Shown piece after piece: positions 1 through 64,000 of a stretch of DNA of 64,000 bases. The notes under the pieces are model-generated. The model had not been told where the DNA came from and did not search any database. It was given only the letters and a program-made list of their open reading frames with translations. Within the stretch, counting starts at the first letter, position 1. Every line of letters starts with the position of its first letter. The DNA lies in the NCBI RefSeq assembly GCF_002079305.1, contig NZ_CP015039.1, positions 1,571,501 through 1,635,500 of the forward strand, in the 5' to 3' direction. Source of the stretch: Rhodovulum sp. P5. Its GTDB lineage: Bacteria > Pseudomonadota > Alphaproteobacteria > Rhodobacterales > Rhodobacteraceae. A program made the translations under genes and the position numbers.

Positions 1-710
1 CGCCCCGTCAGGCAGTGCCGGGCAAGCACATGAACGGGAGAGCGCCACTGGTCCGTGAACAGCACGATCTCGGCCCCGCGGTCGGTCGCCATCTCGGCCA
101 GTTTCAGCGTCGTGCTCTCATACCGGCGAAGGTCGAAGATCACCACAACGTCGCCCTCGGCCACGTCCAGCAGGTATTGCGGCCAGCCGTTGGACTGGCC
201 TTGCAGATGCACGACACCCGGCCGCAGCATCTGGAGGTGCAGAAACAGATAGTCGGCCAGCACCCGGGTGATGCGCCCGCCCGCGACATGAACCCGCCGG
301 TCCGGATCGGCCAGCAGATCGCAGGCCGCGTCGAAATCGGTCGGGTCGATCTGCGACAGGCATTGCCGGATATTGTCGATCACCGCCTCGGTGAACCGGT
401 TCAGGATATGCCCGCCCGGGGCATGACCCGCCCATGTCTCCCGCCGGGCGATGGGGCCGGAGATCTTCGCCTCAAGCTCCACCCGCAGGGCCGCCTGGAA
501 ATCGGGGTAGCCGGCGAAACCCAGCTTTTGCACCATCCGCGCGACCGTGGGCGTTGAAACACCCGCGCTATGCGCAACCTGCGTGATCGAGCCCAGACCG
601 GAGACCGGGTAGTTCGACAGAATCGTGTCGGCCAACTGCCGCTCTGCCCGTGTCAGCGTATCGAGCCGGGCGTTCAACCTTTCGGCGATGGTGTCGTCAT
701 GGTCCGGCAC
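1..710 (-). CDS. MurR/RpiR-family transcriptional regulator (3' end outside window)
   Basis: The reverse strand reads open from a GTG at 710 to the window edge (236 codons seen). An AAGGAGG ribosome binding site ends 7 nt before the GTG. The N-terminal part (about residues 1-80) is an RpiR helix-turn-helix domain, with segments such as LTRAERQLADTIL and STPTVARMVQKLGF. From about residue 130 a SIS sugar-isomerase-like domain follows, including VHVAGGRITRVLADYL and VVVIFDLRRYE. RpiR proteins sense phosphorylated sugars or other small metabolites and bind DNA as dimers. The gene is divergent from the amidohydrolase/TRAP/GS operon starting at 834 and most likely controls it. The remaining C-terminus lies beyond position 1. 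Family is certain; ligand is unknown. Confidence 0.88.
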   Translation of the reverse strand, partial: MPDHDDTIAERLNARLDTLTRAERQLADTILSNYPVSGLGSITQVAHSAGVSTPTVARMVQKLGFAGYPDFQAALRVELEAKISGPIARRETWAGHAPGGHILNRFTEAVIDNIRQCLSQIDPTDFDAACDLLADPDRRVHVAGGRITRVLADYLFLHLQMLRPGVVHLQGQSNGWPQYLLDVAEGDVVVIFDLRRYESTTLKLAEMATDRGAEIVLFTDQWRSPVHVLARHCLTG

Positions 711-753
711 GGATCGGCCTCCTTTGCTCAATATAGCGTCAGGTGTGAATCGG

Positions 754-771
754 CTGAAGAGATATTTTCAG
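754..771. promoter_or_regulatory. Candidate RpiR operator in the divergent gap
   Basis: The 123-bp gap between the regulator (start 710) and the amidohydrolase (start 834) contains the inverted repeat CTGAA-N8-TTCAG. A TTGACA hexamer, a possible -35 box for the rightward operon, lies just downstream at 780-785, though no good -10 box follows. Position makes it a plausible regulator site; binding is inferred only. Confidence 0.35.
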
Positions 772-833
772 AAATTCATTTGACAGGTCGAGTTCGCCTG
801 AAGAAATCTGTTCGCGATGATGAGGGGCCGCGC

Positions 834-1604
834 GTGACGGAAATCGGGACGGACATATCCAGACACAGGCCACTTGTGCAGACCGGCGATGCCGCGTCTG
901 ACCTCGTGATCGTCTGCGAACATGCCTCTGCCGAAATCCCGCCGGACCTGAACGATCTTGGTCTCGACGCAGAACACAGGTTCAGCCACGCGGTATGGGA
1001 CCCCGGCGCGCTTGGGGTGGCACAGGCGATGCGCGCCGCCCTTGATGCGACGCTGGTGGCCGCGACGGTCTCTCGCCTTGTCCATGACTGCAACCGCCCC
1101 GGCGGCGCGCCCGAGGCGATGCCGGCACAGACCGAGGTGATCGCGATCCCCGGCAATGCAGGGCTGAGCGCTGCCGACCAGGCAGAGCGGGCCCGCCGTT
1201 ACTACGACCCGTTCCGGGGCGCGCTGGACCAGGCGCTTGCCGACCGGCCAAGGCCCCCGGTGCTGGTCACTGTGCACAGTTTCTCTCCGGTCTGGCACGG
1301 GCATCCGCGGGCGGTCGAACTGGGTATCCTGCACGATACCGACGACCGCCTTGCCCGGGCGATGCTGGCCGAGGCATCGGCGCAAACCGACCTGCGCGTC
1401 GCCGCGAACGAACCCTATGGACCGGAACACGGCGTGACCCATACACTGCGCCTGCACGGGGTCGAAAAGGGGCACGCGAACGTCATGCTGGAAATCCGCA
1501 ACGACCTGATCGCCGACCCGACGACACAGACGGCGATGGGCCAGAGGCTGGCCGCCCTGGTGCGGGACGCCCTGACCGCCATGGGTCACGGGGGCCGGTC
1601 GTGA
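834..1604 (+). CDS. N-formylglutamate amidohydrolase-family protein (FGase)
   Basis: A 256-aa protein of the FGase family, which hydrolyses N-acyl or amide bonds of glutamate derivatives. The family signature VCEHASAEIP is near residue 27, followed by conserved stretches VSRLVHDCNRP and VTVHSFSPVWHG with likely zinc-binding histidines. The GTG at 834 is chosen because AGGGG lies just before it and homology begins there, although the frame is open further upstream. It overlaps the TRAP small permease gene by 4 nt (GTGA), so the two are translationally coupled. No histidine-utilisation genes (hutH, hutU, hutI) are nearby, so a role in histidine breakdown is unlikely. Next to a GS-like ligase it may instead release glutamate from a gamma-glutamyl intermediate (inference). 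Confidence 0.85.
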   Translation: MTEIGTDISRHRPLVQTGDAASDLVIVCEHASAEIPPDLNDLGLDAEHRFSHAVWDPGALGVAQAMRAALDATLVAATVSRLVHDCNRPGGAPEAMPAQTEVIAIPGNAGLSAADQAERARRYYDPFRGALDQALADRPRPPVLVTVHSFSPVWHGHPRAVELGILHDTDDRLARAMLAEASAQTDLRVAANEPYGPEHGVTHTLRLHGVEKGHANVMLEIRNDLIADPTTQTAMGQRLAALVRDALTAMGHGGRS

Positions 1605-2107
1605 CAGGGGTCATGCGGGGATATGTGCGCATCATCGATGCCGTGAACTACCGCATCGGCCGGGTGATGATGTACGGCATCTTCGTGATGATGGGGATCC
1701 TCTTGTGGTCCTCAATCTCGAAAACCTTCTTCCTGCCCTCGCTCTGGACGCTGGAAATGGCGCAATTCGCGATGGTCGCCTATTACATCATGGGCGGCCC
1801 CTATTCGATCCAGTTGGGATCGAACGTGCGGATGGACCTGTTCTATGGCCGCTGGTCGATCACCCAACGGGCGTGGACAGATGCCTTCACCGTTCTGTTC
1901 CTGATCTTCTTTCTTGGCGTGCTGCTTTATGGCGGGATCGACAGCCTGCTTTACAGCCTGCAATACAACGAACGCAGCCCGACGGCGTGGCGCCCCGTGC
2001 TGTGGCCGATCAAGTCGATCATGTGCCTTGGCCTGTTCCTGATGATCCTTCAGGCGATATCGGAACTCTTCAAGGACATCGCGCATATACGGGGCATTGA
2101 GATCTGA
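1601..2107 (+). CDS. TRAP transporter small permease (DctQ type)
   Basis: A 168-aa membrane protein with four hydrophobic segments (about residues 18-38, 52-70, 95-115 and 135-155), the usual layout of the DctQ subunit. TRAP systems import organic acids and related solutes with a sodium or proton gradient. DctQ pairs with DctM in the inner membrane. Translation starts at GTG overlapping the amidohydrolase stop, and the stop TGA shares one base with the ATG of dctM, so the three genes are coupled. The substrate cannot be read from this subunit. Confidence 0.87.
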   Translation: MTGVMRGYVRIIDAVNYRIGRVMMYGIFVMMGILLWSSISKTFFLPSLWTLEMAQFAMVAYYIMGGPYSIQLGSNVRMDLFYGRWSITQRAWTDAFTVLFLIFFLGVLLYGGIDSLLYSLQYNERSPTAWRPVLWPIKSIMCLGLFLMILQAISELFKDIAHIRGIEI

Positions 2108-3432
2108 TGTCCTATGAGATGATCGCCATCCTGATGTTCGCATCGATGATGCTGATGCTGATGACCGGCCAGCGGGTTTTCGGCGCCATCGGGGCGGTGG
2201 CCGCGATCGCGGCGCTGGCGCTTTGGGGCACGGGCGGGTCGGTCATTCCGTTCTCGGCCGCGATGAAGCTGATGAAGTGGTATCCGCTGCTGACGCTGCC
2301 GATGTTCATCTTCATGGGCTATGTGCTGAGCGAGAGCCGGATCGCCGACGATCTGTACAAGATGTTCCACGTCTGGATGGGGCCTGTCTCCGGTGGGCTG
2401 GCCATCGGAACCATCGGCCTGATGGTGCTGATCTCAGCCATGAACGGTCTGTCGGTCGCGGGCATGGCCATCGGGGCGACCATCGCGCTGCCCGAACTGC
2501 TCAAGCGCGGCTACGACAAGAAGATGGTGACCGGCGTGATTCAGGCCGGGTCGTCGCTCGGGATCCTTGTGCCGCCGTCGGTCGTGCTGGTGCTCTATGC
2601 GATGATCGCGCGGCAGCCGGTGGGGCAGCTTTGGTTGGCCGGCATCATTCCGGGCCTCGTCATGGCCGCGATGTTTGTGGCCTATATCTATATCCGCTGC
2701 CGGATCACGCCATCGCTGGGCCCCGCCCTGCCGCCGGGGGAGCGGGACGAGATCACCATGGGCGAAAAGCTGCGTCTGCTGAGCGCCGGCCTCCTGCCGC
2801 TTGCGATCTTCGCCGCGATGATGGTGCCCTTTATCAACGGCTGGACCTCGCTGGTGGAAAGCTCTGCCATCGGGGCGATCACCGCGTTTCTTGCGGCGGT
2901 CGTCAAGGGCCGGATGACGCGCGAGGTGTTCGAAACCTCGGTCCGGCAGACGCTGGCGATTTCCTGCATGTTCATGTGGATCATCCTCGCCGCCATGGCC
3001 TTTGGCGCGGTGTTCGACGGGCTGGGCGCGGTGCGGGCCATCGACAACCTGTTCACCGAACAGCTTGGCCTCGACCCGTGGATGATCCTGATCCTGATGC
3101 AGCTTTCCTTCCTGCTGATGGGCACGTTCCTTGACGACACCGCGATGCTGGTGATCGTGGCCCCGCTTTACGTGCCGCTGGTCAAGGCGCTGGGGTTCGA
3201 CCTGATCTGGTACGGTGTGCTGTACACCATCACCACGCAGATCGCCTATATGACGCCGCCCTTCGGCTATAACCTGTTCCTGATGAAGGCGATGGCCCCC
3301 AAGGAAATCGGGCTGCGCGATATCTATTCGTCCATCGTGCCCTTCGTGATCGTGATGATCGCGGCACTCGCCCTGATCATGGCCTTCCCGCAGATCGCGC
3401 TTTGGCTGCCGCATACCGTGTATGGATTATAA
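2107..3432 (+). CDS. TRAP transporter large permease (DctM type)
   Basis: A 441-aa polytopic membrane protein of the DctM family, full length for the group, with about a dozen hydrophobic helices. Family-typical stretches are GVIQAGSSLGILVPPSVVLVLYAMIA (about residues 144-169) and GTFLDDTAMLVIVAPLYVPL near residue 340. It forms the transport channel together with the DctQ protein and receives substrate from the periplasmic DctP protein encoded next. Its start codon overlaps the dctQ stop by one base. Confidence 0.92.
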   Translation: MSYEMIAILMFASMMLMLMTGQRVFGAIGAVAAIAALALWGTGGSVIPFSAAMKLMKWYPLLTLPMFIFMGYVLSESRIADDLYKMFHVWMGPVSGGLAIGTIGLMVLISAMNGLSVAGMAIGATIALPELLKRGYDKKMVTGVIQAGSSLGILVPPSVVLVLYAMIARQPVGQLWLAGIIPGLVMAAMFVAYIYIRCRITPSLGPALPPGERDEITMGEKLRLLSAGLLPLAIFAAMMVPFINGWTSLVESSAIGAITAFLAAVVKGRMTREVFETSVRQTLAISCMFMWIILAAMAFGAVFDGLGAVRAIDNLFTEQLGLDPWMILILMQLSFLLMGTFLDDTAMLVIVAPLYVPLVKALGFDLIWYGVLYTITTQIAYMTPPFGYNLFLMKAMAPKEIGLRDIYSSIVPFVIVMIAALALIMAFPQIALWLPHTVYGL

Positions 3433-3493
3433 CCAGAGCCCCGACGAAGGGGCCCGATCGGGGCAAACTGCCCCCCCCAGCAAGGAGAATAGG

Positions 3494-4531
3494 ATGACCA
3501 CAAGACGCAAGTTCCTGACCGCCGCCGCGGCCGCGCCCGCCGCAGGTCTGGCCGCCCCGGCCCTCGCCGCCTCCAAGATCCGCTGGCGGATGCAGACCTA
3601 TGCCGGCCCCGCGCTGGCCGAACATGTGATCAAGCCCGCCATCGACAGCTTCAACAAGATCGCTGGCGACGAGATGGAGATCGAGCTGTTCTATGCCGAC
3701 CAGCTTGTCCCCACGGGTGAGTTGTTCCGCGCGATGCAGATGGGCACCATCGATGCGGTGCAGTCCGATGACGACTCCATGGCCTCCCCCACCGAAGTCA
3801 CCGTGTTCGGCGGCTACTTCCCGTTTGCCAGCCGCTACTCGCTCGACGTGCCGGTGCTGTTCAACCAGTACGGCCTGAACGAGATCTGGGACGCCGAATA
3901 CTCCAAGGTCGGCGTGAAACACATCAGCGCGGGCGCCTGGGATCCCTGCCATTTCGCGACCAAGGACCCGATCAACAGCCTTGCGGACCTGCGCGGCAAG
4001 CGCGTCTTCACCTTCCCCACCGCGGGCCGGTTCCTGTCGCAGTTCGGCGTCGTGCCCGTGACCCTGCCGTGGGAGGATATCGAGGTCGCCGTGCAGACCG
4101 GGGAGCTTGACGGCATCGCATGGTCGGGCATCACCGAAGACTACACCGTCGGCTGGGCCGATGTGACGAACTACTTCCTGACAAACAACATCTCGGGCGC
4201 ATGGATCGGCCATTTCTTCGCCAACCAGGACCGCTGGAACGAGGTGCCCGAGCGGCTTCAGGAACTCCTGAAGGTCTGCATGGAACAGTCGCACTACTAT
4301 CGCCAGTGGTGGTACTGGGGCGGCGAGGCATCCTTGCGCGTCAACGGCACCAAGATGCAGCTGACCAGCATTCCCGACGAGGAATGGGATCAGGTCGAGA
4401 ACGCCGCGCACAGCTTCTGGGATGAGATCGCCGCGGAATCCGAGACCAAGGCGAAGGTCGTCGAGATCTTCAAGAAGTACAATGCCGACATGGCCAAGGC
4501 CGGGCGGCCCTACCGCTACGGCAAGGCGTAA
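3494..4531 (+). CDS. TRAP transporter substrate-binding protein (DctP type)
   Basis: A 345-aa periplasmic solute-binding protein. The start at 3494 has a strong AAGGAG site 6-8 nt upstream, and the N-terminus MTTRRKFLTAAAAAPAAGLAAPALAAS is a Tat-like signal peptide with likely cleavage after ALA. The body has the DctP fold, with the conserved stretch DLRGKRVFTFPTAGRFLSQFG near residue 165, where family members carry the ligand-binding arginine. The final stretch is helical. It follows dctM by 61 bp, so the order is Q-M-P. The substrate is unknown; the downstream GS-like, ALDH and ADH genes point to an amine or amino alcohol, or its conjugate. Confidence 0.9.
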   Translation: MTTRRKFLTAAAAAPAAGLAAPALAASKIRWRMQTYAGPALAEHVIKPAIDSFNKIAGDEMEIELFYADQLVPTGELFRAMQMGTIDAVQSDDDSMASPTEVTVFGGYFPFASRYSLDVPVLFNQYGLNEIWDAEYSKVGVKHISAGAWDPCHFATKDPINSLADLRGKRVFTFPTAGRFLSQFGVVPVTLPWEDIEVAVQTGELDGIAWSGITEDYTVGWADVTNYFLTNNISGAWIGHFFANQDRWNEVPERLQELLKVCMEQSHYYRQWWYWGGEASLRVNGTKMQLTSIPDEEWDQVENAAHSFWDEIAAESETKAKVVEIFKKYNADMAKAGRPYRYGKA

Positions 4532-4594
4532 TCGCGACCGGGGCGTGCCTGTCCGGGCGCGCCCCCTTTCTGACCAAAAGACCAAGAGGCCCCC

Positions 4595-5962
4595 ATGCCC
4601 GGCAACCTGACCCTCGACGCCCTGACGGAACTGGTCGAACAGGGCGAGATCGACACCGTCATCATGGCCCAGATCGACATGCAGGGCCGGCTGATGGGCA
4701 AGCGCTTCCATGCGCGCCATTTCCTCGACTCCGGCGTGCACGAGACGCATTCCTGCAACTACCTGCTGACCGTCGATCAGGAGATGGAACCGGTGCCGGG
4801 CTATGCCTCGGCAAGCTGGGCGCAGGGCTACGGCGACTACATGATGAAGCCGGATCTGTCGACTTTGCGACTGGCCCCTTGGGCACCGGGGGCGGCGCTG
4901 GTCCTGTGCGATATCATGGACCATCACGGCCACCAGGACATCGCCGTTTCGCCGCGCGCCATCCTGAAGGCGCAACTCGCCCGGCTGGCCGACAAGGGCA
5001 TGACCGCCATGATGGCATCGGAGCTGGAATTCTACGTGTTCCGGCAGTCGTTCGAAGAGGCCCATGACGATGGCTATCGCAACCTGAAACCGGTCAGCCC
5101 GTATAACGAGGACTATCACCTGTTCACGACCGCCCGCGAAGAGGACCTGATGCGCGCCGTGCGCAACGACCTGTTCGCAGCCGGCATCCCGGTGGAGAAT
5201 TCCAAGGGAGAGGCCTGGGCCGGGCAGCACGAGATCAACGTGAAATACGCGGGCGCGCTCGACAGTGCCGATATTCACGTCATCACCAAGCAGGCGGTCA
5301 AGGAAATCGCGCTGGCCAAGGGCCATGCCGTGACCTTCATGGCGAAATATGCCGATGTGCCGGCGGGGTCGTCCTGTCATATTCACCAGTCGCTGTGGTC
5401 GGCGGACGGCAAACCGCTGTTCCTGGACGAGGCGGACCCCAACGGCATGTCCGACATGATGCGGTCCTATGTTGCGGGCCTTCTGAAATACGCCGGCGAT
5501 TTCACCCTGTTCCTTGCGCCCAATATCAACAGCTACAAACGCTATGTCGCGGGCACCTTCGCGCCCACCAAGGCGGTCTGGTCGCGTGACAACCGCACGG
5601 CGGGCTATCGGCTGGTGGGCGAGGGCACAAAGGCGATCCGGATCGAGAACCGTGTGGGCGGCGCCGATCTCAACCCCTATCTCGCCTTCGCCGTACAGAT
5701 CGCCGCCGGTCTGGCTGGGATCGAGAACGGGCTGGACCTGGAGCCTGAATTCGTGGGCGACGCCTACACCGGCGAAGGCATCCGCGAAATCCCCAAGACC
5801 CTGCGGGATGCCATTGCAGCCGCCGATGGGTCTGGCATGCTGCGTGCGGCTCTCGGCGACGACGTGATCGACCATTACGTCCACGCCGCCCGCTGGGAGC
5901 AATCCGAATACGACCGCCGCGTCACCGACTGGGAAGTGGCGCGCGGCTTTGAAAGGTCCTGA
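4595..5962 (+). CDS. Glutamine synthetase-family ligase (probable gamma-glutamylamide synthetase)
   Basis: A 455-aa GS-superfamily enzyme. The N-terminal beta-grasp domain (about 1-110) is followed by the catalytic domain. Visible GS motifs are ASELEFYVF (metal-binding Glu), GQHEIN, AGSSCHIHQSL (metal-binding His), NINSYKRY, a RDNRTAGYRLV arginine segment and RIENRVGGADLNPYLA. There is no tyrosine adenylylation loop of the GlnA type, which suits a catabolic paralogue rather than the main ammonia-assimilating enzyme. Such relatives (PuuA, IpuC, GlnA4, GmaS) join glutamate to amines using ATP. With the dehydrogenases and amidohydrolase of the same operon it could start a gamma-glutamylated pathway. 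The exact amine is not predictable from sequence. Confidence 0.85.
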   Translation: MPGNLTLDALTELVEQGEIDTVIMAQIDMQGRLMGKRFHARHFLDSGVHETHSCNYLLTVDQEMEPVPGYASASWAQGYGDYMMKPDLSTLRLAPWAPGAALVLCDIMDHHGHQDIAVSPRAILKAQLARLADKGMTAMMASELEFYVFRQSFEEAHDDGYRNLKPVSPYNEDYHLFTTAREEDLMRAVRNDLFAAGIPVENSKGEAWAGQHEINVKYAGALDSADIHVITKQAVKEIALAKGHAVTFMAKYADVPAGSSCHIHQSLWSADGKPLFLDEADPNGMSDMMRSYVAGLLKYAGDFTLFLAPNINSYKRYVAGTFAPTKAVWSRDNRTAGYRLVGEGTKAIRIENRVGGADLNPYLAFAVQIAAGLAGIENGLDLEPEFVGDAYTGEGIREIPKTLRDAIAAADGSGMLRAALGDDVIDHYVHAARWEQSEYDRRVTDWEVARGFERS

Positions 5963-5967
5963 CAGAA

Positions 5968-7347
5968 ATGACCGAAACTCTGAAATGCATCTCTCCCATT
6001 GATGGGAGGGTCTACGCCGAGCGTGCGTTGATGCCGCTTGAAGAGGCCCGCGCCGCCGCCGCCCGCGCCCGCGCCGCGCAACCCGCCTGGGCCGCGCGGC
6101 CCCTGGCCGAACGGGTAGACATCGTCCGCCGCGCCGTGGCGTTGGTGGGAGAGGCGAACGACGAGATCGTGCCGGAACTGGCCTGGCAGATGGGCCGCCC
6201 GGTCCGCTATGGCGGGGAGTTCGGCGGCTTCAACGAACGCGCGAGTTATATGGCCGACATCGCGGAAGAGGCGCTGGCCGATATCCGGATCGAGGACAGC
6301 GACACGGCGGGCCGCTATATCCGCCGCGTGCCCCATGGCGTGGTGCTGGTCGTGGCGCCGTGGAACTACCCCTACATGACCGCGATCAATACGGTGGCGC
6401 CCGCGCTGATCGCGGGCAATGCGGTGATGCTGAAACACGCCAGCCAGACCCCGCTGGTGGGAGAGCGGATCATCTGCGCCCTGCGCGACGCGGGCGTGCC
6501 CGACGACGTGGCGCAGAACATCTTTGTCAGCCATGACACGACCTCTGCCCTGATCGAGGCGGGGGCGTTCGACTTCGTCAACTTCACCGGCTCGGTCGGG
6601 GGCGGACGGGCCATCGCGCGCGCGGCGGCGGCCAGCTTCACCGGGCTGGGGCTGGAACTGGGCGGCAAGGATCCGGGCTATGTGATGGAAGACGCCGATC
6701 TGGATGCCGCGGCCGACGGGCTGATGGACGGGGCGATGTTCAATTCCGGCCAGTGTTGCTGCGGGATCGAGCGGATCTATGTAGCCGAAAGCGTCTATGA
6801 CGCCTTCGTCGAGAAATGCGTGGCAATCGTATCCAAGGCCAAGCTCGGCAATCCGCTGGAGCCTGAGACCACGATGGGCCCGATGGCGCAGGTCCGCTTT
6901 GCCGATCTCGTCCGCGCCCAGACGGCCGAGGCCATCGCGGCGGGCGCCAAACCCCTGATCGACCCCGCATTGTTCCCCAACGATTGCGGTGCGTATCTGA
7001 TGCCGCAGATCCTGATCGACGTGGATCATTCCATGCGGGTGATGCGCGAGGAGAGCTTTGGCCCCGTGGTCGGGATCATGCCCGTCAAGGACGACGACGA
7101 GGCCGTGGCGATGATGAATGACAGCGAATACGGGCTGACCGCCTCGCTCTGGACGAAGGATGCCGAACGCGCCGCGCGCGTCGGCGACCGGATCGAGACC
7201 GGCACCGTGTTCATGAACCGCTGCGATTACCTCGACCCGGCGCTTTGCTGGACGGGGTGCAAGAACACCGGGCGCGGCGCGGGGTTGTCGATCCTTGGCT
7301 ATCACGCGCTGACCCGCCCGAAATCCTATCATCTCAAGAAAGTCTGA
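5968..7347 (+). CDS. NAD(P)-dependent aldehyde dehydrogenase
   Basis: A 459-aa ALDH-superfamily enzyme. Visible motifs are the cofactor-side VAPWNYPYM segment, the FTGSVGGGRAI loop, the general-base Glu in LELGGKDPGYV, the catalytic Cys in NSGQCCCGIE (three adjacent cysteines, an unusual cluster) and the ESFGPVVGIM segment. It begins 5 bp after the GS-like gene and ends 3 bp before the alcohol dehydrogenase, so the three enzymes are co-transcribed. In a gamma-glutamyl route it would oxidise a gamma-glutamyl-amino aldehyde to the acid, as PuuC does. It could also act on a free aldehyde. Confidence 0.9.
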   Translation: MTETLKCISPIDGRVYAERALMPLEEARAAAARARAAQPAWAARPLAERVDIVRRAVALVGEANDEIVPELAWQMGRPVRYGGEFGGFNERASYMADIAEEALADIRIEDSDTAGRYIRRVPHGVVLVVAPWNYPYMTAINTVAPALIAGNAVMLKHASQTPLVGERIICALRDAGVPDDVAQNIFVSHDTTSALIEAGAFDFVNFTGSVGGGRAIARAAAASFTGLGLELGGKDPGYVMEDADLDAAADGLMDGAMFNSGQCCCGIERIYVAESVYDAFVEKCVAIVSKAKLGNPLEPETTMGPMAQVRFADLVRAQTAEAIAAGAKPLIDPALFPNDCGAYLMPQILIDVDHSMRVMREESFGPVVGIMPVKDDDEAVAMMNDSEYGLTASLWTKDAERAARVGDRIETGTVFMNRCDYLDPALCWTGCKNTGRGAGLSILGYHALTRPKSYHLKKV

Positions 7348-7350
7348 GCG

Positions 7351-8496
7351 ATGAACCTCACCGCCAACTGGTCCTACCCCACCACCATCCGCTTTGGGGC
7401 AGGCCGCATTTCGGAACTGCCCGAGGCCTGCATCGCGGCGGGGATCAAGAAACCGCTGCTGGTCACCGACCGGGGACTGGCGCAACTGCCGATCACGGCG
7501 CAGGCGCTCGACCTCCTCGACGCCGCCGGGTTGGGCCGCGCGGTCTTCTCCGAGGTCGATCCCAACCCCAACGAGAAGAACATGGAGGCCGGCGTCGCCG
7601 TCTATCGCGAAGGCGGCCATGACGGCGTGATCGCCTTCGGCGGCGGCTCGGGTCTCGACCTTGGGAAATGCGTGGCTTTCATGGCGGGGCAATCCCGCCC
7701 GGTCTGGGACTTCGAGGATATCGGCGACTGGTGGACCCGCGCCGATGCGGACGCCATCGCCCCCGTGATCGCCGTGCCGACCACCGCCGGCACCGGGTCA
7801 GAGGTTGGGCGCGCAGGCGTTCTGACCAATTCCGAAACCCACGAGAAAAAGATCATCTTCCACCCCAAGATGCTGCCCGCGGTGGTGATCTGCGACCCCG
7901 AACTGACCGTCGGCATGCCACCGGCCATCACCGCAGGCACCGGCATGGACGCCTTCGCCCATTGTCTGGAGGCCTATTGCTCCCCCCATTTCCACCCGAA
8001 GTCCCACGGCATCGCGCTTGAAGGCATGCGGCTGGTGAAAGAGAACCTGCCCCGCGCCTACAAGGACGGCACCGATATCGAGGCGCGCGCCTACATGATG
8101 GCGGCGGCGGCGATGGGCGCGGTGGCGTTTCAAAAGGGGCTGGGCGCGATCCATGCGCTCTCCCACCCCATCGGGGCGCATTACGGCACCCATCACGGCA
8201 CAACCAACGCGGTGGTCATGCAAGCGGTCCTGACCTTCAACCGCGCCGCCATCGAAGAACCGCTGGCCCGCGCCGCGGCCTATCTGGGCATCGAGGGCGG
8301 GTTCGACGGCTTCTGCGCCTTTGTTGCCGCGTTGAATGCAGAGCTTGGAATCCCCGAGACGCTGGCCGGGCTGGGCGTGACCGATCCCGATCTCGACCGG
8401 CTGGTGGCCGACGCGCTGGCCGACCCATCGGTGGGTGGCAACCCGGTCGAAATGACCGCGGAGAACACCCGCGCCCTGTTCGAGGCCTGCCTCTAG
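7351..8496 (+). CDS. Iron-containing (group III) alcohol dehydrogenase
   Basis: A 381-aa Fe-ADH family protein. The NAD-binding half carries GGGSGLDLGK (about residues 97-106) and PTTAGTGSEV. The metal site is shown by GTGMDAFAHCLEAY and HALSHPIGAHYGTHHG, which contain the conserved Asp and His ligands. The family oxidises alcohols or reduces aldehydes with NAD(H). As the last gene of the operon it would supply the aldehyde for the neighbouring ALDH. The combination suggests that the imported substrate carries a hydroxyl group, for example an amino alcohol (inference). Confidence 0.9.
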   Translation: MNLTANWSYPTTIRFGAGRISELPEACIAAGIKKPLLVTDRGLAQLPITAQALDLLDAAGLGRAVFSEVDPNPNEKNMEAGVAVYREGGHDGVIAFGGGSGLDLGKCVAFMAGQSRPVWDFEDIGDWWTRADADAIAPVIAVPTTAGTGSEVGRAGVLTNSETHEKKIIFHPKMLPAVVICDPELTVGMPPAITAGTGMDAFAHCLEAYCSPHFHPKSHGIALEGMRLVKENLPRAYKDGTDIEARAYMMAAAAMGAVAFQKGLGAIHALSHPIGAHYGTHHGTTNAVVMQAVLTFNRAAIEEPLARAAAYLGIEGGFDGFCAFVAALNAELGIPETLAGLGVTDPDLDRLVADALADPSVGGNPVEMTAENTRALFEACL

Positions 8497-8513
8497 CACC
8501 ACCGCCCCCTGCA

Positions 8514-8571
8514 CGGTGGCCGTCACCCGATGGCCACCGGCAAACCGACCAACGGCCGCCCCGGGCCGTTG
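8514..8571 (+). terminator. Two GC-rich stem-loops after the catabolic operon
   Basis: Eighteen bases after the ADH stop are two consecutive perfect hairpins: CGGTGGCC (8514-8521) with GGCCACCG (8532-8539), and CAACGGCC (8550-8557) with GGCCGTTG (8564-8571). There is no T-run, so this is either a Rho-independent-like terminator of the U-less kind or a 3'-end stabiliser. Confidence 0.5.
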
Positions 8572-8652
8572 CGCCCGATACCCCGGTGCAGACCGGCGGG
8601 ATTTGCTGGTCATGCGCTCCACTGGAAGTGGAGGGCGATCCGGGGTATAGTC

Positions 8653-8688
8653 AATCTAATTCCAGATTCGATTGAGACTGCAGAGTCT
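8653..8688. promoter_or_regulatory. Two short inverted repeats upstream of the CxxCH protein gene
   Basis: In the 285-bp gap before 8782 lie AATCT-N6-AGATT (8653-8668) and AGACT-GCAG-AGTCT (8675-8688) in a locally AT-rich stretch. Their position about 100 bp before the gene suits operator sites. No regulator gene adjoins, so this is tentative. Confidence 0.3.
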
Positions 8689-8781
8689 TAGATGGCTTGC
8701 GCGATGTCCACTCATGTGCGCGGCGCCTGTGGACTGTGACCATCACGTCCGAAACCTCTTTCCAGAAAGGGGAGTGTGAAG

Positions 8782-10242
8782 ATGACCCGTATTCCAACGG
8801 GGCGGATCGGTGTGGCCTGTGTGGCGGCGACGGTCGTTGCCTCTCCCGGTGCCGCGCAGATGGCGCTTCCCACGGATGTCCAGCCGACCTGCACGGTGGC
8901 GGGCGATACCTTCGCGGGATGGTTCGAAAGCGGCAGCCCTACACCCGACGGGGCCGTCTATGCCGCCGACAGCAACGCGTTTCCCACCGACAACACGGTG
9001 TGCGACTTTTACACTTGGGGCGCACAGATGTTCCTGTGGCTGACCTCGCCCGAAGGCGACGGCCGGGTTCTGGACGGCCCGGCCCTTTTCAACGTGTTGC
9101 CGGCTGACGCCAGCGGCAAGCGCTATCTGCAAGAGAACGACACCGGCGCGCCCATGGCCTTCGCGCTGCGGACCGAGAAATTCGACGAAATCGGTGAGGT
9201 CGGGCAGGCCGGGGGTGGCGGGACGCTGGTGTCCCAGGCCGGTGGACTGGTCTATTACGGCGTTCATGTGAACGACGGCTACGGCTACTTCCTGACCGGC
9301 CAGAAGGGCGGAGAGCTTGACCAGACCATGTTCCCGCGTGACGCGCAGGATCTGGGAGAACTTGAGCGCTATGTCAGCAACACCTTCCCGGGCACCAAAC
9401 TCGACGCACCGCGAACCCTGGCGATGGAGTTCAAGACCTCCTGGGTCGAGGCCACCACCGTGCCGGACGCCAGCCAGTTCATCACGATCGAGGCGACGAT
9501 CCCGACCTTCACGCCGAATGCCGACAACACGATCTGGACGCCGGGCGGGTCGAAAACAACGACGCTGGCACTGGTGGGGATGCATATCGTCGGCACCGTG
9601 CAGAACCATCCCGAATTCGTCTGGGTCACCTACGAACACATCCTCAACGCCCCTGACGGCCCCTACTACTACACCAACGGGGCCGGCGATGTGGTCCAAC
9701 AGCCCTATTCCTCGGAGGGCACGTTCCTGTTCATCGAAACGGGGGCCGCGGTGCCCGCGAACACGGAATGCGCGAAAGAGACCAAGGGAAACATCGTCGC
9801 CAACACCAAGAACGGAACGCCGGTCTGTGCTGGCGGGATCGTCGCCTCCGACACCTACCGGAAATATCCGTGGGGCAGCCAGCAGGGCGACACCGCGACG
9901 GCCGCGGTCACCAACAACACGTTGCTGCTGGCGCTCAACGCCTCGGTCCGCTCACAACTCAGCGCGGGCGATCTCCGGGCGAATTACGTGCAGACCGGCG
10001 GCATCTGGACCAGTGCCCCAACCGAAACGGCCGACGCCCCGATCCCCGAGGCCAAGGACTATTCCGATAGCGACCTGCGCGGATCCCTGTTCGCCTTCAA
10101 CGCCACGATGGAAACCTATACGCAGGGCACCAGTTGCTTCACCTGCCACCAGCAGTCGGCCAGCGCGCCCGACAGCTTCCAGCCCTTCCAGTTGAGCCAC
10201 ATCTACGCACAGATCGTGCCCCTGACGCCACCGGGCGACTGA
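8782..10242 (+). CDS. Secreted protein with one C-terminal CxxCH haem-binding motif
   Basis: A 486-aa protein with a Sec-type signal peptide (TGRIGVACVAATVVASPGAAQ) and therefore probably periplasmic. The ATG at 8782 is preferred over a GTG at 8776 because GGGGAG lies 7 nt before it. Most of the chain resembles no domain I can name. It is rich in Thr, Gly, Asp and aromatic residues and looks like a beta-rich exported protein. Near the C-terminus, SCFTCHQQ is a single c-type haem attachment motif, but the region after it is short for a full cytochrome c fold. Other cysteine pairs (CTVAG, NTVCDF, ECAKET, PVCAGG) could form disulphides. It is followed 81 bp later by an alpha/beta hydrolase gene on the same strand. 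Function unknown. Confidence 0.75.
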   Translation: MTRIPTGRIGVACVAATVVASPGAAQMALPTDVQPTCTVAGDTFAGWFESGSPTPDGAVYAADSNAFPTDNTVCDFYTWGAQMFLWLTSPEGDGRVLDGPALFNVLPADASGKRYLQENDTGAPMAFALRTEKFDEIGEVGQAGGGGTLVSQAGGLVYYGVHVNDGYGYFLTGQKGGELDQTMFPRDAQDLGELERYVSNTFPGTKLDAPRTLAMEFKTSWVEATTVPDASQFITIEATIPTFTPNADNTIWTPGGSKTTTLALVGMHIVGTVQNHPEFVWVTYEHILNAPDGPYYYTNGAGDVVQQPYSSEGTFLFIETGAAVPANTECAKETKGNIVANTKNGTPVCAGGIVASDTYRKYPWGSQQGDTATAAVTNNTLLLALNASVRSQLSAGDLRANYVQTGGIWTSAPTETADAPIPEAKDYSDSDLRGSLFAFNATMETYTQGTSCFTCHQQSASAPDSFQPFQLSHIYAQIVPLTPPGD

Positions 10243-10323
10243 CCCCGGCGGCCCGTCCGCGACCCGAGGATTGGCCCGCACCCGGGCCACGCCATCCCCC
10301 CGACCCGACCGGAGGCACGCCCG

Positions 10324-11424
10324 ATGTCCATGCTCCTGACCGTTCTGCGGACGACCCTTGTCTATCTTGGCCAGACGGCGCTGTGCCGATTGCTGGGCGG
10401 GCTGGGGCCCAAACCCCCGGCGAAACCCGATTACAGCGGCGTCTATACCTCCCCCGAATTTCAGGTCGACCGGTACGGGAACTGTCAGGCCGGAAGTTAT
10501 ATCGAGGTCTACCGGCCCCAGACGCCGTACCTTGGCGACAACGGGCGCCCAAAGGCAGTGATCTTCCTGCACGGTTTCGTGCTTGGCGCCTCGCAAATCT
10601 ACCGGGCGCATCTGGAGCATCTGGTGCGGCAGGGCTACACGGTGTTCTTTCCCAATTTCCAGACCGGGTTCTGCAGCTTTCCCGACAGCGGCCTGATGAC
10701 CGTCGCCGATCTGGTGGACGAGGTGTTCGGCGACGGGCTGAAACCGTCGCAAGAGAAATGGCTGAGAAATGCGCTGGCCAGCGTGTCGGACGCCTATGCC
10801 AAATCAGGTTTCGGCGCGGGCGTGGCGGTGGATACCTATGTCTACGGCCATTCGCTGGGCGGGCTTTTCGCGTTGAGCTGGCCCTATTACGTGAAACAGG
10901 ACGGGTACCCGGAGAACCTGCTGCCCGTGCAGGTGCTGACCGCAGACCCGATCCCCAGCAGCACGGCCGCCTCGGCCCCGGGCCAGCTTGGCGCGGCCTT
11001 CGACAGCCTCGCCGACGACATGGATTTGCGTCTCACCGGGACGGCGCTGACCATGCCGGTGGCCATCCTTCACGGCAATGACGACTGGATCGTGCCCAAG
11101 GCCGAGTGGGACACGCCGTTCGGTTTCATCGCGACGGGGCAAAAGCGGATGTACCTGTCCTATACCGACACCCACGGCTGCGCCGGTCTGTTTGCCAATC
11201 ACGAACAGGCCACCACCGATACCAGCTTTTTCCGCCCCGTGCTCGCGACCGTTCTTCTGGATGGTGTCGGGACAGAGGACACCCTAGACTGGCGCTATCT
11301 GTGGTTCGCGCTCGACCAAGTGATCCGCGACGGCGCGCGGGCCGATCAACTGGACTTCGACATGGGCGCATGGTCAGACGGCCACCCGGTGCGCCCTGTC
11401 AGCATTTACCTGTCGGGGGAGTGA
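10324..11424 (+). CDS. Alpha/beta-fold hydrolase
   Basis: A 366-aa protein with the alpha/beta hydrolase layout: oxyanion segment FLHGFVLG near residue 81, nucleophile elbow GHSLGG near residue 176, acid in a segment such as LHGNDDWIV, and a late His (DTHGCAG). The first 25 residues are hydrophobic (LTVLRTTLVYLGQTALCRLL) and may anchor it to the membrane or serve as an uncleaved signal. Lipase, esterase or dienelactone-hydrolase-like activity is possible; the substrate is unknown. It follows the CxxCH protein gene on the same strand, and they are probably co-transcribed. It converges with the phosphodiesterase gene 28 bp downstream. Confidence 0.8.
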   Translation: MSMLLTVLRTTLVYLGQTALCRLLGGLGPKPPAKPDYSGVYTSPEFQVDRYGNCQAGSYIEVYRPQTPYLGDNGRPKAVIFLHGFVLGASQIYRAHLEHLVRQGYTVFFPNFQTGFCSFPDSGLMTVADLVDEVFGDGLKPSQEKWLRNALASVSDAYAKSGFGAGVAVDTYVYGHSLGGLFALSWPYYVKQDGYPENLLPVQVLTADPIPSSTAASAPGQLGAAFDSLADDMDLRLTGTALTMPVAILHGNDDWIVPKAEWDTPFGFIATGQKRMYLSYTDTHGCAGLFANHEQATTDTSFFRPVLATVLLDGVGTEDTLDWRYLWFALDQVIRDGARADQLDFDMGAWSDGHPVRPVSIYLSGE

Positions 11425-11452
11425 GGCGGACCGGAGGGCGCGGCAGGGGCCG

Positions 11453-12277
11453 CTACCGAACCATCGTCTGCTTGTCCCAGTCCGCATAGTCTGGCGTATT
11501 CTCGACCCGGATTTCACCGGAATATCCGAACTCGACCATGTGAACCATGGTCGTCGTCGGGGTTGCGAAGATCACCGAATAGGATTCAGGCAGATCGGAC
11601 CCGGACAGCATCCGCGTGGCACTGAAGTCGGGCCAGCCCTGATGGTTGGTGCCCCGCGGGGCCGAGAACGGAATGCCATGCAGCGACCCCGACAGCGGCA
11701 GGTGGCAGTGACCGTGGAAGATGTGGCGAACCTTGTCGGCAAAGGGCTCGACCGTCGCGGCAAACCGCGCGGCGTCCAGCAACATGATTTCATCCATCGG
11801 CGGCACCCCAAGGGCGACGGGATTGTGATGCAGGAACAGCCAGACCGGGCCGGGCAAGGATTGAAGCTGCCGGTAAAGCCAGCCGGCACGCCCCTCGCAG
11901 AAATGCCCCGCATGGGTTTCGGGCCCCCACGTGTCCAGCACGATGGCATGACCCAGGGACAGCGGCACCACCTTTTGCACGAAACCGCCCTCGCCTTCCA
12001 GTTCGGGGAAGACAGAGACGAAGGTCGCGCGGTCGTCATGGTTGCCGATGCACAGATGCACCGGCAGGGGAAGACTCGCGATCGTCTCGCGCAGTCGGGC
12101 GTAATCCGCGGCTTCGCCCCAATCGGACAGATCCCCGGTGATGAACAGGGCCTCGGCATCGGCATGCCGGTCCAGCGCATGGGCCAGGGCCCGCTCGAAA
12201 TTCGCGTTCGGGTCACGTCCCGCAATGGTGTCGCCGGGCGTTGTCAGGTGGATATCGGTCAGTTGCAGGAGTTTCAT
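11453..12277 (-). CDS. Calcineurin-like metallophosphoesterase (GpdQ/CpdA group)
   Basis: A 274-aa class III phosphodiesterase. All metal-site motifs are present: TDIHL (DxH), GDLSDWG, GNHDD, the FLHHNP histidine and GHCH. This matches the cyclic-nucleotide/glycerophosphodiester phosphodiesterase group. It is the last gene of the leftward operon with a Ugp-like ABC importer (68 bp after the binding-protein gene). The natural reading is cytoplasmic cleavage of an imported phosphodiester such as a glycerophosphodiester, yielding glycerol-3-phosphate for carbon or phosphorus. The phosphodiesterase family is firm; substrate is inferred from context. Confidence 0.87.
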   Translation of the reverse strand: MKLLQLTDIHLTTPGDTIAGRDPNANFERALAHALDRHADAEALFITGDLSDWGEAADYARLRETIASLPLPVHLCIGNHDDRATFVSVFPELEGEGGFVQKVVPLSLGHAIVLDTWGPETHAGHFCEGRAGWLYRQLQSLPGPVWLFLHHNPVALGVPPMDEIMLLDAARFAATVEPFADKVRHIFHGHCHLPLSGSLHGIPFSAPRGTNHQGWPDFSATRMLSGSDLPESYSVIFATPTTTMVHMVEFGYSGEIRVENTPDYADWDKQTMVR

Positions 12278-12344
12278 GGGGACGCGTCCTTTGGATACGA
12301 TACGGCCCCCGGAAACCTGCCGGGGGCCGCGTTGAGACGAGAGA

Positions 12345-13604
12345 TCAGGATCCGGAGGGCAGAAGGTCCTGCACCTCTTCGGTCAATTGCTCCTGCAGCT
12401 CTTCCATGTCGTCATACTCGCCGGTGACGATACCTTCGATGCCGTCATAGATCACCTGCGTGATGGCCAGCCCGTTGTCGCCCGGATAGGCCTGCCATTC
12501 GCGCAGCAGCGGCAGTTGGCGCACCGCCGTGGCCTTGGCCGGGTTCTCGGCATAGAAATCCGCAAGGATGATCTCGTTCGCGGCCTTGTTGGGCGGCATG
12601 TAGCCGGTGGTGCGGGCCACTTCTGCCGCGCCGTCACCCGAGGTGATGAATTTCAGCCATTTCCACGCGGCGTCCAGAACGGCCGGGTCGTCCGACTGGC
12701 TGACCAGCAGCGCGGCGTTGCCGCCCGCGGGCAGACCGGCGGGGCCTGCGGGCGTGATGCCGGGGAATTCGTTGGTGACAAGGGTGAAATCGCCCATCGC
12801 GCGTTCCACCGCGCCAACCGCCGAGGTCGACCAGAACATCATGCCCACATCGCCCGCCGAGAACGAGGCCAGCGCCGATTTCCATTCGAGGTTCTGCATC
12901 TCGCACCCGCGGAAGAGCGACTTCATGGTGGCAAGCGAGGTCAGACCCTCGGGGCTGTCCAGCGTGAAGTCGTTGCCTTCCATCAGCGGCTTGTCCTGGC
13001 TCCACATCAGCGCCTGCAGGAACCAGTTGCCGGTGATGTTCCAGCCCCAGAACATCGGGTTGTCGACACCGGCCTCGCGCAGCTTGCCGCACATCGCGAT
13101 GACCTCGTCCCATGTCGTGGGCAGGTCTTCGGCGGTGATCCCGGCCTTCGCCATCACCTCCATGTTGTAATAGCCAACCGGCAGCGAGACCGAGAAGGGC
13201 AGCCCGTGTACCGCCCCGTTGAAGGTACCCAGATCCAGCATCGCCTGATGATAGCCGTCCTTCGCGAAATCGGCTTCCTTTGCGATGAAGGGTTCCAGCG
13301 ACCGGGCGATGCCCTTTTCCACAAGGATCTGCTGGCGGTTCAGGCCCTGCATCGTGACGTCTGGCAATTCACCGGCAACGGATTCCCGCAGGATGGTGTT
13401 GGAGGCGTCCTCATAGGTCTCATACGGCGCGCGCATCTTGACCTCGATGTTGGGATACTGCGCGTTGAACATCGGCAGGATCTTTTCATAGGTCACGTCG
13501 AAAAGGTGGCTGTAGGGATAGCCGAATTCGATGGTGACCTTGTCCTCGGCGAAGACGGGCGTCGCCACCGCGATCAGCGCCATTGCCGTCAGGGTCTTTT
13601 TCAT
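12345..13604 (-). CDS. ABC transporter substrate-binding protein (UgpB-like, family 1)
   Basis: A 419-aa extracellular solute-binding protein with signal peptide MKKTLTAMALIAVATPVFA and mature start near EDK. The fold is that of family 1 binding proteins (MalE/UgpB), shown by FNAQYPNIEVKMRAPYETYEDASNTIL, GLPFSVSLPVGYYNMEVMAKAG and GDVGMMFWSTSAVG. It delivers the solute to the two permeases encoded upstream. It is separated from the upstream permease gene by 114 bp containing a strong hairpin, which may set its expression apart. Glycerol-3-phosphate or a glycerophosphodiester is the favoured ligand, but oligosaccharides cannot be excluded. Confidence 0.88.
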   Translation of the reverse strand: MKKTLTAMALIAVATPVFAEDKVTIEFGYPYSHLFDVTYEKILPMFNAQYPNIEVKMRAPYETYEDASNTILRESVAGELPDVTMQGLNRQQILVEKGIARSLEPFIAKEADFAKDGYHQAMLDLGTFNGAVHGLPFSVSLPVGYYNMEVMAKAGITAEDLPTTWDEVIAMCGKLREAGVDNPMFWGWNITGNWFLQALMWSQDKPLMEGNDFTLDSPEGLTSLATMKSLFRGCEMQNLEWKSALASFSAGDVGMMFWSTSAVGAVERAMGDFTLVTNEFPGITPAGPAGLPAGGNAALLVSQSDDPAVLDAAWKWLKFITSGDGAAEVARTTGYMPPNKAANEIILADFYAENPAKATAVRQLPLLREWQAYPGDNGLAITQVIYDGIEGIVTGEYDDMEELQEQLTEEVQDLLPSGS

Positions 13605-13687
13605 GATTTCGTTCCTCCGGTTGCCTTGGCCGGGATGCAGTCGCCAAACGTGACCCGGCCGGTTCGCCCCTTGGGGCTTTGGTGATC

Positions 13688-13710
13688 CGGGGGGCGGTCG
13701 CCGCCCCCCG
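13688..13710 (-). promoter_or_regulatory. Strong intercistronic hairpin between permease and binding-protein genes
   Basis: CGGGGGGCGG (13688-13697), loop TCG, CCGCCCCCCG (13701-13710): a perfect 10-bp stem in the 114-bp gap of the ABC operon. It lies 9 bp past the permease stop. Such hairpins often mark mRNA processing or stabilisation points that raise binding-protein levels over permease levels. There is no T-run. Confidence 0.5.
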
Positions 13711-13718
13711 ACATGCGT

Positions 13719-14645
13719 TCATTTCATGCCGCTGAGCGTGATCCCCTCGATGAAGCGGCGCTGCGCCAGCAGAAAGGCCACGATCAGAGGCGACACAATC
13801 ACCACCGCGCTGGCCATCATCGGGCCGTAGTTGTCGCCGTCGGCATCGCCTTTGAATTCGCGCAGCCCCAGGGGGGGCGTGAAAAGATCGCGATTGCCGG
13901 TGATCACGATGCGCGGCCAGAAATAGTCGTTCCAATGCGCCACGACCGAGAAGATGGCAAAGGCCATCAGCGCCGGGATCGCGGTGGGCAGCATGACGTT
14001 CCAGACGATGGAAAACTCGCTCATCCCGTCCATGCGCGCGGCGTCGATCAGGTCATCGGGCACGGTCATGAAGAACTGCCGCATCAGGAAGATGCCGAAG
14101 ACCGAGATCGTCCAGGGAATGATCAGCGCGGCATAGCTGTTGGTCAGCCCGACCTTGGCCAGCATGATGTAAAGCGGCAACGCGATGGCATGAACGGGGA
14201 TCAAGAGGCAAAACAGCACCAGCCCGAACACCGCCTCGCGCCCCCAAAAGCGCAGCTTGGCCAGCGCATAGGCGCAAGGAAGCGCCACCAGAACCTGAAT
14301 GACGAAGATCGACCCGGTGACGATCACCCCGTTCAGCAGATAGCGCAGAAGCGGCGCCTTCTGAAAGGCGGTGGTGTAGTTGTAGATCACCGGCGTGACC
14401 ATGCAGGCCTCGACCGGATTGCCGAGCTTGACGCAATAGTCATCGCGAAACGGCAACTGCGCCCCGAAGAACCCGCCGGTGTTCTGCATGATCTCCGCCG
14501 GCGATTTGAACGAATAGCTGAGCATCACGTAGAAGGGCAGCAGCACGATCAGCGCGCCGAGGATCAGCACCGCATGCTTGGCGGTCTCGGCTGTTGAGAA
14601 ACGAAAGGCGGGCGCCCCCGCGCCCTGGGCGGTGGCGTCGCTCAT
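13719..14645 (-). CDS. ABC transporter inner-membrane permease (UgpE/MalG-like)
   Basis: A 308-aa permease with six hydrophobic helices and the EAA loop DAARMDGMSEFSIVWNVMLP near residue 205, which contacts the ATPase. The start ATG overlaps the stop of the upstream permease gene by 3 nt (ATGA), so the permeases are coupled. A periplasmic loop with two cysteines (DDYCVKLGNPVEACMV) lies after the first helix. It forms the channel with the other permease. The MalG/UgpE assignment rests on the neighbourhood. Confidence 0.88.
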   Translation of the reverse strand: MSDATAQGAGAPAFRFSTAETAKHAVLILGALIVLLPFYVMLSYSFKSPAEIMQNTGGFFGAQLPFRDDYCVKLGNPVEACMVTPVIYNYTTAFQKAPLLRYLLNGVIVTGSIFVIQVLVALPCAYALAKLRFWGREAVFGLVLFCLLIPVHAIALPLYIMLAKVGLTNSYAALIIPWTISVFGIFLMRQFFMTVPDDLIDAARMDGMSEFSIVWNVMLPTAIPALMAFAIFSVVAHWNDYFWPRIVITGNRDLFTPPLGLREFKGDADGDNYGPMMASAVVIVSPLIVAFLLAQRRFIEGITLSGMK

Positions 14646-15562
14646 CCGTAATGGGTCCTTCTTTCGATCAGCGTCCGCTGGATCAGCGTCAGCACCATGA
14701 CGAAGCCAAGGAACACCACCGTGATCGCGGCACCGATGCCCATCAGGTTCTGCTGGATCGCCTTTTCGTAGATGGCGAACATCATCACATAGACGCTCTT
14801 CGACGGGCCGCCGCCATGGGGATAGAACGCCTCCACCATGTCAAAGACCTGAAACGACCGGATCAGGCTGATGGTGACGACGAAGACGGTGGTGGGCCCC
14901 AGCATCGGCCATGTCACCAGCCGGAAACGATCCCAGGCCGACCGGGCCCCGTCCATTTCCGCCGCGGCATAGAGATCCCGCGGGATCGAGGTGAGACCGG
15001 CGAGATACAGCACCATGTTGAAGCCGAAGGCCTGCCAGATGCCGATGAAACAGACCGTCCAGATCGCATAGTCGCGATTGTTCAGCCACAGCGGAAAGGT
15101 CCGCGCGCAGCCCTTGGCATACCAGCCCCAGTTTTCCAGAACCGTGCCGCAACCGCGTTCCAGCGTCGAATTGAAGATACCGATGGTGGGGTGCAGGGCG
15201 AATTCCCAGACGATGGCCATGGCGATCAGCGCGGCCATGACCGGCAGGAAGTAGATGGTCTTGTAAAGATCGCCGAAGCGTTTCAGCGAGTGGATGAGCA
15301 GCGCCGCACCCAGCCCCAGACCGACCGACAGCGGCACCACCACGCCGACATAGCGGAAGGTGGCGCCGAACATCTTTTCATAGGTCGAGCGGGTGAAGAT
15401 CTTCTCGTAATTCTCGACCCCGACGAAGGAGGCACCCGAATTGCCCAGCGAGTAGTCGGTGAAACTCAGCGCCGCGGCGATCCCGATGGGCACGATCAGG
15501 ATCAGAACCATCAGCACCAGCGCCGGGCCGATGAACCACAGATGCGCGCGGGACCGGGCCAT
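14642..15562 (-). CDS. ABC transporter inner-membrane permease (UgpA/MalF-like)
   Basis: A 306-aa permease starting MARSRAHLWFIGPALVLMVLILIVPIGIAAALSF. The ATG at 15562 shares a base with the TGA of the ATPase gene, which decides the start over longer open reading upstream. The EAA loop is AAEMDGARSAWDRFRLVTWPML near residue 205. The periplasmic segment RGCGTVLENWGWYAKGCART contains two cysteines that may pair. It is the partner of the UgpE-like permease. Confidence 0.88.
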   Translation of the reverse strand: MARSRAHLWFIGPALVLMVLILIVPIGIAAALSFTDYSLGNSGASFVGVENYEKIFTRSTYEKMFGATFRYVGVVVPLSVGLGLGAALLIHSLKRFGDLYKTIYFLPVMAALIAMAIVWEFALHPTIGIFNSTLERGCGTVLENWGWYAKGCARTFPLWLNNRDYAIWTVCFIGIWQAFGFNMVLYLAGLTSIPRDLYAAAEMDGARSAWDRFRLVTWPMLGPTTVFVVTISLIRSFQVFDMVEAFYPHGGGPSKSVYVMMFAIYEKAIQQNLMGIGAAITVVFLGFVMVLTLIQRTLIERRTHYG

Positions 15563-16698
15563 CAGGCCACTTCCCGTGCCGGGGCGACGCTGCGATCCAG
15601 ACGCCGGCCCTCTGCCCCGAAGCAATGCAGCTGTGCAGGGTCAACGGAAATCCGCACCGGCTGACCAAGGTCGGACTGCTGCGCCCGGTCGGGCGTGGTT
15701 CGCAGGATGACGGGTGTATCGCACCCCTCCACCCCCAGATGCAGGAACAGGTCGGGGCCGAGGTTTTCGCGATGGGTCACCGTGCCGCCAAACGCCCCCC
15801 GCGGGTCGAGCCGCAGATGTTCGGGGCGCAGGCCCAGCATCACCGGCCCGGGCGCGGCGCGGGGCACCGTGCCAACCGTCTTGCCCAGCATCCCCAGACG
15901 CCCGTCCCGCCCGATCTCTCCGGGGATCACGTTGATCGCGGGCGAACCGATGAACCGGGCCACCTCCAGTGTGTCGGGCCGGGCGTAGATATCGGCCGGT
16001 TTTCCGAATTGCAGGATGCGACCGCCCATCATGACCGCCATGCGGTTGGACAGCGTCAGCGCCTCTGCCTGATCATGGGTGACATAGACAAAGGTGGTGG
16101 CAAGTCGCCGGTGCAGCTCGCTCAACTCCGCCCGCATGTGGACCCTGAGCGCGGCGTCGAGGTTCGACAGGGGTTCATCCATCAGAAAGGCGACGGGATT
16201 GCGGACCATGGCGCGGCCCAAGGCCGCCCGCTGCCGCTGCCCGCCCGACAACTGCCCCGGCTTGCGATCCAAGAGCGCCTCGATCTTCAGGATTTCGGCC
16301 GTCTGCTGCACCTGCCCCATCAGCGCGCGATAGGCGTCGCGGTGCATCGCAGGCCCGATCAACGGCAGGCGCGCCGCGCGGGACAGATCCCGCAGCTTCA
16401 GCGGCGTCATCATGTTCTCGCGCACCGTCAGATGCGGGTAAAGCGCGTAGGACTGGAACACCATGGCAAGGTTCCGATCCGCGGGCCGCATGGCCGTGAC
16501 GTCCCGCCCGGCGATCTCGACCCGGCCCCCATCGGGTGTCTCCAACCCCGCAAGGATGCGCAAGAGCGTGGACTTGCCGCAGCCCGACGGGCCGACCAGC
16601 GTCACGAACTCTCCCTTCTGGATCGAAAGATCGATACCCTTCAGGACGGCCGTCTCGCCGAACCGTTTCTCGATTCCATGCAGATCAATCGTGGCCAT
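15562..16698 (-). CDS. ABC transporter ATP-binding protein (UgpC/MalK-like)
   Basis: A 378-aa importer ATPase. It shows Walker A GPSGCGKST, Q-loop VFQSYALYPHLTV, signature LSGGQRQRAALGRAM, Walker B VAFLMDEPLSNLDA and the H-loop YVTHDQAEAL. The C-terminal third has the MalK/UgpC OB-type regulatory domain (LGLRPEHLRLD). The ATG at 16698 is chosen because GGGGTGG lies 7 nt upstream; an in-frame GTG lies 18 bp earlier. It is the first gene of the leftward operon and is divergent from the LysR regulator. Confidence 0.9.
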   Translation of the reverse strand: MATIDLHGIEKRFGETAVLKGIDLSIQKGEFVTLVGPSGCGKSTLLRILAGLETPDGGRVEIAGRDVTAMRPADRNLAMVFQSYALYPHLTVRENMMTPLKLRDLSRAARLPLIGPAMHRDAYRALMGQVQQTAEILKIEALLDRKPGQLSGGQRQRAALGRAMVRNPVAFLMDEPLSNLDAALRVHMRAELSELHRRLATTFVYVTHDQAEALTLSNRMAVMMGGRILQFGKPADIYARPDTLEVARFIGSPAINVIPGEIGRDGRLGMLGKTVGTVPRAAPGPVMLGLRPEHLRLDPRGAFGGTVTHRENLGPDLFLHLGVEGCDTPVILRTTPDRAQQSDLGQPVRISVDPAQLHCFGAEGRRLDRSVAPAREVA

Positions 16699-16760
16699 CG
16701 CATCCACCCCGTTCACGGGGCGCAGCGTATTCAGCGACGGTCTCGATTCTGTGACGTCAT

Positions 16761-16775
16761 ATTAGCGAGACTAAT
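16761..16775. promoter_or_regulatory. LysR-type operator in the divergent gap
   Basis: ATTAG-N5-CTAAT is a perfect 15-bp palindrome that fits the T-N11-A LysR consensus. It lies between the ABC operon (start 16698) and the LysR gene (start 16794), 18 bp before the latter. It probably controls both directions. Confidence 0.6.
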
Positions 16776-16793
16776 GGCGCCTATAGGCAGCGC

Positions 16794-17690
16794 ATGAGCA
16801 TGGCTTCGATGCGCGCGCATCTTGCGCAGATGACAACCTTTGCACAGATCGTGCGCCTTGGCAGCGTGACCGCCGCGGCCGAGAAGCTGGGCGTGACCCA
16901 ATCGGCCGTCTCGCAGACCATGCAGAAACTGGAAACCGCAGTCGGGGCAAAGCTCTACTTCCGCAGCCGCGACGGAATCCAACTGACGGCAACCGGGCAG
17001 CAGATCTTCGAACTGGCGGACCGGCAAGCGGATCTCGAACAACTAATCGCCGAGCGCATCGCGGGATTTGCCCGACTGGACGCAGGGCACCTGTCGGTCA
17101 TCGCCAATGCACCGCTCCCCGCGCTGCGCCTGATCGCAGGCTTCGGCCGGTCCTCGCCCGGGGTGGAGATCGACTTTGCCCTGTTCGACTGGACAACAGC
17201 CATCGACAAGCTGCGCAACCGGCAGGTCGACATCGCCGTGATAACGGATGCCCCGGCCCGCTCTGACTGGATGAAGTTCCCGGTCGCGACCTCGCACTAT
17301 GTTGCATACATGCAGCCGTCCCATCGCCTCGCCGGTCGCGATGTCGTCACGCTCTCCGATCTCTGCGAGAAGACCCTGCTGCTGCCCGAACGGGGGTCCT
17401 TGACGCAACGCGTGGTCAGCCGCGCGCTGGACACGGCCGGCCTCGCCCCGCGCCGGGTGATGAAGACGATGACCTTCCCCCTGATGAAAGAGGCGATCCT
17501 GCAGGGGATCGGCGTGGGCGTCTTTCTCAGCGACAGCACCGCGGAAACCGCCGACCTGTGCACCTGCAGGATTGCGGAGATTGCCCAACCTTTCGTCACC
17601 GATCTGGTCGTGCCCAAGGACAAGCTGGACCTGCACGCGGTCAAGAGCTTCGTGAATGTCCTGCGCTCCTCCGGCACAAGCGCCACCTGA
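16794..17690 (+). CDS. LysR-family transcriptional regulator
   Basis: A 298-aa LysR regulator. The winged helix-turn-helix is at about residues 10-65, with VTAAAEKLGVTQSAVSQTMQKLE as the recognition region. The periplasmic-binding-like effector domain begins near residue 95 (LSVIANAPLPALRLIAGF) and shows the usual DIAVITDAP segment. It is divergent from the Ugp-like ABC operon and is its likely regulator, acting through the ATTAG-N5-CTAAT site. The effector is unknown. Confidence 0.9.
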   Translation: MSMASMRAHLAQMTTFAQIVRLGSVTAAAEKLGVTQSAVSQTMQKLETAVGAKLYFRSRDGIQLTATGQQIFELADRQADLEQLIAERIAGFARLDAGHLSVIANAPLPALRLIAGFGRSSPGVEIDFALFDWTTAIDKLRNRQVDIAVITDAPARSDWMKFPVATSHYVAYMQPSHRLAGRDVVTLSDLCEKTLLLPERGSLTQRVVSRALDTAGLAPRRVMKTMTFPLMKEAILQGIGVGVFLSDSTAETADLCTCRIAEIAQPFVTDLVVPKDKLDLHAVKSFVNVLRSSGTSAT

Positions 17691-17820
17691 GGACCCGACC
17701 GAACCGCGCGCCGCGGATAGGCAAGGCCAATGGGCCGAAATGGTCGTCGGACGGGATCGTGAATGTAATACGCAGTGCCTAGGAAAAGGCGACGCTCGGA
17801 TTGGACCCGTAAGGAAAAAG

Positions 17821-18006
17821 ATGGCAGCCCGTAGGGTTTTGCCGGAAGTGTTCAGTTTCAATGGCTTAGATTTGCTAACCTATGAAAATCTGGGCATTGA
17901 AAACAAAAGGCAATTTGTCCGGGCTGCTAACCGCTTTTGTGGGTGGGCTGAAATCTGCACCACCCTTCAAGGGCTGGATTGCTCACCGATCTGCCCGGCT
18001 GAATAG
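17821..18006 (+). CDS. Possible 61-aa ORF spanning attL
   Basis: An open frame starting with the ATG that overlaps attL, preceded by AAGGAA 5 nt upstream. The product (MAARRVLPEVFSFNGLDLL..., ending CSPICPAE) resembles no family I know. Its base composition is lower in GC than the host genes. The frame also runs open leftward into host DNA, so it may be chance. The rest of the 17,691-18,155 gap shows no other gene. Confidence 0.25.
   Translation: MAARRVLPEVFSFNGLDLLTYENLGIENKRQFVRAANRFCGWAEICTTLQGLDCSPICPAE
17822..17836. repeat. Left attachment site (attL)
   Basis: TGGCAGCCCGTAGGG, identical to the tRNA-Glu 3' end at 35546-35560. The AAG three bases further left also matches after one mismatch. 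This is the tRNA remnant left by integration. Confidence 0.85.
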
Positions 18007-18155
18007 TAAAGGGGCGAAGCTGCGCCAACAGCATCGCCCCTGATTACTTGATGGGAACTGCAACGAAACCCAGCAACGGATTGAACCCTTAGGGAAGCCC
18101 CCGAGGATCGGCTTCAGGATCGCCGATTCGCGTGGAGAACGCAAGAGGAACGGCA

Positions 18156-18662
18156 ATGATGACCTACCTACATTCACAAACCGCGAAAGCCGAACTGACC
18201 GCTGCCCTTGAGAAAGACAAGGCGGCTCAGCAAGTGCAAGATCAATCCCCGCTCAAGACCAAGAAGGACATTCGGGGCTTCTGGGCACAGTTCCCGAAGA
18301 CCCGTGACCTTTTCGGGGAGATCATGAACAAGTGGCGGAAGTCGGGATCACGCCGTCCCGGCCATGAAGGCTTCTGGGCCGCGTGGCCATATCGGGATTG
18401 GAGCGCAGCCACCGGGCTGCCCATCGCCACCTTGAAGCGGCACCTGAACACCCTTGAAGAAAACGGGCTGATTGAGCGCACCCTTGGGCGGCATGGGGGC
18501 AGCCGGGTGCTGACTTTCATCCGCCCCACGCCCCTCGCGCTTTACCTGAGCGACGTGAAGGCGGGTGACTGGCAGCGGCTGGGAATACCTCTCCAAACTG
18601 ACTTCGCGGACACCCTTCCCCCGAGTGTTCTGGAGGCAAATCCTGAACTTCTAGAGGGCTGA
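18156..18662 (+). CDS. Winged-helix DNA-binding protein, possible replication initiator of the island
   Basis: A 168-aa protein. The ATG at 18156 follows an AGAGGAA site; a GTG at 18132 is an alternative. Residues about 55-125 look like a winged helix (FWAAWPYRDWSAATGLPIATLKRHLNTLEENGLIERTLGRHGGSRVLTFI), in which SAATGLPIATLKRHLNTLEENGLI is the helix-turn-helix. The N-terminal part is charged. The first recognisable gene after attL, it is followed by a 12-bp tandem repeat, an AT-rich stretch and hairpins, the layout of a Rep gene and its origin. A role as initiator or as repressor is inferred; no replication-protein catalytic motif is visible. Confidence 0.55.
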   Translation: MMTYLHSQTAKAELTAALEKDKAAQQVQDQSPLKTKKDIRGFWAQFPKTRDLFGEIMNKWRKSGSRRPGHEGFWAAWPYRDWSAATGLPIATLKRHLNTLEENGLIERTLGRHGGSRVLTFIRPTPLALYLSDVKAGDWQRLGIPLQTDFADTLPPSVLEANPELLEG

Positions 18663-18723
18663 AATAGCGCGTAGCGTCGGGGCAAATCTGCGTCGTGGGT
18701 CGGCGCAATATTGCACCCATAGT

Positions 18724-18768
18724 GAGCTAGTCCATGAGCTAGTCTGTGAGCTAGTCTGTGAGCTAGTC
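18724..18768. repeat. 12-bp tandem direct repeat (iteron-like)
   Basis: Four head-to-tail copies of GAGCTAGTCTGT: the first has CCAT at its end, the second and third are identical, the fourth is cut to 9 bases. A run of AT-rich sequence (18,769-18,820) follows. The CTAG core makes this unlikely to be chance. It is a candidate origin or operator for the winged-helix protein encoded just upstream. Confidence 0.6.
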
Positions 18769-18808
18769 GATTACACAGTAATATTCACTTCGTTCATATT
18801 CCTATCCA

Positions 18809-18895
18809 ACTCCTTTTTACCAAAAGGAGTAATCCTCTTCAGCAAACGCATCCGCGTTTGCGCTGGCTTCGCCTCCCTTCGGGTGACTTCGGGAG
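18809..18895. other. Cluster of three hairpins beside the tandem repeat
   Basis: ACTCCTTTT (18809-18817) pairs with AAAAGGAGT (18822-18830). GCAAACGC (18842-18849) pairs with GCGTTTGC (18854-18861). CTCCC (18873-18877) pairs with GGGAG (18891-18895). Together with the tandem repeat they fill the 527-bp gap before the portal gene, in which I see no convincing ORF. They may be part of an origin or end transcription. Confidence 0.5.
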
Positions 18896-19300
18896 AAGAG
18901 AAAACAGATTTGACAGAATGACCCCGGAATACCCTCCACCCCCCATAGCCCCCCGCCTCCCGCGATCAGAAACCGGATGCAGGCAAGTTCACCCGATCCA
19001 ACACTTGGCACAACCTGTTGCGGGGTGGGTGAGAATTTACACCATGCGTTGACGAAACCTCTTGGCCCGCACCCCGGCTTCGGCTAGATTGTTTGCAGCT
19101 TTGTTGATCGGCGGTTTCGGCCCGCCTCTGGCATCAACGAGCGGGAGGCACCCGTAAGCATTTCTTCCATGCTTGCCGAGGTGCCCGCCGTGTGGCCTTT
19201 CACGAAACCCGAACCCAAGATCGACACCGCAGCCGCTGCCCCGGCTGAGGCCCGTTCCCTGTCCGATCCTGACGCTTGGCTCTTCGAGTATCCGTCTTGA

Positions 19301-20236
19301 TCAAGCAGTTTTGGGGGTCCAAACGCGGTCTGCTTTGACGAGTGCGTTTGCGGTTTCGATCAGCTTGCGCATGATCGCGACGATGGCGACTTTTGCGGGT
19401 TTGCCAGCCGCGCGCAGGGCGTCGTATTTTGCCTTCAGATCCGGGTTGTATCGCATTGCCACAAGCGCCGGCATGTAGAGGGCATCGCGCAAGGGTTTGC
19501 GTCCGCCGCAGATGAAGGACCTGCCCTTCCACTGCCCTGAATCGCGATTGTAGGGCACCACGCCCGCAAGGCTGCCCACCTGGCGGCGGTCCAGCGTCCC
19601 GATCTCGGGCAGGTAGGTCACGATTGCGGCGCTGGCGACGCTTCCCAGACCGGGAATGGAGGTGACGATCTCGCGGCGCCGCGCGGTGGTTTTGTCGGCC
19701 TGGATCAGGGCATCGATTTCCCGGTCAAGCTCGGCAATGTGCTTTTCCACCAAGGCCAGACGCGCTTTCGTCTGGCGCTTCAACACTGTGTTCGTTTGCA
19801 CATATGCGCGGTTTTTCAAGCGCGTGCGGTCCTTGATCAGGGCCGTGCGCGCAACCTGCAGGTCTTTGAGAACACGTGTTGTTTTCGCAACCGGAGTGTC
19901 CGGTTCCAGCTCCAGGGCCACCCCCATGCGGGCCAGGCCTTGCGCATCCAACGCATCGGTCTTGGCCCGTGTGCCACAGGCCTCGGCGAACCGGCGCGCC
20001 TGCAGCGGGTTGACCTTTACCAGGGGAAGCCTGTCGCAAAACCGCTCTTCGAAAGCGCGATGATACGGGCCGGTGGGTTCGTACACCACACGGGCGATGG
20101 GCGCCTTGCCCAGCCATTCTTCAAACGCCCGAAATCCGCTGGTCGAGGTGTCAAAACGCGTCGCAGCGCCGCGTTCTGCGTCGAAAACATCCAGATGGGA
20201 TTTCGAAATGTCCACGCCGATGGTATGGTCTGTCAT
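19301..20236 (-). CDS. IS110-family transposase (DEDD recombinase)
   Basis: A 311-aa transposase. The N-terminal RuvC-like DEDD domain starts TIGVDISKSHLDVFD, with the second acidic residue in VVYEPTGPYH (E) and further acidic residues in TDALDAQGLARMG. The C-terminal Transposase_20 part has SIPGLGSVASAAIVTYLPEIG and the catalytic-serine region GVVPYNRDSGQWKGRSFICGGRKPLRDALYMPALVA. The ATG at 20236 is preceded by GGAG; a GTG 9 bp upstream is possible. It is full length for the family with no visible frameshift, so it may be active. Confidence 0.92.
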   Translation of the reverse strand: MTDHTIGVDISKSHLDVFDAERGAATRFDTSTSGFRAFEEWLGKAPIARVVYEPTGPYHRAFEERFCDRLPLVKVNPLQARRFAEACGTRAKTDALDAQGLARMGVALELEPDTPVAKTTRVLKDLQVARTALIKDRTRLKNRAYVQTNTVLKRQTKARLALVEKHIAELDREIDALIQADKTTARRREIVTSIPGLGSVASAAIVTYLPEIGTLDRRQVGSLAGVVPYNRDSGQWKGRSFICGGRKPLRDALYMPALVAMRYNPDLKAKYDALRAAGKPAKVAIVAIMRKLIETANALVKADRVWTPKTA

Positions 20237-20442
20237 CTTCTCCACGTCCTATGCTTGTCATGCGTGCAGCCACACGCGTATCCGTTCAGGCCCAGGGGGA
20301 AGACGGCGGTCGATCAAACTCGAGAACGGTCCTTCAAAAGACCCAGCACCTTACGATCCAACCGCCGCCACTGCACGCCATAAATGGCGTGGCGTGCAGT
20401 GGCCTCCAATCCTTCGGAAGCCTGCGGTTTTGATAAGACAAG
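20237..20442 (-). ncRNA. Candidate bridge RNA encoded in the IS110 leader
   Basis: This 206-nt non-coding leader has a 13-bp hairpin (20368-20380 with 20390-20402). A second stem (GGCGGT 20305-20310 with ACCGCC 20361-20366, plus GATC/GATC inside) encloses a loop containing TCGAG on the minus strand, which could pair with CTCGA at the right target junction. Downstream on the minus strand, ACGGATAC (20285-20278) is identical to the transposon's own end sequence at 19295-19288. GACAAG (20259-20254) is complementary to the other end, CTTGTC. Those are the expected left and right donor guides. The left target guide is not clear. Confidence 0.6.
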
Positions 20443-21561
20443 CTTTTCGGGGCCACCTCTGCCACCTCTGGCGTGACGGTGAGTGCCACCACCGCTTTGC
20501 GTGTCCCTGCCGTCTCTGCCGGGGTGAAGGCTATCGCCGAAGCCGTGGCGATCCTCCCCCTTCATGCCTACCGACGCCAAGCCGATGGCAGCCGGGAACG
20601 CACCGCAGTTGCTCCCGCCACCCTGCTGAACGGTGACGCCAACCCTTGGACCCGTGGCCCCCAGCTTCGGGAACTTCTGACCTCCGACGCCATCGCCTAT
20701 GGCAACGGCTTCGCCGTCATCGTGCGGGATGGCGAAGGCGCACCGCGTGAACTTCACCGCGTCCACCCTCAATCTGTTTCTGTGGACGTGGACCCGGTGA
20801 GCGGGGAACCCCGTTACCGCATCGGATCGCGCACCCTGAACTTCATGGACGTGCTGCACCTGCGTGCCCCGTGCCCCACCTCCACCGATGCCGTGACGGG
20901 CAAATCCCCGCTTCTGGAAGCCAAGGACGCCATCGGGCTGCTGATTACCCTCCAAGGCCACGCCTCCCGCCTCTTCGCCAACGGGGGCCGCCCCTCGGGC
21001 ATCCTGAGCTTCCCCCAGCGTCTTGGGGCCGAAGTGGCGAAGCGCATCAAGGTAAGCTGGCAGGCCGCGACCTCGGGCGGCAATTCCGGCGGCACTGCCG
21101 TGCTGGAAGAAGGCGGAAGCTTCACCCCGCTCAGCTTCAACAGCGTGGACAGCCAGTTCCTCGAAATCTGGGCACTGTCCATCACCGAGGTGGCCCGCGT
21201 CCTGCGTGTCCCGCCTGTGCTGCTGATGGATTACAGCCATCAGACTTGGGCCAATGCCGAGACGGGTGGGCAACAGTTCCTGACCTACTCCCTTTCGCCC
21301 TGGCTGGCCCGTTGGGAGGCAGAAGTCACCCTGAAACTGATCGCCCCTGAGGATCGCGCCAGCGTCTTTTTAGAGCACCTGACCGATGCCCTGTTGCGGG
21401 CTGACTTCGCCACCCGTGCCACCGCTTACGGGCAATATCGCAGCATGGGAGCGATGACCGCCAATGAGGTGCGGGCGGGCTGAACCTGCCCCCGCTGCCC
21501 GGCGGGGATGCCCTGCAGAACCCCTACACCACCAGCGCCACCACGACCGAGGGGACCGCCG

Positions 21562-21930
21562 ATGAGTGATCTTCCCGCCTTCCGTTTCTTCTTTGGCGAT
21601 GCCGAACGCAGCTTCCGCCTCACCCCTGAATTGGTGGGGGAGCTTGAACGCCTGACAAGCACCGGCATCGGCGGCTTCACGCGCCGCTTCTTCCAAGGGG
21701 ATTTCCGGCTTGCTGATCTTCACGCCGTCATCCGGCTGGGACTGATCGGCGGGGGCGAAGCACCGAAAGAAGCCGATGCCCTTGTTTCCGCATACGCCGT
21801 GCCCCGCCCCGTGATGGAAATCTTCCCTCTGGCCTTGGGCATTCTCGAAATCCTGATGTTTGGCACGGTGCAGGACACCGCCGGGGGAGCCGAAATCCCA
21901 ACCGTTGGGAATTCGGAGGAACCAGCGTGA
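21562..21930 (+). CDS. Gene-transfer-agent-family / tail-assembly-chaperone-like protein
   Basis: A 122-aa protein starting at the ATG that overlaps the lost portal stop (GATGAGTGA). The pattern FRFFFGDAERSFRLTPELVGELERLTSTGIGGFTRRFFQGDFRLADLHAVIRLGLIGGG is like the short GTA/phage tail chaperones (PF11836 type), which have a beta-hairpin and then helices. Its place between portal and protease genes is unusual for a tail chaperone. A second chaperone-like gene is at 24403. The C-terminal codons include a palindromic repeat also found at 32554. Confidence 0.5.
   Translation: MSDLPAFRFFFGDAERSFRLTPELVGELERLTSTGIGGFTRRFFQGDFRLADLHAVIRLGLIGGGEAPKEADALVSAYAVPRPVMEIFPLALGILEILMFGTVQDTAGGAEIPTVGNSEEPA
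21893..21913. repeat. Palindromic repeat, copy 1
   Basis: AAATCCCAAC, one base, GTTGGGAATT: near-perfect 10-bp arms. The same two arms recur at 32554-32574. This copy lies inside the coding end of the chaperone-like gene, encoding EIPTVGN. Its flanks extend the pairing further (CCGAA with TTCGG). Confidence 0.6.
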
Positions 21931-22172
21931 GCAAGGGACCGGGGAAAATCCAGCGGGCGATTGTCGCGCTCTTTGAAGCAGAACCTCACAGCCGCCTGAC
22001 AGTGCCTCAGATCGCAGCCCGCGCCTATCCGGGGGAGACCATCGGCAAGAGCGAAACCGAGGCTGTGCGCCGCTCTCTGCAAGGGATCGCCCCGCAAATT
22101 GGCCTGACCCGCTGCCGGATTGCCCGGCCTGATGGGCAAGGCTGGCACCACGTTTATGGGAGGGCCGCATAA
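21927..22172 (+). CDS. Small winged-helix-like protein
   Basis: An 81-aa basic protein, MSKGPGKIQRAIVALFEAEPHSRLTVPQIAARAYPGETIGKSETEAVRRSLQGIA..., with the pattern of a winged helix: helix 1 at IQRAIVALFEAE, turn at LTVPQIAARAYPG and recognition helix at KSETEAVRRSLQGI, ending in a short wing. Its start overlaps the previous stop by 4 nt (GTGAGCAAG: TGA at 21928-21930) and its TAA abuts the protease start. It is therefore embedded in the head operon. Similar small proteins accompany phage head genes; its role is unknown. Confidence 0.6.
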   Translation: MSKGPGKIQRAIVALFEAEPHSRLTVPQIAARAYPGETIGKSETEAVRRSLQGIAPQIGLTRCRIARPDGQGWHHVYGRAA

Positions 22173-22727
22173 GTGTTTGAACCGATGAACTTGCCTGCAA
22201 TCGAAACCCGCAAGGGCCACGGCACCGAAACCGCCGATGCCGAAGTGCGTTTCACCGCTCCCAGCGACACGGGGGAGCTTGAAGGGATCGCGGTGCGCTT
22301 CAACGTGGCTGACAGCTACCGCAGCGAGTTTGCCCCGCAGGCTTTCACCTCTGCCCGCACCCCCATCCCGATGCTTTGGAGCCATGACCCGGCGCAAGTC
22401 ATCGGATCATGGACCAGCATTGAAGCCCGTGCCGATGGGCTGGCCGTCAAGGGAAAGCTCAATCTGGCCGTGGCCAAGGCTCAGGAAGTGCGGGCGCTTC
22501 TGCAAGCCGGTGACGTGGCGGGGCTATCGGTGGGCTTCCGCACCCTGAAAGACGAACGCAGCGCCACGGGCACCCGCCGCATCACGCAAGCCGACCTCAA
22601 GGAAATTTCCATCGTGGCCTTTCCTTCGGTGCCCGGCTCCCAAGTCACCAGCACCCGCAGCACCGCCAATATCACCGCGCTGACCAAGGCCATTCGGGCC
22701 GCAACCACCTCCATCAAAGGGAACTGA
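22173..22727 (+). CDS. HK97-family prohead protease
   Basis: A 184-aa protein starting at GTG with GGGAGG 9-10 nt upstream. Typical features are ELEGIAVRFNVADSYRSEFAPQAF, the catalytic-His region PMLWSHDPAQVIGS and the Ser region AGDVAGLSVGFRTL, followed by LKEISIVAFPSVPGSQVTS. This serine protease cleaves the scaffold part of the capsid protein during head maturation. It sits directly before the capsid gene, as in HK97-like phages. Confidence 0.88.
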   Translation: MFEPMNLPAIETRKGHGTETADAEVRFTAPSDTGELEGIAVRFNVADSYRSEFAPQAFTSARTPIPMLWSHDPAQVIGSWTSIEARADGLAVKGKLNLAVAKAQEVRALLQAGDVAGLSVGFRTLKDERSATGTRRITQADLKEISIVAFPSVPGSQVTSTRSTANITALTKAIRAATTSIKGN

Positions 22728-22728
22728 C

Positions 22729-23880
22729 ATGAAAGACCTGATGACCCCGGCGCTTGAAACCCGCCAAGACCCCGAGAACACCACCGATCCTGTTGCCGAA
22801 GCCACCGAAGCCGTGACCGAGCTTCGCACGGCAGTGACGGAACACCAGACCCGGCAGACCACCGAAATGCGTGGCGTGACCGACCGTCTGGCGGCACTGG
22901 AAACCCGGATGAACCGCCCCGGCACAGGCACCGAGACCACCACCGAACCGGGGGCTGAACAGCGTGCTTTCGCCGCTTTCGTCCGCACCGGGGTGGAGCG
23001 GATGCAGGCGGAAGAAGTCCGCGCCCTGACCGTCTCTACCGACACGGCAGGCGGCTATCTGGCACCGGAACAGTTCCTTGCCGAACTGGACCGCAACCTT
23101 GTGGAGTTTTCCCCGATCCGGGCCGCTGCCCGCGTGGCCTCCACCTCTGCCGGTGAAATCCTGCTGCCGAAGCGCACCGCAGGCCCCACCGCCTCTTGGG
23201 TGGGTGAAGGCGGCACGGTGGGCGGCACCCAACCGACCTACGGGCAACAGAAGATCACGGTGCATGAGCTGGCCTGTTATGTGGACATCTCCAACCGCCT
23301 TCTGGAAGACAGCGCGTTCAACATGGATAGCGAACTTGCCTTCGATTTCGCCGAGGAATTTGGCCGGGCGGAAGGTTCCGCGTTTATCAACGGCACGGGC
23401 GATGCGAACAACCAGCCCAAGGGGCTGCTGACCGAAACCGGCATTGATGGCATCACTTCGGCAGGAGCCAGCATCGGCGTTGATGACCTGATTGACCTGT
23501 ATCATTCGCTTCCGGGTTTCTACGCATCGCGGGCCGTCTGGGCGATGAACCGCAGCACCATCGGGGAGGTGCGGAAGATCAAGACCATCTCGGGGGATTA
23601 CCTCTGGCGGGATGCTCTTGCAGAAGGCAACCCGCCGACCATCTTGGGCCGCCCTGTCATCGAGTTCCCGGACCTGCCCGACGCCGATGCAACCGAAATC
23701 CCGATCATCTTCGGCGATTTCGGCAGCGGCTTCCGCATCTTCGACCGGGTGAACCTTTCGGTGCTGCGCGACCCCTACAGCGTCCAGACCTCGGGGCTTG
23801 TCCGCTTCCATGCACGCCGCCGCGTTGGCGGGGGCATGACCAAGGCCGAAGCCTTCAAATTCCTCACTATGGCCGCCTGA
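22729..23880 (+). CDS. HK97-family major capsid protein
   Basis: A 383-aa capsid precursor. The first about 100 residues form a helical, acidic delta-domain (TEAVTELRTAVTEHQTRQTTEMRGVTDRLAALETRM) that acts as scaffold and is probably cut near residue 100 by the protease. The HK97 fold follows: STDTAGGYLAPEQFLAELDRNLVEFSPIRAAARVAST, GEGGTVGGTQPTYGQQKITVHELACYVDISNRLLEDSAFN and GTGDANNQPKGLL. Length and order are normal, so this gene looks intact. Confidence 0.93.
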   Translation: MKDLMTPALETRQDPENTTDPVAEATEAVTELRTAVTEHQTRQTTEMRGVTDRLAALETRMNRPGTGTETTTEPGAEQRAFAAFVRTGVERMQAEEVRALTVSTDTAGGYLAPEQFLAELDRNLVEFSPIRAAARVASTSAGEILLPKRTAGPTASWVGEGGTVGGTQPTYGQQKITVHELACYVDISNRLLEDSAFNMDSELAFDFAEEFGRAEGSAFINGTGDANNQPKGLLTETGIDGITSAGASIGVDDLIDLYHSLPGFYASRAVWAMNRSTIGEVRKIKTISGDYLWRDALAEGNPPTILGRPVIEFPDLPDADATEIPIIFGDFGSGFRIFDRVNLSVLRDPYSVQTSGLVRFHARRRVGGGMTKAEAFKFLTMAA

Positions 23881-23910
23881 TCCGGCGTTCTGACCTGAAA
23901 GGAAACAGAC

Positions 23911-24390
23911 ATGACCATCAACAGCACCGCCGGGGCCAAGGTGTATATCGGCCCTGCATCCGAAGCCACCACCCTGACCGAATTTGAGGCGATCACCACC
24001 GCCGATACCTGGGTGGAAATCGGCGAAGTGGAAGACCTCGGGGAATGGGGTGCCGAGGGCACCGAAATCACCTTCAAGAACCTCGGGGACAAATACACCC
24101 GCCGCCGGAAAGGCACCATCGACAGCGGCAGCGTTGCGCTTGTCTGTGCCCGCGATCCTCTGGACGTTGGCCAAATCGCCGCACGGGCGGCAGCGGAAGA
24201 ACAGTATTCTTACGCCTTCCGCGTGGTTCTGGAAGACCAGCCCAGCGATGCAGGCACCCCGACCACCTTCTATTTCGTGGCCGTGGTGCTCAGCGCCAAG
24301 AACAGCTTCGGCACCGCCGATGACCTGACCAAGACCACCTTCACCCTCGGAATTGACGGTGCGGTGATCGAAGTTCCGGCAGCCGCGTAA
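23911..24390 (+). CDS. Phage major tail (tube) protein
   Basis: A 159-aa protein with the pattern of lambda-like tail tube subunits: a start of MTINSTAGAKVYIGPAS, the stretch VEIGEVEDLGEWGAEGTEITFKNLGDKYTRRRKGTIDSGSVALVCARDPLDVGQ and a beta-rich end TTFTLGIDGAVIEVPAAA. It lies 30 bp after the capsid gene and just before a tail-chaperone-like gene. This shows that the island descends from a long-tailed (siphovirus-like) phage. Confidence 0.8.
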   Translation: MTINSTAGAKVYIGPASEATTLTEFEAITTADTWVEIGEVEDLGEWGAEGTEITFKNLGDKYTRRRKGTIDSGSVALVCARDPLDVGQIAARAAAEEQYSYAFRVVLEDQPSDAGTPTTFYFVAVVLSAKNSFGTADDLTKTTFTLGIDGAVIEVPAAA

Positions 24391-24402
24391 GGGGTGGCCG
24401 GG

Positions 24403-24963
24403 ATGCGCGTAGGCGAGGAATTTGCGGTGTTCCTCTCGGGCGAAGTGCTCTCCCTTCGTCCGAGCCTGCGTTGCGCCATGAAGCTGGCGGATCGCCCCGG
24501 CGGTTTCCCCCAGCTTATCCGTGACCTGCAAGACGGCAGCCTTACCGCCATCTGTGACCTGATCGCCGATCACGCCTCTATCCCGCTGCTGCCGAACCGA
24601 GTGTTTGACAGCGGCATTGATGCCTTCCGTGCCCCGCTGATGGCCTATGTGCTGGCCTGTGCTGGGATCGACATGGAAACGGAAGACACTCCCCACCAGG
24701 GCAAGAGCCTGAGCTTTCCCGAGCATCTGGCACAGCTTTATCGCTATGGCACCGGCTGGCTGGGGTGGACCCCGGAAGAAACGCTGGACGCCACCCCAGC
24801 CGAAATCATCGAAGCCGTGAAAGGCCGTGCCGAGATGATGCGGGTGATCTTCGGCGGCAAGGAACCGGGGGAAGAACCTGCCCCGCCTGCCGACCTGGGC
24901 CAGAAGTTTCGGGCCATGTTTGGCGGCTTCGGCACCACCAAGATTGAAAGGGGCACGGAATGA
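24403..24963 (+). CDS. Phage tail assembly chaperone-like protein
   Basis: A 186-aa protein. The ATG at 24403 follows AAGGGG at 8 nt; a GTG at 24394 is an alternative. The first half (GEEFAVFLSGEVLSLRPSLRCAMKLADRPGGFPQLIRDLQDGSLTAICDLIADH) matches the short tail-chaperone pattern. The second half (LYRYGTGWLGWTPEETLDATPAEIIEAVKGRAEMMRVIFGG) resembles the extension in GTA and siphovirus chaperones, which guide the tape measure. No slippery frameshift site was sought in detail. It overlaps the next gene by 4 nt. Confidence 0.65.
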   Translation: MRVGEEFAVFLSGEVLSLRPSLRCAMKLADRPGGFPQLIRDLQDGSLTAICDLIADHASIPLLPNRVFDSGIDAFRAPLMAYVLACAGIDMETEDTPHQGKSLSFPEHLAQLYRYGTGWLGWTPEETLDATPAEIIEAVKGRAEMMRVIFGGKEPGEEPAPPADLGQKFRAMFGGFGTTKIERGTE

Positions 24964-25262
24964 ACGTCTGGGGCAACATCATCCGCGACCTGATGAAGGA
25001 ACAGCGCGTCTCCCAACGCGCCTTGGCCGAAACCTCTGGCGTCAATCGCACTGCCCTTCGCGCCTTGCTGGCCGGTGGAACCTGCGAAATCGGCAAGGTG
25101 CAAAAGATGCTGGCGGTGCTGGGATACAAGCTGGACATCATCCCCATTGAAGACTTCGAGCCGCACAAGCCCAATCCCCGCGTGGCCCGACGGAACCGCG
25201 ACAAATACCGGGGCATCAAACCCAATCCGGCATGGCTGGGGGAACAGGTGGAGGATGCCTGA
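24960..25262 (+). CDS. Helix-turn-helix (XRE-like) protein
   Basis: A 100-aa protein with a Cro/CI-type helix-turn-helix at about residues 8-60 (IRDLMKEQRVSQRALAETSGVNRTALRALLAGGTCEIGKVQKMLAVLGYKLDII). A basic, proline-rich tail follows (PHKPNPRVARRNRDKYRGIKPNPAWLG). It is embedded in the structural operon, overlapping both neighbours (ATGA at its start, one shared base at its end). It is therefore unlikely to be the main phage repressor and may tune late expression. Confidence 0.75.
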   Translation: MNVWGNIIRDLMKEQRVSQRALAETSGVNRTALRALLAGGTCEIGKVQKMLAVLGYKLDIIPIEDFEPHKPNPRVARRNRDKYRGIKPNPAWLGEQVEDA

Positions 25263-25609
25263 TGCCCTATGCAGCCCCGAAGATATGCCGTTGCGGGAAG
25301 GCGGTGCCCAGCGGCACCCGCTGCCCCTGTCAGGCCAAGCAGGATGCAGAGCGCAAAGCCCGCTTTGACCAGACCCGCCCCAATGCACGGCAGCGGGGCT
25401 ACTCGACCGCGTGGGACAAGGCACGGGAAGGCTTCCTGAAGTCTCACCCCCGATGCGCCATGTGCGGGCAACCTGCCACTGTGGTGGATCACAAGACCCC
25501 TCACCGTGGTGACAAGAAACTCTTCTGGGACAAGACCAATTGGCAGCCCCTATGCACGTCCTGCCATTCGAGCCGCAAACAGTCTCAAGAGCGGGGGAAG
25601 CGCCTATGA
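25262..25609 (+). CDS. HNH endonuclease
   Basis: A 115-aa HNH nuclease with an N-terminal zinc knuckle (CRCGKAVPSGTRCPC) and the HNH core CAMCGQPATVVDHKTPHRGDKKLFWDKTNWQPLCTSCHSSRKQ. Its CxxC pairs hold a structural zinc, and the DH, N and H residues form the active site. In HK97-like phages such HNH proteins sit beside the terminase and help cut cos DNA. Here the large terminase is about 3 kb away. The ATG at 25262 shares a base with the previous stop. Confidence 0.87.
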   Translation: MPYAAPKICRCGKAVPSGTRCPCQAKQDAERKARFDQTRPNARQRGYSTAWDKAREGFLKSHPRCAMCGQPATVVDHKTPHRGDKKLFWDKTNWQPLCTSCHSSRKQSQERGKRL

Positions 25610-26217
25610 CCTATGGACACTCACCCATGCTTGTGAAGTTCCGTGGCCGGGGGATGACCGTGCCTGAAATCGCCAAGCTCACCGGACTGGCAGAAGCAAC
25701 GGTTTACCGCCGCATCCGTCTGGGGAAGCCCATTGAAGGACCGTGCCAGTATGGCCCCGAGCCGAAGCGTTACAATTTCCGGGGAGAGATGTTGACCGCT
25801 CCCGAAATCGCAGAGCGCACCGGCTATTCTGTCTCGCATGTCCGCAGACAGATCAGCGGCAACACCTACCTTGAAGGTGAAGCAGCACGGGCAAACTTCG
25901 ATGACAACTTTCATCCCAACTGCGTGCTGCTGACCTATCGGGGGAAGACTGACAGCATATCAGGATGGGCGCGCCGCACAGGCATCCCTCAGTATGTCAT
26001 CAACGAAAGGCTGTGGCGAAAAGGCTGGACCATCCACCGCATTCTGACCGAGCCGAACAACGCCAAGCCCAAGACCATCAGGAAGAGCATCAACCGCATG
26101 GTGCAGGGCTTCCGGGCATCCACTGACAGGCATTCCATCATCCGCATGGTGAAGCTCTTTCAAGCCTCCCAAGGCAATATCACTGGCAAGGAGGGGGCAG
26201 CACCGTGTACGCGCTAG
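25606..26217 (+). CDS. Protein with three tandem helix-turn-helix repeats
   Basis: A 203-aa basic protein; ATG at 25606 with GGGGGAAG upstream, overlapping the HNH stop. It contains three similar units: VKFRGRGMTVPEIAKLTGLAEATVYRRI, YNFRGEMLTAPEIAERTGYSVSHVRRQI and LTYRGKTDSISGWARRTGIPQYVINERL. Each has a short strand (xxFRGxx) and a helix-turn-helix. The third is the common phage HTH often found beside HNH or homing nucleases. The C-terminus is basic and probably unstructured. It likely binds DNA next to the HNH enzyme; its role is unknown. Confidence 0.6.
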   Translation: MTYGHSPMLVKFRGRGMTVPEIAKLTGLAEATVYRRIRLGKPIEGPCQYGPEPKRYNFRGEMLTAPEIAERTGYSVSHVRRQISGNTYLEGEAARANFDDNFHPNCVLLTYRGKTDSISGWARRTGIPQYVINERLWRKGWTIHRILTEPNNAKPKTIRKSINRMVQGFRASTDRHSIIRMVKLFQASQGNITGKEGAAPCTR

Positions 26218-26738
26218 TCGTCCCCATACGGATCAAGCGGGTCCCATCGTGTATTAAGGCGACTAGGCTGCCTAATCGGGGTATCTCTAAACCGAAAAAC
26301 ATGATTGTTGTCTGTTTGACAGACTTTGAAATCTCCCTCTCCTGCGATGAAGCTGAACAACTTGTCGCGGTTGAGGCACACCGGGCAAATAAAGTGGATG
26401 GGTTGCCCGTTAGCCTGATCCTCTCTGAGCCTGAAAACCAGATCGCGCTCGCCAGTCTGAAAAAGCTCGTAACGAGCCTTTTCACGCTCGAATTCATCTT
26501 GGCGTTGCAGCGTCTGGCTCAGTGTTTTGAGGGCATCGCTAAGCTGAACATTCAACATATTGGCTGCGGTGAGTTCAGACGCCAGTGCATTCAAGAGCTT
26601 TGCCGCCTCTCCGCTATCCTTAGGTTTGTCACCCTCGATCAGACCTTTGATTGCGGCAACAGTGGACGTTGCCTTCCCGGTCAGACCCACGGCGCTAGTG
26701 GCAAGACCCAAGACTTCATTGATCTGCGAAAGCTCCAT
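26214..26738 (-). CDS. Unknown cargo (moron-like) protein, antisense to the structural operon
   Basis: A 174-aa protein read against all neighbouring phage genes. Residues about 1-85 are helical (MELSQINEVLGLATSAVGLTGKATSTVAAIKGLIEG... LNALASELTAANMLNVQLSDALKTLSQTLQRQ) and could form a coiled coil. A conserved-looking segment follows with CPVCLNRDKLFSFIAGEGDFKVCQTDNNHVF, whose CxxC, Cys and His could bind zinc. The C-terminus is FRDTPIRQPSRLNTRWDPLDPYGDD. The two-part design occurs in some prophage-carried proteins, but I do not recognise a family. It likely has its own promoter in the 150-bp gap to 26891, as expected of a cargo gene expressed in the lysogen. Confidence 0.6.
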   Translation of the reverse strand: MELSQINEVLGLATSAVGLTGKATSTVAAIKGLIEGDKPKDSGEAAKLLNALASELTAANMLNVQLSDALKTLSQTLQRQDEFEREKARYELFQTGERDLVFRLREDQANGQPIHFICPVCLNRDKLFSFIAGEGDFKVCQTDNNHVFRFRDTPIRQPSRLNTRWDPLDPYGDD

Positions 26739-26890
26739 GTCCCTGATCCTTTGAAACTAATGCCTCAGGCTCAAGCATATCTCCCCACGGTACCAATCAA
26801 CAAGTGGAGCGGGGGGTATTCCGAAACTTTCCCCCATAGCCAAGGGACCGGCGCGGGAAGGCGCATTCTCGATCTGGAAGGTAAACAGCT

Positions 26891-27193
26891 ATGACCATTC
26901 TCAGCGTCATTGACCTCAAAGAGCATCTGAACATCACGGAAGGCACCGATGATACGCTGATCGCCTCCAAGATCGGGGCTGCCGAAGCATGGATTGCCCA
27001 GTTCATCGGGGTGGCCTTGGATGATGCAGAGACTTTCCCCGATGGCACCCCCGAGCCGATCAAGGAAGCGATCCGGCAGCTTGTGGCCCATCTTTATGAG
27101 AACCGGGAAGCCACGCTTGTGGGGATTTCGATCACCGATGTTTCCCCCGGCCTCTTCGACCTGATGGCCCCTTATCGCGTCTGGGAGTTCTGA
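26891..27193 (+). CDS. Phage head-tail connector (gp6-like)
   Basis: A 100-aa helical protein, MTILSVIDLKEHLNITEGTDDTLIASKIGAAEAWIAQFIG...IKEAIRQLVAHLYENREA, a clear gp6-like connector (PF05135 type) that docks below the portal. Its ending LMAPYRVWEF is typical. The 152-bp gap before it includes the start of the antisense cargo gene and a weak G/C hairpin (GGGGG with CCCCC around 26,815-26,836). The connector block lies after tail genes, unlike the usual order. Confidence 0.85.
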   Translation: MTILSVIDLKEHLNITEGTDDTLIASKIGAAEAWIAQFIGVALDDAETFPDGTPEPIKEAIRQLVAHLYENREATLVGISITDVSPGLFDLMAPYRVWEF

Positions 27194-27195
27194 CC

Positions 27196-27603
27196 ATGAG
27201 CAAACAGACCGAACGCCTGAAACGCCGTCTGGCAGCCGTGCCCTTGGCCGTGAAGGACGCCGTGACGCCTTCCCTTGTCAAAGGCGGGGAAGAGATCGCG
27301 GCAGCCATGGAAGCCCTTGCCCCCGAGGATACCGGCGATCTGGTGGCCTCTATCGAAGTCACCCCGCCGGGACAGGCCACCCCCGCTTATTCGCAGCCGG
27401 GCGGCAGCACCGTGGCAGAGGAAAACCAAGTTCTGATAACAGCGGGCAACTCGGATGTGCGCTATCCCCACCTTGTGGAATACGGCACCGCCAACGCCCC
27501 CGCTCAGCCGTTCTTTTGGCCCGGCTATCGCCTGTCCCGGAAGCGGGCGGTGAACCGCATCAAGCGCAACATCAAGAAGGCAGTGCGGGAGGCATGGGAA
27601 TGA
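27196..27603 (+). CDS. HK97 gp10-family head-tail/neck protein
   Basis: A 135-aa protein with the gp10-type pattern: MSKQTERLKRRLAAVPLAVKDAVTPSLVKGGEEIAAAMEALAPEDTGDLVASIEV and VRYPHLVEYGTANAPAQPFFWPGYRLSRKRAVNRIKRNIKKAVREA. The YPHLVEYGT...PAQPFFWP core is diagnostic. It helps join head and tail. It is 2 bp after the gp6-like gene and overlaps the next start. Confidence 0.85.
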   Translation: MSKQTERLKRRLAAVPLAVKDAVTPSLVKGGEEIAAAMEALAPEDTGDLVASIEVTPPGQATPAYSQPGGSTVAEENQVLITAGNSDVRYPHLVEYGTANAPAQPFFWPGYRLSRKRAVNRIKRNIKKAVREAWE

Positions 27604-28010
27604 TTGATGCCAGCCTAGACCTGCAAAAGGCTCTGCGTGCCCGTCTGGTGGCCTCCACCGAGGTGCTGGGGCAAGTGCCTGCTGCGCATATCCTTGACCG
27701 GAACAGCCGCCCCGAGGTGTTCCCTTGCATCCTGATTGGCGAAAGCCAGTCCCTTGCCGGGGCTGGCCTCTCCCGTATTCGGCAAGAGCTTCACAGCGAC
27801 CTGCATATCTGGGCCGAAGAACCCGGCCTTGCCATCTCCAAGACCATCGCGGGGGCGATCCGCGCCGCCCTGGGGGAAGGCCCGTGGAGCCTAGATCACC
27901 ACCACGTTGCAGACCTCTACATCCAACAGGTGCGCTTCCTGCGTGATCCTGATGGCATCCATTCGCACGGGGTGATGACCCTTCGCGCCCATCTGGTGGA
28001 GGTGAGCTGA
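27600..28010 (+). CDS. DUF3168 tail completion/terminator-like protein
   Basis: A 136-aa protein of the DUF3168 group (SLDLQKALRARLVASTEVLGQVPAAHILDRNSRPEVFPCILIGESQ..., HSDLHIWAEEPGLAISKTIAGAIRAAL). These proteins cap the tail tube at the head side. The ATG at 27600 overlaps the preceding stop (ATGA), which sets the start. It shares one base with the adaptor gene that follows. Confidence 0.8.
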   Translation: MIDASLDLQKALRARLVASTEVLGQVPAAHILDRNSRPEVFPCILIGESQSLAGAGLSRIRQELHSDLHIWAEEPGLAISKTIAGAIRAALGEGPWSLDHHHVADLYIQQVRFLRDPDGIHSHGVMTLRAHLVEVS

Positions 28011-28330
28011 TGCGAGCCGGGAAACTGACCAAGAGCCTGACGATTGAACGGGCCACCACCACCGTGGACGGCTACGGCACCCCCGCCGAAAGTTGGGCCA
28101 CCATCGCCACGGTGCGGGCGCAACTGATCCAATCCAGCACCGAAGAGTTCGTGCGAAACTTCGGGGCATCCTCGGAAATCGCTGCTGTGTTCCGCATCCG
28201 TTACCGTGACGGCATCAAGGTGGCTGATCGCGTCACCTGTGACGGCATCACCTATGACCTGAAAGAGGTGAAGGAACTTGGACGCCGTGACGGGCTGGAC
28301 CTTCGATGCATCGCGGTGGGGGCAAGCTGA
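28010..28330 (+). CDS. Phage head closure / head-tail adaptor protein
   Basis: A 106-aa beta-rich protein matching the head-tail joining family (PF05521): MRAGKLTKSLTIERATTTVDGYGTPAESWATIATVRAQLIQ, FRIRYRDGIKVADRVTCDGITYDLKEVKELGRRDGLDLRCIA. It closes the connector after packaging. In HK97-like phages this gene normally precedes gp10; here it follows DUF3168, so the connector genes are permuted. Its stop overlaps the terminase ATG by one base. Confidence 0.82.
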   Translation: MRAGKLTKSLTIERATTTVDGYGTPAESWATIATVRAQLIQSSTEEFVRNFGASSEIAAVFRIRYRDGIKVADRVTCDGITYDLKEVKELGRRDGLDLRCIAVGAS

Positions 28331-29982
28331 TGGCCATCAAAATCCGCAAAAAGGCGAAACCCACCAACCCCTTCCCCGAAATCCCTGATCCCTTTGGCTA
28401 CGGGCAACGGGCCGTGGATTTCCTGCGAAGCCTGAAACACCCAAAATCCCGGCTTCCCGACCAAGCCTTCCAACTGGACGAATGGCAGGAACGGATTGTC
28501 CGCAGCATCTACGGGCCGTGCGATGAGAACGGCAACCGTATCTGTGGACATGCCGTGATCTTGATCGGGCGGGGAAACCGAAAAACCAGCTTGGGGGCAG
28601 CCCTTGCCCTGCTTCACACCACGGGGCCGGAAGCGGTGCCCGGTGGAGAAGTCTTGTTTGCCGCTGCCGATCAGAAGCAGGCCAAGATTGCCTATACCGA
28701 GGCTTACAACATCCTGAAAGCGGGTGATGCCTCTCTTTGGAAGAAGGGACAGGCCAGCAAGAACACCGACCCGGCCAAGGCCATCCGGGTGCAGGATTAC
28801 CGCAACCAAATCCATTTCCCGAACGGCAGCTTTCTGGAAGCCCTGAGCAATGACAGCGGCACCCAGCACGGGCGCACCCCGGCCTTCGCCCTGTGCGATG
28901 AAATCCACGCATGGAAGAAACGTGACCTCTGGGACGTGATCGGCACCGGCCTTGCGAAGTCTGAAAACACCCTTCGCATCACCATCACCACCGGGGGCCG
29001 TGGACAGGATGGCATCGGCTGGGAGGTGATCGACCGTGCCCGCAAGATCGCCCGTGGTGACATTGAAGACCCCTTCACGCTGCCCTTTCTCTTCGAGGCT
29101 CCCCCCGAAGCCGATTGGCGGGATGAAGAAGTTTGGCTTCTGGCAAATCCCGGCCTTCCGCACGGCTATCCCAGCTTGAACGGGCTTCGGCAGGAGATGA
29201 AGGAAGCAGAAGACAGCCCCGCCGCACAGGACGCTTTCCGACAGCTTCACCTGAATATGTGGCTGGATCGCTCCACCAGTCCCTTTGTGGAGATGGCCGT
29301 TTATGACAAGGGGGCCGCTCCCATCGACATGGACGCCCTGAAAGGCAAGCCGTGCTGGATCGGTGTTGACCTCGGAATGACCGATGACATGAGCGCCGTT
29401 GTCCTGGCATTCCATGACCCTCAGCGGGAGGAAGGTTATATCGTCCTGCCGTTCTACTTCATGCCCGGCGACAATCTGGACAAGCGCACCATCCAATCCG
29501 GCTTCCCCTATTCGACCCATGCCGATGAGGGGCTGATTACAGCCACCCCCGGCAACGTCACGGATTACCGGATGTTGGAAGATGCCATCCGCGATCTTTG
29601 CGAAACCTATCAGGTGCGGGAAATCGCCTTTGACCCCCATTATGGCAGCATCATCATGGGGAACCTTCTGGAAGACGGTTATCCCGTGGTGAGCTTCCGG
29701 CAAGGCTGGGTGACGATGGGGCCAGCCATCAAGGAACTGGAACGCGCCATCCTTGCCCGAAAATTCCAACACGGGGGCCACCCCGTTCTTCGCTGGAACT
29801 TCGCCAACATCGCCATCCAAGACAATGGCAAGGGCAACAAGAGTTTCAACAAATCCAAATCGACCGAGAAGATTGACGGGGCCGTTGCCACCGCGATGGC
29901 CGTGGCCCGTGCTTCGACCGGGGAAGACACCCGATCCGTTTACGAAACCGACGAACGCCCCGAAGGGCTTATGGTGTGGTGA
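28330..29982 (+). CDS. Phage terminase large subunit
   Basis: A 550-aa packaging motor. The ATPase half has a Walker A-like ILIGRGNRKTSLGA near residue 78 and Walker B FALCDEIHAW near residue 190, with the coupling motif ITITTGG. The nuclease half shows GVDLGMTDDMSAVVLAF (RNase H-like Asp), EIAFDPHYG and EKIDGAVATAMAVA with the last acidic residue. It looks complete. It lies downstream of the connectors and directly before the tape measure rather than in front of the portal. No small terminase gene is recognisable in the island. Confidence 0.92.
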   Translation: MAIKIRKKAKPTNPFPEIPDPFGYGQRAVDFLRSLKHPKSRLPDQAFQLDEWQERIVRSIYGPCDENGNRICGHAVILIGRGNRKTSLGAALALLHTTGPEAVPGGEVLFAAADQKQAKIAYTEAYNILKAGDASLWKKGQASKNTDPAKAIRVQDYRNQIHFPNGSFLEALSNDSGTQHGRTPAFALCDEIHAWKKRDLWDVIGTGLAKSENTLRITITTGGRGQDGIGWEVIDRARKIARGDIEDPFTLPFLFEAPPEADWRDEEVWLLANPGLPHGYPSLNGLRQEMKEAEDSPAAQDAFRQLHLNMWLDRSTSPFVEMAVYDKGAAPIDMDALKGKPCWIGVDLGMTDDMSAVVLAFHDPQREEGYIVLPFYFMPGDNLDKRTIQSGFPYSTHADEGLITATPGNVTDYRMLEDAIRDLCETYQVREIAFDPHYGSIIMGNLLEDGYPVVSFRQGWVTMGPAIKELERAILARKFQHGGHPVLRWNFANIAIQDNGKGNKSFNKSKSTEKIDGAVATAMAVARASTGEDTRSVYETDERPEGLMVW

Positions 29983-29990
29983 GGTGAGAC

Positions 29991-32513
29991 ATGCCGCTTG
30001 ATGATGAACGCCTGATTGTCGCGCTGGAAGCCCGTATCCGCGACTTTGAACGCAACATGGCCAAGGCTGGCAGGACCGCAGATCAGCGGTTTTCCGGCAT
30101 TGAACGCCGCGCCAAGCTCTCGGGAGATCGCCTGCAAGGCTCCCTGTCACAGGCTGCCACGCGGGTGAATACGTCAATGAAGGCGATGATGGCAGGCTTT
30201 GCCGGTGGGGTGATCGGCGGGGCTGCCACTGGCCTCTTCGCGGGCATCACCTCCGATATTGCGGGCACCGTGAAGGGCATCGCGGAAATCGGCGATGAGG
30301 CCAAGCGTGCCGGGGTGAGTGTCACCGCATTTCAGGAATGGAAGTTTGTTGCCGATCAGAACCGGGTGAGCGTGGACGCCCTGATCGATGGCCTGAAAGA
30401 ACTGAACCTTCGGGCCGATGAGTGGATTGTCACCGGATCAGGCCCCGCCGCCGAAGCCTTCGCACGGCTGGGCTATTCCGCTGCCGATCTGAAAGAGAAG
30501 CTGGAAGACCCCAGCAAGCTGATGCTGGAAATCATCGGGCGCATGAAGAACTTCGATCAGGCAGCCCAGATCAGGATTGCCGATGAGGTGTTCGGCGGCA
30601 CGGGCGGGGAACAGTTTGTCCAACTGATCGGCCAAGGCGAAGATGCCCTTCGCCGCACCATCGAGCGTGCCCATGAAACCGGGGCCGTGCTGGATGCCGA
30701 AATGATCGAAAAGGCGGCTGAACTGGATCGCCGCTTCAATGAACTGAAAGGCACCATCGGCAGCTTCTTCAAGGCTTTCGCCGTGGGGGCTGCGCAATTC
30801 GCCGTGGACGTGGCCACGATGAAGACCGACCTGAACAACCTCTTCGGGGGCGAGGATCAGGCCCGCTCCATGCTGGGGGATAACCTCTATGACGGGCTGA
30901 GCAAGGATCAGGCGGCAATCAATGAACAGGCCGAAGCCCTTGGGCGGCTTCGGGGCCAATACCGCACCTTGGCCGAAACCGGCAATATGGCCTCCCAAAG
31001 CATTGCTGCCGCATCCAGCACCATCAGCGCATGGGGCTATGATGAAGCCGGGGCAGAACTGGCCACCGTCTCGAATGAGATGCGCGAACTGGTGGCCCGC
31101 TTCCAAGACGGACAGGTTGAGGGGGAAGACTTCGCCGCCCAGATGGAAGAATTGCAGGCAAGAGCGGCTGAGGCTTTCGACACGCTGGAAGATGCCGACA
31201 AGGTAGATTTCAGCCTGGCAATTTCCGAAGTCACCCGGCTGGGCAATGTCATCAATACCGTGATCGGATTTGCCCGCACCCTAAAACGGGCCATTGCCGA
31301 GGCTGCCGGGGTGGCCCCCGCCAAGACCGATATGCAGACCTTCCGGGAAGCTGATGCCCAGTCCATGCGGAACTGGGAGGCACAGCAAACCGCCAAGGAA
31401 CGCTTCCTGACGCTGGAAGATGAACAGAACGCCAAGAGCCGGGAACAACTTGCCCTTGAGCGTGAGATTGCCCGCTTCCGGGAACGTGCTGCCGAAGCCG
31501 GGGTGCATGTCACCGATGCCGAAGCAGCGGCAGGCGGTGCGGCAGCAATTGCGGCAGCCGAAGCCCGCAACCCGTCCAGCACCCCGAGCGGTGGAGGCGG
31601 TGGAGGCAGCACCCGGCAGGACGCCTATTCCTCACAGGTGGGAAAAATTCAGGAACAGATTGCCGCCCTTGAGGCGGAAGCTGCTGCCCGTGCTCAGGCG
31701 ACCGGCAGCACCGATGCACAGGAACGGGCCGTGGACCGTGCCCGCATCGCCTATGAACTTCTGCAAGCCGCTCAGGAAGCGGGCATGGCGATCACGCCCC
31801 AGCTTGTGGCGGATGCCAACGCCTTGGCGGGGCAATACATCGAAGCCGAACAGGCGGTGAAGCAGCTTGCCGATGCACAGGCCCAAGCAGCCCAGCGACA
31901 GGAAGAGTTCAAGGAAGCGGGCAGAGACGCCTTCACCGGCCTGCTGACCGGCGCACAGAGCTTTTCCGAAGCCCTGTCCAACCTTTCCGCACGGCTGGCA
32001 GAGATGGCAGCAAACCGGCTCTTTGATCTGCTTTGGGGTGGCCTGACTGGTGGCTCAGGCGGGGGCATTCTTGGCACCTTCTTTAGCAGCCTCTTCATGA
32101 AGGATGGCGGGATTGTTCATGCCGCATCCGGGGGCAGGATCATGGGGCCGGGCAGCGGCACCAGCGACAGCATTCCCGCCATGCTGAGCAACGGGGAATT
32201 TGTCATCAATGCCAAGGCCACCCGACAGCACCGTCAACTTCTGGAAGCCATCAACAGCGGCAGGGTGCCAGCCTTCGCCGCCGGGGGCATGGTGGGGGGA
32301 AGCCTCTCCAACACCTACGCCCCCAACCTTGCCATCAACGTGAACGGCTCAGGCAATCCAAAGCAGGACCGTGCCCTTGCCGACATGATCGCCGACACCG
32401 TGGACGCCAAGTTGAAGGCCAATTCCGGCCAAGGGAACTTCCGCATGTCATCGGGCAGCGCCCTTGCTGCGACCCAAGCCAAGCTCAGCCGGGCAGCATC
32501 CCGGCGGGGGTGA
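29991..32513 (+). CDS. Phage tail tape measure protein
   Basis: An 840-aa protein that sets tail length and enters the host with the DNA. The N-terminus (LIVALEARIRDFERNMAKAGRTADQRFSGIERRAK) and a hydrophobic segment AMMAGFAGGVIGGAATGLFAGI (about residues 63-85) are typical. Long helical stretches follow, including Ala/Glu-rich 600-660. The C-terminus has the common FMKDGGIVHAASGGRIMGPGSGTSDSIPAMLSNGEFVINAKATRQHRQLLEAINSG motif. At about 0.15 nm per residue its length would suit a tail of roughly 125 nm (rule of thumb). No tail-tip genes follow it. Confidence 0.9.
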   Translation: MPLDDERLIVALEARIRDFERNMAKAGRTADQRFSGIERRAKLSGDRLQGSLSQAATRVNTSMKAMMAGFAGGVIGGAATGLFAGITSDIAGTVKGIAEIGDEAKRAGVSVTAFQEWKFVADQNRVSVDALIDGLKELNLRADEWIVTGSGPAAEAFARLGYSAADLKEKLEDPSKLMLEIIGRMKNFDQAAQIRIADEVFGGTGGEQFVQLIGQGEDALRRTIERAHETGAVLDAEMIEKAAELDRRFNELKGTIGSFFKAFAVGAAQFAVDVATMKTDLNNLFGGEDQARSMLGDNLYDGLSKDQAAINEQAEALGRLRGQYRTLAETGNMASQSIAAASSTISAWGYDEAGAELATVSNEMRELVARFQDGQVEGEDFAAQMEELQARAAEAFDTLEDADKVDFSLAISEVTRLGNVINTVIGFARTLKRAIAEAAGVAPAKTDMQTFREADAQSMRNWEAQQTAKERFLTLEDEQNAKSREQLALEREIARFRERAAEAGVHVTDAEAAAGGAAAIAAAEARNPSSTPSGGGGGGSTRQDAYSSQVGKIQEQIAALEAEAAARAQATGSTDAQERAVDRARIAYELLQAAQEAGMAITPQLVADANALAGQYIEAEQAVKQLADAQAQAAQRQEEFKEAGRDAFTGLLTGAQSFSEALSNLSARLAEMAANRLFDLLWGGLTGGSGGGILGTFFSSLFMKDGGIVHAASGGRIMGPGSGTSDSIPAMLSNGEFVINAKATRQHRQLLEAINSGRVPAFAAGGMVGGSLSNTYAPNLAINVNGSGNPKQDRALADMIADTVDAKLKANSGQGNFRMSSGSALAATQAKLSRAASRRG

Positions 32514-32553
32514 GAAGGACGGGTGACAATGAGTTCACCCGTTCCAACGCATA

Positions 32554-32574
32554 AAATCCCAACGGTTGGGAATT
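32554..32574. repeat. Palindromic repeat, copy 2
   Basis: AAATCCCAAC, one base, GTTGGGAATT, the same arms as at 21893-21913 with the middle base changed from C to G. It lies exactly between the convergent tape-measure and Arc-like stops and could end transcription in both directions. Confidence 0.6.
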
Positions 32575-32937
32575 TCAGTCTTCGGCTTCGGTGATCGGCT
32601 TGCCGAGCACGAGCATTCTTCTGCCCGTCTCATCATCGAAAAATTCCAGCGGCTCAAGCGAGTTCATCGCATCTTCGAGCTTGGCAACCCGTTCAGACAG
32701 TTCTTCATCTGGTTGGGTGCTTCGACTTGCTCTCTTGGCGGCACCCACGAATGACAGCCTGCCGTTATAGTTCTGACGCTGTTCATCCATCTTAAAGCTA
32801 TCTTTCAGCCTTGAGACAATTTCAGCGTTCATGGTGCGATCCTCAGCCGCCGCAGCCGCTTTGATTTTCTCCCGCATCCCATCAGGCAGGCGAACCATAA
32901 ACCTGTCTTGTTCTTCACTCGGGTATCTTTTTGTCAT
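32575..32937 (-). CDS. Arc-family ribbon-helix-helix regulator (longer)
   Basis: A 120-aa protein; ATG at 32937 with AGGAGG 5 nt upstream. Residues about 5-55 are an Arc/MetJ ribbon-helix-helix: the strand DRFMVRLPDGMREKIKAAAAAEDRTMNAEIVSRLKDSF. A helical C-terminal part (PDEELSERVAKLEDAMNSLEPLEFFDDETG) probably adds oligomerisation or ligand contacts. It is divergent from a second, shorter Arc-like gene at 33029, with a shared operator between them. It likely represses its own gene and the right-arm operon. Confidence 0.85.
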   Translation of the reverse strand: MTKRYPSEEQDRFMVRLPDGMREKIKAAAAAEDRTMNAEIVSRLKDSFKMDEQRQNYNGRLSFVGAAKRASRSTQPDEELSERVAKLEDAMNSLEPLEFFDDETGRRMLVLGKPITEAED

Positions 32938-32951
32938 AGCGGCCTCCTGCC

Positions 32952-33015
32952 TGCCGACTTTATGCCGACTTGACACACGACACAAGCATATGCCAATTTA
33001 TGCCGACTAGGCATA
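32952..33015. promoter_or_regulatory. Operator array between divergent Arc-like genes
   Basis: A perfect palindrome TATGCC-N5-GGCATA (32999-33015) abuts the AAGGAG of the rightward gene. TGCCGACTT occurs at 32952-32960 and again at 32963-32971, one helical turn apart, and as TGCCGACTA at 33001-33009. Another TATGCC is at 32989-32994. Such phased half-sites are typical of ribbon-helix-helix repressors. Confidence 0.65.
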
Positions 33016-33028
33016 TAAGGAGATGACA

Positions 33029-33184
33029 ATGCCGGAACCCCGCTTGAACCTGAGACTGTCCGAAGACGTGAAGAACTGGCTGGCAGCACGGGCAGCCGCG
33101 AATGATCGCAGCATGACGGCCGAAGTGAACCGCATCCTTAAAGCGGCTCAGGCTGCAGAACGTTCCACGGGAGCAGCACAATGA
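33029..33184 (+). CDS. Arc-family ribbon-helix-helix protein (51 aa)
   Basis: A very short protein, MPEPRLNLRLSEDVKNWLAARAAANDRSMTAEVNRILKAAQAAERSTGAAQ, that is almost only a ribbon-helix-helix fold: strand RLNLRLSEDVKNWL, helix AARAAANDR, turn SMTAE, helix VNRILKAAQ. AAGGAG lies 6 nt before the ATG at 33029. Its TGA overlaps the DUF3102 gene start, so it heads the right-arm operon. Together with the divergent longer Arc-like gene it may form a switch. Confidence 0.85.
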   Translation: MPEPRLNLRLSEDVKNWLAARAAANDRSMTAEVNRILKAAQAAERSTGAAQ

Positions 33185-33981
33185 CACTGACGCTCATCAA
33201 GCCCGTGAAGACCCCAGCGCCTGCCCTCAGCGGCTTCGCCTATGCTGACCTTGAGCCGAAGATTGCCGAGGGGGCGAAGGCTGCCGCGACTGTGATCCGC
33301 GAGAAGCTGGACACGGTGCGCAGTGACTTCCTGACCATCGGCACCAAGCTTCTGGCGATCAAGGAGAAGCTGCCCCACGGCATGTTCGGTGCGTGGATCG
33401 AAGCCGAATTTTCGATGGGCCATTCCACCGCCAACAATCTGATGAACGTGGCGCGGCTTGCAAACAAGGTGCCGCCGCAGGTGATCGAGCATTATCCGCA
33501 AGCGGCAGTCTACAAGCTGGCAGCCCCCAGCACCCCGGAGTGCATCGTCACCCAACTGGCCAATCTGGCGAAGAAGGGCGATCCGCTCCCGGCACCTGAA
33601 CAGATGCTGACCGAGCTTCGGGAGGCGAAGGAGAAGGAAGACGCCGCCAAGGAGGAACAGCGGCAGGCTGCGCAGGCCGCACGGCAGGATAAGGCTGCCC
33701 GCAAGGCTCTGCTGGCCGAGGGCAAGACCCCCGAAGAAGTTGAAAAGATCATGGCGAACAAGGCCAAGAAGAAGGCCGCATACACGAAGGCCAAGGCGAA
33801 GGCGAAGGCCGAACAGCATGAAGCCTACAAGCAGGAAACAGAAGAGCGGAAGGCCCGCGCCGCCGAAGCCGTGGCCTTTCTGCGCGATCACCTGAGCCAC
33901 GATGACCTGCGCGAGTTCGCCGCCCTCTATGACGCAGGGGGCTTCATGTTCAACAAGACCTTGAAGGAGGCCGTGCAATGA
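33181..33981 (+). CDS. DUF3102-domain protein
   Basis: A 266-aa protein. Residues about 25-110 match the DUF3102 pattern (IREKLDTVRSDFLTIGTKLLAIKEKLPHGMFGAWIEAEFSMGHSTANNLMNVARLANKVPPQVIEHYPQAAVYKLA), found in plasmid and phage proteins related to ParB/KfrA-type DNA binders. A long charged helix rich in Lys, Ala and Glu (about 140-235) is probably coiled coil. The C-terminus FLRDHLSHDDLREFAALYDAGGFMFNKTLKEAV is compact. It may bind DNA and serve in maintenance or regulation of the island. It overlaps both neighbours by 4 nt. Confidence 0.75.
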   Translation: MTLTLIKPVKTPAPALSGFAYADLEPKIAEGAKAAATVIREKLDTVRSDFLTIGTKLLAIKEKLPHGMFGAWIEAEFSMGHSTANNLMNVARLANKVPPQVIEHYPQAAVYKLAAPSTPECIVTQLANLAKKGDPLPAPEQMLTELREAKEKEDAAKEEQRQAAQAARQDKAARKALLAEGKTPEEVEKIMANKAKKKAAYTKAKAKAKAEQHEAYKQETEERKARAAEAVAFLRDHLSHDDLREFAALYDAGGFMFNKTLKEAVQ

Positions 33982-34160
33982 CACTTCCCATCAAAATTCA
34001 GAAACATGGCAACGGGCAATTCAGTGTCGGCAAGGGAGGAAAGCCCGCAACCGTCTGTAAGACATATGAAGAAGCCGTGGATGCAGCACTGAGGATGCAG
34101 CGCAATGCCACCGGAGAGCCGCCCAAGATTGTGGACCTGACGGGGGAAGCGGGAGCATGA
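33978..34160 (+). CDS. Small unknown protein (60 aa)
   Basis: MTLPIKIQKHGNGQFSVGKGGKPATVCKTYEEAVDAALRMQRNATGEPPKIVDLTGEAGA. It looks like a small beta-beta-alpha fold: two strands (IKIQKHGNGQFSV, ATVCK) and a helix (TYEEAVDAALRMQRN), similar in shape to integrase arm-binding or DUF2188-like domains. It overlaps both neighbours by 4 nt (ATGA), which supports real translation. Possible accessory to integration or excision; unproven. Confidence 0.6.
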   Translation: MTLPIKIQKHGNGQFSVGKGGKPATVCKTYEEAVDAALRMQRNATGEPPKIVDLTGEAGA

Positions 34161-34441
34161 CCGAGAAAAGCGCAATGGCGTCGCTGCCCGCAGAGAAGGG
34201 GTCGAAAGCCCCTTCTTTCGGCTGGATCAAGCGCGCCCGGAAGCTCGCCCCCGCGAATGGCAAGCTGAGCGTGGTGGAGATGAAGAAAGCGGCGAAGGTG
34301 CTGCAAGGCATCGGCAAGCCCGTCTCGGGCATCGAAGCCATGCCGGATGGCAGTTTCCGGGTGCTGGTGCAGCACTCTGAGCCAGCACCGCCGCCGGACA
34401 GCAACCCTTGGGATGAGGTGCTGCCCGATGGCCAAGAATAA
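34157..34441 (+). CDS. Small unknown protein before integrase (94 aa)
   Basis: MTEKSAMASLPAEKGSKAPSFGWIKRARKLAPANGKLSVVEMKKAAKVLQGIGKPVSGIEAMPDGSFRVLVQHSEPAPPPDSNPWDEVLPDGQE. A basic N-terminal part, a helix (SVVEMKKAAKVLQGIG), a short strand pair (GIEAMPDGSFRVLVQ) and an acidic, proline-rich tail. It lies where excisionase genes often sit and overlaps the integrase start by 14 nt. It has no clear helix-turn-helix, so a directionality-factor role is only a guess. Confidence 0.55.
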   Translation: MTEKSAMASLPAEKGSKAPSFGWIKRARKLAPANGKLSVVEMKKAAKVLQGIGKPVSGIEAMPDGSFRVLVQHSEPAPPPDSNPWDEVLPDGQE

Positions 34442-35513
34442 GACTTCAAAGCCCAAGTATGTGCATGTCTACCGCGACAGGCACGGCAAGGTGCGCATCT
34501 ATTTCAACAAGCCGGGGCAACCCCGAGTGCCGTTGCCCGGCCCCCTGAACAGCCCTGCGTTCTTCGCAGCCTACGCCAAAGCCATCGCCGGGGTGGAACT
34601 GACCACCACGACCAAGCCCAAGGCCGCGAAGGATACCATCTCCGCGCTGATCGAACTCTATTACAACTCGCCGCTGTTTCATGGCCTGTCCGACAGTAGC
34701 AAAACGAACTATCGCCGCATATTGGAAAGGTTCCGGCAGGAGCATGGGGACAAGCCTATCATCGGGCTGGGCCGGAAGCATGTGACATCTATCCTCGGGA
34801 AGATGAGCGACCGCCCAGAGGCAGCCAACACGCTCCTGAAACGCCTCAAGGTGCTGATGGGCTTCGCGCTGGACAACGGCATGGTTGACCATAACCCGCT
34901 AGTCGGGATGAAGGGCTTCAAAACCTCCTCGGAAGGCTTCCACACTTGGAGCGAAGATGAGATTGCCCGCTTTGAAGATCGGCATCCCATCGGCTCTAAA
35001 GCCCGGCTGGCCATGACGCTGATGCTCTGCACCGGGCAACGCCGCTCAGACGTGGTGCGGATGGGGTGGCAGCATGTGGACGGCAACTTGATTGCGGTGA
35101 AGCAACAGAAGACGGGCGCAAACCTGCTGATCCCGATCCACCCGAAACTGAAAGCCGTTCTGGATCAGACGCCCCGCGACAACATGACCTTTCTGTTGAC
35201 CGACTACGGGAAGCCTTTCAGCGCCAACGGTTTCGGGAACTGGATGCGGAAGCGATGTGATGAGGCTGCCTTGTCAGTCTGTTCCTCACATGGACTGCGC
35301 AAGGCATGTGCCCGACGCTTGGCCGAAGCGGGATGCAGCAATCAAGAAATCAAGGCCGTGACGGGACACGAGACCGAAGCGGAAGTCACCAGATATACCA
35401 AGGCAGCCGATCAGAAGGTGTTGGCTCTAAAAGCCATGGGCAAGCTCAGCGGGGGTGAAGGTGGAACACAATCTGCTAACCTCCCTGACAAAGTTAGCAA
35501 GTCCAGTAGCTAA
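34428..35513 (+). CDS. Tyrosine recombinase (island integrase)
   Basis: A 361-aa phage integrase. The start ATG at 34428 follows GAGGTG at 8 nt. The N-terminal arm (KPKYVHVYRDRHGKVRIYFNKPGQPRVPLPG) is followed by a SAM-like core-binding domain (about 75-165). The catalytic domain shows the Arg in MLCTGQRRSDVVRMGW, the Lys in VKQQKTGANLLIP, the HxxR in SSHGLRKACARRL, the second His in VTGHETEAEVTRYTK and the Tyr of the same stretch. All catalytic residues are present, so it could be active. The gene ends 32 bp before attR. Confidence 0.93.
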   Translation: MAKNKTSKPKYVHVYRDRHGKVRIYFNKPGQPRVPLPGPLNSPAFFAAYAKAIAGVELTTTTKPKAAKDTISALIELYYNSPLFHGLSDSSKTNYRRILERFRQEHGDKPIIGLGRKHVTSILGKMSDRPEAANTLLKRLKVLMGFALDNGMVDHNPLVGMKGFKTSSEGFHTWSEDEIARFEDRHPIGSKARLAMTLMLCTGQRRSDVVRMGWQHVDGNLIAVKQQKTGANLLIPIHPKLKAVLDQTPRDNMTFLLTDYGKPFSANGFGNWMRKRCDEAALSVCSSHGLRKACARRLAEAGCSNQEIKAVTGHETEAEVTRYTKAADQKVLALKAMGKLSGGEGGTQSANLPDKVSKSSS

Positions 35514-35545
35514 GGCTCTGGCAATGCTCACTTTCTCTGGGAAGG

Positions 35546-35560
35546 TGGCAGCCCGTAGGG
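35546..35560. repeat. Right attachment site (attR) in tRNA-Glu 3' end
   Basis: TGGCAGCCCGTAGGG, identical to 17822-17836. It covers the CCA end, discriminator and acceptor/T-arm part of tRNA-Glu. Confidence 0.87.
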
Positions 35561-35620
35561 GAGTCGAACCCCTCTTTCCAGGTTGAAAACCTGGCGTCCT
35601 AACCGATAGACGAACGGGCC
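35546..35620 (-). tRNA. tRNA-Glu (UUC)
   Basis: 75 nt including an encoded CCA. Acceptor stem GGCCCGT with ACGGGCT (first pair G-U), D arm with GTCTATCGGTTAGGAC, anticodon stem-loop CCAGG-TTTTCAA-CCTGG with anticodon TTC, and T arm GAGGGGTTCGACTCCCCT. It is intact, restored by the attachment repeat, and transcribed toward the island. Confidence 0.95.
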
Positions 35621-35696
35621 ATCCAGTGCGTGACGCGTTACCTAGAAAAAACGGCGGGGGTGCGCAAGGGGATTTTTGCGAGTTCGGGCAGCTTTT

Positions 35697-37445
35697 TCAT
35701 CCCAAGGGCGCGGCGTCCTCCAGCCGGAGCTGCACGGTCTGCCGACCGGCCCAGCTGTTGACCTCCAGCCGGCCGGCCAGATGGAAGCGTTTGCCGCCAT
35801 AGGCCTCCAGCGCGGGACCAAGCGGCCCGTCGAAGGCGCCGAAAGCGATCGCGTCGAGTTTGCCGCCGGTATCGCCGGTGAATGCGATCTTGAGGTGGCG
35901 CTCCCCGACCCGGCGGCAGAACCCGACCGCCATGTCGGGGAAAGCGAAGCGCGCCGCAGCGGCACCGGCGCCGAAGGGACCCGCGGCCTCGACCTGCGCG
36001 ACAAGATCTAGAGAGACCGCCGAGGGCATCAAGAGCGTATCGACGCGCAGGTCGGCTGGCCCGCGCTGGCTGGCCCCCTGCCTGTCGAGCAGCGTGGCGA
36101 GTCGCGCCATCGCGTCGGGCAAGCGGTCGCGCGCGACGGTCAGACCGGCGGCCATGCGGTGCCCGCCCCCCTTGATCAGCAGTCCTTCGCCGGCAAGGCG
36201 CTGAACCGCGGCCCCCAGATCGACGCCGGACACCGACCGGCCCGATCCCTTGCCCTCGTCCCCGTCAAGGCCGATCACGACCGCCGGGCGATTGGTGGCT
36301 TCTTTCAGGCGGCTGGCAACGATGCCCACGACACCGGGATGCCATCCCTCCCCCGCGGCCCAGACAAGGGGGCCGTCCAGCCCCCGCGCCTCGGCCTGGG
36401 CAAGGGCGGCCTCACGCACCGCGGCCTCGATATCCCGGCGCTCGGCGTTCAGCCGGTCAAGCCGTTCGGCCAGCGCCGCGGCCTCATCCGGGTCTGCCGT
36501 GGCCAGAAGCCGCGCGCCAAGATCGGCCTGGCCGATGCGCCCGCCGGCATTGATCCGGGGGCCGAAGACGAAGCCCAGGTGATAGGGCGTCGGCGCGGTG
36601 TCGAGCCGCGCGATATCGGACAGGGCCACCAGACCGGGGCGGCGGCGCTGGCCCATGACCGTCAGCCCCTGCCGGACAAGCGCACGGTTGACCCCGATCA
36701 GGGGGGCGACATCGGCCACCGTGGCCAGTGCGACCAGATCCAGAAAACCCAGAAGGTCGGGCCCCTTGGCCCCGCCTGCCCGCATCTGCCGGTTGACCTC
36801 TACCAGCATCAGAAAGACCACGCCCGCCGCGCAGAGATGCCCCAGATCGCCGGTTTCGTCCTGCCGGTTGGGGTTGACCACGGCACAGGCGGGGGGAAGG
36901 GTCTCTGCCCCGAGGTGATGATCCAGAACGATCACGTCGGCGCCCTTGGCCGCGGCGATGGGCTCATGGCTCAGCGTGCCGCAATCGACACAGACGATCA
37001 GGTCGTGATCGCGGGCCAAAGCCTGCATCGCCGGGACGTTCGGGCCATAGCCTTCGTCGATCCGGTCGGGGATGTAGAGTGTGGCGTCGCGGCCCATGGC
37101 GCGCAGCCATGTCAGCAGCAGCGCCGCAGAGGCGCCGCCGTCGACGTCATAGTCGGCGAAGACGGCGATACGCTCCTTCCCGCGGACCGCGCCCAGAAAG
37201 CGTTCGGCAGCGGCGCCCATGTCGCGCAAGGACAGCGGATCGGGCAGCGTGTCCTTCAGCGTCGGGGCAAGGAAGGCGTCGGCCGCATCGGCGGTCACGC
37301 CCCGCCGGGCCAGGATGGCGGCCACGGCGGGCGGCAGGTCCGCGGCTTGGGTCAGCGCCTCGGCCTGCCGGGTCTCTTCCGCCGAGGGGCCGACCCAACG
37401 CCGGCCGGTCAGCGACTGTTCGACGCCAAGAAAGGCCTGCGTCAT
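35697..37445 (-). CDS. recJ: Single-stranded-DNA-specific exonuclease RecJ
   Basis: A 582-aa DHH-superfamily 5'-3' nuclease for recombination and mismatch repair. DHH domain motifs are FADYDVDGGASAALLL, CVDCGT and IVLDHHLGAE; the DHHA1 part has GWHPGVVGIVASRLKE and IKGGGHRMAAGLTV. The C-terminal OB part begins near residue 450. It starts 3 bp after the glpX stop and forms an operon with it, a common pairing in Rhodobacteraceae. The 76 bp to the tRNA-Glu gene hold nothing else. Confidence 0.95.
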   Translation of the reverse strand: MTQAFLGVEQSLTGRRWVGPSAEETRQAEALTQAADLPPAVAAILARRGVTADAADAFLAPTLKDTLPDPLSLRDMGAAAERFLGAVRGKERIAVFADYDVDGGASAALLLTWLRAMGRDATLYIPDRIDEGYGPNVPAMQALARDHDLIVCVDCGTLSHEPIAAAKGADVIVLDHHLGAETLPPACAVVNPNRQDETGDLGHLCAAGVVFLMLVEVNRQMRAGGAKGPDLLGFLDLVALATVADVAPLIGVNRALVRQGLTVMGQRRRPGLVALSDIARLDTAPTPYHLGFVFGPRINAGGRIGQADLGARLLATADPDEAAALAERLDRLNAERRDIEAAVREAALAQAEARGLDGPLVWAAGEGWHPGVVGIVASRLKEATNRPAVVIGLDGDEGKGSGRSVSGVDLGAAVQRLAGEGLLIKGGGHRMAAGLTVARDRLPDAMARLATLLDRQGASQRGPADLRVDTLLMPSAVSLDLVAQVEAAGPFGAGAAAARFAFPDMAVGFCRRVGERHLKIAFTGDTGGKLDAIAFGAFDGPLGPALEAYGGKRFHLAGRLEVNSWAGRQTVQLRLEDAAPLG

Positions 37446-37448
37446 GCC

Positions 37449-38423
37449 TCAGGGGGCGGGGTTGCGATAGACCATGCGCCGGACCGACCCGGTCTTGGAG
37501 CGCATCAGCAGGGTTTCGGCGGTCAGCCAGCCGACCTCTCGCTTGATCCCGGGCAGAAGCGATCCGTCGGTCACGCCGGTCGCGGCAAAGATCACGTCGC
37601 GGGTGACCATGTCGTCGCGGGTATAGACCCGGTCAAGATCGGTGATCCCGGCCTTGGCGGCGCGGCCCCGTTCGTCGTCGTTGCGGAACAGAAGCTGGCC
37701 GTACATCTGCCCGCCCATGCATTTCAGTGCCGCGGCGGCCAGCACACCCTCGGGCGCCCCGCCCGATCCCATATACATGTCGATGCCGGTGCGCTGCGAT
37801 TCCGCGCAGTGCATGACGCCGGCGACATCGCCATCGGTGATCAGCCGGATCGCGGCACCGGTAGAGCGGACCTCGGCAATCAGGTCTTCATGGCGCGGGC
37901 GTTCAAGGATGCAGACGGTGATATCGTCATTGTCGCCGCCCTTGGCCTTGGCCAGCTCACGCACCCGTTCCGCCGGCGACATGTCGAGCGTGACAACCCC
38001 CGGCGCATATCCCGGGCCGATCGCCAGCTTTTCCATATAGACATCGGGCGCATGCAGCATCGAGCCGCGCGGCCCCATGGCGATCACGGTCAGGGCGTTG
38101 GGCATATCCTTCGCCGTCAGCGTTGTCCCCTCCAGCGGGTCAAGCGCGATGTCGACCGACGGGCCTTCGCCCTGACCGACTTCCTCGCCGATATAAAGCA
38201 TCGGCGCCTCGTCGCGCTCGCCCTCGCCGATCACGATGACGCCCTGAATTTCAAGCCGGTTGAGTTCGGTGCGCATGGCATCGACCGCGGCCTGGTCGGC
38301 GGCCTTTTCATCACCGTGACCGATCAGCTTGGCCGAGGCGAGCGCCGCCTTCTCAGACACACGGGCAAGACCAAGCGACAGCATGCGGTCATTGAAATCA
38401 ACGGGGGAATGGGACGCGTTCAT
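37449..38423 (-). CDS. glpX: Class II fructose-1,6-bisphosphatase GlpX
   Basis: A 324-aa GlpX-family phosphatase of gluconeogenesis and, in autotrophs, the Calvin cycle. Lithium-sensitive phosphatase motifs are visible: VIGEGERDEAPMLYIGEEVG (metal-binding Glu), DIALDPLEGTTL (DPxEGT) and LITDGDVAGVM. AGGA lies 7 nt before the ATG. In relatives the upstream neighbour is often a homoserine dehydrogenase gene; here a 300-bp gap and a divergent c-di-GMP gene follow. Confidence 0.93.
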   Translation of the reverse strand: MNASHSPVDFNDRMLSLGLARVSEKAALASAKLIGHGDEKAADQAAVDAMRTELNRLEIQGVIVIGEGERDEAPMLYIGEEVGQGEGPSVDIALDPLEGTTLTAKDMPNALTVIAMGPRGSMLHAPDVYMEKLAIGPGYAPGVVTLDMSPAERVRELAKAKGGDNDDITVCILERPRHEDLIAEVRSTGAAIRLITDGDVAGVMHCAESQRTGIDMYMGSGGAPEGVLAAAALKCMGGQMYGQLLFRNDDERGRAAKAGITDLDRVYTRDDMVTRDVIFAATGVTDGSLLPGIKREVGWLTAETLLMRSKTGSVRRMVYRNPAP

Positions 38424-38733
38424 CGGAAAATCCTGTCGTCTTGCATCAATTGGACATGCGCATCTAGCGCCCCGGCCAAGTGCAAGACAAGGGGGCGAAG
38501 GCGCACGGCGTTAATTCCCCATGCGGGGTTCGGACCGGCTGCACATGCGTAAATGGCGATATCCAGAGCCCGGCCCGCGGGGTGCCAACCGGCCCATCAG
38601 CCGCCGGTCGGCGGGAACACCCCGGGAAACCAAAGACCGCGCCGGCACCGAAATGTCCCTAAAATGCCCTTCAAAAAGGCGATCTTAAGGTCATGCGCCG
38701 TACCACACCTCCTGAATGAACGGGACGGCACGG
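38424..38733. other. Divergent intergenic region, no gene seen
   Basis: 310 bp between glpX (leftward) and the GGDEF/EAL gene (rightward). It must hold promoters for both directions. I see no strong palindromic operator or convincing small ORF. A small GCCCTTCAAAAAGGC stem is at about 38,664-38,678. Confidence 0.5.
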
Positions 38734-41616
38734 ATGCGCAACATTCTCTCCAATACCTCTCTGGCCTCGCTGGTGGTCAGGCTTGGCGTTCTGTCGGCCC
38801 TGACGGTTTCGATTGCGCTGACCACACTGGGCTATGTCGCCGTTCGCAATGCGGTCCAGGAATCGGCGCTGGAAAAGCTCTCCTTCAGCGTCGACCGGCA
38901 TTCACGGAATCTGACCTCATCTTTCCGGGAAATGCAGTTGAACGCGCGGTTTCTGGCCACCACGCCGGATGTCTACGACGCGGCGCGGCTGATCGACGCC
39001 AATGGCGCTGTCTCGCCGGACCCGTCTTCGAAAGCCGAACAGGCCCGACACCGGCTGGAACAGACGCTGGCCTCCTTCCTTGCGGAGCGGCCGGAATACA
39101 CCCAGGCCCGGCTGATCGGGGCCGGACCGAACGCGCCGGAACTGGCGCGGGTGAACAACAAGGGCGGCCGGATTGAAATCGTCCCGCCGGAGGAGTTGCA
39201 GGACAAGGGGCAGGAACCCTACATGCGCGCCGCGCGCAGCTTGTGGCCGGGCGGGTGGCATCTGTCCGATGTGACCCTGAACCGGGAAAACGGCCGTGTC
39301 GAACCGGGCAGCCGCCCGACGATCCGCGGGGTTTTTGCCATTTCCGACGACTGGGGGGATGTCGGGGGCTATATCGTTCTGAATGCCGACTATCCCGCGC
39401 TGGTCCACAGGGCGATCGAGTATGTCGAAAACGGGGTCGAGCTTCATATCACCATCGACCAAGGTCACCTGATGGCGATTTCCGCCGATCGGTTGAGACC
39501 GGACCTGATCTTCAACGACGAAATTGAAGACCCCGAATCCCACGCGACCGCTCACTTGGCCGTGGCGCCGCATCATGAAACCCCGGGGATGCACGAACAA
39601 GACGGGTTCATCCACATCGCCCGCGAAACGCGACTGGACGGCGGTCGGACGATTACCGTGGACGTTCAGATCGAAAAGTCCGTCCTGCTGGCAGAGGCCA
39701 ACAAGAAACTGATGGTCATTGGTGCCGTCGCCGCGGTTCTGGTCGGGTTGATCACCCTTGCGGGGCTGCTGATCGGCCGGTGGCTGGCACGGCCCCTGAC
39801 CCGGCTGGCCCATGACGTCAACCAACCGCGTTCTCCGCTGGAACCCCTGCGGCTGAAGGTTGACGGCTATCAGGAGATCAGGCTGCTGGCCGATGCCTTT
39901 GAACAGGTGTCGGAGGATTTGGCGCGGGAAGGCCGGAACGCCGAAACCATCTTCAACTCCGCAGCGGAAGGGATCCTGCTGACGGATGAGCACGGCACGA
40001 TCCTGCGCGCCAACCCGGCAGCCCTCCGGATCTTCGAAACCGAAGAGGCCGCGATCCTCGGCAAGAACGTGACCGCGCTGATGCCCGAACGCTTCCGGTC
40101 CAACCATGGCCGCCACTTCGCCTCCCTTCCAGACCGGCAGGGCACACTGCGCCTTGGTGGCGAGCGCGGGGTGTTCGGCCTGAGGGCCAATGGCGAGGAG
40201 TTCCCGCTGGAAGCCTCGATCAACCAGGTCAAGATGGAAGACCGGACAACGATCATCGCCGTTGTGCGCGATGTCTCTGAACGGCGGGCGCGGGAAGAGC
40301 AACTGGCCCAGCAGGCGCGGGAACTCGAATGGCGGGCGACCCATGACCAATTGAGCGGCCTTCTGAACCGACGCGGCATCGACGAGGCGATCCGCACATA
40401 CGCCGATGACGTGCAGGACGTCACGCTGATCCAGATCGACCTCGACCGGTTCAAGCATGTCAACGACACGCTGGGCCATGAGGCCGGCGACGCCGTCATC
40501 ACCGCCGTCGGAGACCGCCTGCGGGAAATCGCCCGACCCGGCGACAACATTGCCCGCATGGGGGGGGACGAATTCCTTCTCATTCGCAACGGCAAGGACG
40601 AGGAGGCCACCAAGACCTTTGCCGAAGCGGCCATTCCGGTGCTGTCGGCCACGGTCGAGTTCAACGGCCGTCCGTGCCGCTTTGGCGTCAGCATGGGCGC
40701 GGCCGGCGGCACCGTGGATCACCTGCGCACGGGCGAGTTGTTCAAGCGCGCCGATCATGCGCTTTACCGTGCCAAGGGCGAGGGGCGCGGCCGGTTCCGC
40801 TATTTCTCCCCCGAGATGGAGCGCCGCCTGAAAGACCGGGCCAATCTTGCCGCCGAACTGGAAGACGCGATCGAGGCCGATGAACTCGGCATCGCCTACA
40901 TGCCCAAAGTGTCGGCCGTGGACGGTACGATCATCGGGCTGGAGGCGCTGGTGCGCTGGAACCACCCCGAACGCGGAACGCTCTCTCCCGCGACCTTCCT
41001 GCCCATCGCCGACGAGCTGAAACTGACAGAGGTTCTGGACGCGCAGGTTCTGAAACACGTCATGCGCGACCGGGAGAAATGGCTGCGAGAGGGGTATGAG
41101 GTGCCCACCGTGTCGGTCAACGTATCCGCACGGCGCCTGCTGGAACCCAATCTGGTCAAGATCGTCGAAGACATGGGCATCCCGCGGGGCACGATCAATT
41201 TCGAATTGCTGGAATCCATCTTCCTGGACGACACGTCCGAAATGATCGCCTGGAACATCGACGGGCTGCGCGACATGGGGATCGGGATCGAGATCGACGA
41301 TTTCGGCTCCGGCCATGCGTCGATCCTCGGCGTGATGAAGATCCGGCCCGACTGGGTGAAGATCGATCAGGCCATCGTGCGCCAACTCCCCCTGTCGGAA
41401 ACGGGCGAGAGCTTCGTCAAGGCGATCATCGACATGGCCACGCCCTTCGACATCTCGGTGGTCGCCGAAGGGGTGGAATCGGCCCACCAGGCCTCCCTGC
41501 TCAAACGTCTGGGATGTACCGCGCTACAAGGCTATCACATCGGCCGGGCCGAGAACGCAGCCCGGACAACGCGGATTCTGAACCGCGCGGGACAGCGGGC
41601 CGCGAAACCCGCCTAA
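38734..41616 (+). CDS. Membrane-bound GGDEF/EAL cyclic-di-GMP protein
   Basis: About 960 aa; an ATG at 38716 would add six residues. The order is TM helix (about 13-35), periplasmic sensor domain (40-315), TM helix (LMVIGAVAAVLVGLITLAGLLIGRWLA), HAMP-like linker, PAS domain (405-520), GGDEF domain and EAL domain. The GGDEF site is intact (RMGGDEFLLI) with an RxxD inhibitory site (RPGD) five residues before it. The EAL site is intact as well: LEALVRW, NVSAR, FELLES, DDFGSG, VKIDQ, AEGVE and LQGYHIG. It can therefore make and break c-di-GMP in principle, which controls motility and attachment. It converges on lolD with 16 bp between them. Confidence 0.92.
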   Translation: MRNILSNTSLASLVVRLGVLSALTVSIALTTLGYVAVRNAVQESALEKLSFSVDRHSRNLTSSFREMQLNARFLATTPDVYDAARLIDANGAVSPDPSSKAEQARHRLEQTLASFLAERPEYTQARLIGAGPNAPELARVNNKGGRIEIVPPEELQDKGQEPYMRAARSLWPGGWHLSDVTLNRENGRVEPGSRPTIRGVFAISDDWGDVGGYIVLNADYPALVHRAIEYVENGVELHITIDQGHLMAISADRLRPDLIFNDEIEDPESHATAHLAVAPHHETPGMHEQDGFIHIARETRLDGGRTITVDVQIEKSVLLAEANKKLMVIGAVAAVLVGLITLAGLLIGRWLARPLTRLAHDVNQPRSPLEPLRLKVDGYQEIRLLADAFEQVSEDLAREGRNAETIFNSAAEGILLTDEHGTILRANPAALRIFETEEAAILGKNVTALMPERFRSNHGRHFASLPDRQGTLRLGGERGVFGLRANGEEFPLEASINQVKMEDRTTIIAVVRDVSERRAREEQLAQQARELEWRATHDQLSGLLNRRGIDEAIRTYADDVQDVTLIQIDLDRFKHVNDTLGHEAGDAVITAVGDRLREIARPGDNIARMGGDEFLLIRNGKDEEATKTFAEAAIPVLSATVEFNGRPCRFGVSMGAAGGTVDHLRTGELFKRADHALYRAKGEGRGRFRYFSPEMERRLKDRANLAAELEDAIEADELGIAYMPKVSAVDGTIIGLEALVRWNHPERGTLSPATFLPIADELKLTEVLDAQVLKHVMRDREKWLREGYEVPTVSVNVSARRLLEPNLVKIVEDMGIPRGTINFELLESIFLDDTSEMIAWNIDGLRDMGIGIEIDDFGSGHASILGVMKIRPDWVKIDQAIVRQLPLSETGESFVKAIIDMATPFDISVVAEGVESAHQASLLKRLGCTALQGYHIGRAENAARTTRILNRAGQRAAKPA

Positions 41617-41632
41617 GCCTGACATCGCAGGG

Positions 41633-42310
41633 TCAGACAAGCCGCCCCTCGGACAGATGCAGAACCCTGTCCATCCGGTTGGCAAGCTCGATATTGTGGG
41701 TTGCGATCAGCGCGGACAGCCCCGTTTCCCGCACCAGACCCATCAGCGTGCCAAAGACCGTTTCCGCCGTCGCCGGGTCAAGGTTTCCGGTCGGCTCATC
41801 CGCCAGAAGCAGCCTTGGCCCATTGGCCAGCGCCCGGCAGAACGCCACCCGCTGCTGTTCCCCGCCCGACAGCGCCGCAGGCCGATGGCCGGCGCGCGGT
41901 GCCACCCCGACACGGTCCAGCAATTCCAACGCACGCGCATTGGCGGCCCCCCGCGATGTTCCCGCGGCCAGTTGCGGCAGCACGATGTTTTCGGCGGCGG
42001 TGAACTCCGGCAACAGGTGGTGGAACTGGTAGACGAAGCCGATATCGGCGCGCCGGGTCGCCGTGCGCCGGCCGTCGGGTTCGCGCGTCATGTCCTGCCC
42101 GGCGATCCGAACCGCCCCGGCATCGGGCGTGTCCAGAAGCCCGGCAATATGCAACAGGGTCGACTTGCCCGCGCCGGAAGGGGCAACCAGCGCCACGACC
42201 TCGCCCGCGGCCACGCTGAGCGATGCGCCAGTCAGCACGCGCACCTCGCCCGCCTGCCCCTTGTTATAGGCCTTCTCGATCCCGTCGAGCGCCAGCACCG
42301 GATCACTCAT
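41633..42310 (-). CDS. lolD: Lipoprotein-releasing ABC transporter ATPase LolD
   Basis: A 225-aa ATPase of the MacB/LolD type. Walker [14 protein letters not shown]-loop [18 protein letters not shown] (the LolD-specific FQxHHLLPEF pattern), signature [15 protein letters not shown], Walker [13 protein letters not shown]. It powers transfer of outer-membrane lipoproteins from the inner membrane to LolA. Its start overlaps the stop of the permease gene by 8 nt. Confidence 0.93.
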
Positions 42311-43589
42311 AGCGCAGCGCCTCCACCGGGTTCATGCGGGCGGCACGGCGGGCAGGAAAGATCGTCACGACGAAAGACAGCCCCAGCGACAGCGCGACCG
42401 CGGAAAAGACGTCGCCGGCCTGAAGCTTGGCCGGCAGTTCATAGATGCCGCGGATCGACGGATCCCATACCCCGCCGCCCGCGACGTAATTCACGAAGGA
42501 AAAGATCGGGTCGATGTAGATGGCGAACAAACACCCGAAAATCACGCCCGCAACCGTCCCGATCAGGCCGACCGACGCCCCGCAGATAAAGAACACCCGC
42601 AGGACGGAACCTTCGCTCAACCCCATCGTGCGCAGGATGCCGATATCGCGCCCCTTGTTCTTCACCAGCATGATCAGGCCAGAGACGATGTTCATCGTGG
42701 CGATCAGCACGAGGATCGAGAGGATGATGAACATCACGTTGTCCTCGATCGTCAGCGCCCGCAGAAACGCGCCCGAGGCATCGCGCCACGTCCAGACCAG
42801 CGCGTTGTCGTCCGATGCCGCCAGCAGGGCGGGGATCACCTCCTCCACCCGCTCGGGGTCCTTGACCATCACCTCCATCTCGTCGGCGACGCCTTCGCGG
42901 TTGAAATAGGCCTGCGCCTCGGCGAACGGCATGTAGATGCGGGTGCGGTCGATGTCATAGCGGCCCGCGCTGAAGATATAGACGACCTCATACGCCTTGA
43001 CCCGCGGGCTGGTGCCGAAGGGCGTCTTGACCCCATCGGGCGAGATCAGCTTGATCCTGTCGCCCACGCCCACCAGCAATTCGCGCGCCACGCCCGATCC
43101 GATGGCTATGCCGTCGTCGAACCGGGCGATGTCGCCGCGCGCTTCCTCCGAATGTCCGATCCGGGGGATGGCGGCGAGGTCCGCCGCCGCGATGCCGTAG
43201 ACCTCGACCCCCGCATTGCCGTTGTTTGACGCCGCCATCACCTGCCCCCGGACCAACGGCGCAGCACGGGTCACGCCCGGCACAGCCCGCAGCCGGTCGG
43301 CCATGTCGGCGTAATCCTCGATCACCCGGGTCGCGACACCCTCATCGGTGACGTAGGTCGAGGCATAGACCGTCACATGGGCATTCGCGCCAAGGATCGT
43401 GTCGACGAATTCGGCCCGGAAGCCTGCGCGCACAGCCAGCGTCGCGATCAGCGCAAAGACCGCCAGTGCAATGCCGATCAGGCTGATCCATGTCATCACG
43501 CTGACGCCGCCCTCGGCCCGGCGCGCGCGAAGATAGCGCCAGGCAATCATCCATTCGAACGGGGCAAAGGGTGGGGGGCTGTGGGCCAA
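42303..43589 (-). CDS. Lipoprotein-releasing ABC transporter permease (LolC/LolE type)
   Basis: A 428-aa permease with one TM helix near the N-terminus ([24 protein letters not shown]), a periplasmic MacB-PCD domain (about 55-260) and three TM helices in the FtsX domain at the C-terminus (about 280-420). The ending YLRARR...[18 protein letters not shown] is typical. Alphaproteobacteria usually have only one such permease, acting as a homodimer, which fits a single gene here. It forms an operon with lolD. Confidence 0.92.
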
Positions 43590-43710
43590 GGGGACTGTCC
43601 TGTAATCGGTCGGCGCGGCGGACAGTGGGGGCCGCGGCGGACAAGGTCAAGCGGGCACGGGCAGACCTGCTTCGGCGCTTTCCCCGTGGCCCGCCACTTA
43701 CGACAGCTGG

Positions 43711-43730
43711 CCCCGGGTCGGGATCCGGGG
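43711..43730 (-). terminator. GC-rich hairpin after the P450 gene
   Basis: CCCCGG (43711-43716) pairs with CCGGGG (43725-43730) with an 8-base loop, just after the P450 stop at 43737 and 122 bp before the permease start. No T-run. Possible terminator or processing site. Confidence 0.4.
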
Positions 43731-43736
43731 GACGTC

Positions 43737-45083
43737 TCAGGACGGCCTTTTGCTTATGCGGAGCTTCATCCCCGTGCCCGGCCGCAGGGTGAACCACATC
43801 TGCGGCTGCGGAGAAAAACCGGGCGGCAGGGCAAAGGAGAGCCGCGTCAGAAGCGTCGCGAGGATCAGCGTCGCCTCGGTCACGGCCATCGTGGCGCCGA
43901 TACAGATGCGCGGCCCCCCGCCGAATGGCAGGAAGGCGGATTTCTCGCGCGGCGTCAGCCGGTCGGGCCCGAACCGGCCCGGGTCGAAGGCGTTGGGCGC
44001 GGTCCAAAGCCCCTCGTGACGGTGCATCGCATAGACCGGCAGAACCACATTGGCGCCTTTGGGGACGAAATGCGGCCCGATTTCCCCATCGCGGGCCGCG
44101 GTTCGCGTCAGAAAACCGGCGGGCGGGTAAAGGCGCAGCGCCTCTTCCACGACCTGACGAATGTATCCCAACCGCGGCAAGTCATCATGGCGTGCCACCC
44201 CGCCCGAGATCGCGGCGTCGGCCTCGCCCCGGGCTTGGGCCTGAACCTCTGGATCGAAAGCCAGAAGATAGAGCGCCCAGGTCAGCGACAGGGCGGTCGG
44301 CTCATGCCCCGCGAACAGGAACCCAAGCAGGTTGTTCCGAATCTCAAGGTCATCAAGACCGCAATCGGAATCGCGCGGCCCGATCATCAGGTCCAGCACG
44401 TCCGGCGGATCGGACGGGCCGCGCGATCTTCTGTCAGCGATCAATCGGTCGGCCAGCCGGTCCATCCGTGCGCGGCTCTGGTCAAAGACCTCGGCGGGGC
44501 GTGGAACCCGGTTGGGAATCTTGAAGAGGTCGAAAACCGACACCCGCGTAATCGCCCCGACCAGCCGGTCGACGGACTGTGTCAGCGCCCGCCGGTCGAT
44601 CACATCGCGACCCGACAGCATGACCTCGCAGATCACATCGGTCGTGGCCTCAACCATATGCGGCAGTACATCGACGACCTCCCCCGAACGGGTGGCCAGC
44701 CGTTCGGCCGCATCGCGCGCCGCCGCCCCGGTCGCCGGGCCCATGGCGGCCAGTGCCTGCGGTGTGAAGGCCGGGGCCAGCGCCTTGCGCTGCCGCCGCC
44801 AGTCCGCGCCCGATGTCACGGCAAGGTTGCTGCCCCGTCGCGGCTGCATCAGGCGCAAGAGCATCGCCGATTTCGGATAAGCCTCATGTTCGGTCAGCAC
44901 ATGCTGGACCGCCGCCGGCTCTGTCACGTAAAGCCACGGGCTGGGTCCATCGTGAAACACGAAGGGGGCGCTATACGCCTCTGCCGGGATCAGTTCGAGG
45001 ACATTGCGCCGCGCCGTCCGATAGGCGGCCAGCGGGCCGAGCGGCCCGTTGGCGGGGCGCACCCCCACCGGCACCCTGGTCAT
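43737..45083 (-). CDS. Cytochrome P450
   Basis: A 448-aa soluble P450 with no signal or anchor. I-helix oxygen-binding motif FLFAGHEPTALSL, K-helix ExxR in VVEEALRLYPPAGF, the meander with FDPGRFGPDRLTPREKSAFLPFGGG, and the haem-cysteine motif FGGGPRICIGATMA. The ATG at 45083 is taken because homology starts at VPVGVRPANGPLGPL and an AGGGG precedes it. The meander and PPxxFLTR pattern resemble bacterial fatty-acid or CYP102/CYP110-like hydroxylases; the substrate is unknown. No ferredoxin or reductase gene is adjacent. It lies between proS and the lol operon, both housekeeping, so it is probably an insertion in this neighbourhood. Confidence 0.9.
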   Translation of the reverse strand: MTRVPVGVRPANGPLGPLAAYRTARRNVLELIPAEAYSAPFVFHDGPSPWLYVTEPAAVQHVLTEHEAYPKSAMLLRLMQPRRGSNLAVTSGADWRRQRKALAPAFTPQALAAMGPATGAAARDAAERLATRSGEVVDVLPHMVEATTDVICEVMLSGRDVIDRRALTQSVDRLVGAITRVSVFDLFKIPNRVPRPAEVFDQSRARMDRLADRLIADRRSRGPSDPPDVLDLMIGPRDSDCGLDDLEIRNNLLGFLFAGHEPTALSLTWALYLLAFDPEVQAQARGEADAAISGGVARHDDLPRLGYIRQVVEEALRLYPPAGFLTRTAARDGEIGPHFVPKGANVVLPVYAMHRHEGLWTAPNAFDPGRFGPDRLTPREKSAFLPFGGGPRICIGATMAVTEATLILATLLTRLSFALPPGFSPQPQMWFTLRPGTGMKLRISKRPS

Positions 45084-45288
45084 CGCCCCTGAATCCAGCG
45101 CCACCGCAGCCCCCCACTGTCCTGCACCGCCATGGATCACACAGCGGAGACCGGCGCGGACCGAACGCCCCGGCGCCGTGCAGGGCAGTTTCGCCGGGGC
45201 GCGGTCTGTTCGTCAATATCGGCGATGGATGCGGCAAGGGCGCACAGCCGGAATGTCCGCCAGATCGCGCGGCCAAGCCGCAGAGTGG

Positions 45289-45308
45289 CCCCGGATCAGT
45301 GTCCGGGG
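45289..45308 (-). terminator. Hairpin after proS
   Basis: CCCCGGA (45289-45295), loop TCAGTG, TCCGGGG (45302-45308): a perfect 7-bp stem 14 bp after the proS stop (45322). No T-run. The rest of the 45,084-45,321 gap shows no gene. Confidence 0.5.
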
Positions 45309-45321
45309 CGCAGAAGGGCGA

Positions 45322-46713
45322 TCAAAGCCAGGTGTGGAAGCTCGACTTCGCCATCGGTTCCCAATGGGCGGCGGTGTGGTGGGGGGCGTAGATCTCGGCC
45401 ACTTTCGCCACCGCGGCCTCGGGGCTCATTTCCTCGCTCTCGCCGGTGCGGCGCGAGGTCAACTCAACAACCCCGTTCTTCAGACCCCGCGGCCCGACGG
45501 TCATCCGCCACGGCAGGCCGATCAGGTCCATCGTCGCGAACTTGGCGCCCGCGCGTTCCTCCCGGTCGTCGTAAAGCGGCTCCAGCCCCTTTTCGACCAA
45601 CGCCTTGTAAAGGCCCGCACAGGCGGCATCGGCAGCGTCGTCGCCCTGTTTCAGATTCACGATCCCGCAATGGAAGGGGGTCACGCCCTCGGGCCAGATG
45701 ATGCCGTTGTCGTCATGGCTGGCCTCGATGATCGCGCCCACCAGACGCGACACGCCGATGCCGTGGCTGCCCATGTGGACCGGCACACGCTCCCCCTTGT
45801 CGTTGGTGACCACGGCGCCCATGGGTTCGGAATACTTGGTCCCGAAATAGAAGATCTGGCCGACCTCGATCCCGCGGGACGTCTTGCGCCGCGCCTCGGG
45901 CACCTGATTGAACACCGCCTCGTCATGGGTTTCATCGGTGCGGGCATAGGGCGTCGTCCATTCCTCGACGATCTGCGCGCATTCCTCGCGGTTGCCGAAA
46001 TCGACTTGTCGATCACCGAAGGTCAGGTCGAGGATCGCGCTGTCATAGAACACCTCGGACTCCCCGGTATCGGCCAGCACGAGGAATTCATGGGTGTCGT
46101 CCCCGCCGATCGGGCCGCTGTCGGCGCGCATCGGGATCGCCTTCAGACCCATCCGTTCGTAGGTTCGCAGATAGCTGACCATGTGCCGGTTATAGGCATG
46201 GATCGCGCTGTCATAGTCGATGTCGAAGTTATAGCCGTCTTTCATGTAGAATTCGCGCCCCCGCATCACGCCGAAGCGCGGGCGGATCTCGTCGCGGAAC
46301 TTCCACTGGATATGGTAGAGCGTCAGCGGCAGGTCCTTGTAGCTGCCCACATGGGCGCGGAAGATGTCGGTGATCAGTTCTTCGTTCGTGGGACCGTAAA
46401 GCATATCCCGCCCGTGCCGGTCGGTGATGCGCAGCATCTCTTCGCCGTAATCGTCATAGCGGCCGGATTCGCGCCATAGGTCCGCCGATTGCAGGGTCGG
46501 CATCAGCATCGGGATGTGGCCGGCGCGGATCTGCTCCTCATGCACGATGGCTTCGATCTTCTTGAGCACCTTGAAGCCCATCGGCAGCCAGGAATAGATC
46601 CCCGCGGCGGCCTGCTTGATCATGCCCGCACGCAGCATCAGGCGGTGGCTGGCGATCTGGGCTTCGGACGGCGTTTCCTTCAGAACCGGCAGAAAATAGC
46701 GGGACAGGCGCAT
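45322..46713 (-). CDS. proS: Prolyl-tRNA synthetase
   Basis: A 463-aa class II synthetase of the short alphaproteobacterial type, lacking the large editing insertion. Class II motif 1 is near [17 protein letters not shown], motif 2 [31 protein letters not shown] and motif 3 [16 protein letters not shown]; the anticodon-binding domain (about 360-463) ends the protein. The start [19 protein letters not shown] is conserved. It is divergent from perM. Confidence 0.95.
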
Positions 46714-46845
46714 TTTCGGATCTCTTGCCTCGTGATTTGACGTCCCCGCTGTCCTATGTCATCGCGGACAGCCGCACAAGCGCCGCCCTTGCGCCAAACG
46801 CGCCGCCGCGCGATGAGTTGTGCGACAGGCAAGACGAGGAACCCC

Positions 46846-47952
46846 ATGGCCCTGCCGGTCAGGCAACAGATTACGTATTGGGGCATCGCGGCGGCGGTGC
46901 TGTTTGCGCTGCTTTGGTTTCTGGGCGATGTCATCACGCCCTTCCTTGTCGGCATGGCGGTGGCCTATTTTCTTGATCCCGTGGCCGACCGGTTGGAGCG
47001 CGCGGGGTTCAGCCGGGTCTGGGCGACGGTCACGATCACGCTGGGCTCGACCCTGTTCTTCACGATTGCCGCGCTGCTGATCCTGCCGGAACTGATCCGG
47101 CAGGCGGTGTCGCTTGTGAATGTCGCGCCAGAGATCGCGCGCGATTTCCAGGCTTTCCTCAGCCAGAAGTTCCCGGCGCTGGACCAGGACGGGTCGACCG
47201 TTCGGCAGACGCTGGTCGAAATCGGCGAGGCGATCAAGTCGAAGGGCGGCGAGCTTCTGAATGGGGCCATCGCGTCCCTTGCCAGTCTTGTGAACATCGC
47301 CTTCCTGATCTTCCTCGTGCCGGTTCTGATCTTCTACCTGCTGATGGACTGGGACCGTATGGTGGCCGAGGTCGACGCCCTGCTGCCGCTGGACCATGCG
47401 CCCCAGATCAGAGAGCTTGCACGCGAGATCGATACCTCCCTTGCCGGGTTCATCCGCGGGCAGGTCACGGTCTGCCTGATCCAGGGGACGTTCTACGCCG
47501 TGGCGCTGACCGCCATCGGGTTGAACTTCGGCCTGATCGTCGGCTTTGCCTCGGGGCTGTTATCCTTCATCCCGTTCGTGGGATCCGTCGTCGGCTTCGT
47601 TCTGGCGGTCGGGCTGGCCGTGTTTCAGTTCTGGGGGGAGTGGTGGATGATCGCGGCCGCCGGCGGCATCTTCGTCTTCGGCCAGATCGTGGAGGGCAAC
47701 ATCCTGACGCCAAAGCTTGTCGGGGGCTCGGTGGGCCTGCACCCGGTCTGGCTGATCTTCGCGCTGTCGGCCCTTGGGGCGGTGTTCGGCTTCGTCGGGC
47801 TATTGGCGGCCGTTCCGATTGCCGCGGTTCTGGGCGTGCTGATCCGGTTCGGCATATCGCAGTACAAGGACAGCCTCCTTTACAAGGGCCATACCGGCCT
47901 TCGGGCCGAAGAGGACGCCCGCGCCCAACAGGATGGCGAGGACAACGCCTGA
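46846..47952 (+). CDS. PerM/AI-2E-family transporter
   Basis: A 368-aa membrane protein of the AI-2E/UPF0118 family. The ATG at 46846 follows GAGGA at 6 nt; the frame is open for 30 codons more upstream. About eight hydrophobic helices are seen, with the family stretches LVPVLIFYLLMDWDRM, IRGQVTVCLIQGTFYAVALTAIGL, FIPFVGSVVGFVLAV and FGQIVEGNILTPKLVGGSVGLHPVWLIFALSALG. In Rhodobacteraceae it typically precedes the Hda-like gene, from which it is separated by one base. Confidence 0.88.
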   Translation: MALPVRQQITYWGIAAAVLFALLWFLGDVITPFLVGMAVAYFLDPVADRLERAGFSRVWATVTITLGSTLFFTIAALLILPELIRQAVSLVNVAPEIARDFQAFLSQKFPALDQDGSTVRQTLVEIGEAIKSKGGELLNGAIASLASLVNIAFLIFLVPVLIFYLLMDWDRMVAEVDALLPLDHAPQIRELAREIDTSLAGFIRGQVTVCLIQGTFYAVALTAIGLNFGLIVGFASGLLSFIPFVGSVVGFVLAVGLAVFQFWGEWWMIAAAGGIFVFGQIVEGNILTPKLVGGSVGLHPVWLIFALSALGAVFGFVGLLAAVPIAAVLGVLIRFGISQYKDSLLYKGHTGLRAEEDARAQQDGEDNA

Positions 47953-47953
47953 C

Positions 47954-48640
47954 ATGGCGCGCCAGTTGATCTTCGACCTGCCGGTGCGCCCCGCCCGGGG
48001 AAGGGAGGACTTCTTCGTCGCCCCGGCCAATGAACGGGCCGTGGCGCAGATCGATGCGTGGCGCGACTGGCCGTCGGGCAAGCTCTTGCTGATCGGGGCC
48101 GTCGGGGCGGGCAAGACCCATCTTTCCCATGTCTGGGCCGAAATGACCGGGGCCCCGCTGGTTCAGGCCGGCGATCCGGCCCTGTCCGATCCGCCCGCCC
48201 TGCTGGACAAAGGCGGAACGATCGTCGAGAATGTCGACCGCATCGCCGGGGACCGGGAGGCGGAAACCGCGCTTTTTCATGTGCACAACCTGGCCGGGGC
48301 GCAAAGGGTGCCGCTCCTATTGACCGCGCGCACACCGCCGCGCGACTGGCCCCCGATCCTGCCCGATCTGGCCAGCCGCCTGACGGCCACGGCGACGGCC
48401 CGGCTGGACCCGCCCGACGATGCCCTTCTTGCCGCAATTCTGGTCAAGCTTTTCAATGACCGGCAGCTTGCCGTGACCCCCCATCTGATCCGGTACCTTG
48501 TGCCGCGCATGGAACGGTCTTTCGCAGCCGCCGCGCGGATCGTGACCGCCATCGACCGGGAGGCGCTGTCGACCGGGCGCAAACCGGGCGTGAAGCTGGC
48601 CGGTGAAGTGCTGGACAAGGTCGGCCCTCCCACCCGATAA
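47954..48640 (+). CDS. DnaA-related protein HdaA
   Basis: A 228-aa AAA+ protein related to DnaA domain III. It starts with the clamp-binding-like QLIFDLPV (residues 4-11), which in Hda proteins contacts the DNA clamp. Walker A GAVGAGKTHLSH is near residue 47; the Walker B region is degenerate (GGTIVENVDRI). Sensor 2-type arginine in FAAAARIVTAIDREAL. It lacks the DnaA box-binding domain. HdaA switches off DnaA after initiation by stimulating ATP hydrolysis. It is 1 bp after perM and 42 bp before ppk. Confidence 0.85.
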   Translation: MARQLIFDLPVRPARGREDFFVAPANERAVAQIDAWRDWPSGKLLLIGAVGAGKTHLSHVWAEMTGAPLVQAGDPALSDPPALLDKGGTIVENVDRIAGDREAETALFHVHNLAGAQRVPLLLTARTPPRDWPPILPDLASRLTATATARLDPPDDALLAAILVKLFNDRQLAVTPHLIRYLVPRMERSFAAAARIVTAIDREALSTGRKPGVKLAGEVLDKVGPPTR

Positions 48641-48682
48641 GGGGGAGCCGCTCCAGAATCCCAGAACCAGACACGGACAGTG

Positions 48683-50851
48683 ATGATCCAGGCCGATTTC
48701 CTGAACGCCCCCTACCCCGATCCCGTCGAGTTGCCAGAGCCGCAGAAGCTTGGGCCCAAGCGGTTCTACAACCGCGAACTGAGCTGGCTGGGCTTCAACT
48801 GGCGCGTGCTGGAAGAGGCATCGAACCCGCGCGTGCCCCTTCTGGAACGGGTGAGGTTCGTCTCGATCTCGGCCACGAACCTCGACGAATTCTACACGGT
48901 GCGCGTGGCGGGCCTGAGGGAACTTGCGAAAAAGGGTAACACGACGCCCGCGGCCGACGGGCTGACCCCGGCCGAACAGCTTGTCCTGATCGACCGCGAT
49001 GCCCGGAAACTGCTGCAAGCGCAGCAGACGGCGTGGAACAAGCTCAAGCGCGAGATGGAGGAGCAGGGCATCCATATCCTCACCCGCTCCAAGCTGACGA
49101 AATCCGACAAGGAGCATTTGCAGGACCACTTCCTGCACAAGGTCTTTCCGGTGCTGTCCCCGCTGGCCATCGACCCGGCGCATCCGTTCCCCTTCATCCC
49201 GAACACCGGTTTCTGCCTTGCGCTACAGCTAGAGCGGGTCCGCGACAGCCAGCCCTTGCAGGCGCTCTTGCCGATCCCCCACCAGATCGACCGGTTCGTG
49301 CGCCTGCCCGGGCGCGACGGGCAGGCCCGCTTCCTGCCGCTGGAAGAATTGCTGCTGATCCATCTGGGCTGGCTGTTCCCCGGGTATCGGTCCACCGGCA
49401 GTTGCACCTTCCGCGTGCTTCGCGACAGCGACCTGGAACTCGAGGAAGAGGCCGAAGACCTCGTGCGCGAGTTCGAGGTCGCCCTGAAGCGCCGCCGCCG
49501 GGGCGAGGTCGTCCGCATGAAGATGTCTGCCGGCGCGCCCGAGGAACTGCGCCGCGTCATCATGGAAGAGCTGCACATCACCGAGGAAGAGGTGATCGAG
49601 GTGCGCGGCGTCATCGGTGTGGCCGACCTGTCCGAACTGGTGCTGGACGAACGCCCCGATCTGCTGTGGCCCGCCTTTACCCCACGGGTGCCGGAACGCG
49701 TGCAGGACCATGACGGTGACATGTTCGCGGCGATCCGGCACAAGGACATGCTGCTGCACCACCCGTATGAAACCTTCGACATGGTCGTTCGGTTTCTGGA
49801 ACAGGCCGCGCGCGACCCCGACGTGGTGGCGATCAAGCAGACGCTCTACCGGACCTCGAAGAACTCCCCCATCGTGGATTCGCTCTGCGAAGCGGCCGAG
49901 GACGGCAAATCGGTGACGGCGCTGGTGGAACTGAAGGCCCGCTTCGACGAGGCCGCCAATATCCGGCAGTCGCGGCGTCTGGAACGCTCGGGCGCGCATG
50001 TGGTCTATGGCTTCATCAACTACAAGACCCACGCCAAGATCAGCACCGTCGTCCGGCGCGAGGGCGACCAGTTGGTGACCTATACCCATTACGGGACGGG
50101 CAACTACCACCCGATCACCGCGCGCATCTATACCGACCTGTCGTTTTTCACCTGCGATGCCGCCCTTGGCCGCGACGCGACCAAGGTGTTCAACTATATC
50201 GGCGGCTATGCGGAACCGGAGGGTCTGGAAAACCTCGCGATCTCGCCCCTGACGCTGAAATCGACCCTGATCGAGCGGCTGCAGCAGGAGGCAGAGCATG
50301 CCAGGGCCGGCCGCCCGGCGCAGGTCTGGGGCAAGATGAACTCCCTGATCGAATCCGACATCATCGACGCGCTTTACGCGGCCTCGGCGGCGGGCGTGAA
50401 GATCGACCTTGTGGTGCGCGGCATCTGCGGTGTCCGGCCCGGGATCAAGGGCCTGTCGGAAAACATCCGGGTCAAGTCGATCATCGGGCGGTTTCTGGAA
50501 CATTCGCGCATCGTGTGCTTCGGCAATGGCCACGGGCTGCCCTCGCCGCAGGCACGGGTCTATATCTCGTCCGCCGACTGGATGGGCCGCAACCTCAACC
50601 GCCGCGTCGAAACGCTGGTCGAATGCACCAACCCCACGGTCAAGGCACAGATCGTCGACCAGATCATGGCAGCCAACCTCGCGGACGAGGCGCAAAGCTG
50701 GGTGATGCAGCCCGACGGCCATTTCATCCGGGCCCCTGCCCGCGAGGACGCGTTCAACTGTCACAGGTTCTTCATGGAAAACCCGTCGCTTTCGGGCCGC
50801 GGGTCCGCGGGTGCGGCAGATGTTCCGCATCTGGGCAAAGAGGACGATTGA
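48683..50851 (+). CDS. ppk: Polyphosphate kinase 1
   Basis: A 722-aa Ppk1 that makes polyphosphate from ATP. Domain order is N ([19 protein letters not shown]), head (about 120-325) and two catalytic C domains. The phosphorylated histidine lies in [19 protein letters not shown], with the second active-site His in [10 protein letters not shown] and metal/ATP residues near [12 protein letters not shown] and [14 protein letters not shown] three bases upstream is an alternative start. It is followed by ppx. Confidence 0.95.
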
Positions 50852-50893
50852 CGCGACCGACAGGCCTTTGGCAAGGTCGGCGCGCGAACATGG

Positions 50894-52453
50894 ATGAGCA
50901 GGCAGATGGACGGCAGGTCGGACGACCAATCCGAAAGCTGGGATCCCTTCGGCAGACCGCTTTTCGGAGGTCCCGAGGCACGCGCCCTGGCCCGGGTCGG
51001 CGTGGTGGATATCGGGTCGAACTCCGTCCGGCTGGTGGTGTTCGACGGCGCGGCGCGCAGCCCGGCGTATTTCTTCAATGAAAAGGTGATGTGCGGCCTT
51101 GGCGCGGGTCTGGGCGAAACCGGGCACCTGTCGCCAGAGGGCCGCAAGCGCGCGCTTGGCGCATTGAAGCGCTTCGCCCTGCTGGGGGAGGCGATGGGCG
51201 CAGCCCCGCTGACGGTAGTGGCCACCGCCGCGATGCGCGATTCCAGCGACGGCGCCGAATTCCGTGCCCAGATCGAACGGGAGACGGGTCTGAAACCCTG
51301 GGTCATCGACGGAACGGAGGAGGCGCGCCTGTCGGCACAGGGCGTTCTTCTGGGCTGGCCGGGGGCGGAGGGCGTGGTCTGCGATATCGGCGGGTCGTCC
51401 ATGGAACTGGCGGAATTGCGCGGCGGCATGGTCGGCCGGCGCGGGACGTCTCCCCTCGGCCCGCTGAAGCTGCGCGATGTCGAGGGCGGCAAGAAAGAGC
51501 TGGAGCGCTATATCGCCGAAGAGGTCGAGAAGCTGGTCGAATTGATGCCCCCCGCCCCGGCGCGGCTGTATCTGGTGGGGGGATCGTGGCGGGCCATTGC
51601 AAGGCTGGACATGGAGCGGCGCGGCTATCCGCTGACCGTTCTGCACGAATACCGGCTGGATCGCGCCTCGCTGGAAGAGACCATCGACTGGATCGCCGAC
51701 AACGACCCTGACGCCCTGCGCGCGCGGACCGGCACCTCGTCCGACCGGATGGCGCTGGTTCCGCTGGCCGCACAGGTGCTGCGCAAGCTTGTGGCGCAAC
51801 TCGCACCGCTTGAGATCGCAGTGTCCAGCTACGGTATTCGCGAAGGCCTGCTGTACGAGCAGATGCCGGGAGAGCTGCGCGCCCGCGACCCGCTGATCGA
51901 AGCCTGCCGCTTTGCCGAGGCCAGTGCCGCCCGCCTGCCGGGCTTCGGCAAGCAGCTCTACAACTTCGTCCTGCCGTTGTTCGGTGAGGCCGGGCCGGAA
52001 AAACGCCGTCTGATCCGTGCGGCCTGCCACCTGCACGACATCGCGTGGCGCGCCCATCCCGACTATCGCCACGAGGTCTGCTTTGACAGCGCGACGCGGG
52101 CCAATCTTGGCGGGCTGGAACACTGGGAACGGGTGTTTCTGGGCGTCTCGCTGCTGCACCGCTACAAGAACAACCGCTCCGGAAGCCGGTTCGAGCCGCT
52201 GTTCAAGTTGCTGACGTCCGAGCAACTGTCCGAGGCGGAAGTGCTTGGCAAGGCGATGCGCTTCGGGTCGATGTTTTCCACCGACGAACCGGATCGACTG
52301 GCCGAATTGCGGCTTTACACAAGCAAGAACCTGCTGGAACTGATCGTCTCGGCCCCCGCCGAACCGCTTTTCGGCGAGGTTGCGCAGGCTCGGCTTGCCT
52401 CGCTGGCCAAGTCGCTTGGGGTGGAAACCGAGGTGCAGATCCGCGCGGAGTGA
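50894..52453 (+). CDS. ppx: Exopolyphosphatase Ppx/GppA-family
   Basis: A 519-aa ASKHA-fold phosphatase that breaks polyphosphate (and possibly pppGpp). Domain I starts GVVDIGSNSVRLVVFDGA, with the catalytic-Glu region VVATAAMRDSSDG...DGTEEARLSAQGV and the second nucleotide loop VVCDIGGSSMELAEL. The C-terminal HD-like domain has ACHLHDIAWRAHPDYRHE. Its start lies 42 bp after ppk and lacks a clear ribosome binding site, so it may rely on coupling. Confidence 0.93.
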   Translation: MSRQMDGRSDDQSESWDPFGRPLFGGPEARALARVGVVDIGSNSVRLVVFDGAARSPAYFFNEKVMCGLGAGLGETGHLSPEGRKRALGALKRFALLGEAMGAAPLTVVATAAMRDSSDGAEFRAQIERETGLKPWVIDGTEEARLSAQGVLLGWPGAEGVVCDIGGSSMELAELRGGMVGRRGTSPLGPLKLRDVEGGKKELERYIAEEVEKLVELMPPAPARLYLVGGSWRAIARLDMERRGYPLTVLHEYRLDRASLEETIDWIADNDPDALRARTGTSSDRMALVPLAAQVLRKLVAQLAPLEIAVSSYGIREGLLYEQMPGELRARDPLIEACRFAEASAARLPGFGKQLYNFVLPLFGEAGPEKRRLIRAACHLHDIAWRAHPDYRHEVCFDSATRANLGGLEHWERVFLGVSLLHRYKNNRSGSRFEPLFKLLTSEQLSEAEVLGKAMRFGSMFSTDEPDRLAELRLYTSKNLLELIVSAPAEPLFGEVAQARLASLAKSLGVETEVQIRAE

Positions 52454-52474
52454 GTGCTGCCGCCCGGATGGGCG

Positions 52475-53998
52475 TCAGTTCACGGCCTCCGCCGTCCAGA
52501 CAACATAGTCCGCGAGCATCCGCTCCCGTTTCACGCCCTCCAGACGCGGCAAGATTTCGTCCAGTTCCTCAGCGGTGCAAACGCCACGCACCGGCCCGTC
52601 GAGCCGCCCCATCTCGTGATACCTGTCAAACTGGGTCGGCGTATTGAGACCGACAAACACCCGCCCGCCCGAGGCGAGGATGGACACCGCACCCGGCAGG
52701 AACCGGCTGTCCCGGTTCCAGTTGCAGGTGATCAGCCGTTCCTCCGGTCTCAGGCTTTGCCCGACCTCTGCCAGCACCTGCAACTGCGTCTGCAGCTTGT
52801 CGCTTTGGTACACTCCCAGTGTCTCGGGCGATTTGAAAGGGCTGCCGCTGACGGCTGACACGACGAGGACCAGCAACAAGGGCGCCCAGGGCCGCCGGAA
52901 GAAAGACAGGGAGACTGCGGCCAGTGCCACCGGCAACAGCGGCAGGAAGATCAGCGTATAGCGGGAATAGACGCTGCCGCCCGCCAGCAGCATGGCGACG
53001 ACGTAGATCGCAAAGAGCGCCGGAAGCACGCGCAACTCCGGACGTTTCAGCCGCCACGGCAACCAGAGAAGCGCCGCGATCCCGGCCCAGCGCAGTACCG
53101 GTTCACCCACGATGACGAGTTGTTCGAACTGCTCCCACCCGCGCGGCTGTTTCAGCGGTGCAACTGGCGCGAACCGTTCGATCATCTGCCCGCCATAGAG
53201 GTCCTCGATCACTTCATAGCCGTACAGCACCGTCTGGAATGCCGGCCAGGCGAAGGTCAGCACCAGTGCAAGACGAAGCGCATAGCGGAAATGGACGTTT
53301 GTCTTGATGTCGGCATAACGGAAGCCCGACCCGACCTTTGCCAGCAAGAAAAGGAACAACCCGACCAGGACCAACGGCACGGGCGCCTTCTGCCACGCCC
53401 CCAGACCGACGGCCAGCGCACAGGCATACCACCAGCCCGGACGGCGCAGGGCGACAAGCGCCGCGGCCAGCGCAAGCACGGCAAACAGCGCGGCCCCACT
53501 GTCGAGCATTGCCGAGGCGGCATAAGCCCAGAACTGCGTGGAGCTTGCCAGAAGAAGCATCGCCGCGGGCACGGCCCACAGGTTCCACGGCATCACCAGG
53601 GCCGCCAGCAGCCCCGTCGCCACAAGCGTTGCCAGGGCAAAGACCATCGAGGGCAGCCGCACGGCCAAGGTCTGATCGACACCGGCCTGCATCAGCCCCG
53701 CACTCATCCAGTATTGCAGGGGCGGTTTGCGGAAGCTCGGCTCGTTCTTGTAATAAACCGTCAGCCAGTCGTCCTGCCGGGCAAAGCCCATCGTGCGGTC
53801 TAGGGTCGTAAACTCGTCATACTGGCTGATCCCGCCGGTCGGCAGCATCGGGATGTAGACAGCCGCGAATATCGCCAGCAGCGCGGCGGCCAGCAGCAAA
53901 GGGGCCCATGCCTGCCGGGCCGTGGGCAATGCCTGCCCGGCCGGACCCGGCTCACGCTCCAACACAAGGCGTGCAAGTTTCCGAAAACGGTCTGTCAT
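52475..53998 (-). CDS. ArnT/PMT-like membrane glycosyltransferase (GT39/GT83 type)
   Basis: A 507-aa protein with about a dozen TM helices. The first periplasmic loop carries the catalytic-type ISQYDEFTTLDR and FRKPPLQYWMSAGL segments typical of ArnT and dolichyl/undecaprenyl-phosphate mannosyltransferases. The soluble C-terminal part (about 400-507) is periplasmic. Such enzymes move a sugar from a lipid carrier to lipid A or to proteins. ATG at 53998 is taken as start; ten upstream codons are open. No lipid A modification genes are adjacent. It converges on ppx. Confidence 0.83.
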   Translation of the reverse strand: MTDRFRKLARLVLEREPGPAGQALPTARQAWAPLLLAAALLAIFAAVYIPMLPTGGISQYDEFTTLDRTMGFARQDDWLTVYYKNEPSFRKPPLQYWMSAGLMQAGVDQTLAVRLPSMVFALATLVATGLLAALVMPWNLWAVPAAMLLLASSTQFWAYAASAMLDSGAALFAVLALAAALVALRRPGWWYACALAVGLGAWQKAPVPLVLVGLFLFLLAKVGSGFRYADIKTNVHFRYALRLALVLTFAWPAFQTVLYGYEVIEDLYGGQMIERFAPVAPLKQPRGWEQFEQLVIVGEPVLRWAGIAALLWLPWRLKRPELRVLPALFAIYVVAMLLAGGSVYSRYTLIFLPLLPVALAAVSLSFFRRPWAPLLLVLVVSAVSGSPFKSPETLGVYQSDKLQTQLQVLAEVGQSLRPEERLITCNWNRDSRFLPGAVSILASGGRVFVGLNTPTQFDRYHEMGRLDGPVRGVCTAEELDEILPRLEGVKRERMLADYVVWTAEAVN

Positions 53999-54098
53999 GA
54001 TGCGCCCATCCCGGCGGCCTGTGGTCACCCGGCCCTGTTAGGATGGATTGCAGGGGATTGCCACAGGCTCTGCCCGCTGTCCGCAGGCGCGCATGGCG

Positions 54099-54437
54099 TC
54101 AGATGTCGACTTCGCCGCCGTCGCCCGGCGGCGGCACCGGCGGGGTCTTGCGGCGGATGATGATGTCGCCGTTCGGCAGTTTCTCGGGCATCTCATAGGC
54201 GTCGATGTCGTCGATCAGCCGCATCAGTTCGCGCATCGCCGGTTCCATCGCCTCGGCAAGGTCGCGCATGGCCGGTTCCATCTTGTCGCCAAGGCCCTTG
54301 AAGAACAGGCGCATCCCTTCGCCCAGCAGGTCGATCCCTTCGGACATGCCATTGTCGGGCGTCGATCTGTCCTCCTGCGCGAAGACGGGGGACAACGGCA
54401 GCGCCAAGGCGAGCGTGAGGGCGGCAATCTTTTTCAT
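54099..54437 (-). CDS. Small secreted helical protein of unknown function
   Basis: A 112-aa protein with signal peptide MKKIAALTLALALPLSPVFA and mature start QEDRSTPDNGMSEGID. The mature part has amphipathic helices with repeated DLxEAMEPAMREL-like units (KMEPAMRDLAEAMEPAMRELMRLIDDIDAYEMPEKLP) and ends with a proline-rich acidic tail. Such proteins are common in Rhodobacteraceae without known function. A ribosome binding site is not obvious. It lies alone between the glycosyltransferase and the EEP gene. Confidence 0.75.
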   Translation of the reverse strand: MKKIAALTLALALPLSPVFAQEDRSTPDNGMSEGIDLLGEGMRLFFKGLGDKMEPAMRDLAEAMEPAMRELMRLIDDIDAYEMPEKLPNGDIIIRRKTPPVPPPGDGGEVDI

Positions 54438-54474
54438 GCGCCGCAATATAGGGCTGGCACACCCCCGTGTTAAG

Positions 54475-55506
54475 TCAAAGCGAGATATCGAGTGTAACCG
54501 GGAAGTGGTCCGACGCGGTCAACAGCGCCTGACGCAGCTCCGGCACGCCATAGATCGCCGGGTCGTCGAACGGATGCCAGATGCGCCATTCGGGCGAGCG
54601 GTCGCGCAGGTCGGAGGAGATCATCACATAGTCCAGCAAGGCCGACAGATACCGGTCTTCCTTGGCGATGAAAAAGCGCGCCGTGGTCGGCTTGGCCGCA
54701 AGCGGGGCCTGCAGGGCCTGCCGTGCATGGGGGTCGAACAGGCGTTCTTCAGGCGGGCCATCGATCCCCAGAACGATTTCCACGCCGGAGCTGCCAAACA
54801 GCTTTTCGTATTCATCAAGCCCGGGGCCATCGTTGAAATCCCCCAGAACCACCAGCGGCGCGCCCTCGGCCAGATGCGTCTCTACCCGCTGGCGCAGCCA
54901 GACGCATTGGGCAAGTTGCTTGCGACGGTTGGCGATGGATATCCGGATCACCTCATCCGGGGTCCTGGCGCCATGGGGCGCCTTCGACTTGGCGTGCACA
55001 CCGATCATCCGAAAGGCGGCTCCGCTGGCCGTTTCGACCGCCAGTTCCAGGGGCGGCTTGGAAAAACGGATCAGTTCGGGGGCGGTGTCGACATCGACGT
55101 CGATCCGGAACACCCCGTCGAAACGCGGCGCATCGGGCGCCCCCTTCTTGCCTGTCGGATCGCCCCTGGGATCGTGGCGCACCGACAGGCGATCGGGATC
55201 GTAGAGAAAGGCGATCTCCTGCTGGGTATCGTTCACGAAGCCCACGATGGCCCGGCGGGCGCGCAGGCCCATGACGCGGGCAAAGGTCTCTAACGCCGGC
55301 ACGGTGGCACGGCGGCCGTTGTGATCCGGGGCTTCGATCACCATTACCCCGTCGGCATCAAGCGCGGTGAAGACGATGCCCAGCGCCTCGATCTGCTCGT
55401 GCCGGCGCACGTTCTGTCGGCCCGACCAACCGTTATCATCCAGAAGCATACCGGCATCGTCAAAGAGGTTGTCGAACCACTCGACGTTATAGGTTGCCAG
55501 TCTCAC
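54475..55506 (-). CDS. Endonuclease/exonuclease/phosphatase-family protein
   Basis: A 343-aa EEP-fold protein (DNase I-like). Motifs: ATYNVEWFDN (N-term metal residue), IEAPDHNG with the catalytic Glu, VHAKSK (His), VLGDFNDGP and TASDHFPVTLDI (the SDHxP ending). The start is GTG at 55506 because it overlaps the J-protein stop (GTGA) and the conserved domain starts there. No signal peptide. Function could be nuclease or phosphodiester/phospholipid cleavage. Confidence 0.87.
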   Translation of the reverse strand: MRLATYNVEWFDNLFDDAGMLLDDNGWSGRQNVRRHEQIEALGIVFTALDADGVMVIEAPDHNGRRATVPALETFARVMGLRARRAIVGFVNDTQQEIAFLYDPDRLSVRHDPRGDPTGKKGAPDAPRFDGVFRIDVDVDTAPELIRFSKPPLELAVETASGAAFRMIGVHAKSKAPHGARTPDEVIRISIANRRKQLAQCVWLRQRVETHLAEGAPLVVLGDFNDGPGLDEYEKLFGSSGVEIVLGIDGPPEERLFDPHARQALQAPLAAKPTTARFFIAKEDRYLSALLDYVMISSDLRDRSPEWRIWHPFDDPAIYGVPELRQALLTASDHFPVTLDISL

Positions 55507-56186
55507 CGCCCACGCTCTGCCGATATCGCCTCCCATGCGGCGTTGACGGCGATCAGACGCTTTTCGGCCAGTTTCACAGCCTCTTCCGGGACGCCGCGGG
55601 CCTGCATCCGGTCGGGATGGCTTTCGCGCACCTCCGCCCGCCACGCGGCGCGGATCGTGTCCAGGTCGTCGCTCGGATCGACGCCCAGAACCGTGTAGGG
55701 GTCGGGATGCGCATCGGGCACGAACCGCGCCCGCAAGGTGCGAAACTGCCGCCCGGTCAGGCCGAAGATTTCGGCCACGCGGGACAGAAAGGCGTCTTCC
55801 GCCGGGTGATAGGCCCCATCGGCCAGCGCGATGAAGAACAGCCCCTCCATCAGGTCGCAGATCGCGCCATCGGTTTCCTTGAACATGCGGCGGATGCGGT
55901 GGGCGTATTCCTCGAAACCGGCGACGTCCTGCCGGGCAAGGTCGAAAACGCGGGCGGCGTTGGCCTCTTCTGCGGGCGGGATGGTGAACACCTCGCGGAA
56001 GGCCGCAACCTCATCGCGCGTCACGCGCCCGTCGGCCTTGGCCATCTTTGCGCCCAGCGCAATCACGGCGATGGTAAAGGCGACGGTCCGTTCTGGCGGG
56101 GTGCGCAAATGGTCGAAGACCGTTGCCAGGCTTTCCCCCTTGGCAAGCGCAGAGATGGCATCGGCGATGCGGGACCACAGCGACAT
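55503..56186 (-). CDS. TerB-like and J-domain (DjlA-type) co-chaperone
   Basis: A 227-aa protein with an N-terminal TerB-like helical domain (about 25-140: FTIAVIALGAKMAKADGRVTRDEVAAFREVF... GAYHPAEDAFLSRVAEIFGL) and a C-terminal J domain (about 160-227) with the HPD motif in RESHPDRM. It has no TM helix, unlike DjlA of enterics. J domains stimulate DnaK. Its stop overlaps the start of the EEP gene, and it starts 9 bp after the GNAT stop, so the three form an operon. Confidence 0.9.
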   Translation of the reverse strand: MSLWSRIADAISALAKGESLATVFDHLRTPPERTVAFTIAVIALGAKMAKADGRVTRDEVAAFREVFTIPPAEEANAARVFDLARQDVAGFEEYAHRIRRMFKETDGAICDLMEGLFFIALADGAYHPAEDAFLSRVAEIFGLTGRQFRTLRARFVPDAHPDPYTVLGVDPSDDLDTIRAAWRAEVRESHPDRMQARGVPEEAVKLAEKRLIAVNAAWEAISAERGR

Positions 56187-56195
56187 GGTGCCAGC

Positions 56196-56717
56196 TTACT
56201 CCCGCGTCGCGGGAAAGTCAGGCGCGGCGTCAAGCCGCTTTTGCATCAGCACCAGATCCAGCCATTGCCCCGCCTTGAACCCGACTTCCGGCAGGCGGGC
56301 GAGCTGCGCGTAACCGCGGGCGGCGTGAAAGGCCACGCCGTCCGGATTTGCGCCACTGACCCCGGCAATCATCGAATGCACGCCGCGCGCAGCGGCATGG
56401 GTTTCAAGTGCGGCCATCAGCGCATGGCCAAGCCCCCGCCCCCGCGCCGCCGGGGAAAGCAGGACCGTATGTTCCATCGTGCGGGCATAGCCGATGCCGG
56501 ACCGGAACTGGCCGTAGGTGGCAAACCCCAGAACGCCCTCGCCCCCATCGGCGACCAGAAACCCCTGATCCGCCGCCGCGCGCCCCGCGATGATCCCGGC
56601 CACCTCCTCCGCCGTCTTTGTGGTGGCGTTGAAAGTCACCAGCGTGTCGCGGATATAGCCGTTCCAGATCGCCGCGATGCGGTCGGCCTCTGCTGGCGTT
56701 GCGTTTCGGATCGTCAT
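56196..56717 (-). CDS. GNAT N-acetyltransferase (phosphinothricin-acetyltransferase-like)
   Basis: A 173-aa GNAT enzyme. ATG at 56717 begins MTIRNATPAEADRIAAIWNGYIRDTLVTFNATTKTAEEV, the usual N-terminus of the Pat/YncA group. Acetyl-CoA pyrophosphate loop SPAARGRGLGHALMAALE with R/QxxGxG/A. A later segment is GVSGANPDGVAFHAARGYAQLARLPEVGFK. It acetylates a small amine; the substrate is unknown. It is first in the three-gene operon. Confidence 0.87.
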   Translation of the reverse strand: MTIRNATPAEADRIAAIWNGYIRDTLVTFNATTKTAEEVAGIIAGRAAADQGFLVADGGEGVLGFATYGQFRSGIGYARTMEHTVLLSPAARGRGLGHALMAALETHAAARGVHSMIAGVSGANPDGVAFHAARGYAQLARLPEVGFKAGQWLDLVLMQKRLDAAPDFPATRE

Positions 56718-56893
56718 GCACAGCCCCCGGGCCGGGCGGGCCGCGGCCCGGGCGTTTGCAGGGAACACAGGTCGTTTGCCATGTCGCGCACTCTTTCAAA
56801 CCTCGTCGGCTGTGTCCGGGCACGCCAAAGATTGACATTTCCCGGCCAGGAACCATCTGCACCCCAAACATCCAGAAACAGCAAGACGGTTCA

Positions 56894-58081
56894 ATGCTCC
56901 AGCGCGCAATCGACAGGTTTTTCAACCACGACGCCTCCGGCGGAATACTCCTGATGCTTTCGGCGGTGGCGGCGCTGGCAGTAGCAAACTCCTCGCTTCA
57001 GCCGGCCTATGACGGGTTTCTCAATGCGATCCTGACGGTCAAGCTGAATGGCGAAGGGTTGGAAAAGCCCCTGATCCTGTGGATCAATGACGGGCTGATG
57101 GCGGTCTTCTTCTTCCTGATCGGCCTGGAGCTGAAGCGGGAGATGCTGGAAGGCAAGCTGAAGAAGCCCGCCGATGTCATCCTTCCGGGCATGGCGGCGG
57201 TGGGCGGGATGGCCCTGCCCGCGATCGTCTATGCAACGCTGAACTGGGGCAATGCCGAGACGATCGGCGGATGGGCGATCCCGGCGGCCACCGATATCGC
57301 CTTTGCGCTTGGCGTGCTGGCGCTGCTGGGCGACCGGGTGCCTTCGGCGTTGAAGGTTTTCCTGCTGACCCTGGCGATCCTTGACGACCTTGGCGCCATC
57401 GTGATCATCGCCCTGTTCTATACCGCCGATCTGAAGGTGGACTATCTGCTGCTGGCGCTGCTGCCGCTGGCCGGGCTGATCGCGCTGAACCTCAAGGGCG
57501 CCCACAGGGTCGGTCCGTCGATCCTGCTGGGCATCGTGATGTGGTTCTTCGTTCTGAAATCGGGCGTTCATGCGACCCTTGCGGGGGTTATCACCGCCTT
57601 CTGCATCCCGCTGACGGACAAGTGGGGCAAGTCCCCCTTGCACGCGCTGGAACATTCACTGTCGCCCTATGTGCTCTATTTCATCGTGCCGGTCTTTGCC
57701 TTTGCGAATGCAGGTGTCGTGCTGGCGGGTCTGTCCCTGACAGACCTGCTGTCGCCCCTGCCGCTGGGCGTTGCGCTTGGTCTGATCCTCGGCAAGCAGA
57801 TCGGCGTGTTCGGCGTGACGTTCCTGCTGGTCAAATCCGGACTTGCCCGCCTGCCCGAGGGGGTGAACTGGATGCACATCTACGGGCTGGCCTGCCTTGC
57901 AGGGATCGGCTTCACGATGTCGCTGTTCATCGGCTCGCTCAGCTTCGCGGACCAGTCGCTTATGAACAATGTCCGGCTGGGCGTTCTGGCGGGCTCGGCG
58001 ATCTCGGCCGTCCTCGGCTATCTGGCGCTTCGGTTCCTCGCCGCGCCTGCACCCAAATCGCAAGCCGCGGTGGCCGAGTAA
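56894..58081 (+). CDS. nhaA: Na+/H+ antiporter NhaA
   Basis: A 395-aa antiporter with twelve TM helices. It exports Na+ in exchange for protons, fitting a marine or saline habitat. Key segments are FFFLIGLELKREML, AIPAATDIAFALGVLALLGDRVPSALKVFLLTLAILDDLGAIVIIALFYT (the functional Asp pair, DD), and the late GKQIGVFGVTFLLVK, where Lys300 lies in E. coli. The ATG at 56894 is where homology begins. A TTGACA hexamer at 56832-56837 could be its -35 box. Confidence 0.95.
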   Translation: MLQRAIDRFFNHDASGGILLMLSAVAALAVANSSLQPAYDGFLNAILTVKLNGEGLEKPLILWINDGLMAVFFFLIGLELKREMLEGKLKKPADVILPGMAAVGGMALPAIVYATLNWGNAETIGGWAIPAATDIAFALGVLALLGDRVPSALKVFLLTLAILDDLGAIVIIALFYTADLKVDYLLLALLPLAGLIALNLKGAHRVGPSILLGIVMWFFVLKSGVHATLAGVITAFCIPLTDKWGKSPLHALEHSLSPYVLYFIVPVFAFANAGVVLAGLSLTDLLSPLPLGVALGLILGKQIGVFGVTFLLVKSGLARLPEGVNWMHIYGLACLAGIGFTMSLFIGSLSFADQSLMNNVRLGVLAGSAISAVLGYLALRFLAAPAPKSQAAVAE

Positions 58082-58093
58082 CGCGATGGGCCT

Positions 58094-58123
58094 GCGGTCC
58101 GGGACGTGTATGCCCCGGACCGC
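58094..58123. terminator. Bidirectional hairpin between nhaA and mutase genes
   Basis: GCGGTCCGGG (58094-58103) and CCCGGACCGC (58114-58123) form a perfect 10-bp stem with a 10-base loop between two convergent genes. No T-run, but the position strongly suggests termination for both. Confidence 0.6.
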
Positions 58124-58130
58124 GGCTTGA

Positions 58131-60263
58131 TCAGGACCGCGCCTCGCGGATCAGGCGAAGAACGTCCTTGGCGGCAGACGGGATGTTGGTGCCCGGCCCA
58201 AAGATCGCCTTGACCCCGGCATTGTGCAGGAACTCGTAATCCTGATGCGGGATCACGCCGCCGCAGATCACGATGATGTCGTCCGCGCCCTGCGCCTTCA
58301 GCGCTTCGATCAGTTTGGGCGCCAGCGTCTTGTGACCGGCCGCCAGAGACGAGATGCCCACGACATGCACGTCGTTGTCGACGGCGTCCTGCGCGGCCTC
58401 TTCCGGCGTCTGGAATAGCGTACCCACATCGACGTCAAACCCGATATCGGCAAAGGCGGTGGCGATCACCTTGGCGCCGCGGTCGTGCCCGTCCTGCCCC
58501 ATCTTGACGACAAGCATCCGCGGACGACGGCCTTCTTCCTCGGCGAAGGCATCGACGGATTTCTGGATCGCCTCGAAGTCGTTGTCGCCCTCATAGGCCG
58601 CACCGTAGACGCCCGAAAGCGTGCGCACATCGGCACTGTGCCGCCCGAATGCCTTTTCCATTGCCATGCTGATCTCCCCTACCGTGGCGCGGGCCCGCGC
58701 GGCCTCGACCGCGAGGCGCAAGAGGTTTCCTTCGCCGCTGCGTGCGGCGCCTTCCAGATCGGCCAGCGCCTGGTCGCAAGCGGACTGATCGCGGGCGGCC
58801 CGTATCTTCTCGATCCGCGCGATCTGCGACTGGCGCACCTTGACGTTGTCGATGTCGAGGATGTCGATCTCGTCCTCTTTCTCCAGCCGGAACTTGTTGA
58901 CGCCGACGATGACCTCTTCGCCGCGGTCGACGCGGGCCTGCCATTTGGCGGCGGCCTCCTCGATCCGAAGCTTGGGCATGCCGCTGGCGACCGCCTTGGT
59001 CATCCCGCCCATTTCGTCGACTTCCTGAATGATCTTCCACGCCGCATCGGCCAGATCGGCGGTCAGCTTTTCGACATAATAGGAACCGGCAAGCGGGTCG
59101 ACGACCTTGGTCACCTTGGTCTCGTTCTGCAGGATCAGCTGAGTGTTCCGCGCGATCCGGGCCGAGAATTCGGTAGGCAGCGCGATCGCCTCGTCAAAGG
59201 CGTTGGTGTGGAGCGACTGGGTGCCACCCAGAACCGCGCTCATCGCCTCGTACGCTGTGCGGACGATGTTGTTATAGGGGTCCTGCTCCTGCAGCGACAC
59301 GCCAGAGGTCTGGCAGTGGGTCCGCAGCATCAGCGATTTCGGGTTCTTGGGATTGAACTCGCTCATGATGCGGTGCCACAGGAAACGGGCGGCGCGCAGC
59401 TTGGCGATTTCCATGAAGAAGTTCGTGCCGATGGCAAAGAAGAACGACAGCCGCCCGGCAAAGGCATCGACGTCCAGCCCGCGGGCCAGCGCCGCCTTCA
59501 CATATTCCTTGCCGTCGGCCAGCGTGAAGGCCAGCTCCTGCACGAGGTTCGCGCCGGCCTCTTGCATGTGGTAGCCCGAGATCGAGATCGAGTTGAACTT
59601 GGGCATGTCGGACGAGGTGTATTCGATGATGTCCGAGATGATCCGCATCGACGGTTCGGGCGGATAGATATATGTGTTGCGCACCATGAACTCTTTCAGG
59701 ATGTCGTTCTGGATGGTGCCCGACAGCAGCTGCCGGTCGACGCCCTGCTCCTCCCCCGCGACGATGAAATTGGCCATGATCGGGATCACCGCACCGTTCA
59801 TGGTCATCGACACCGAGACCTTGTCCAGCGGGATGCCGTCAAAGAGGATCTTCATGTCCTCGACGCTGTCGATGGCCACACCGGCCTTGCCAACATCGCC
59901 CACGACGCGGGGGTGGTCGCTGTCATAGCCCCGGTGCGTGGCCAGGTCGAAGGCGACCGAGACCCCCTGTTGCCCCGCGGCCAGCGCCTTGCGGTAGAAG
60001 GCATTCGATTCCTCGGCCGTGGAAAAGCCCGCATATTGCCGGATCGTCCAGGGCCGGCCGGCATACATCGTCGCCTTGGGGCCGCGCGTATAGGGCGCAG
60101 AACCCGGGACGGAGCCCATGTGATCCAGCCCCTCGGTGTCATCCTCGGTGTAAAGCGGCTTGACCGCGATGCCTTCCGGCGTCTCCCAGGTCAAATCGTC
60201 CAGACTGCGCCCGCGCAGCTCTTTCGCGGCCATTTCGGCCCAGGCTTCGGTCTTGTCCGTCAT
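58131..60263 (-). CDS. scpA: Methylmalonyl-CoA mutase
   Basis: A 710-aa B12-dependent mutase that converts methylmalonyl-CoA to succinyl-CoA in propionate and odd-chain/branched substrate metabolism. The substrate TIM barrel (about 1-560) contains [39 protein letters not shown] and [23 protein letters not shown]. The C-terminal B12 domain has [21 protein letters not shown] (base-off His), SSLAAGHK and VICGGVIP. Full length and single chain. It lies on the same strand as pccA, with three unrelated genes between. Confidence 0.95.
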
Positions 60264-60358
60264 CGGATCGTCCCTTCTCTCTTGAGACCCGCACAGAGTG
60301 CGGGTTCAGCCTTCGCTTTCCGCCCGCCGCGCTTATATGATGGCCGACAGGAGGGTTC

Positions 60359-60820
60359 ATGAAAAATCGTTTCGCGGTTCTTTTGTTCGCGGGCCTCGTG
60401 CCCCTTGCCGGCGCAGCCTGGTCCGTCGAGGACCCCGCGCCCCTTGTCATGTGGCAGGCGGATCATTCGGTCGTCCTTCAGGCGAAGGATGTGGAGCTTG
60501 CCGACTTCCACTGGATCGCCCGGCCCGTCGTCGTCTTTGCCGACAGCCCGGCCGACCCGCGGTTCCGCCAGCAGATGGAATTCCTGATGGCGCGCATGGA
60601 GGAGTTGTCCGAGCGCGACGTGGTGGTGATCGCCGACACCGAACCCACGGCGCAAAGCGCGCTGCGCACCAAGTTGCGCCCGCGCGGCTTCATGCTGGTG
60701 CTGATCGGCAAGGATGGCGGCGTCAAGCTGCGCAAGCCCTTCCCGTGGGATGTGCGCGAAATCAGCCGATCCATCGACAAGATGCCAATGCGGCAACAGG
60801 AAATCCGCGACCGGCGCTAG
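60359..60820 (+). CDS. Exported DUF4174-domain protein
   Basis: A 153-aa protein with signal peptide MKNRFAVLLFAGLVPLAGAAWS and a GGAGGG ribosome binding site 3-4 nt upstream. The mature part has the DUF4174 pattern FADSPADPRFRQQMEFLMARMEELSERDVVVIADTEPTAQSALRTKLRPRGFMLVLIGKDGGVKLRKPFPWDVREISRSIDKMPMRQQEIR, a thioredoxin-like fold without the CxxC. Such proteins often flank propionyl-CoA genes in Rhodobacteraceae. Function unknown. It diverges from the mutase gene. Confidence 0.85.
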   Translation: MKNRFAVLLFAGLVPLAGAAWSVEDPAPLVMWQADHSVVLQAKDVELADFHWIARPVVVFADSPADPRFRQQMEFLMARMEELSERDVVVIADTEPTAQSALRTKLRPRGFMLVLIGKDGGVKLRKPFPWDVREISRSIDKMPMRQQEIRDRR

Positions 60821-60886
60821 GGTTTCAAGATGTCCCATCAGGCCCGCCCCCAAGCCGCCGCGAACCGCGCCGCACCGGGCAGGCGC

Positions 60887-60915
60887 TTGCGACAATGGCG
60901 CGAAACGCCTATATT
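60887..60915 (+). promoter_or_regulatory. Sigma-70-type promoter for a short transcript
   Basis: TTGCGA (60887-60892), 17-bp spacer, TATATT (60910-60915). Both hexamers are near consensus at ideal spacing. Transcription would start near 60922, 20 nt before the 21-codon ORF. Confidence 0.65.
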
Positions 60916-60941
60916 CAAGCCACAGGCAATGGAGTGATGCG

Positions 60942-61007
60942 ATGGCAAGTCCACGAAATACCCCTATTCCGGTGACCGGCCGGACGGGTCCGCGTCCGGG
61001 CTACTGA
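60942..61007 (+). CDS. 21-aa micro-ORF
   Basis: MASPRNTPIPVTGRTGPRPGY. GGAG lies 7 nt before the ATG, and a good promoter and a hairpin terminator bracket the ORF. The peptide is rich in Pro, Arg, Thr and Gly, with no hydrophobic stretch, and has no similarity I can name. The last 44 bp overlap the 3' end of the convergent membrane-protein gene. It could be a small protein, a leader peptide or the coding part of a regulatory RNA. Confidence 0.5.
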   Translation: MASPRNTPIPVTGRTGPRPGY

Positions 61008-61599
61008 TCCGTTTCGTTCCCAGCGCGCGGGCGATCCGCGCCTCTTCTGCAAGGGCGGCCGTTGGGCCGCCTTTTGCGTAGGCGGCGATCATTTTCAGCG
61101 CGTAGTCGCCATCGTTGAACGCCTGGATCTTCAGGTCGATATAGTCCGAATACATCGCGATGCGGCGTTCCGGTTCCAGCGTCTTGAACCGCTCCCCCCG
61201 CATGTCGTCGATCATCGCCTCGATCGCGAAAAGCTGGCTATAGTAGGACACGATGGGATCGATCGTCACCCGCGGCAGGATATGGATATCGGCCACCAGC
61301 GCCCGAAACACGGTGTCGTTCCGCTCCCGCGGGATCAGCGGCACATAGGTCTTGTCGAGTTGCATCCGCGTCACAAGATCATCGCGATAGGCCATCAGCG
61401 CCGCCACGCTGTCGAGGTTCGTCAGATAGGACGCGATCTCGGCATACAGCGCGCGATGCACGTCCCGCAAACGCTCCGCCCGAAGGGCGGCCGCCTCGCG
61501 CCGGTTCTGCCAGCCATTGACGATCCAGCCGATGGCCACGAAGGCCCCGGCCACAATCGCCTGCCAGATCCGGGCATCAAGGGCGGCCGTCTGGATCAC
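60964..61599 (-). CDS. Membrane-anchored protein of unknown function
   Basis: A 211-aa protein with one N-terminal TM segment (IWQAIVAGAFVAIGWIVNGWQ) and a mostly helical cytoplasmic part (NRREAAALRAERLRDVHRALYAEIASYLTNL..., YYSQLFAIEAMIDDMRGERFKTLEPERRIAMYSDYIDLKIQAF). It resembles the many small alpha-helical membrane proteins without a known role. Start GTG at 61599 overlaps the Mrr stop. The C-terminal 44 bp overlap the micro-ORF on the other strand. Confidence 0.7.
   Translation of the reverse strand: MIQTAALDARIWQAIVAGAFVAIGWIVNGWQNRREAAALRAERLRDVHRALYAEIASYLTNLDSVAALMAYRDDLVTRMQLDKTYVPLIPRERNDTVFRALVADIHILPRVTIDPIVSYYSQLFAIEAMIDDMRGERFKTLEPERRIAMYSDYIDLKIQAFNDGDYALKMIAAYAKGGPTAALAEEARIARALGTKRISSPDADPSGRSPE
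61054..61075 (+). terminator. Rho-independent terminator of the short transcript
   Basis: GGCGGCC (61054-61060), loop GTTG, GGCCGCC (61065-61071), then TTTT (61072-61075). It is one of the few hairpins in the window followed by a T-run on its own strand. It lies inside the opposite-strand membrane-protein gene. Confidence 0.65.
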
Positions 61600-61604
61600 T
61601 CGAA
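61593..61604. repeat. 12-bp direct repeat, mrr 3' side
   Basis: GGATCACTCGAA, identical to 62504-62515. Read on the minus strand it is TTCGAGTGATCC and contains the mrr stop and the next gene's GTG. Confidence 0.8.
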
Positions 61605-62510
61605 AAAACCCTCGTCAATCTCATGGACCTGAAACACCTGCTTGACCTGACACCCGACTTCGTAGGCGATCATCAGTTCCGCCAGCCGTGGCCCGTCAAT
61701 AAGAACGATCCGGGCTCCCAACTTTTCCGCCGTGGCCTTTGCTGCCAGGGAAAAATGCGCAGTTGTTACAAAGATTCCTCGGGCGACATCCTTCATACCA
61801 AGGGCGCCGAAGAAATCACGGATCTCGCCCGACCCGACACTCGTCCCTTCCGCGTATCGCTTGGCTTGGACATAGACCTGATCGACCCCGAGCGGATCCT
61901 TGTCGATCACGCCGTCAACCCCATCGTCCCCGGCACCGCCCAAGACTGCCGATCTGCCCTTAGGCCCCCCATAGCCCATTGCCATAAGGAGACGCACGAC
62001 GGTCTCCTCGAAGAACTTGGGTGAGCCTTCTCGCAACCTCGCGAGCAGTTCGGATGCCAAGCCGGAACGAATTTCCTCTTCGGCCTCAGCCATAATCTCA
62101 TCAGGCGTGGCTTGCGTCACGCTTTCCGCGGACGAGGCCTCTACTGGGTCTTCTCCTGCACGGCTCGCTTTCTTCCGCGTCTTGAACTCAAGAAATGACG
62201 GGTAGCGTTCAAGATACTTGATCGTTATCCGCTCAGGTGCTTCGGCAAGTGCGCGGCGGCCTTCCTCAGTCGTCTCGAAAAATCCGCGGCGCGTCGCACG
62301 CACAAGACCTGCCTGCTTGAGGTACCCCCGCGCCCAGTGAACCCGGTTGGCCATACGGGTCTGCCGACCACTGGAGAGCAGTTCGGAACGCTCTGCCTCA
62401 GTCAAGCCGAACTGGTCGCACATGTCTTCGATGACGTCCGAGACACGCCGTTCTCCAGTCTCGGCCGACTGGAGAACGGGTCGCATCAAGGTTTGGAAAT
62501 CCGGGATCAC
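61596..62510 (-). CDS. Mrr-type restriction endonuclease (type IV)
   Basis: A 304-aa protein. The N-terminal winged-helix Mrr_N domain is at about 1-95 (SDVIEDMCDQFGLTEAERSELLSSGRQTRMANRVHWARGYLKQAGLVRATRRGFFETTEEGRRAL). The C-terminal Mrr_cat domain at about 160-285 shows FFEETVVRLLMAMGYGG, GDDGVDGVIDKDPLGVDQVYVQAKRY (the D...QAK nuclease core) and GIFVTTAHFSLAA. These enzymes cut modified, usually methylated, foreign DNA. Its GTG start overlaps the pccA stop (GTGA), so it is translated with a metabolic gene. It is flanked by a 12-bp direct repeat. No methyltransferase is nearby. Confidence 0.9.
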   Translation of the reverse strand: MIPDFQTLMRPVLQSAETGERRVSDVIEDMCDQFGLTEAERSELLSSGRQTRMANRVHWARGYLKQAGLVRATRRGFFETTEEGRRALAEAPERITIKYLERYPSFLEFKTRKKASRAGEDPVEASSAESVTQATPDEIMAEAEEEIRSGLASELLARLREGSPKFFEETVVRLLMAMGYGGPKGRSAVLGGAGDDGVDGVIDKDPLGVDQVYVQAKRYAEGTSVGSGEIRDFFGALGMKDVARGIFVTTAHFSLAAKATAEKLGARIVLIDGPRLAELMIAYEVGCQVKQVFQVHEIDEGFFE

Positions 62511-62515
62511 TCGAA
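62504..62515. repeat. 12-bp direct repeat, mrr 5' side
   Basis: GGATCACTCGAA, identical to 61593-61604. It contains the pccA stop and the mrr GTG start. The two copies are 911 bp apart. Confidence 0.8.
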
Positions 62516-64000
62516 CTCCATGATCACTTCATCCACGGCAAGGCTGTCGCCGGGGCCGGCGTTGATCTTGGCAACGGTGCCCTTGCGCTCGGCCCGCAGG
62601 ATATTTTCCATCTTCATCGCCTCGACAGTGCACAGCGCCTGGCCTTCCTGCACCTCCTGCCCCTCTTCGACGTCGATCTTCACGATCAGGCCCGGCATCG
62701 GACACAGAAGCAGCTTGGAGGTATCGGGCGGCAGTTTCTCGGGCATCAGCGCGGCCAGTTCGGCCTGCCGGGGCGTGTAGACCGCAACCTTGAAATCGGC
62801 CCCGCGATGGCGGATGCGGAACCCGTGGGGCGCCTTGCCGACCTTCAGAACCAGCGGCTCGCCGTCGATCTTGAGATGCGCCAGCGGTTGGCCCGGGGTC
62901 CAGTTCGACGTGACGCGGTGGTGATCGCCTTCGTCGAAATGCACGGTGGAGCCTTCATGGTCCGCGTCGATCCTGACGTCGAAGCGCGTACCGTCCGCCA
63001 CCAGCACCCAGTCGCTGCCGACCGTGCGCTCGTGGTTGTCCATCCGGTCGGAAATCCGCGTGCGCCGGATCTCGGCCACGCGGAACATCGCGGCCGCCGC
63101 CGCGGCCACCTTGCGCAGCTCTTCCGATTGCAGTTTCACGCCGTCGAAGCCTTCGGGATATTCCTCGGCGATGAAGGCGGTGGTCATGTCGCCGGCGCAG
63201 AACTTGGGATGTTCCATCACCGCGGCAAGGAAGGGCAGGTTGTGGCCGATCCCTTCGACCTCGAACGCATCCAGCGCGGTGCGCATTTCTTCAATCGCCT
63301 GATCGCGGGTCGGGCCCCACGTGCACAGCTTGGCGATCATCGGGTCGTAATACATGCTGATCTCGCCGCCCTCGAAGACGCCGGTGTCGTTCCGGACGAC
63401 AGCGGTTTCGTGGGCGGATTCCGCGGGCGGGCGATAGCGGGTCAGCCGCCCGATAGAGGGCAGGAAGTTGCGATAGGGATCCTCGGCATACAGCCGGCTT
63501 TCCATCGCCCAGCCATGCAGTTTGACGTCGGCCTGCGTGATCTTGAGTTTTTCGCCTGCCGCAACCTTGATCATCTGCTCGACCAGATCGATGCCGGTGA
63601 TCAGTTCGGTAACGGGATGTTCCACCTGCAGGCGAGTGTTCATTTCGAGGAAGTAGAAGTTCTTCTCTCCATCGACGATGAACTCCACGGTGCCCGCGCT
63701 GGCATAGCCCACGGCCTTGGCCAATGCGACGGCCTGTTCGCCCATCGCCTTGCGGGTTGCGGCGTCAAGGAAGGGCGACGGCGCCTCCTCGATGACTTTC
63801 TGGTTCCGCCGCTGGATCGAACATTCGCGTTCGCCCAGATAGATGCAATTGCCATGCTTGTCGGCCAGCACCTGGATCTCGATATGGCGGGGTTGGGTGA
63901 CGAATTTCTCGATGAAGATCCGGTCATCGCCGAAGGAGTTCGCCGCCTCGTTCTTGGACGACTGGAAACCCTCGCGCGCCTCTTCATCCGTCCAGGCGAT
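62507..64000 (-). CDS. pccA: Propionyl-CoA carboxylase alpha subunit (5' end outside window)
   Basis: 498 codons of a biotin-dependent carboxylase; the reading frame is open to the window edge (reads IAWTDEEAREGFQSSKNEAANSFGDDRIFIEKF at 64000). The biotin carboxylase ATP-grasp part shows RHIEIQVLADKHGN, GTVEFIVDGEKNFYFLEMNTRLQVEHPVTE and SIGRLTRYRPP. A linker domain follows, and the C-terminal biotinyl domain has EAMKMEN with the biotin lysine. It carboxylates propionyl-CoA to methylmalonyl-CoA, feeding the mutase at 58131. Its stop overlaps the mrr start. Confidence 0.95.
   Translation of the reverse strand: MAWTDEEAREGFQSSKNEAANSFGDDRIFIEKFVTQPRHIEIQVLADKHGNCIYLGERECSIQRRNQKVIEEAPSPFLDAATRKAMGEQAVALAKAVGYASAGTVEFIVDGEKNFYFLEMNTRLQVEHPVTELITGIDLVEQMIKVAAGEKLKITQADVKLHGWAMESRLYAEDPYRNFLPSIGRLTRYRPPAESAHETAVVRNDTGVFEGGEISMYYDPMIAKLCTWGPTRDQAIEEMRTALDAFEVEGIGHNLPFLAAVMEHPKFCAGDMTTAFIAEEYPEGFDGVKLQSEELRKVAAAAAAMFRVAEIRRTRISDRMDNHERTVGSDWVLVADGTRFDVRIDADHEGSTVHFDEGDHHRVTSNWTPGQPLAHLKIDGEPLVLKVGKAPHGFRIRHRGADFKVAVYTPRQAELAALMPEKLPPDTSKLLLCPMPGLIVKIDVEEGQEVQEGQALCTVEAMKMENILRAERKGTVAKINAGPGDSLAVDEVIMEFE

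Follow-up and report, generated by a model that had tools for sequence, protein, structure and literature searches.

A probable bridge-RNA-guided IS110-group insertion sequence in Rhodovulum sp. P5 and guide–target covariation among its relatives

The window analysed here, a 64,000-nucleotide stretch of the Rhodovulum sp. P5 genome, carries on its minus strand (positions 19289..20442) a complete IS110-group element composed of a transposase gene and a leader of 206 nt, with CT as the core at both junctions. Judging from its sequence and that of its relatives, it is very probably an insertion sequence which moves by bridge-RNA-guided recombination. A sequence-only reading of this DNA had proposed a bridge-RNA system with a CT core, and the proposal is now supported by covariation in the RNA stems, between guides and targets and at a “handshake” base, as well as by a promoter-like spacing of 17 bases across the joined ends, part of which is built into the way the ends were found.

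The element, its two copies and their insertion sites

With one core counted, the element measures 1,154 bp. The genome holds two copies, identical over all 1,154 bases including the guides, and the sequence common to copy 1 (in the window) and copy 2 is exactly that of window positions 19284-20443, beyond which the flanks differ. The bases shared in addition to the element itself are target bases that the two sites have in common: TCGAG, core included, to the left and C to the right. The core CT lies on the minus strand at 20441..20442 (left-end junction) and at 19287..19288 (right-end junction) in both copies, with no longer target duplication. The left end of the element reads CTTGTC and the right end GACGGATA followed by the core; the left end is long and non-coding, and at the right end only 12 nt follow the gene. 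The limits and CT junctions suggested earlier are borne out by copy 2, the sole other copy in this genome, which has identical ends between different flanks. The leader length given earlier, counted from 20442 to the ATG at 20236, is also correct. Among the relatives CT occurs at 60 of 62 left junctions, a count in which only the C was free to vary, because the left-junction finder needed TTGTC and thereby fixed the T. An IMG/VR viral contig (L177, also L169) contains this element too, joined at its left end to the same flank; the phage collection gave no match to the element.

Copy 1 interrupts a prophage portal gene on the plus strand. The 5' fragment of this gene (19169..19288) is open up to the junction and has no Pfam match when taken alone; the 3' part (20443..21483) matches Phage_portal (PF04860, E 3.8e-88 on 20473-21483) and the PHROG portal family (E 4.3e-90), with no match in the phage collection. 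Joining the flanks at the core restores an open frame of 386 codons, compared with a stop after 43 codons when the insert is present. A search for a close intact relative of the gene in 61 genomes returned, beyond its own copy, short partial matches in four. The interrupted portal gene belongs to a set of prophage head genes at 19169-23880 that also includes a prohead protease and the major capsid protein, and its interruption suggests that the prophage is defective. Copy 2 (L002) splits a VirB8-like gene, the halves of which (1018-1500 and 2601-2861 of L002) match VirB8 profile positions 1-144 and 142-213, and the adjoining frames resemble conjugation genes by eye. Both copies lie inside other mobile DNA.

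The transposase gene (19301..20245, minus strand) has 314 codons when read from a GTG, the ATG at 20236 behind a GGAG being the likelier start. Its product has both domains of the IS110 group, the DEDD (RuvC-like) domain (Pfam DEDD_Tnp_IS110) and Transposase_20 with the catalytic serine. It aligns with IS621 chain 8wt6_A over residues 7-305 (E 2.5e-29, 106 bits) and with ISCro4 chain 9t56_A over residues 7-305 (PDB 9t56, E 1.9e-27), the protein being the level at which ISCro4 was compared. According to the part of the source available to us, the catalytic residues of IS621 are D11, E60, D102, D105 and S241 (PMC11208158), and each of them has an identical counterpart in the alignment (hand count, chain offset of 2). 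The nearest transposases in the genome collection come from Roseovarius and Marivita bins. One relative, L003, has a protein 89% identical and may be stranded, since the ACGGATACT right end cannot be recognised there.

The poor fit of the left target guide, described below, might be taken as a sign of a decayed, immobile element with drifted guides. The intact transposase frame, the presence of the catalytic residues and the identity of the two copies, which extends to the guides, make this reading very improbable, and we continue to treat the element as a presumably mobile one guided by its leader RNA.

Structure of the leader RNA

A covariance model, which the sequence-only reading had named as a check, was built from 26 leaders (our own and 25 relatives; of the 27 distinct leaders listed, L027 was left out) aligned from the left end to the start codon. 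The consensus fold includes 39 predicted pairs, 21 of which show at least one two-sided compensatory change, and the fold of the leader beats 200 of 200 shuffles (z -4.24). DNA-level structure and covariation together point to a structured leader with a 5' stem-loop (20367..20403, minus strand), where 9 of 12 predicted pairs have two-sided compensatory changes, followed by two internal loops.

The model (R1) places the putative bridge RNA at 20252..20403 on the minus strand with 154.4 bits, a score to be read with its own sequence among the 26 model builders, and at E up to 1 the window has no other match. The Rfam search over 18500-21000 at E up to 1 gave no match. The model matches in 43 of 394 family-level genomes at E 1e-6, and at E 1e-10 in 30 of 390 order-level and 12 of 385 class-level genomes; these sets overlap, each contains our own genome, and the large searches were strictly filtered.

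Covariation of guides and targets

The evidence that loop bases, and not only stems, follow the insertion sites comes from the relatives. Among 97 distinct RNA records the left junction was found in 69 and the right end in 49, four of the latter being weak (13/19 bases; L080, L089, L072 and L138). The left guide was set aside by hand in nine records and typed by hand in two, and the right guide in four and two, respectively, giving 66 records with a left guide and junction and 44 with a right guide and end, or 64 and 43 distinct pairs for testing. The right ends of L080 and L089 are almost surely false; they are within the 43-pair test and outside the per-position tables. Five late-added loci are absent from the left test because their guide was not parsed, and L294 has no recognised left end.

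For the 64 distinct left insertions the mean local score of guide against target is 5.25, compared with 3.62 after re-pairing, and for the 43 right insertions 4.86 of 7 bases match, compared with 2.79; in both cases 0 of 5,000 re-pairings reach the observed value. Re-pairing keeps relatedness, in that the sites are distinct and elements with the same guide are included. Guides covary with targets on both sides across the related elements, as a bridge-RNA system would demand.

Position by position, the left guide gives 41, 29, 29, 24, 26, 18 and 16 Watson–Crick matches at -1 to -7 in 42 insertions (those, among the 64, with a guide that ends in CT and then T or G), against shuffled means of 22.0, 12.8, 12.6, 12.4, 11.5, 10.3 and 11.4. 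The signal ends at -6 or -7, because the value at -7 is reached by 109 of 2,000 shuffles. The right guide matches at +1 to +5 in 39, 38, 38, 32 and 25 of 41 insertions and fades at +6 (10 of 41, reached by 99 of 2,000 shuffles); this table drops elements that lack a CT-starting right end at that register, L040 and L049 among them. The readable target is about -1 to -6 or -7 on the left, the core, and +1 to +5 on the right, which is the IS621 layout of seven bases, core and five bases. A control within each locus compared the insertion's own site with the CT sites of its flank. The own site was matched or beaten by no more than 5% of them in 29 of 40 cases on the right and 28 of 64 on the left, and by more than half of them, a poor fit, in 14 of 64 on the left and 1 of 40 on the right.

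Viral contigs supplied further loci. An 18-base pattern found nine stretches, three of them already in the set; the other six, kept outside the statistics, all match the RNA model (6/6). A 14-base pattern gave at least three RNA-model matches, from 80 loci, and the new loci of a further 14-base pattern were left out of the counts. Together with L198 and L188, the six viral loci cover four different sites on the left and three on the right. Core included, the right guide TTTCTGAG of L256 and L291 fits its target CTTCTGAG at seven of eight bases plus one wobble, the right guide GTATTGAG of L292, L289, L293 and L198 (the last already in the per-position set) fits its target GTATTGAG at 8 of 8, and that of L290 fits at only 6 of 8. 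On the left, counted by hand over seven bases, L256 and L291 have four matches and one wobble, L290 has six and L188 has three and one wobble; the left guide of the L198 group is TGTCAGC and its target CGTGAGC.

Donor guides, handshake bases and promoter

The left donor guide ACGGATAC (20278..20285, minus strand) matches the right end of the element, and the right donor guide GACAAG (20254..20259, minus strand) is the reverse complement of the left end CTTGTC. Both had been recognised earlier from sequence, and each indeed occurs once in the RNA match, in the order then given. They fit the predicted circle junction, ACGGATACTTGTC (donor read ACGGATA-CT-TGTC), at 8/8 and 6/6 bases. In the 26 leaders ACGGATAC is found in 23 and GACAAG in 24, at the same place. 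The left donor guide matches at 8/8 in 35 of 42 distinct elements, our own included; the seven below this value comprise at least one (L049) that results from wrong parsing. Covariation can hardly be tested here because the donor guides vary too little, L030 being the only one of the 42 elements changed in both donor end and guide.

More can be learned from the bases next to the guides. In IS621, as described in the part of the report available to us, the bases that flank the right guides form pairs with the DNA opposite them once the strands have been exchanged (PMC11208158). In our set the donor-loop base two places after GACAA (C at 20253, minus strand, in the window element) can pair with the core-adjacent target base in 56 of 62 insertions, both own copies included, compared with a shuffled mean of 32.6 and with 0 of 5,000 shuffles reaching 56; six records without the GACAA motif were left out of this test. 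Three tests offset to neighbouring positions gave no excess, and where the base is other than C, 15 of 18 insertions still pair. It is unpaired in six of the 62 insertions and also in L256, L291 and L188. Its counterpart in the target loop (T at 20318, minus strand) faces a donor A in 43 of 45 records and is too nearly invariant for a covariation test.

The near-invariance of the donor-guide motifs could also be expected if they were protein-binding sites, and the poor left guide of our element would suit a leader which served some other role, such as translation control or binding of the protein to DNA ends, with the protein alone picking the targets. What makes this extremely improbable is the guide–target covariation: loop bases, beyond the stems, follow the insertion sites of the relatives, to the left and right alike and also for the handshake base. 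We therefore retain the bridge-RNA reading for the leader.

A further likeness to IS621 concerns transcription. A -35-like box TTGATC lies in the right end (19299..19304, minus strand) and a -10-like box TATCAA in the left end (20430..20435, minus strand), and joining of the ends would set them 17 bases apart, an arrangement also described for the IS621 circle in the part of that report available to us (PMC11208158). In every one of the 37 distinct two-ended elements, joining the ends leaves 17 bases between a TTGA-like and a TAT-like hexamer; this regularity is largely built in because the ends were found by consensus, the 19-base consensus of the right-end finder favouring donor ends that are conserved as well as this spacing of 17 bases. 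Scanned for promoters in its integrated state, the element shows none at the leader and one plus-strand site within the gene, as would be expected of a leader promoter that forms in the circle only.

Fit of the target guides at the element's own sites

In the window element, the left target guide TAAGGTG (20347..20353, minus strand) takes its register from the relatives, with covariation at -1 to -6, and is followed by a core-matching CT at 20345-20346; the right target guide TCTCGAG (20319..20325, minus strand) consists of five bases and AG for the core, with covariation at +1 to +5. The site of copy 2, GATGACG-CT-CGAGA, fits the right guide at 5/5 bases and the left guide at three Watson–Crick and two wobble pairs of seven. 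At the site of copy 1, CGAAAAG-CT-CGAAG, the right guide has three matches and one wobble of five and the left guide two Watson–Crick and three wobble pairs of seven (left tallies were computed, right tallies made by hand). The TCGAG of the target loop, suggested earlier to pair with CTCGA, can do so at both insertion sites, and the poor left fit noted for the window copy is found in the second as well.

With seven left and seven right bases scored together, 0.08% of the 6,101 CT sites in the window do at least as well as the site of copy 2, and 2.95% at least as well as that of copy 1. Taken alone, the left score is reached by 10% and 19%, respectively, and the right score by 0.08% and 5.7%; therefore it is the right guide that carries the evidence at the element's own sites. 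With a free-register left score, 24.5 and 37.5 of 63 other targets outrank the own target of the two copies. Nine insertions with similar left guides (the two own copies and seven relatives, picked by hand) have a left fit at -7 to -2 of 2.78 of 6, against 1.33 (0 of 3,000 reaching it), and the other 33 insertions have 3.55 of 6, against 1.78 for random targets. Conceivably, the window element has a “loose” left guide working mostly by wobble, with five of seven pairs allowed in both copies, a fit which by itself lies within chance.

The sequence-only reading had suggested that the left misfit may reflect an off-target insertion. Given the shares of CT sites that score as well, this is plausible for copy 1 but less likely for copy 2. 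For copy 1 we put the chances about even that a bridge-RNA element went off target by partial guide pairing, the handshake and the first three right-target bases being sufficient: its right guide matches at +1 to +3, is mismatched at +4 and wobbles at +5, and its left guide pairs mostly by wobble. For IS621, off-target insertions are reported in the part of the source available to us, and those that occur often tend to have one or two mismatches (PMC11208160). Yet no more than 2.95% of CT sites reach the total score of this site, and the tolerance of the guides is judged from two copies only. The earlier suggestion of a target specificity different from that of IS621 holds in the sense that the related elements carry other guides.

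Related lineages and the AT core

In L057, the L198 group (L198, L292, L289 and L293) and L290 the left junction is AT and the right junction CT, at three different sites, and in all of these A replaces C at the core position of the left guide. Such junctions fit a target core AT and a donor core CT with the top strand cut after the core. It is conceivable, at somewhat less than an even chance, that natural elements can re-specify the guide base which faces the core. Since the use of an AT core by IS621 in the laboratory has already been reported (PMC11208158, available to us in part), the novelty would be limited to a natural, guide-encoded AT core.

 L150 has GT at the left junction and belongs to a subgroup (L040, L049, L052, L071, L120, L123 and L150) with GGTCAG in the right guide, in several members of which the left guide reaches only to the core, which it does not match; the element end in L040, L049 and L052 is ACGGATAACTT. 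By eye, the left flank appears palindromic in the alphaproteobacterial elements L127-L133, L137 and L160 (one of them from a Shinella plasmid), as if these elements aimed at REP-like repeats. L070, L295 and L296 share the same right guide and nearly the same target sequence, which by eye resembles an IS3-type transposase gene.

Proposed mechanism and relation to known systems

By analogy with IS621, we suggest that the element would be excised as a circle, in which the right-end -35 and left-end -10 boxes are brought together across the junction, so that the leader is transcribed. The leader RNA would bind the transposase, its donor loop pairing with the circle junction and its target loop with genomic DNA over some seven bases, the CT and a further five. 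Next, the top strands would be cut after the core and exchanged with the help of the handshake pairs, and the resulting junction resolved.

The element shares with IS621 of Escherichia coli a leader upstream of the transposase gene, the order of 5' stem-loop, target loop and donor loop, the CT core, a target of about 7 + 2 + 5 bases, handshake pairing, a -35 box in the right end with a -10 box in the left end, and the catalytic residues, the IS621 features being those given in the available parts of PMC11208160 and PMC11208158. It differs in that its protein is only a distant relative (106 bits) and in its donor, ACGGATA-CT-TGTC, and target guides. Those features of the IS621 type which can be looked for in sequence are present in this branch of the family; in the window element itself the left guide fits poorly. 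In the seekRNA elements of the IS110 and IS1111 families, an RNA from a non-coding region likewise guides target choice, and in IS1111 the guide RNA usually lies downstream of the gene, with subterminal inverted repeats (PMC11187229, available to us in part), whereas the long non-coding end of our element is upstream. A right-end guide RNA of the IS1111 type was not found, as 12 nt follow the gene and the RNA model matches the leader alone. Among the literature matches listed, no title or abstract dealt with bridge RNAs of this branch, and the surveys of PMC11208160 and PMC11187229, of which parts were available, may well include relatives.

The element leaves the known bridge-RNA mechanism unchanged and is a further example of what has been described. 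Its contribution is a branch, mostly from Alphaproteobacteria, whose guide code is readable from natural insertions alone and in which the published layout (7 + core + 5, plus handshake) was recovered independently. The elements of this branch, with their different guides on related proteins, represent a set for testing programmability away from IS621.
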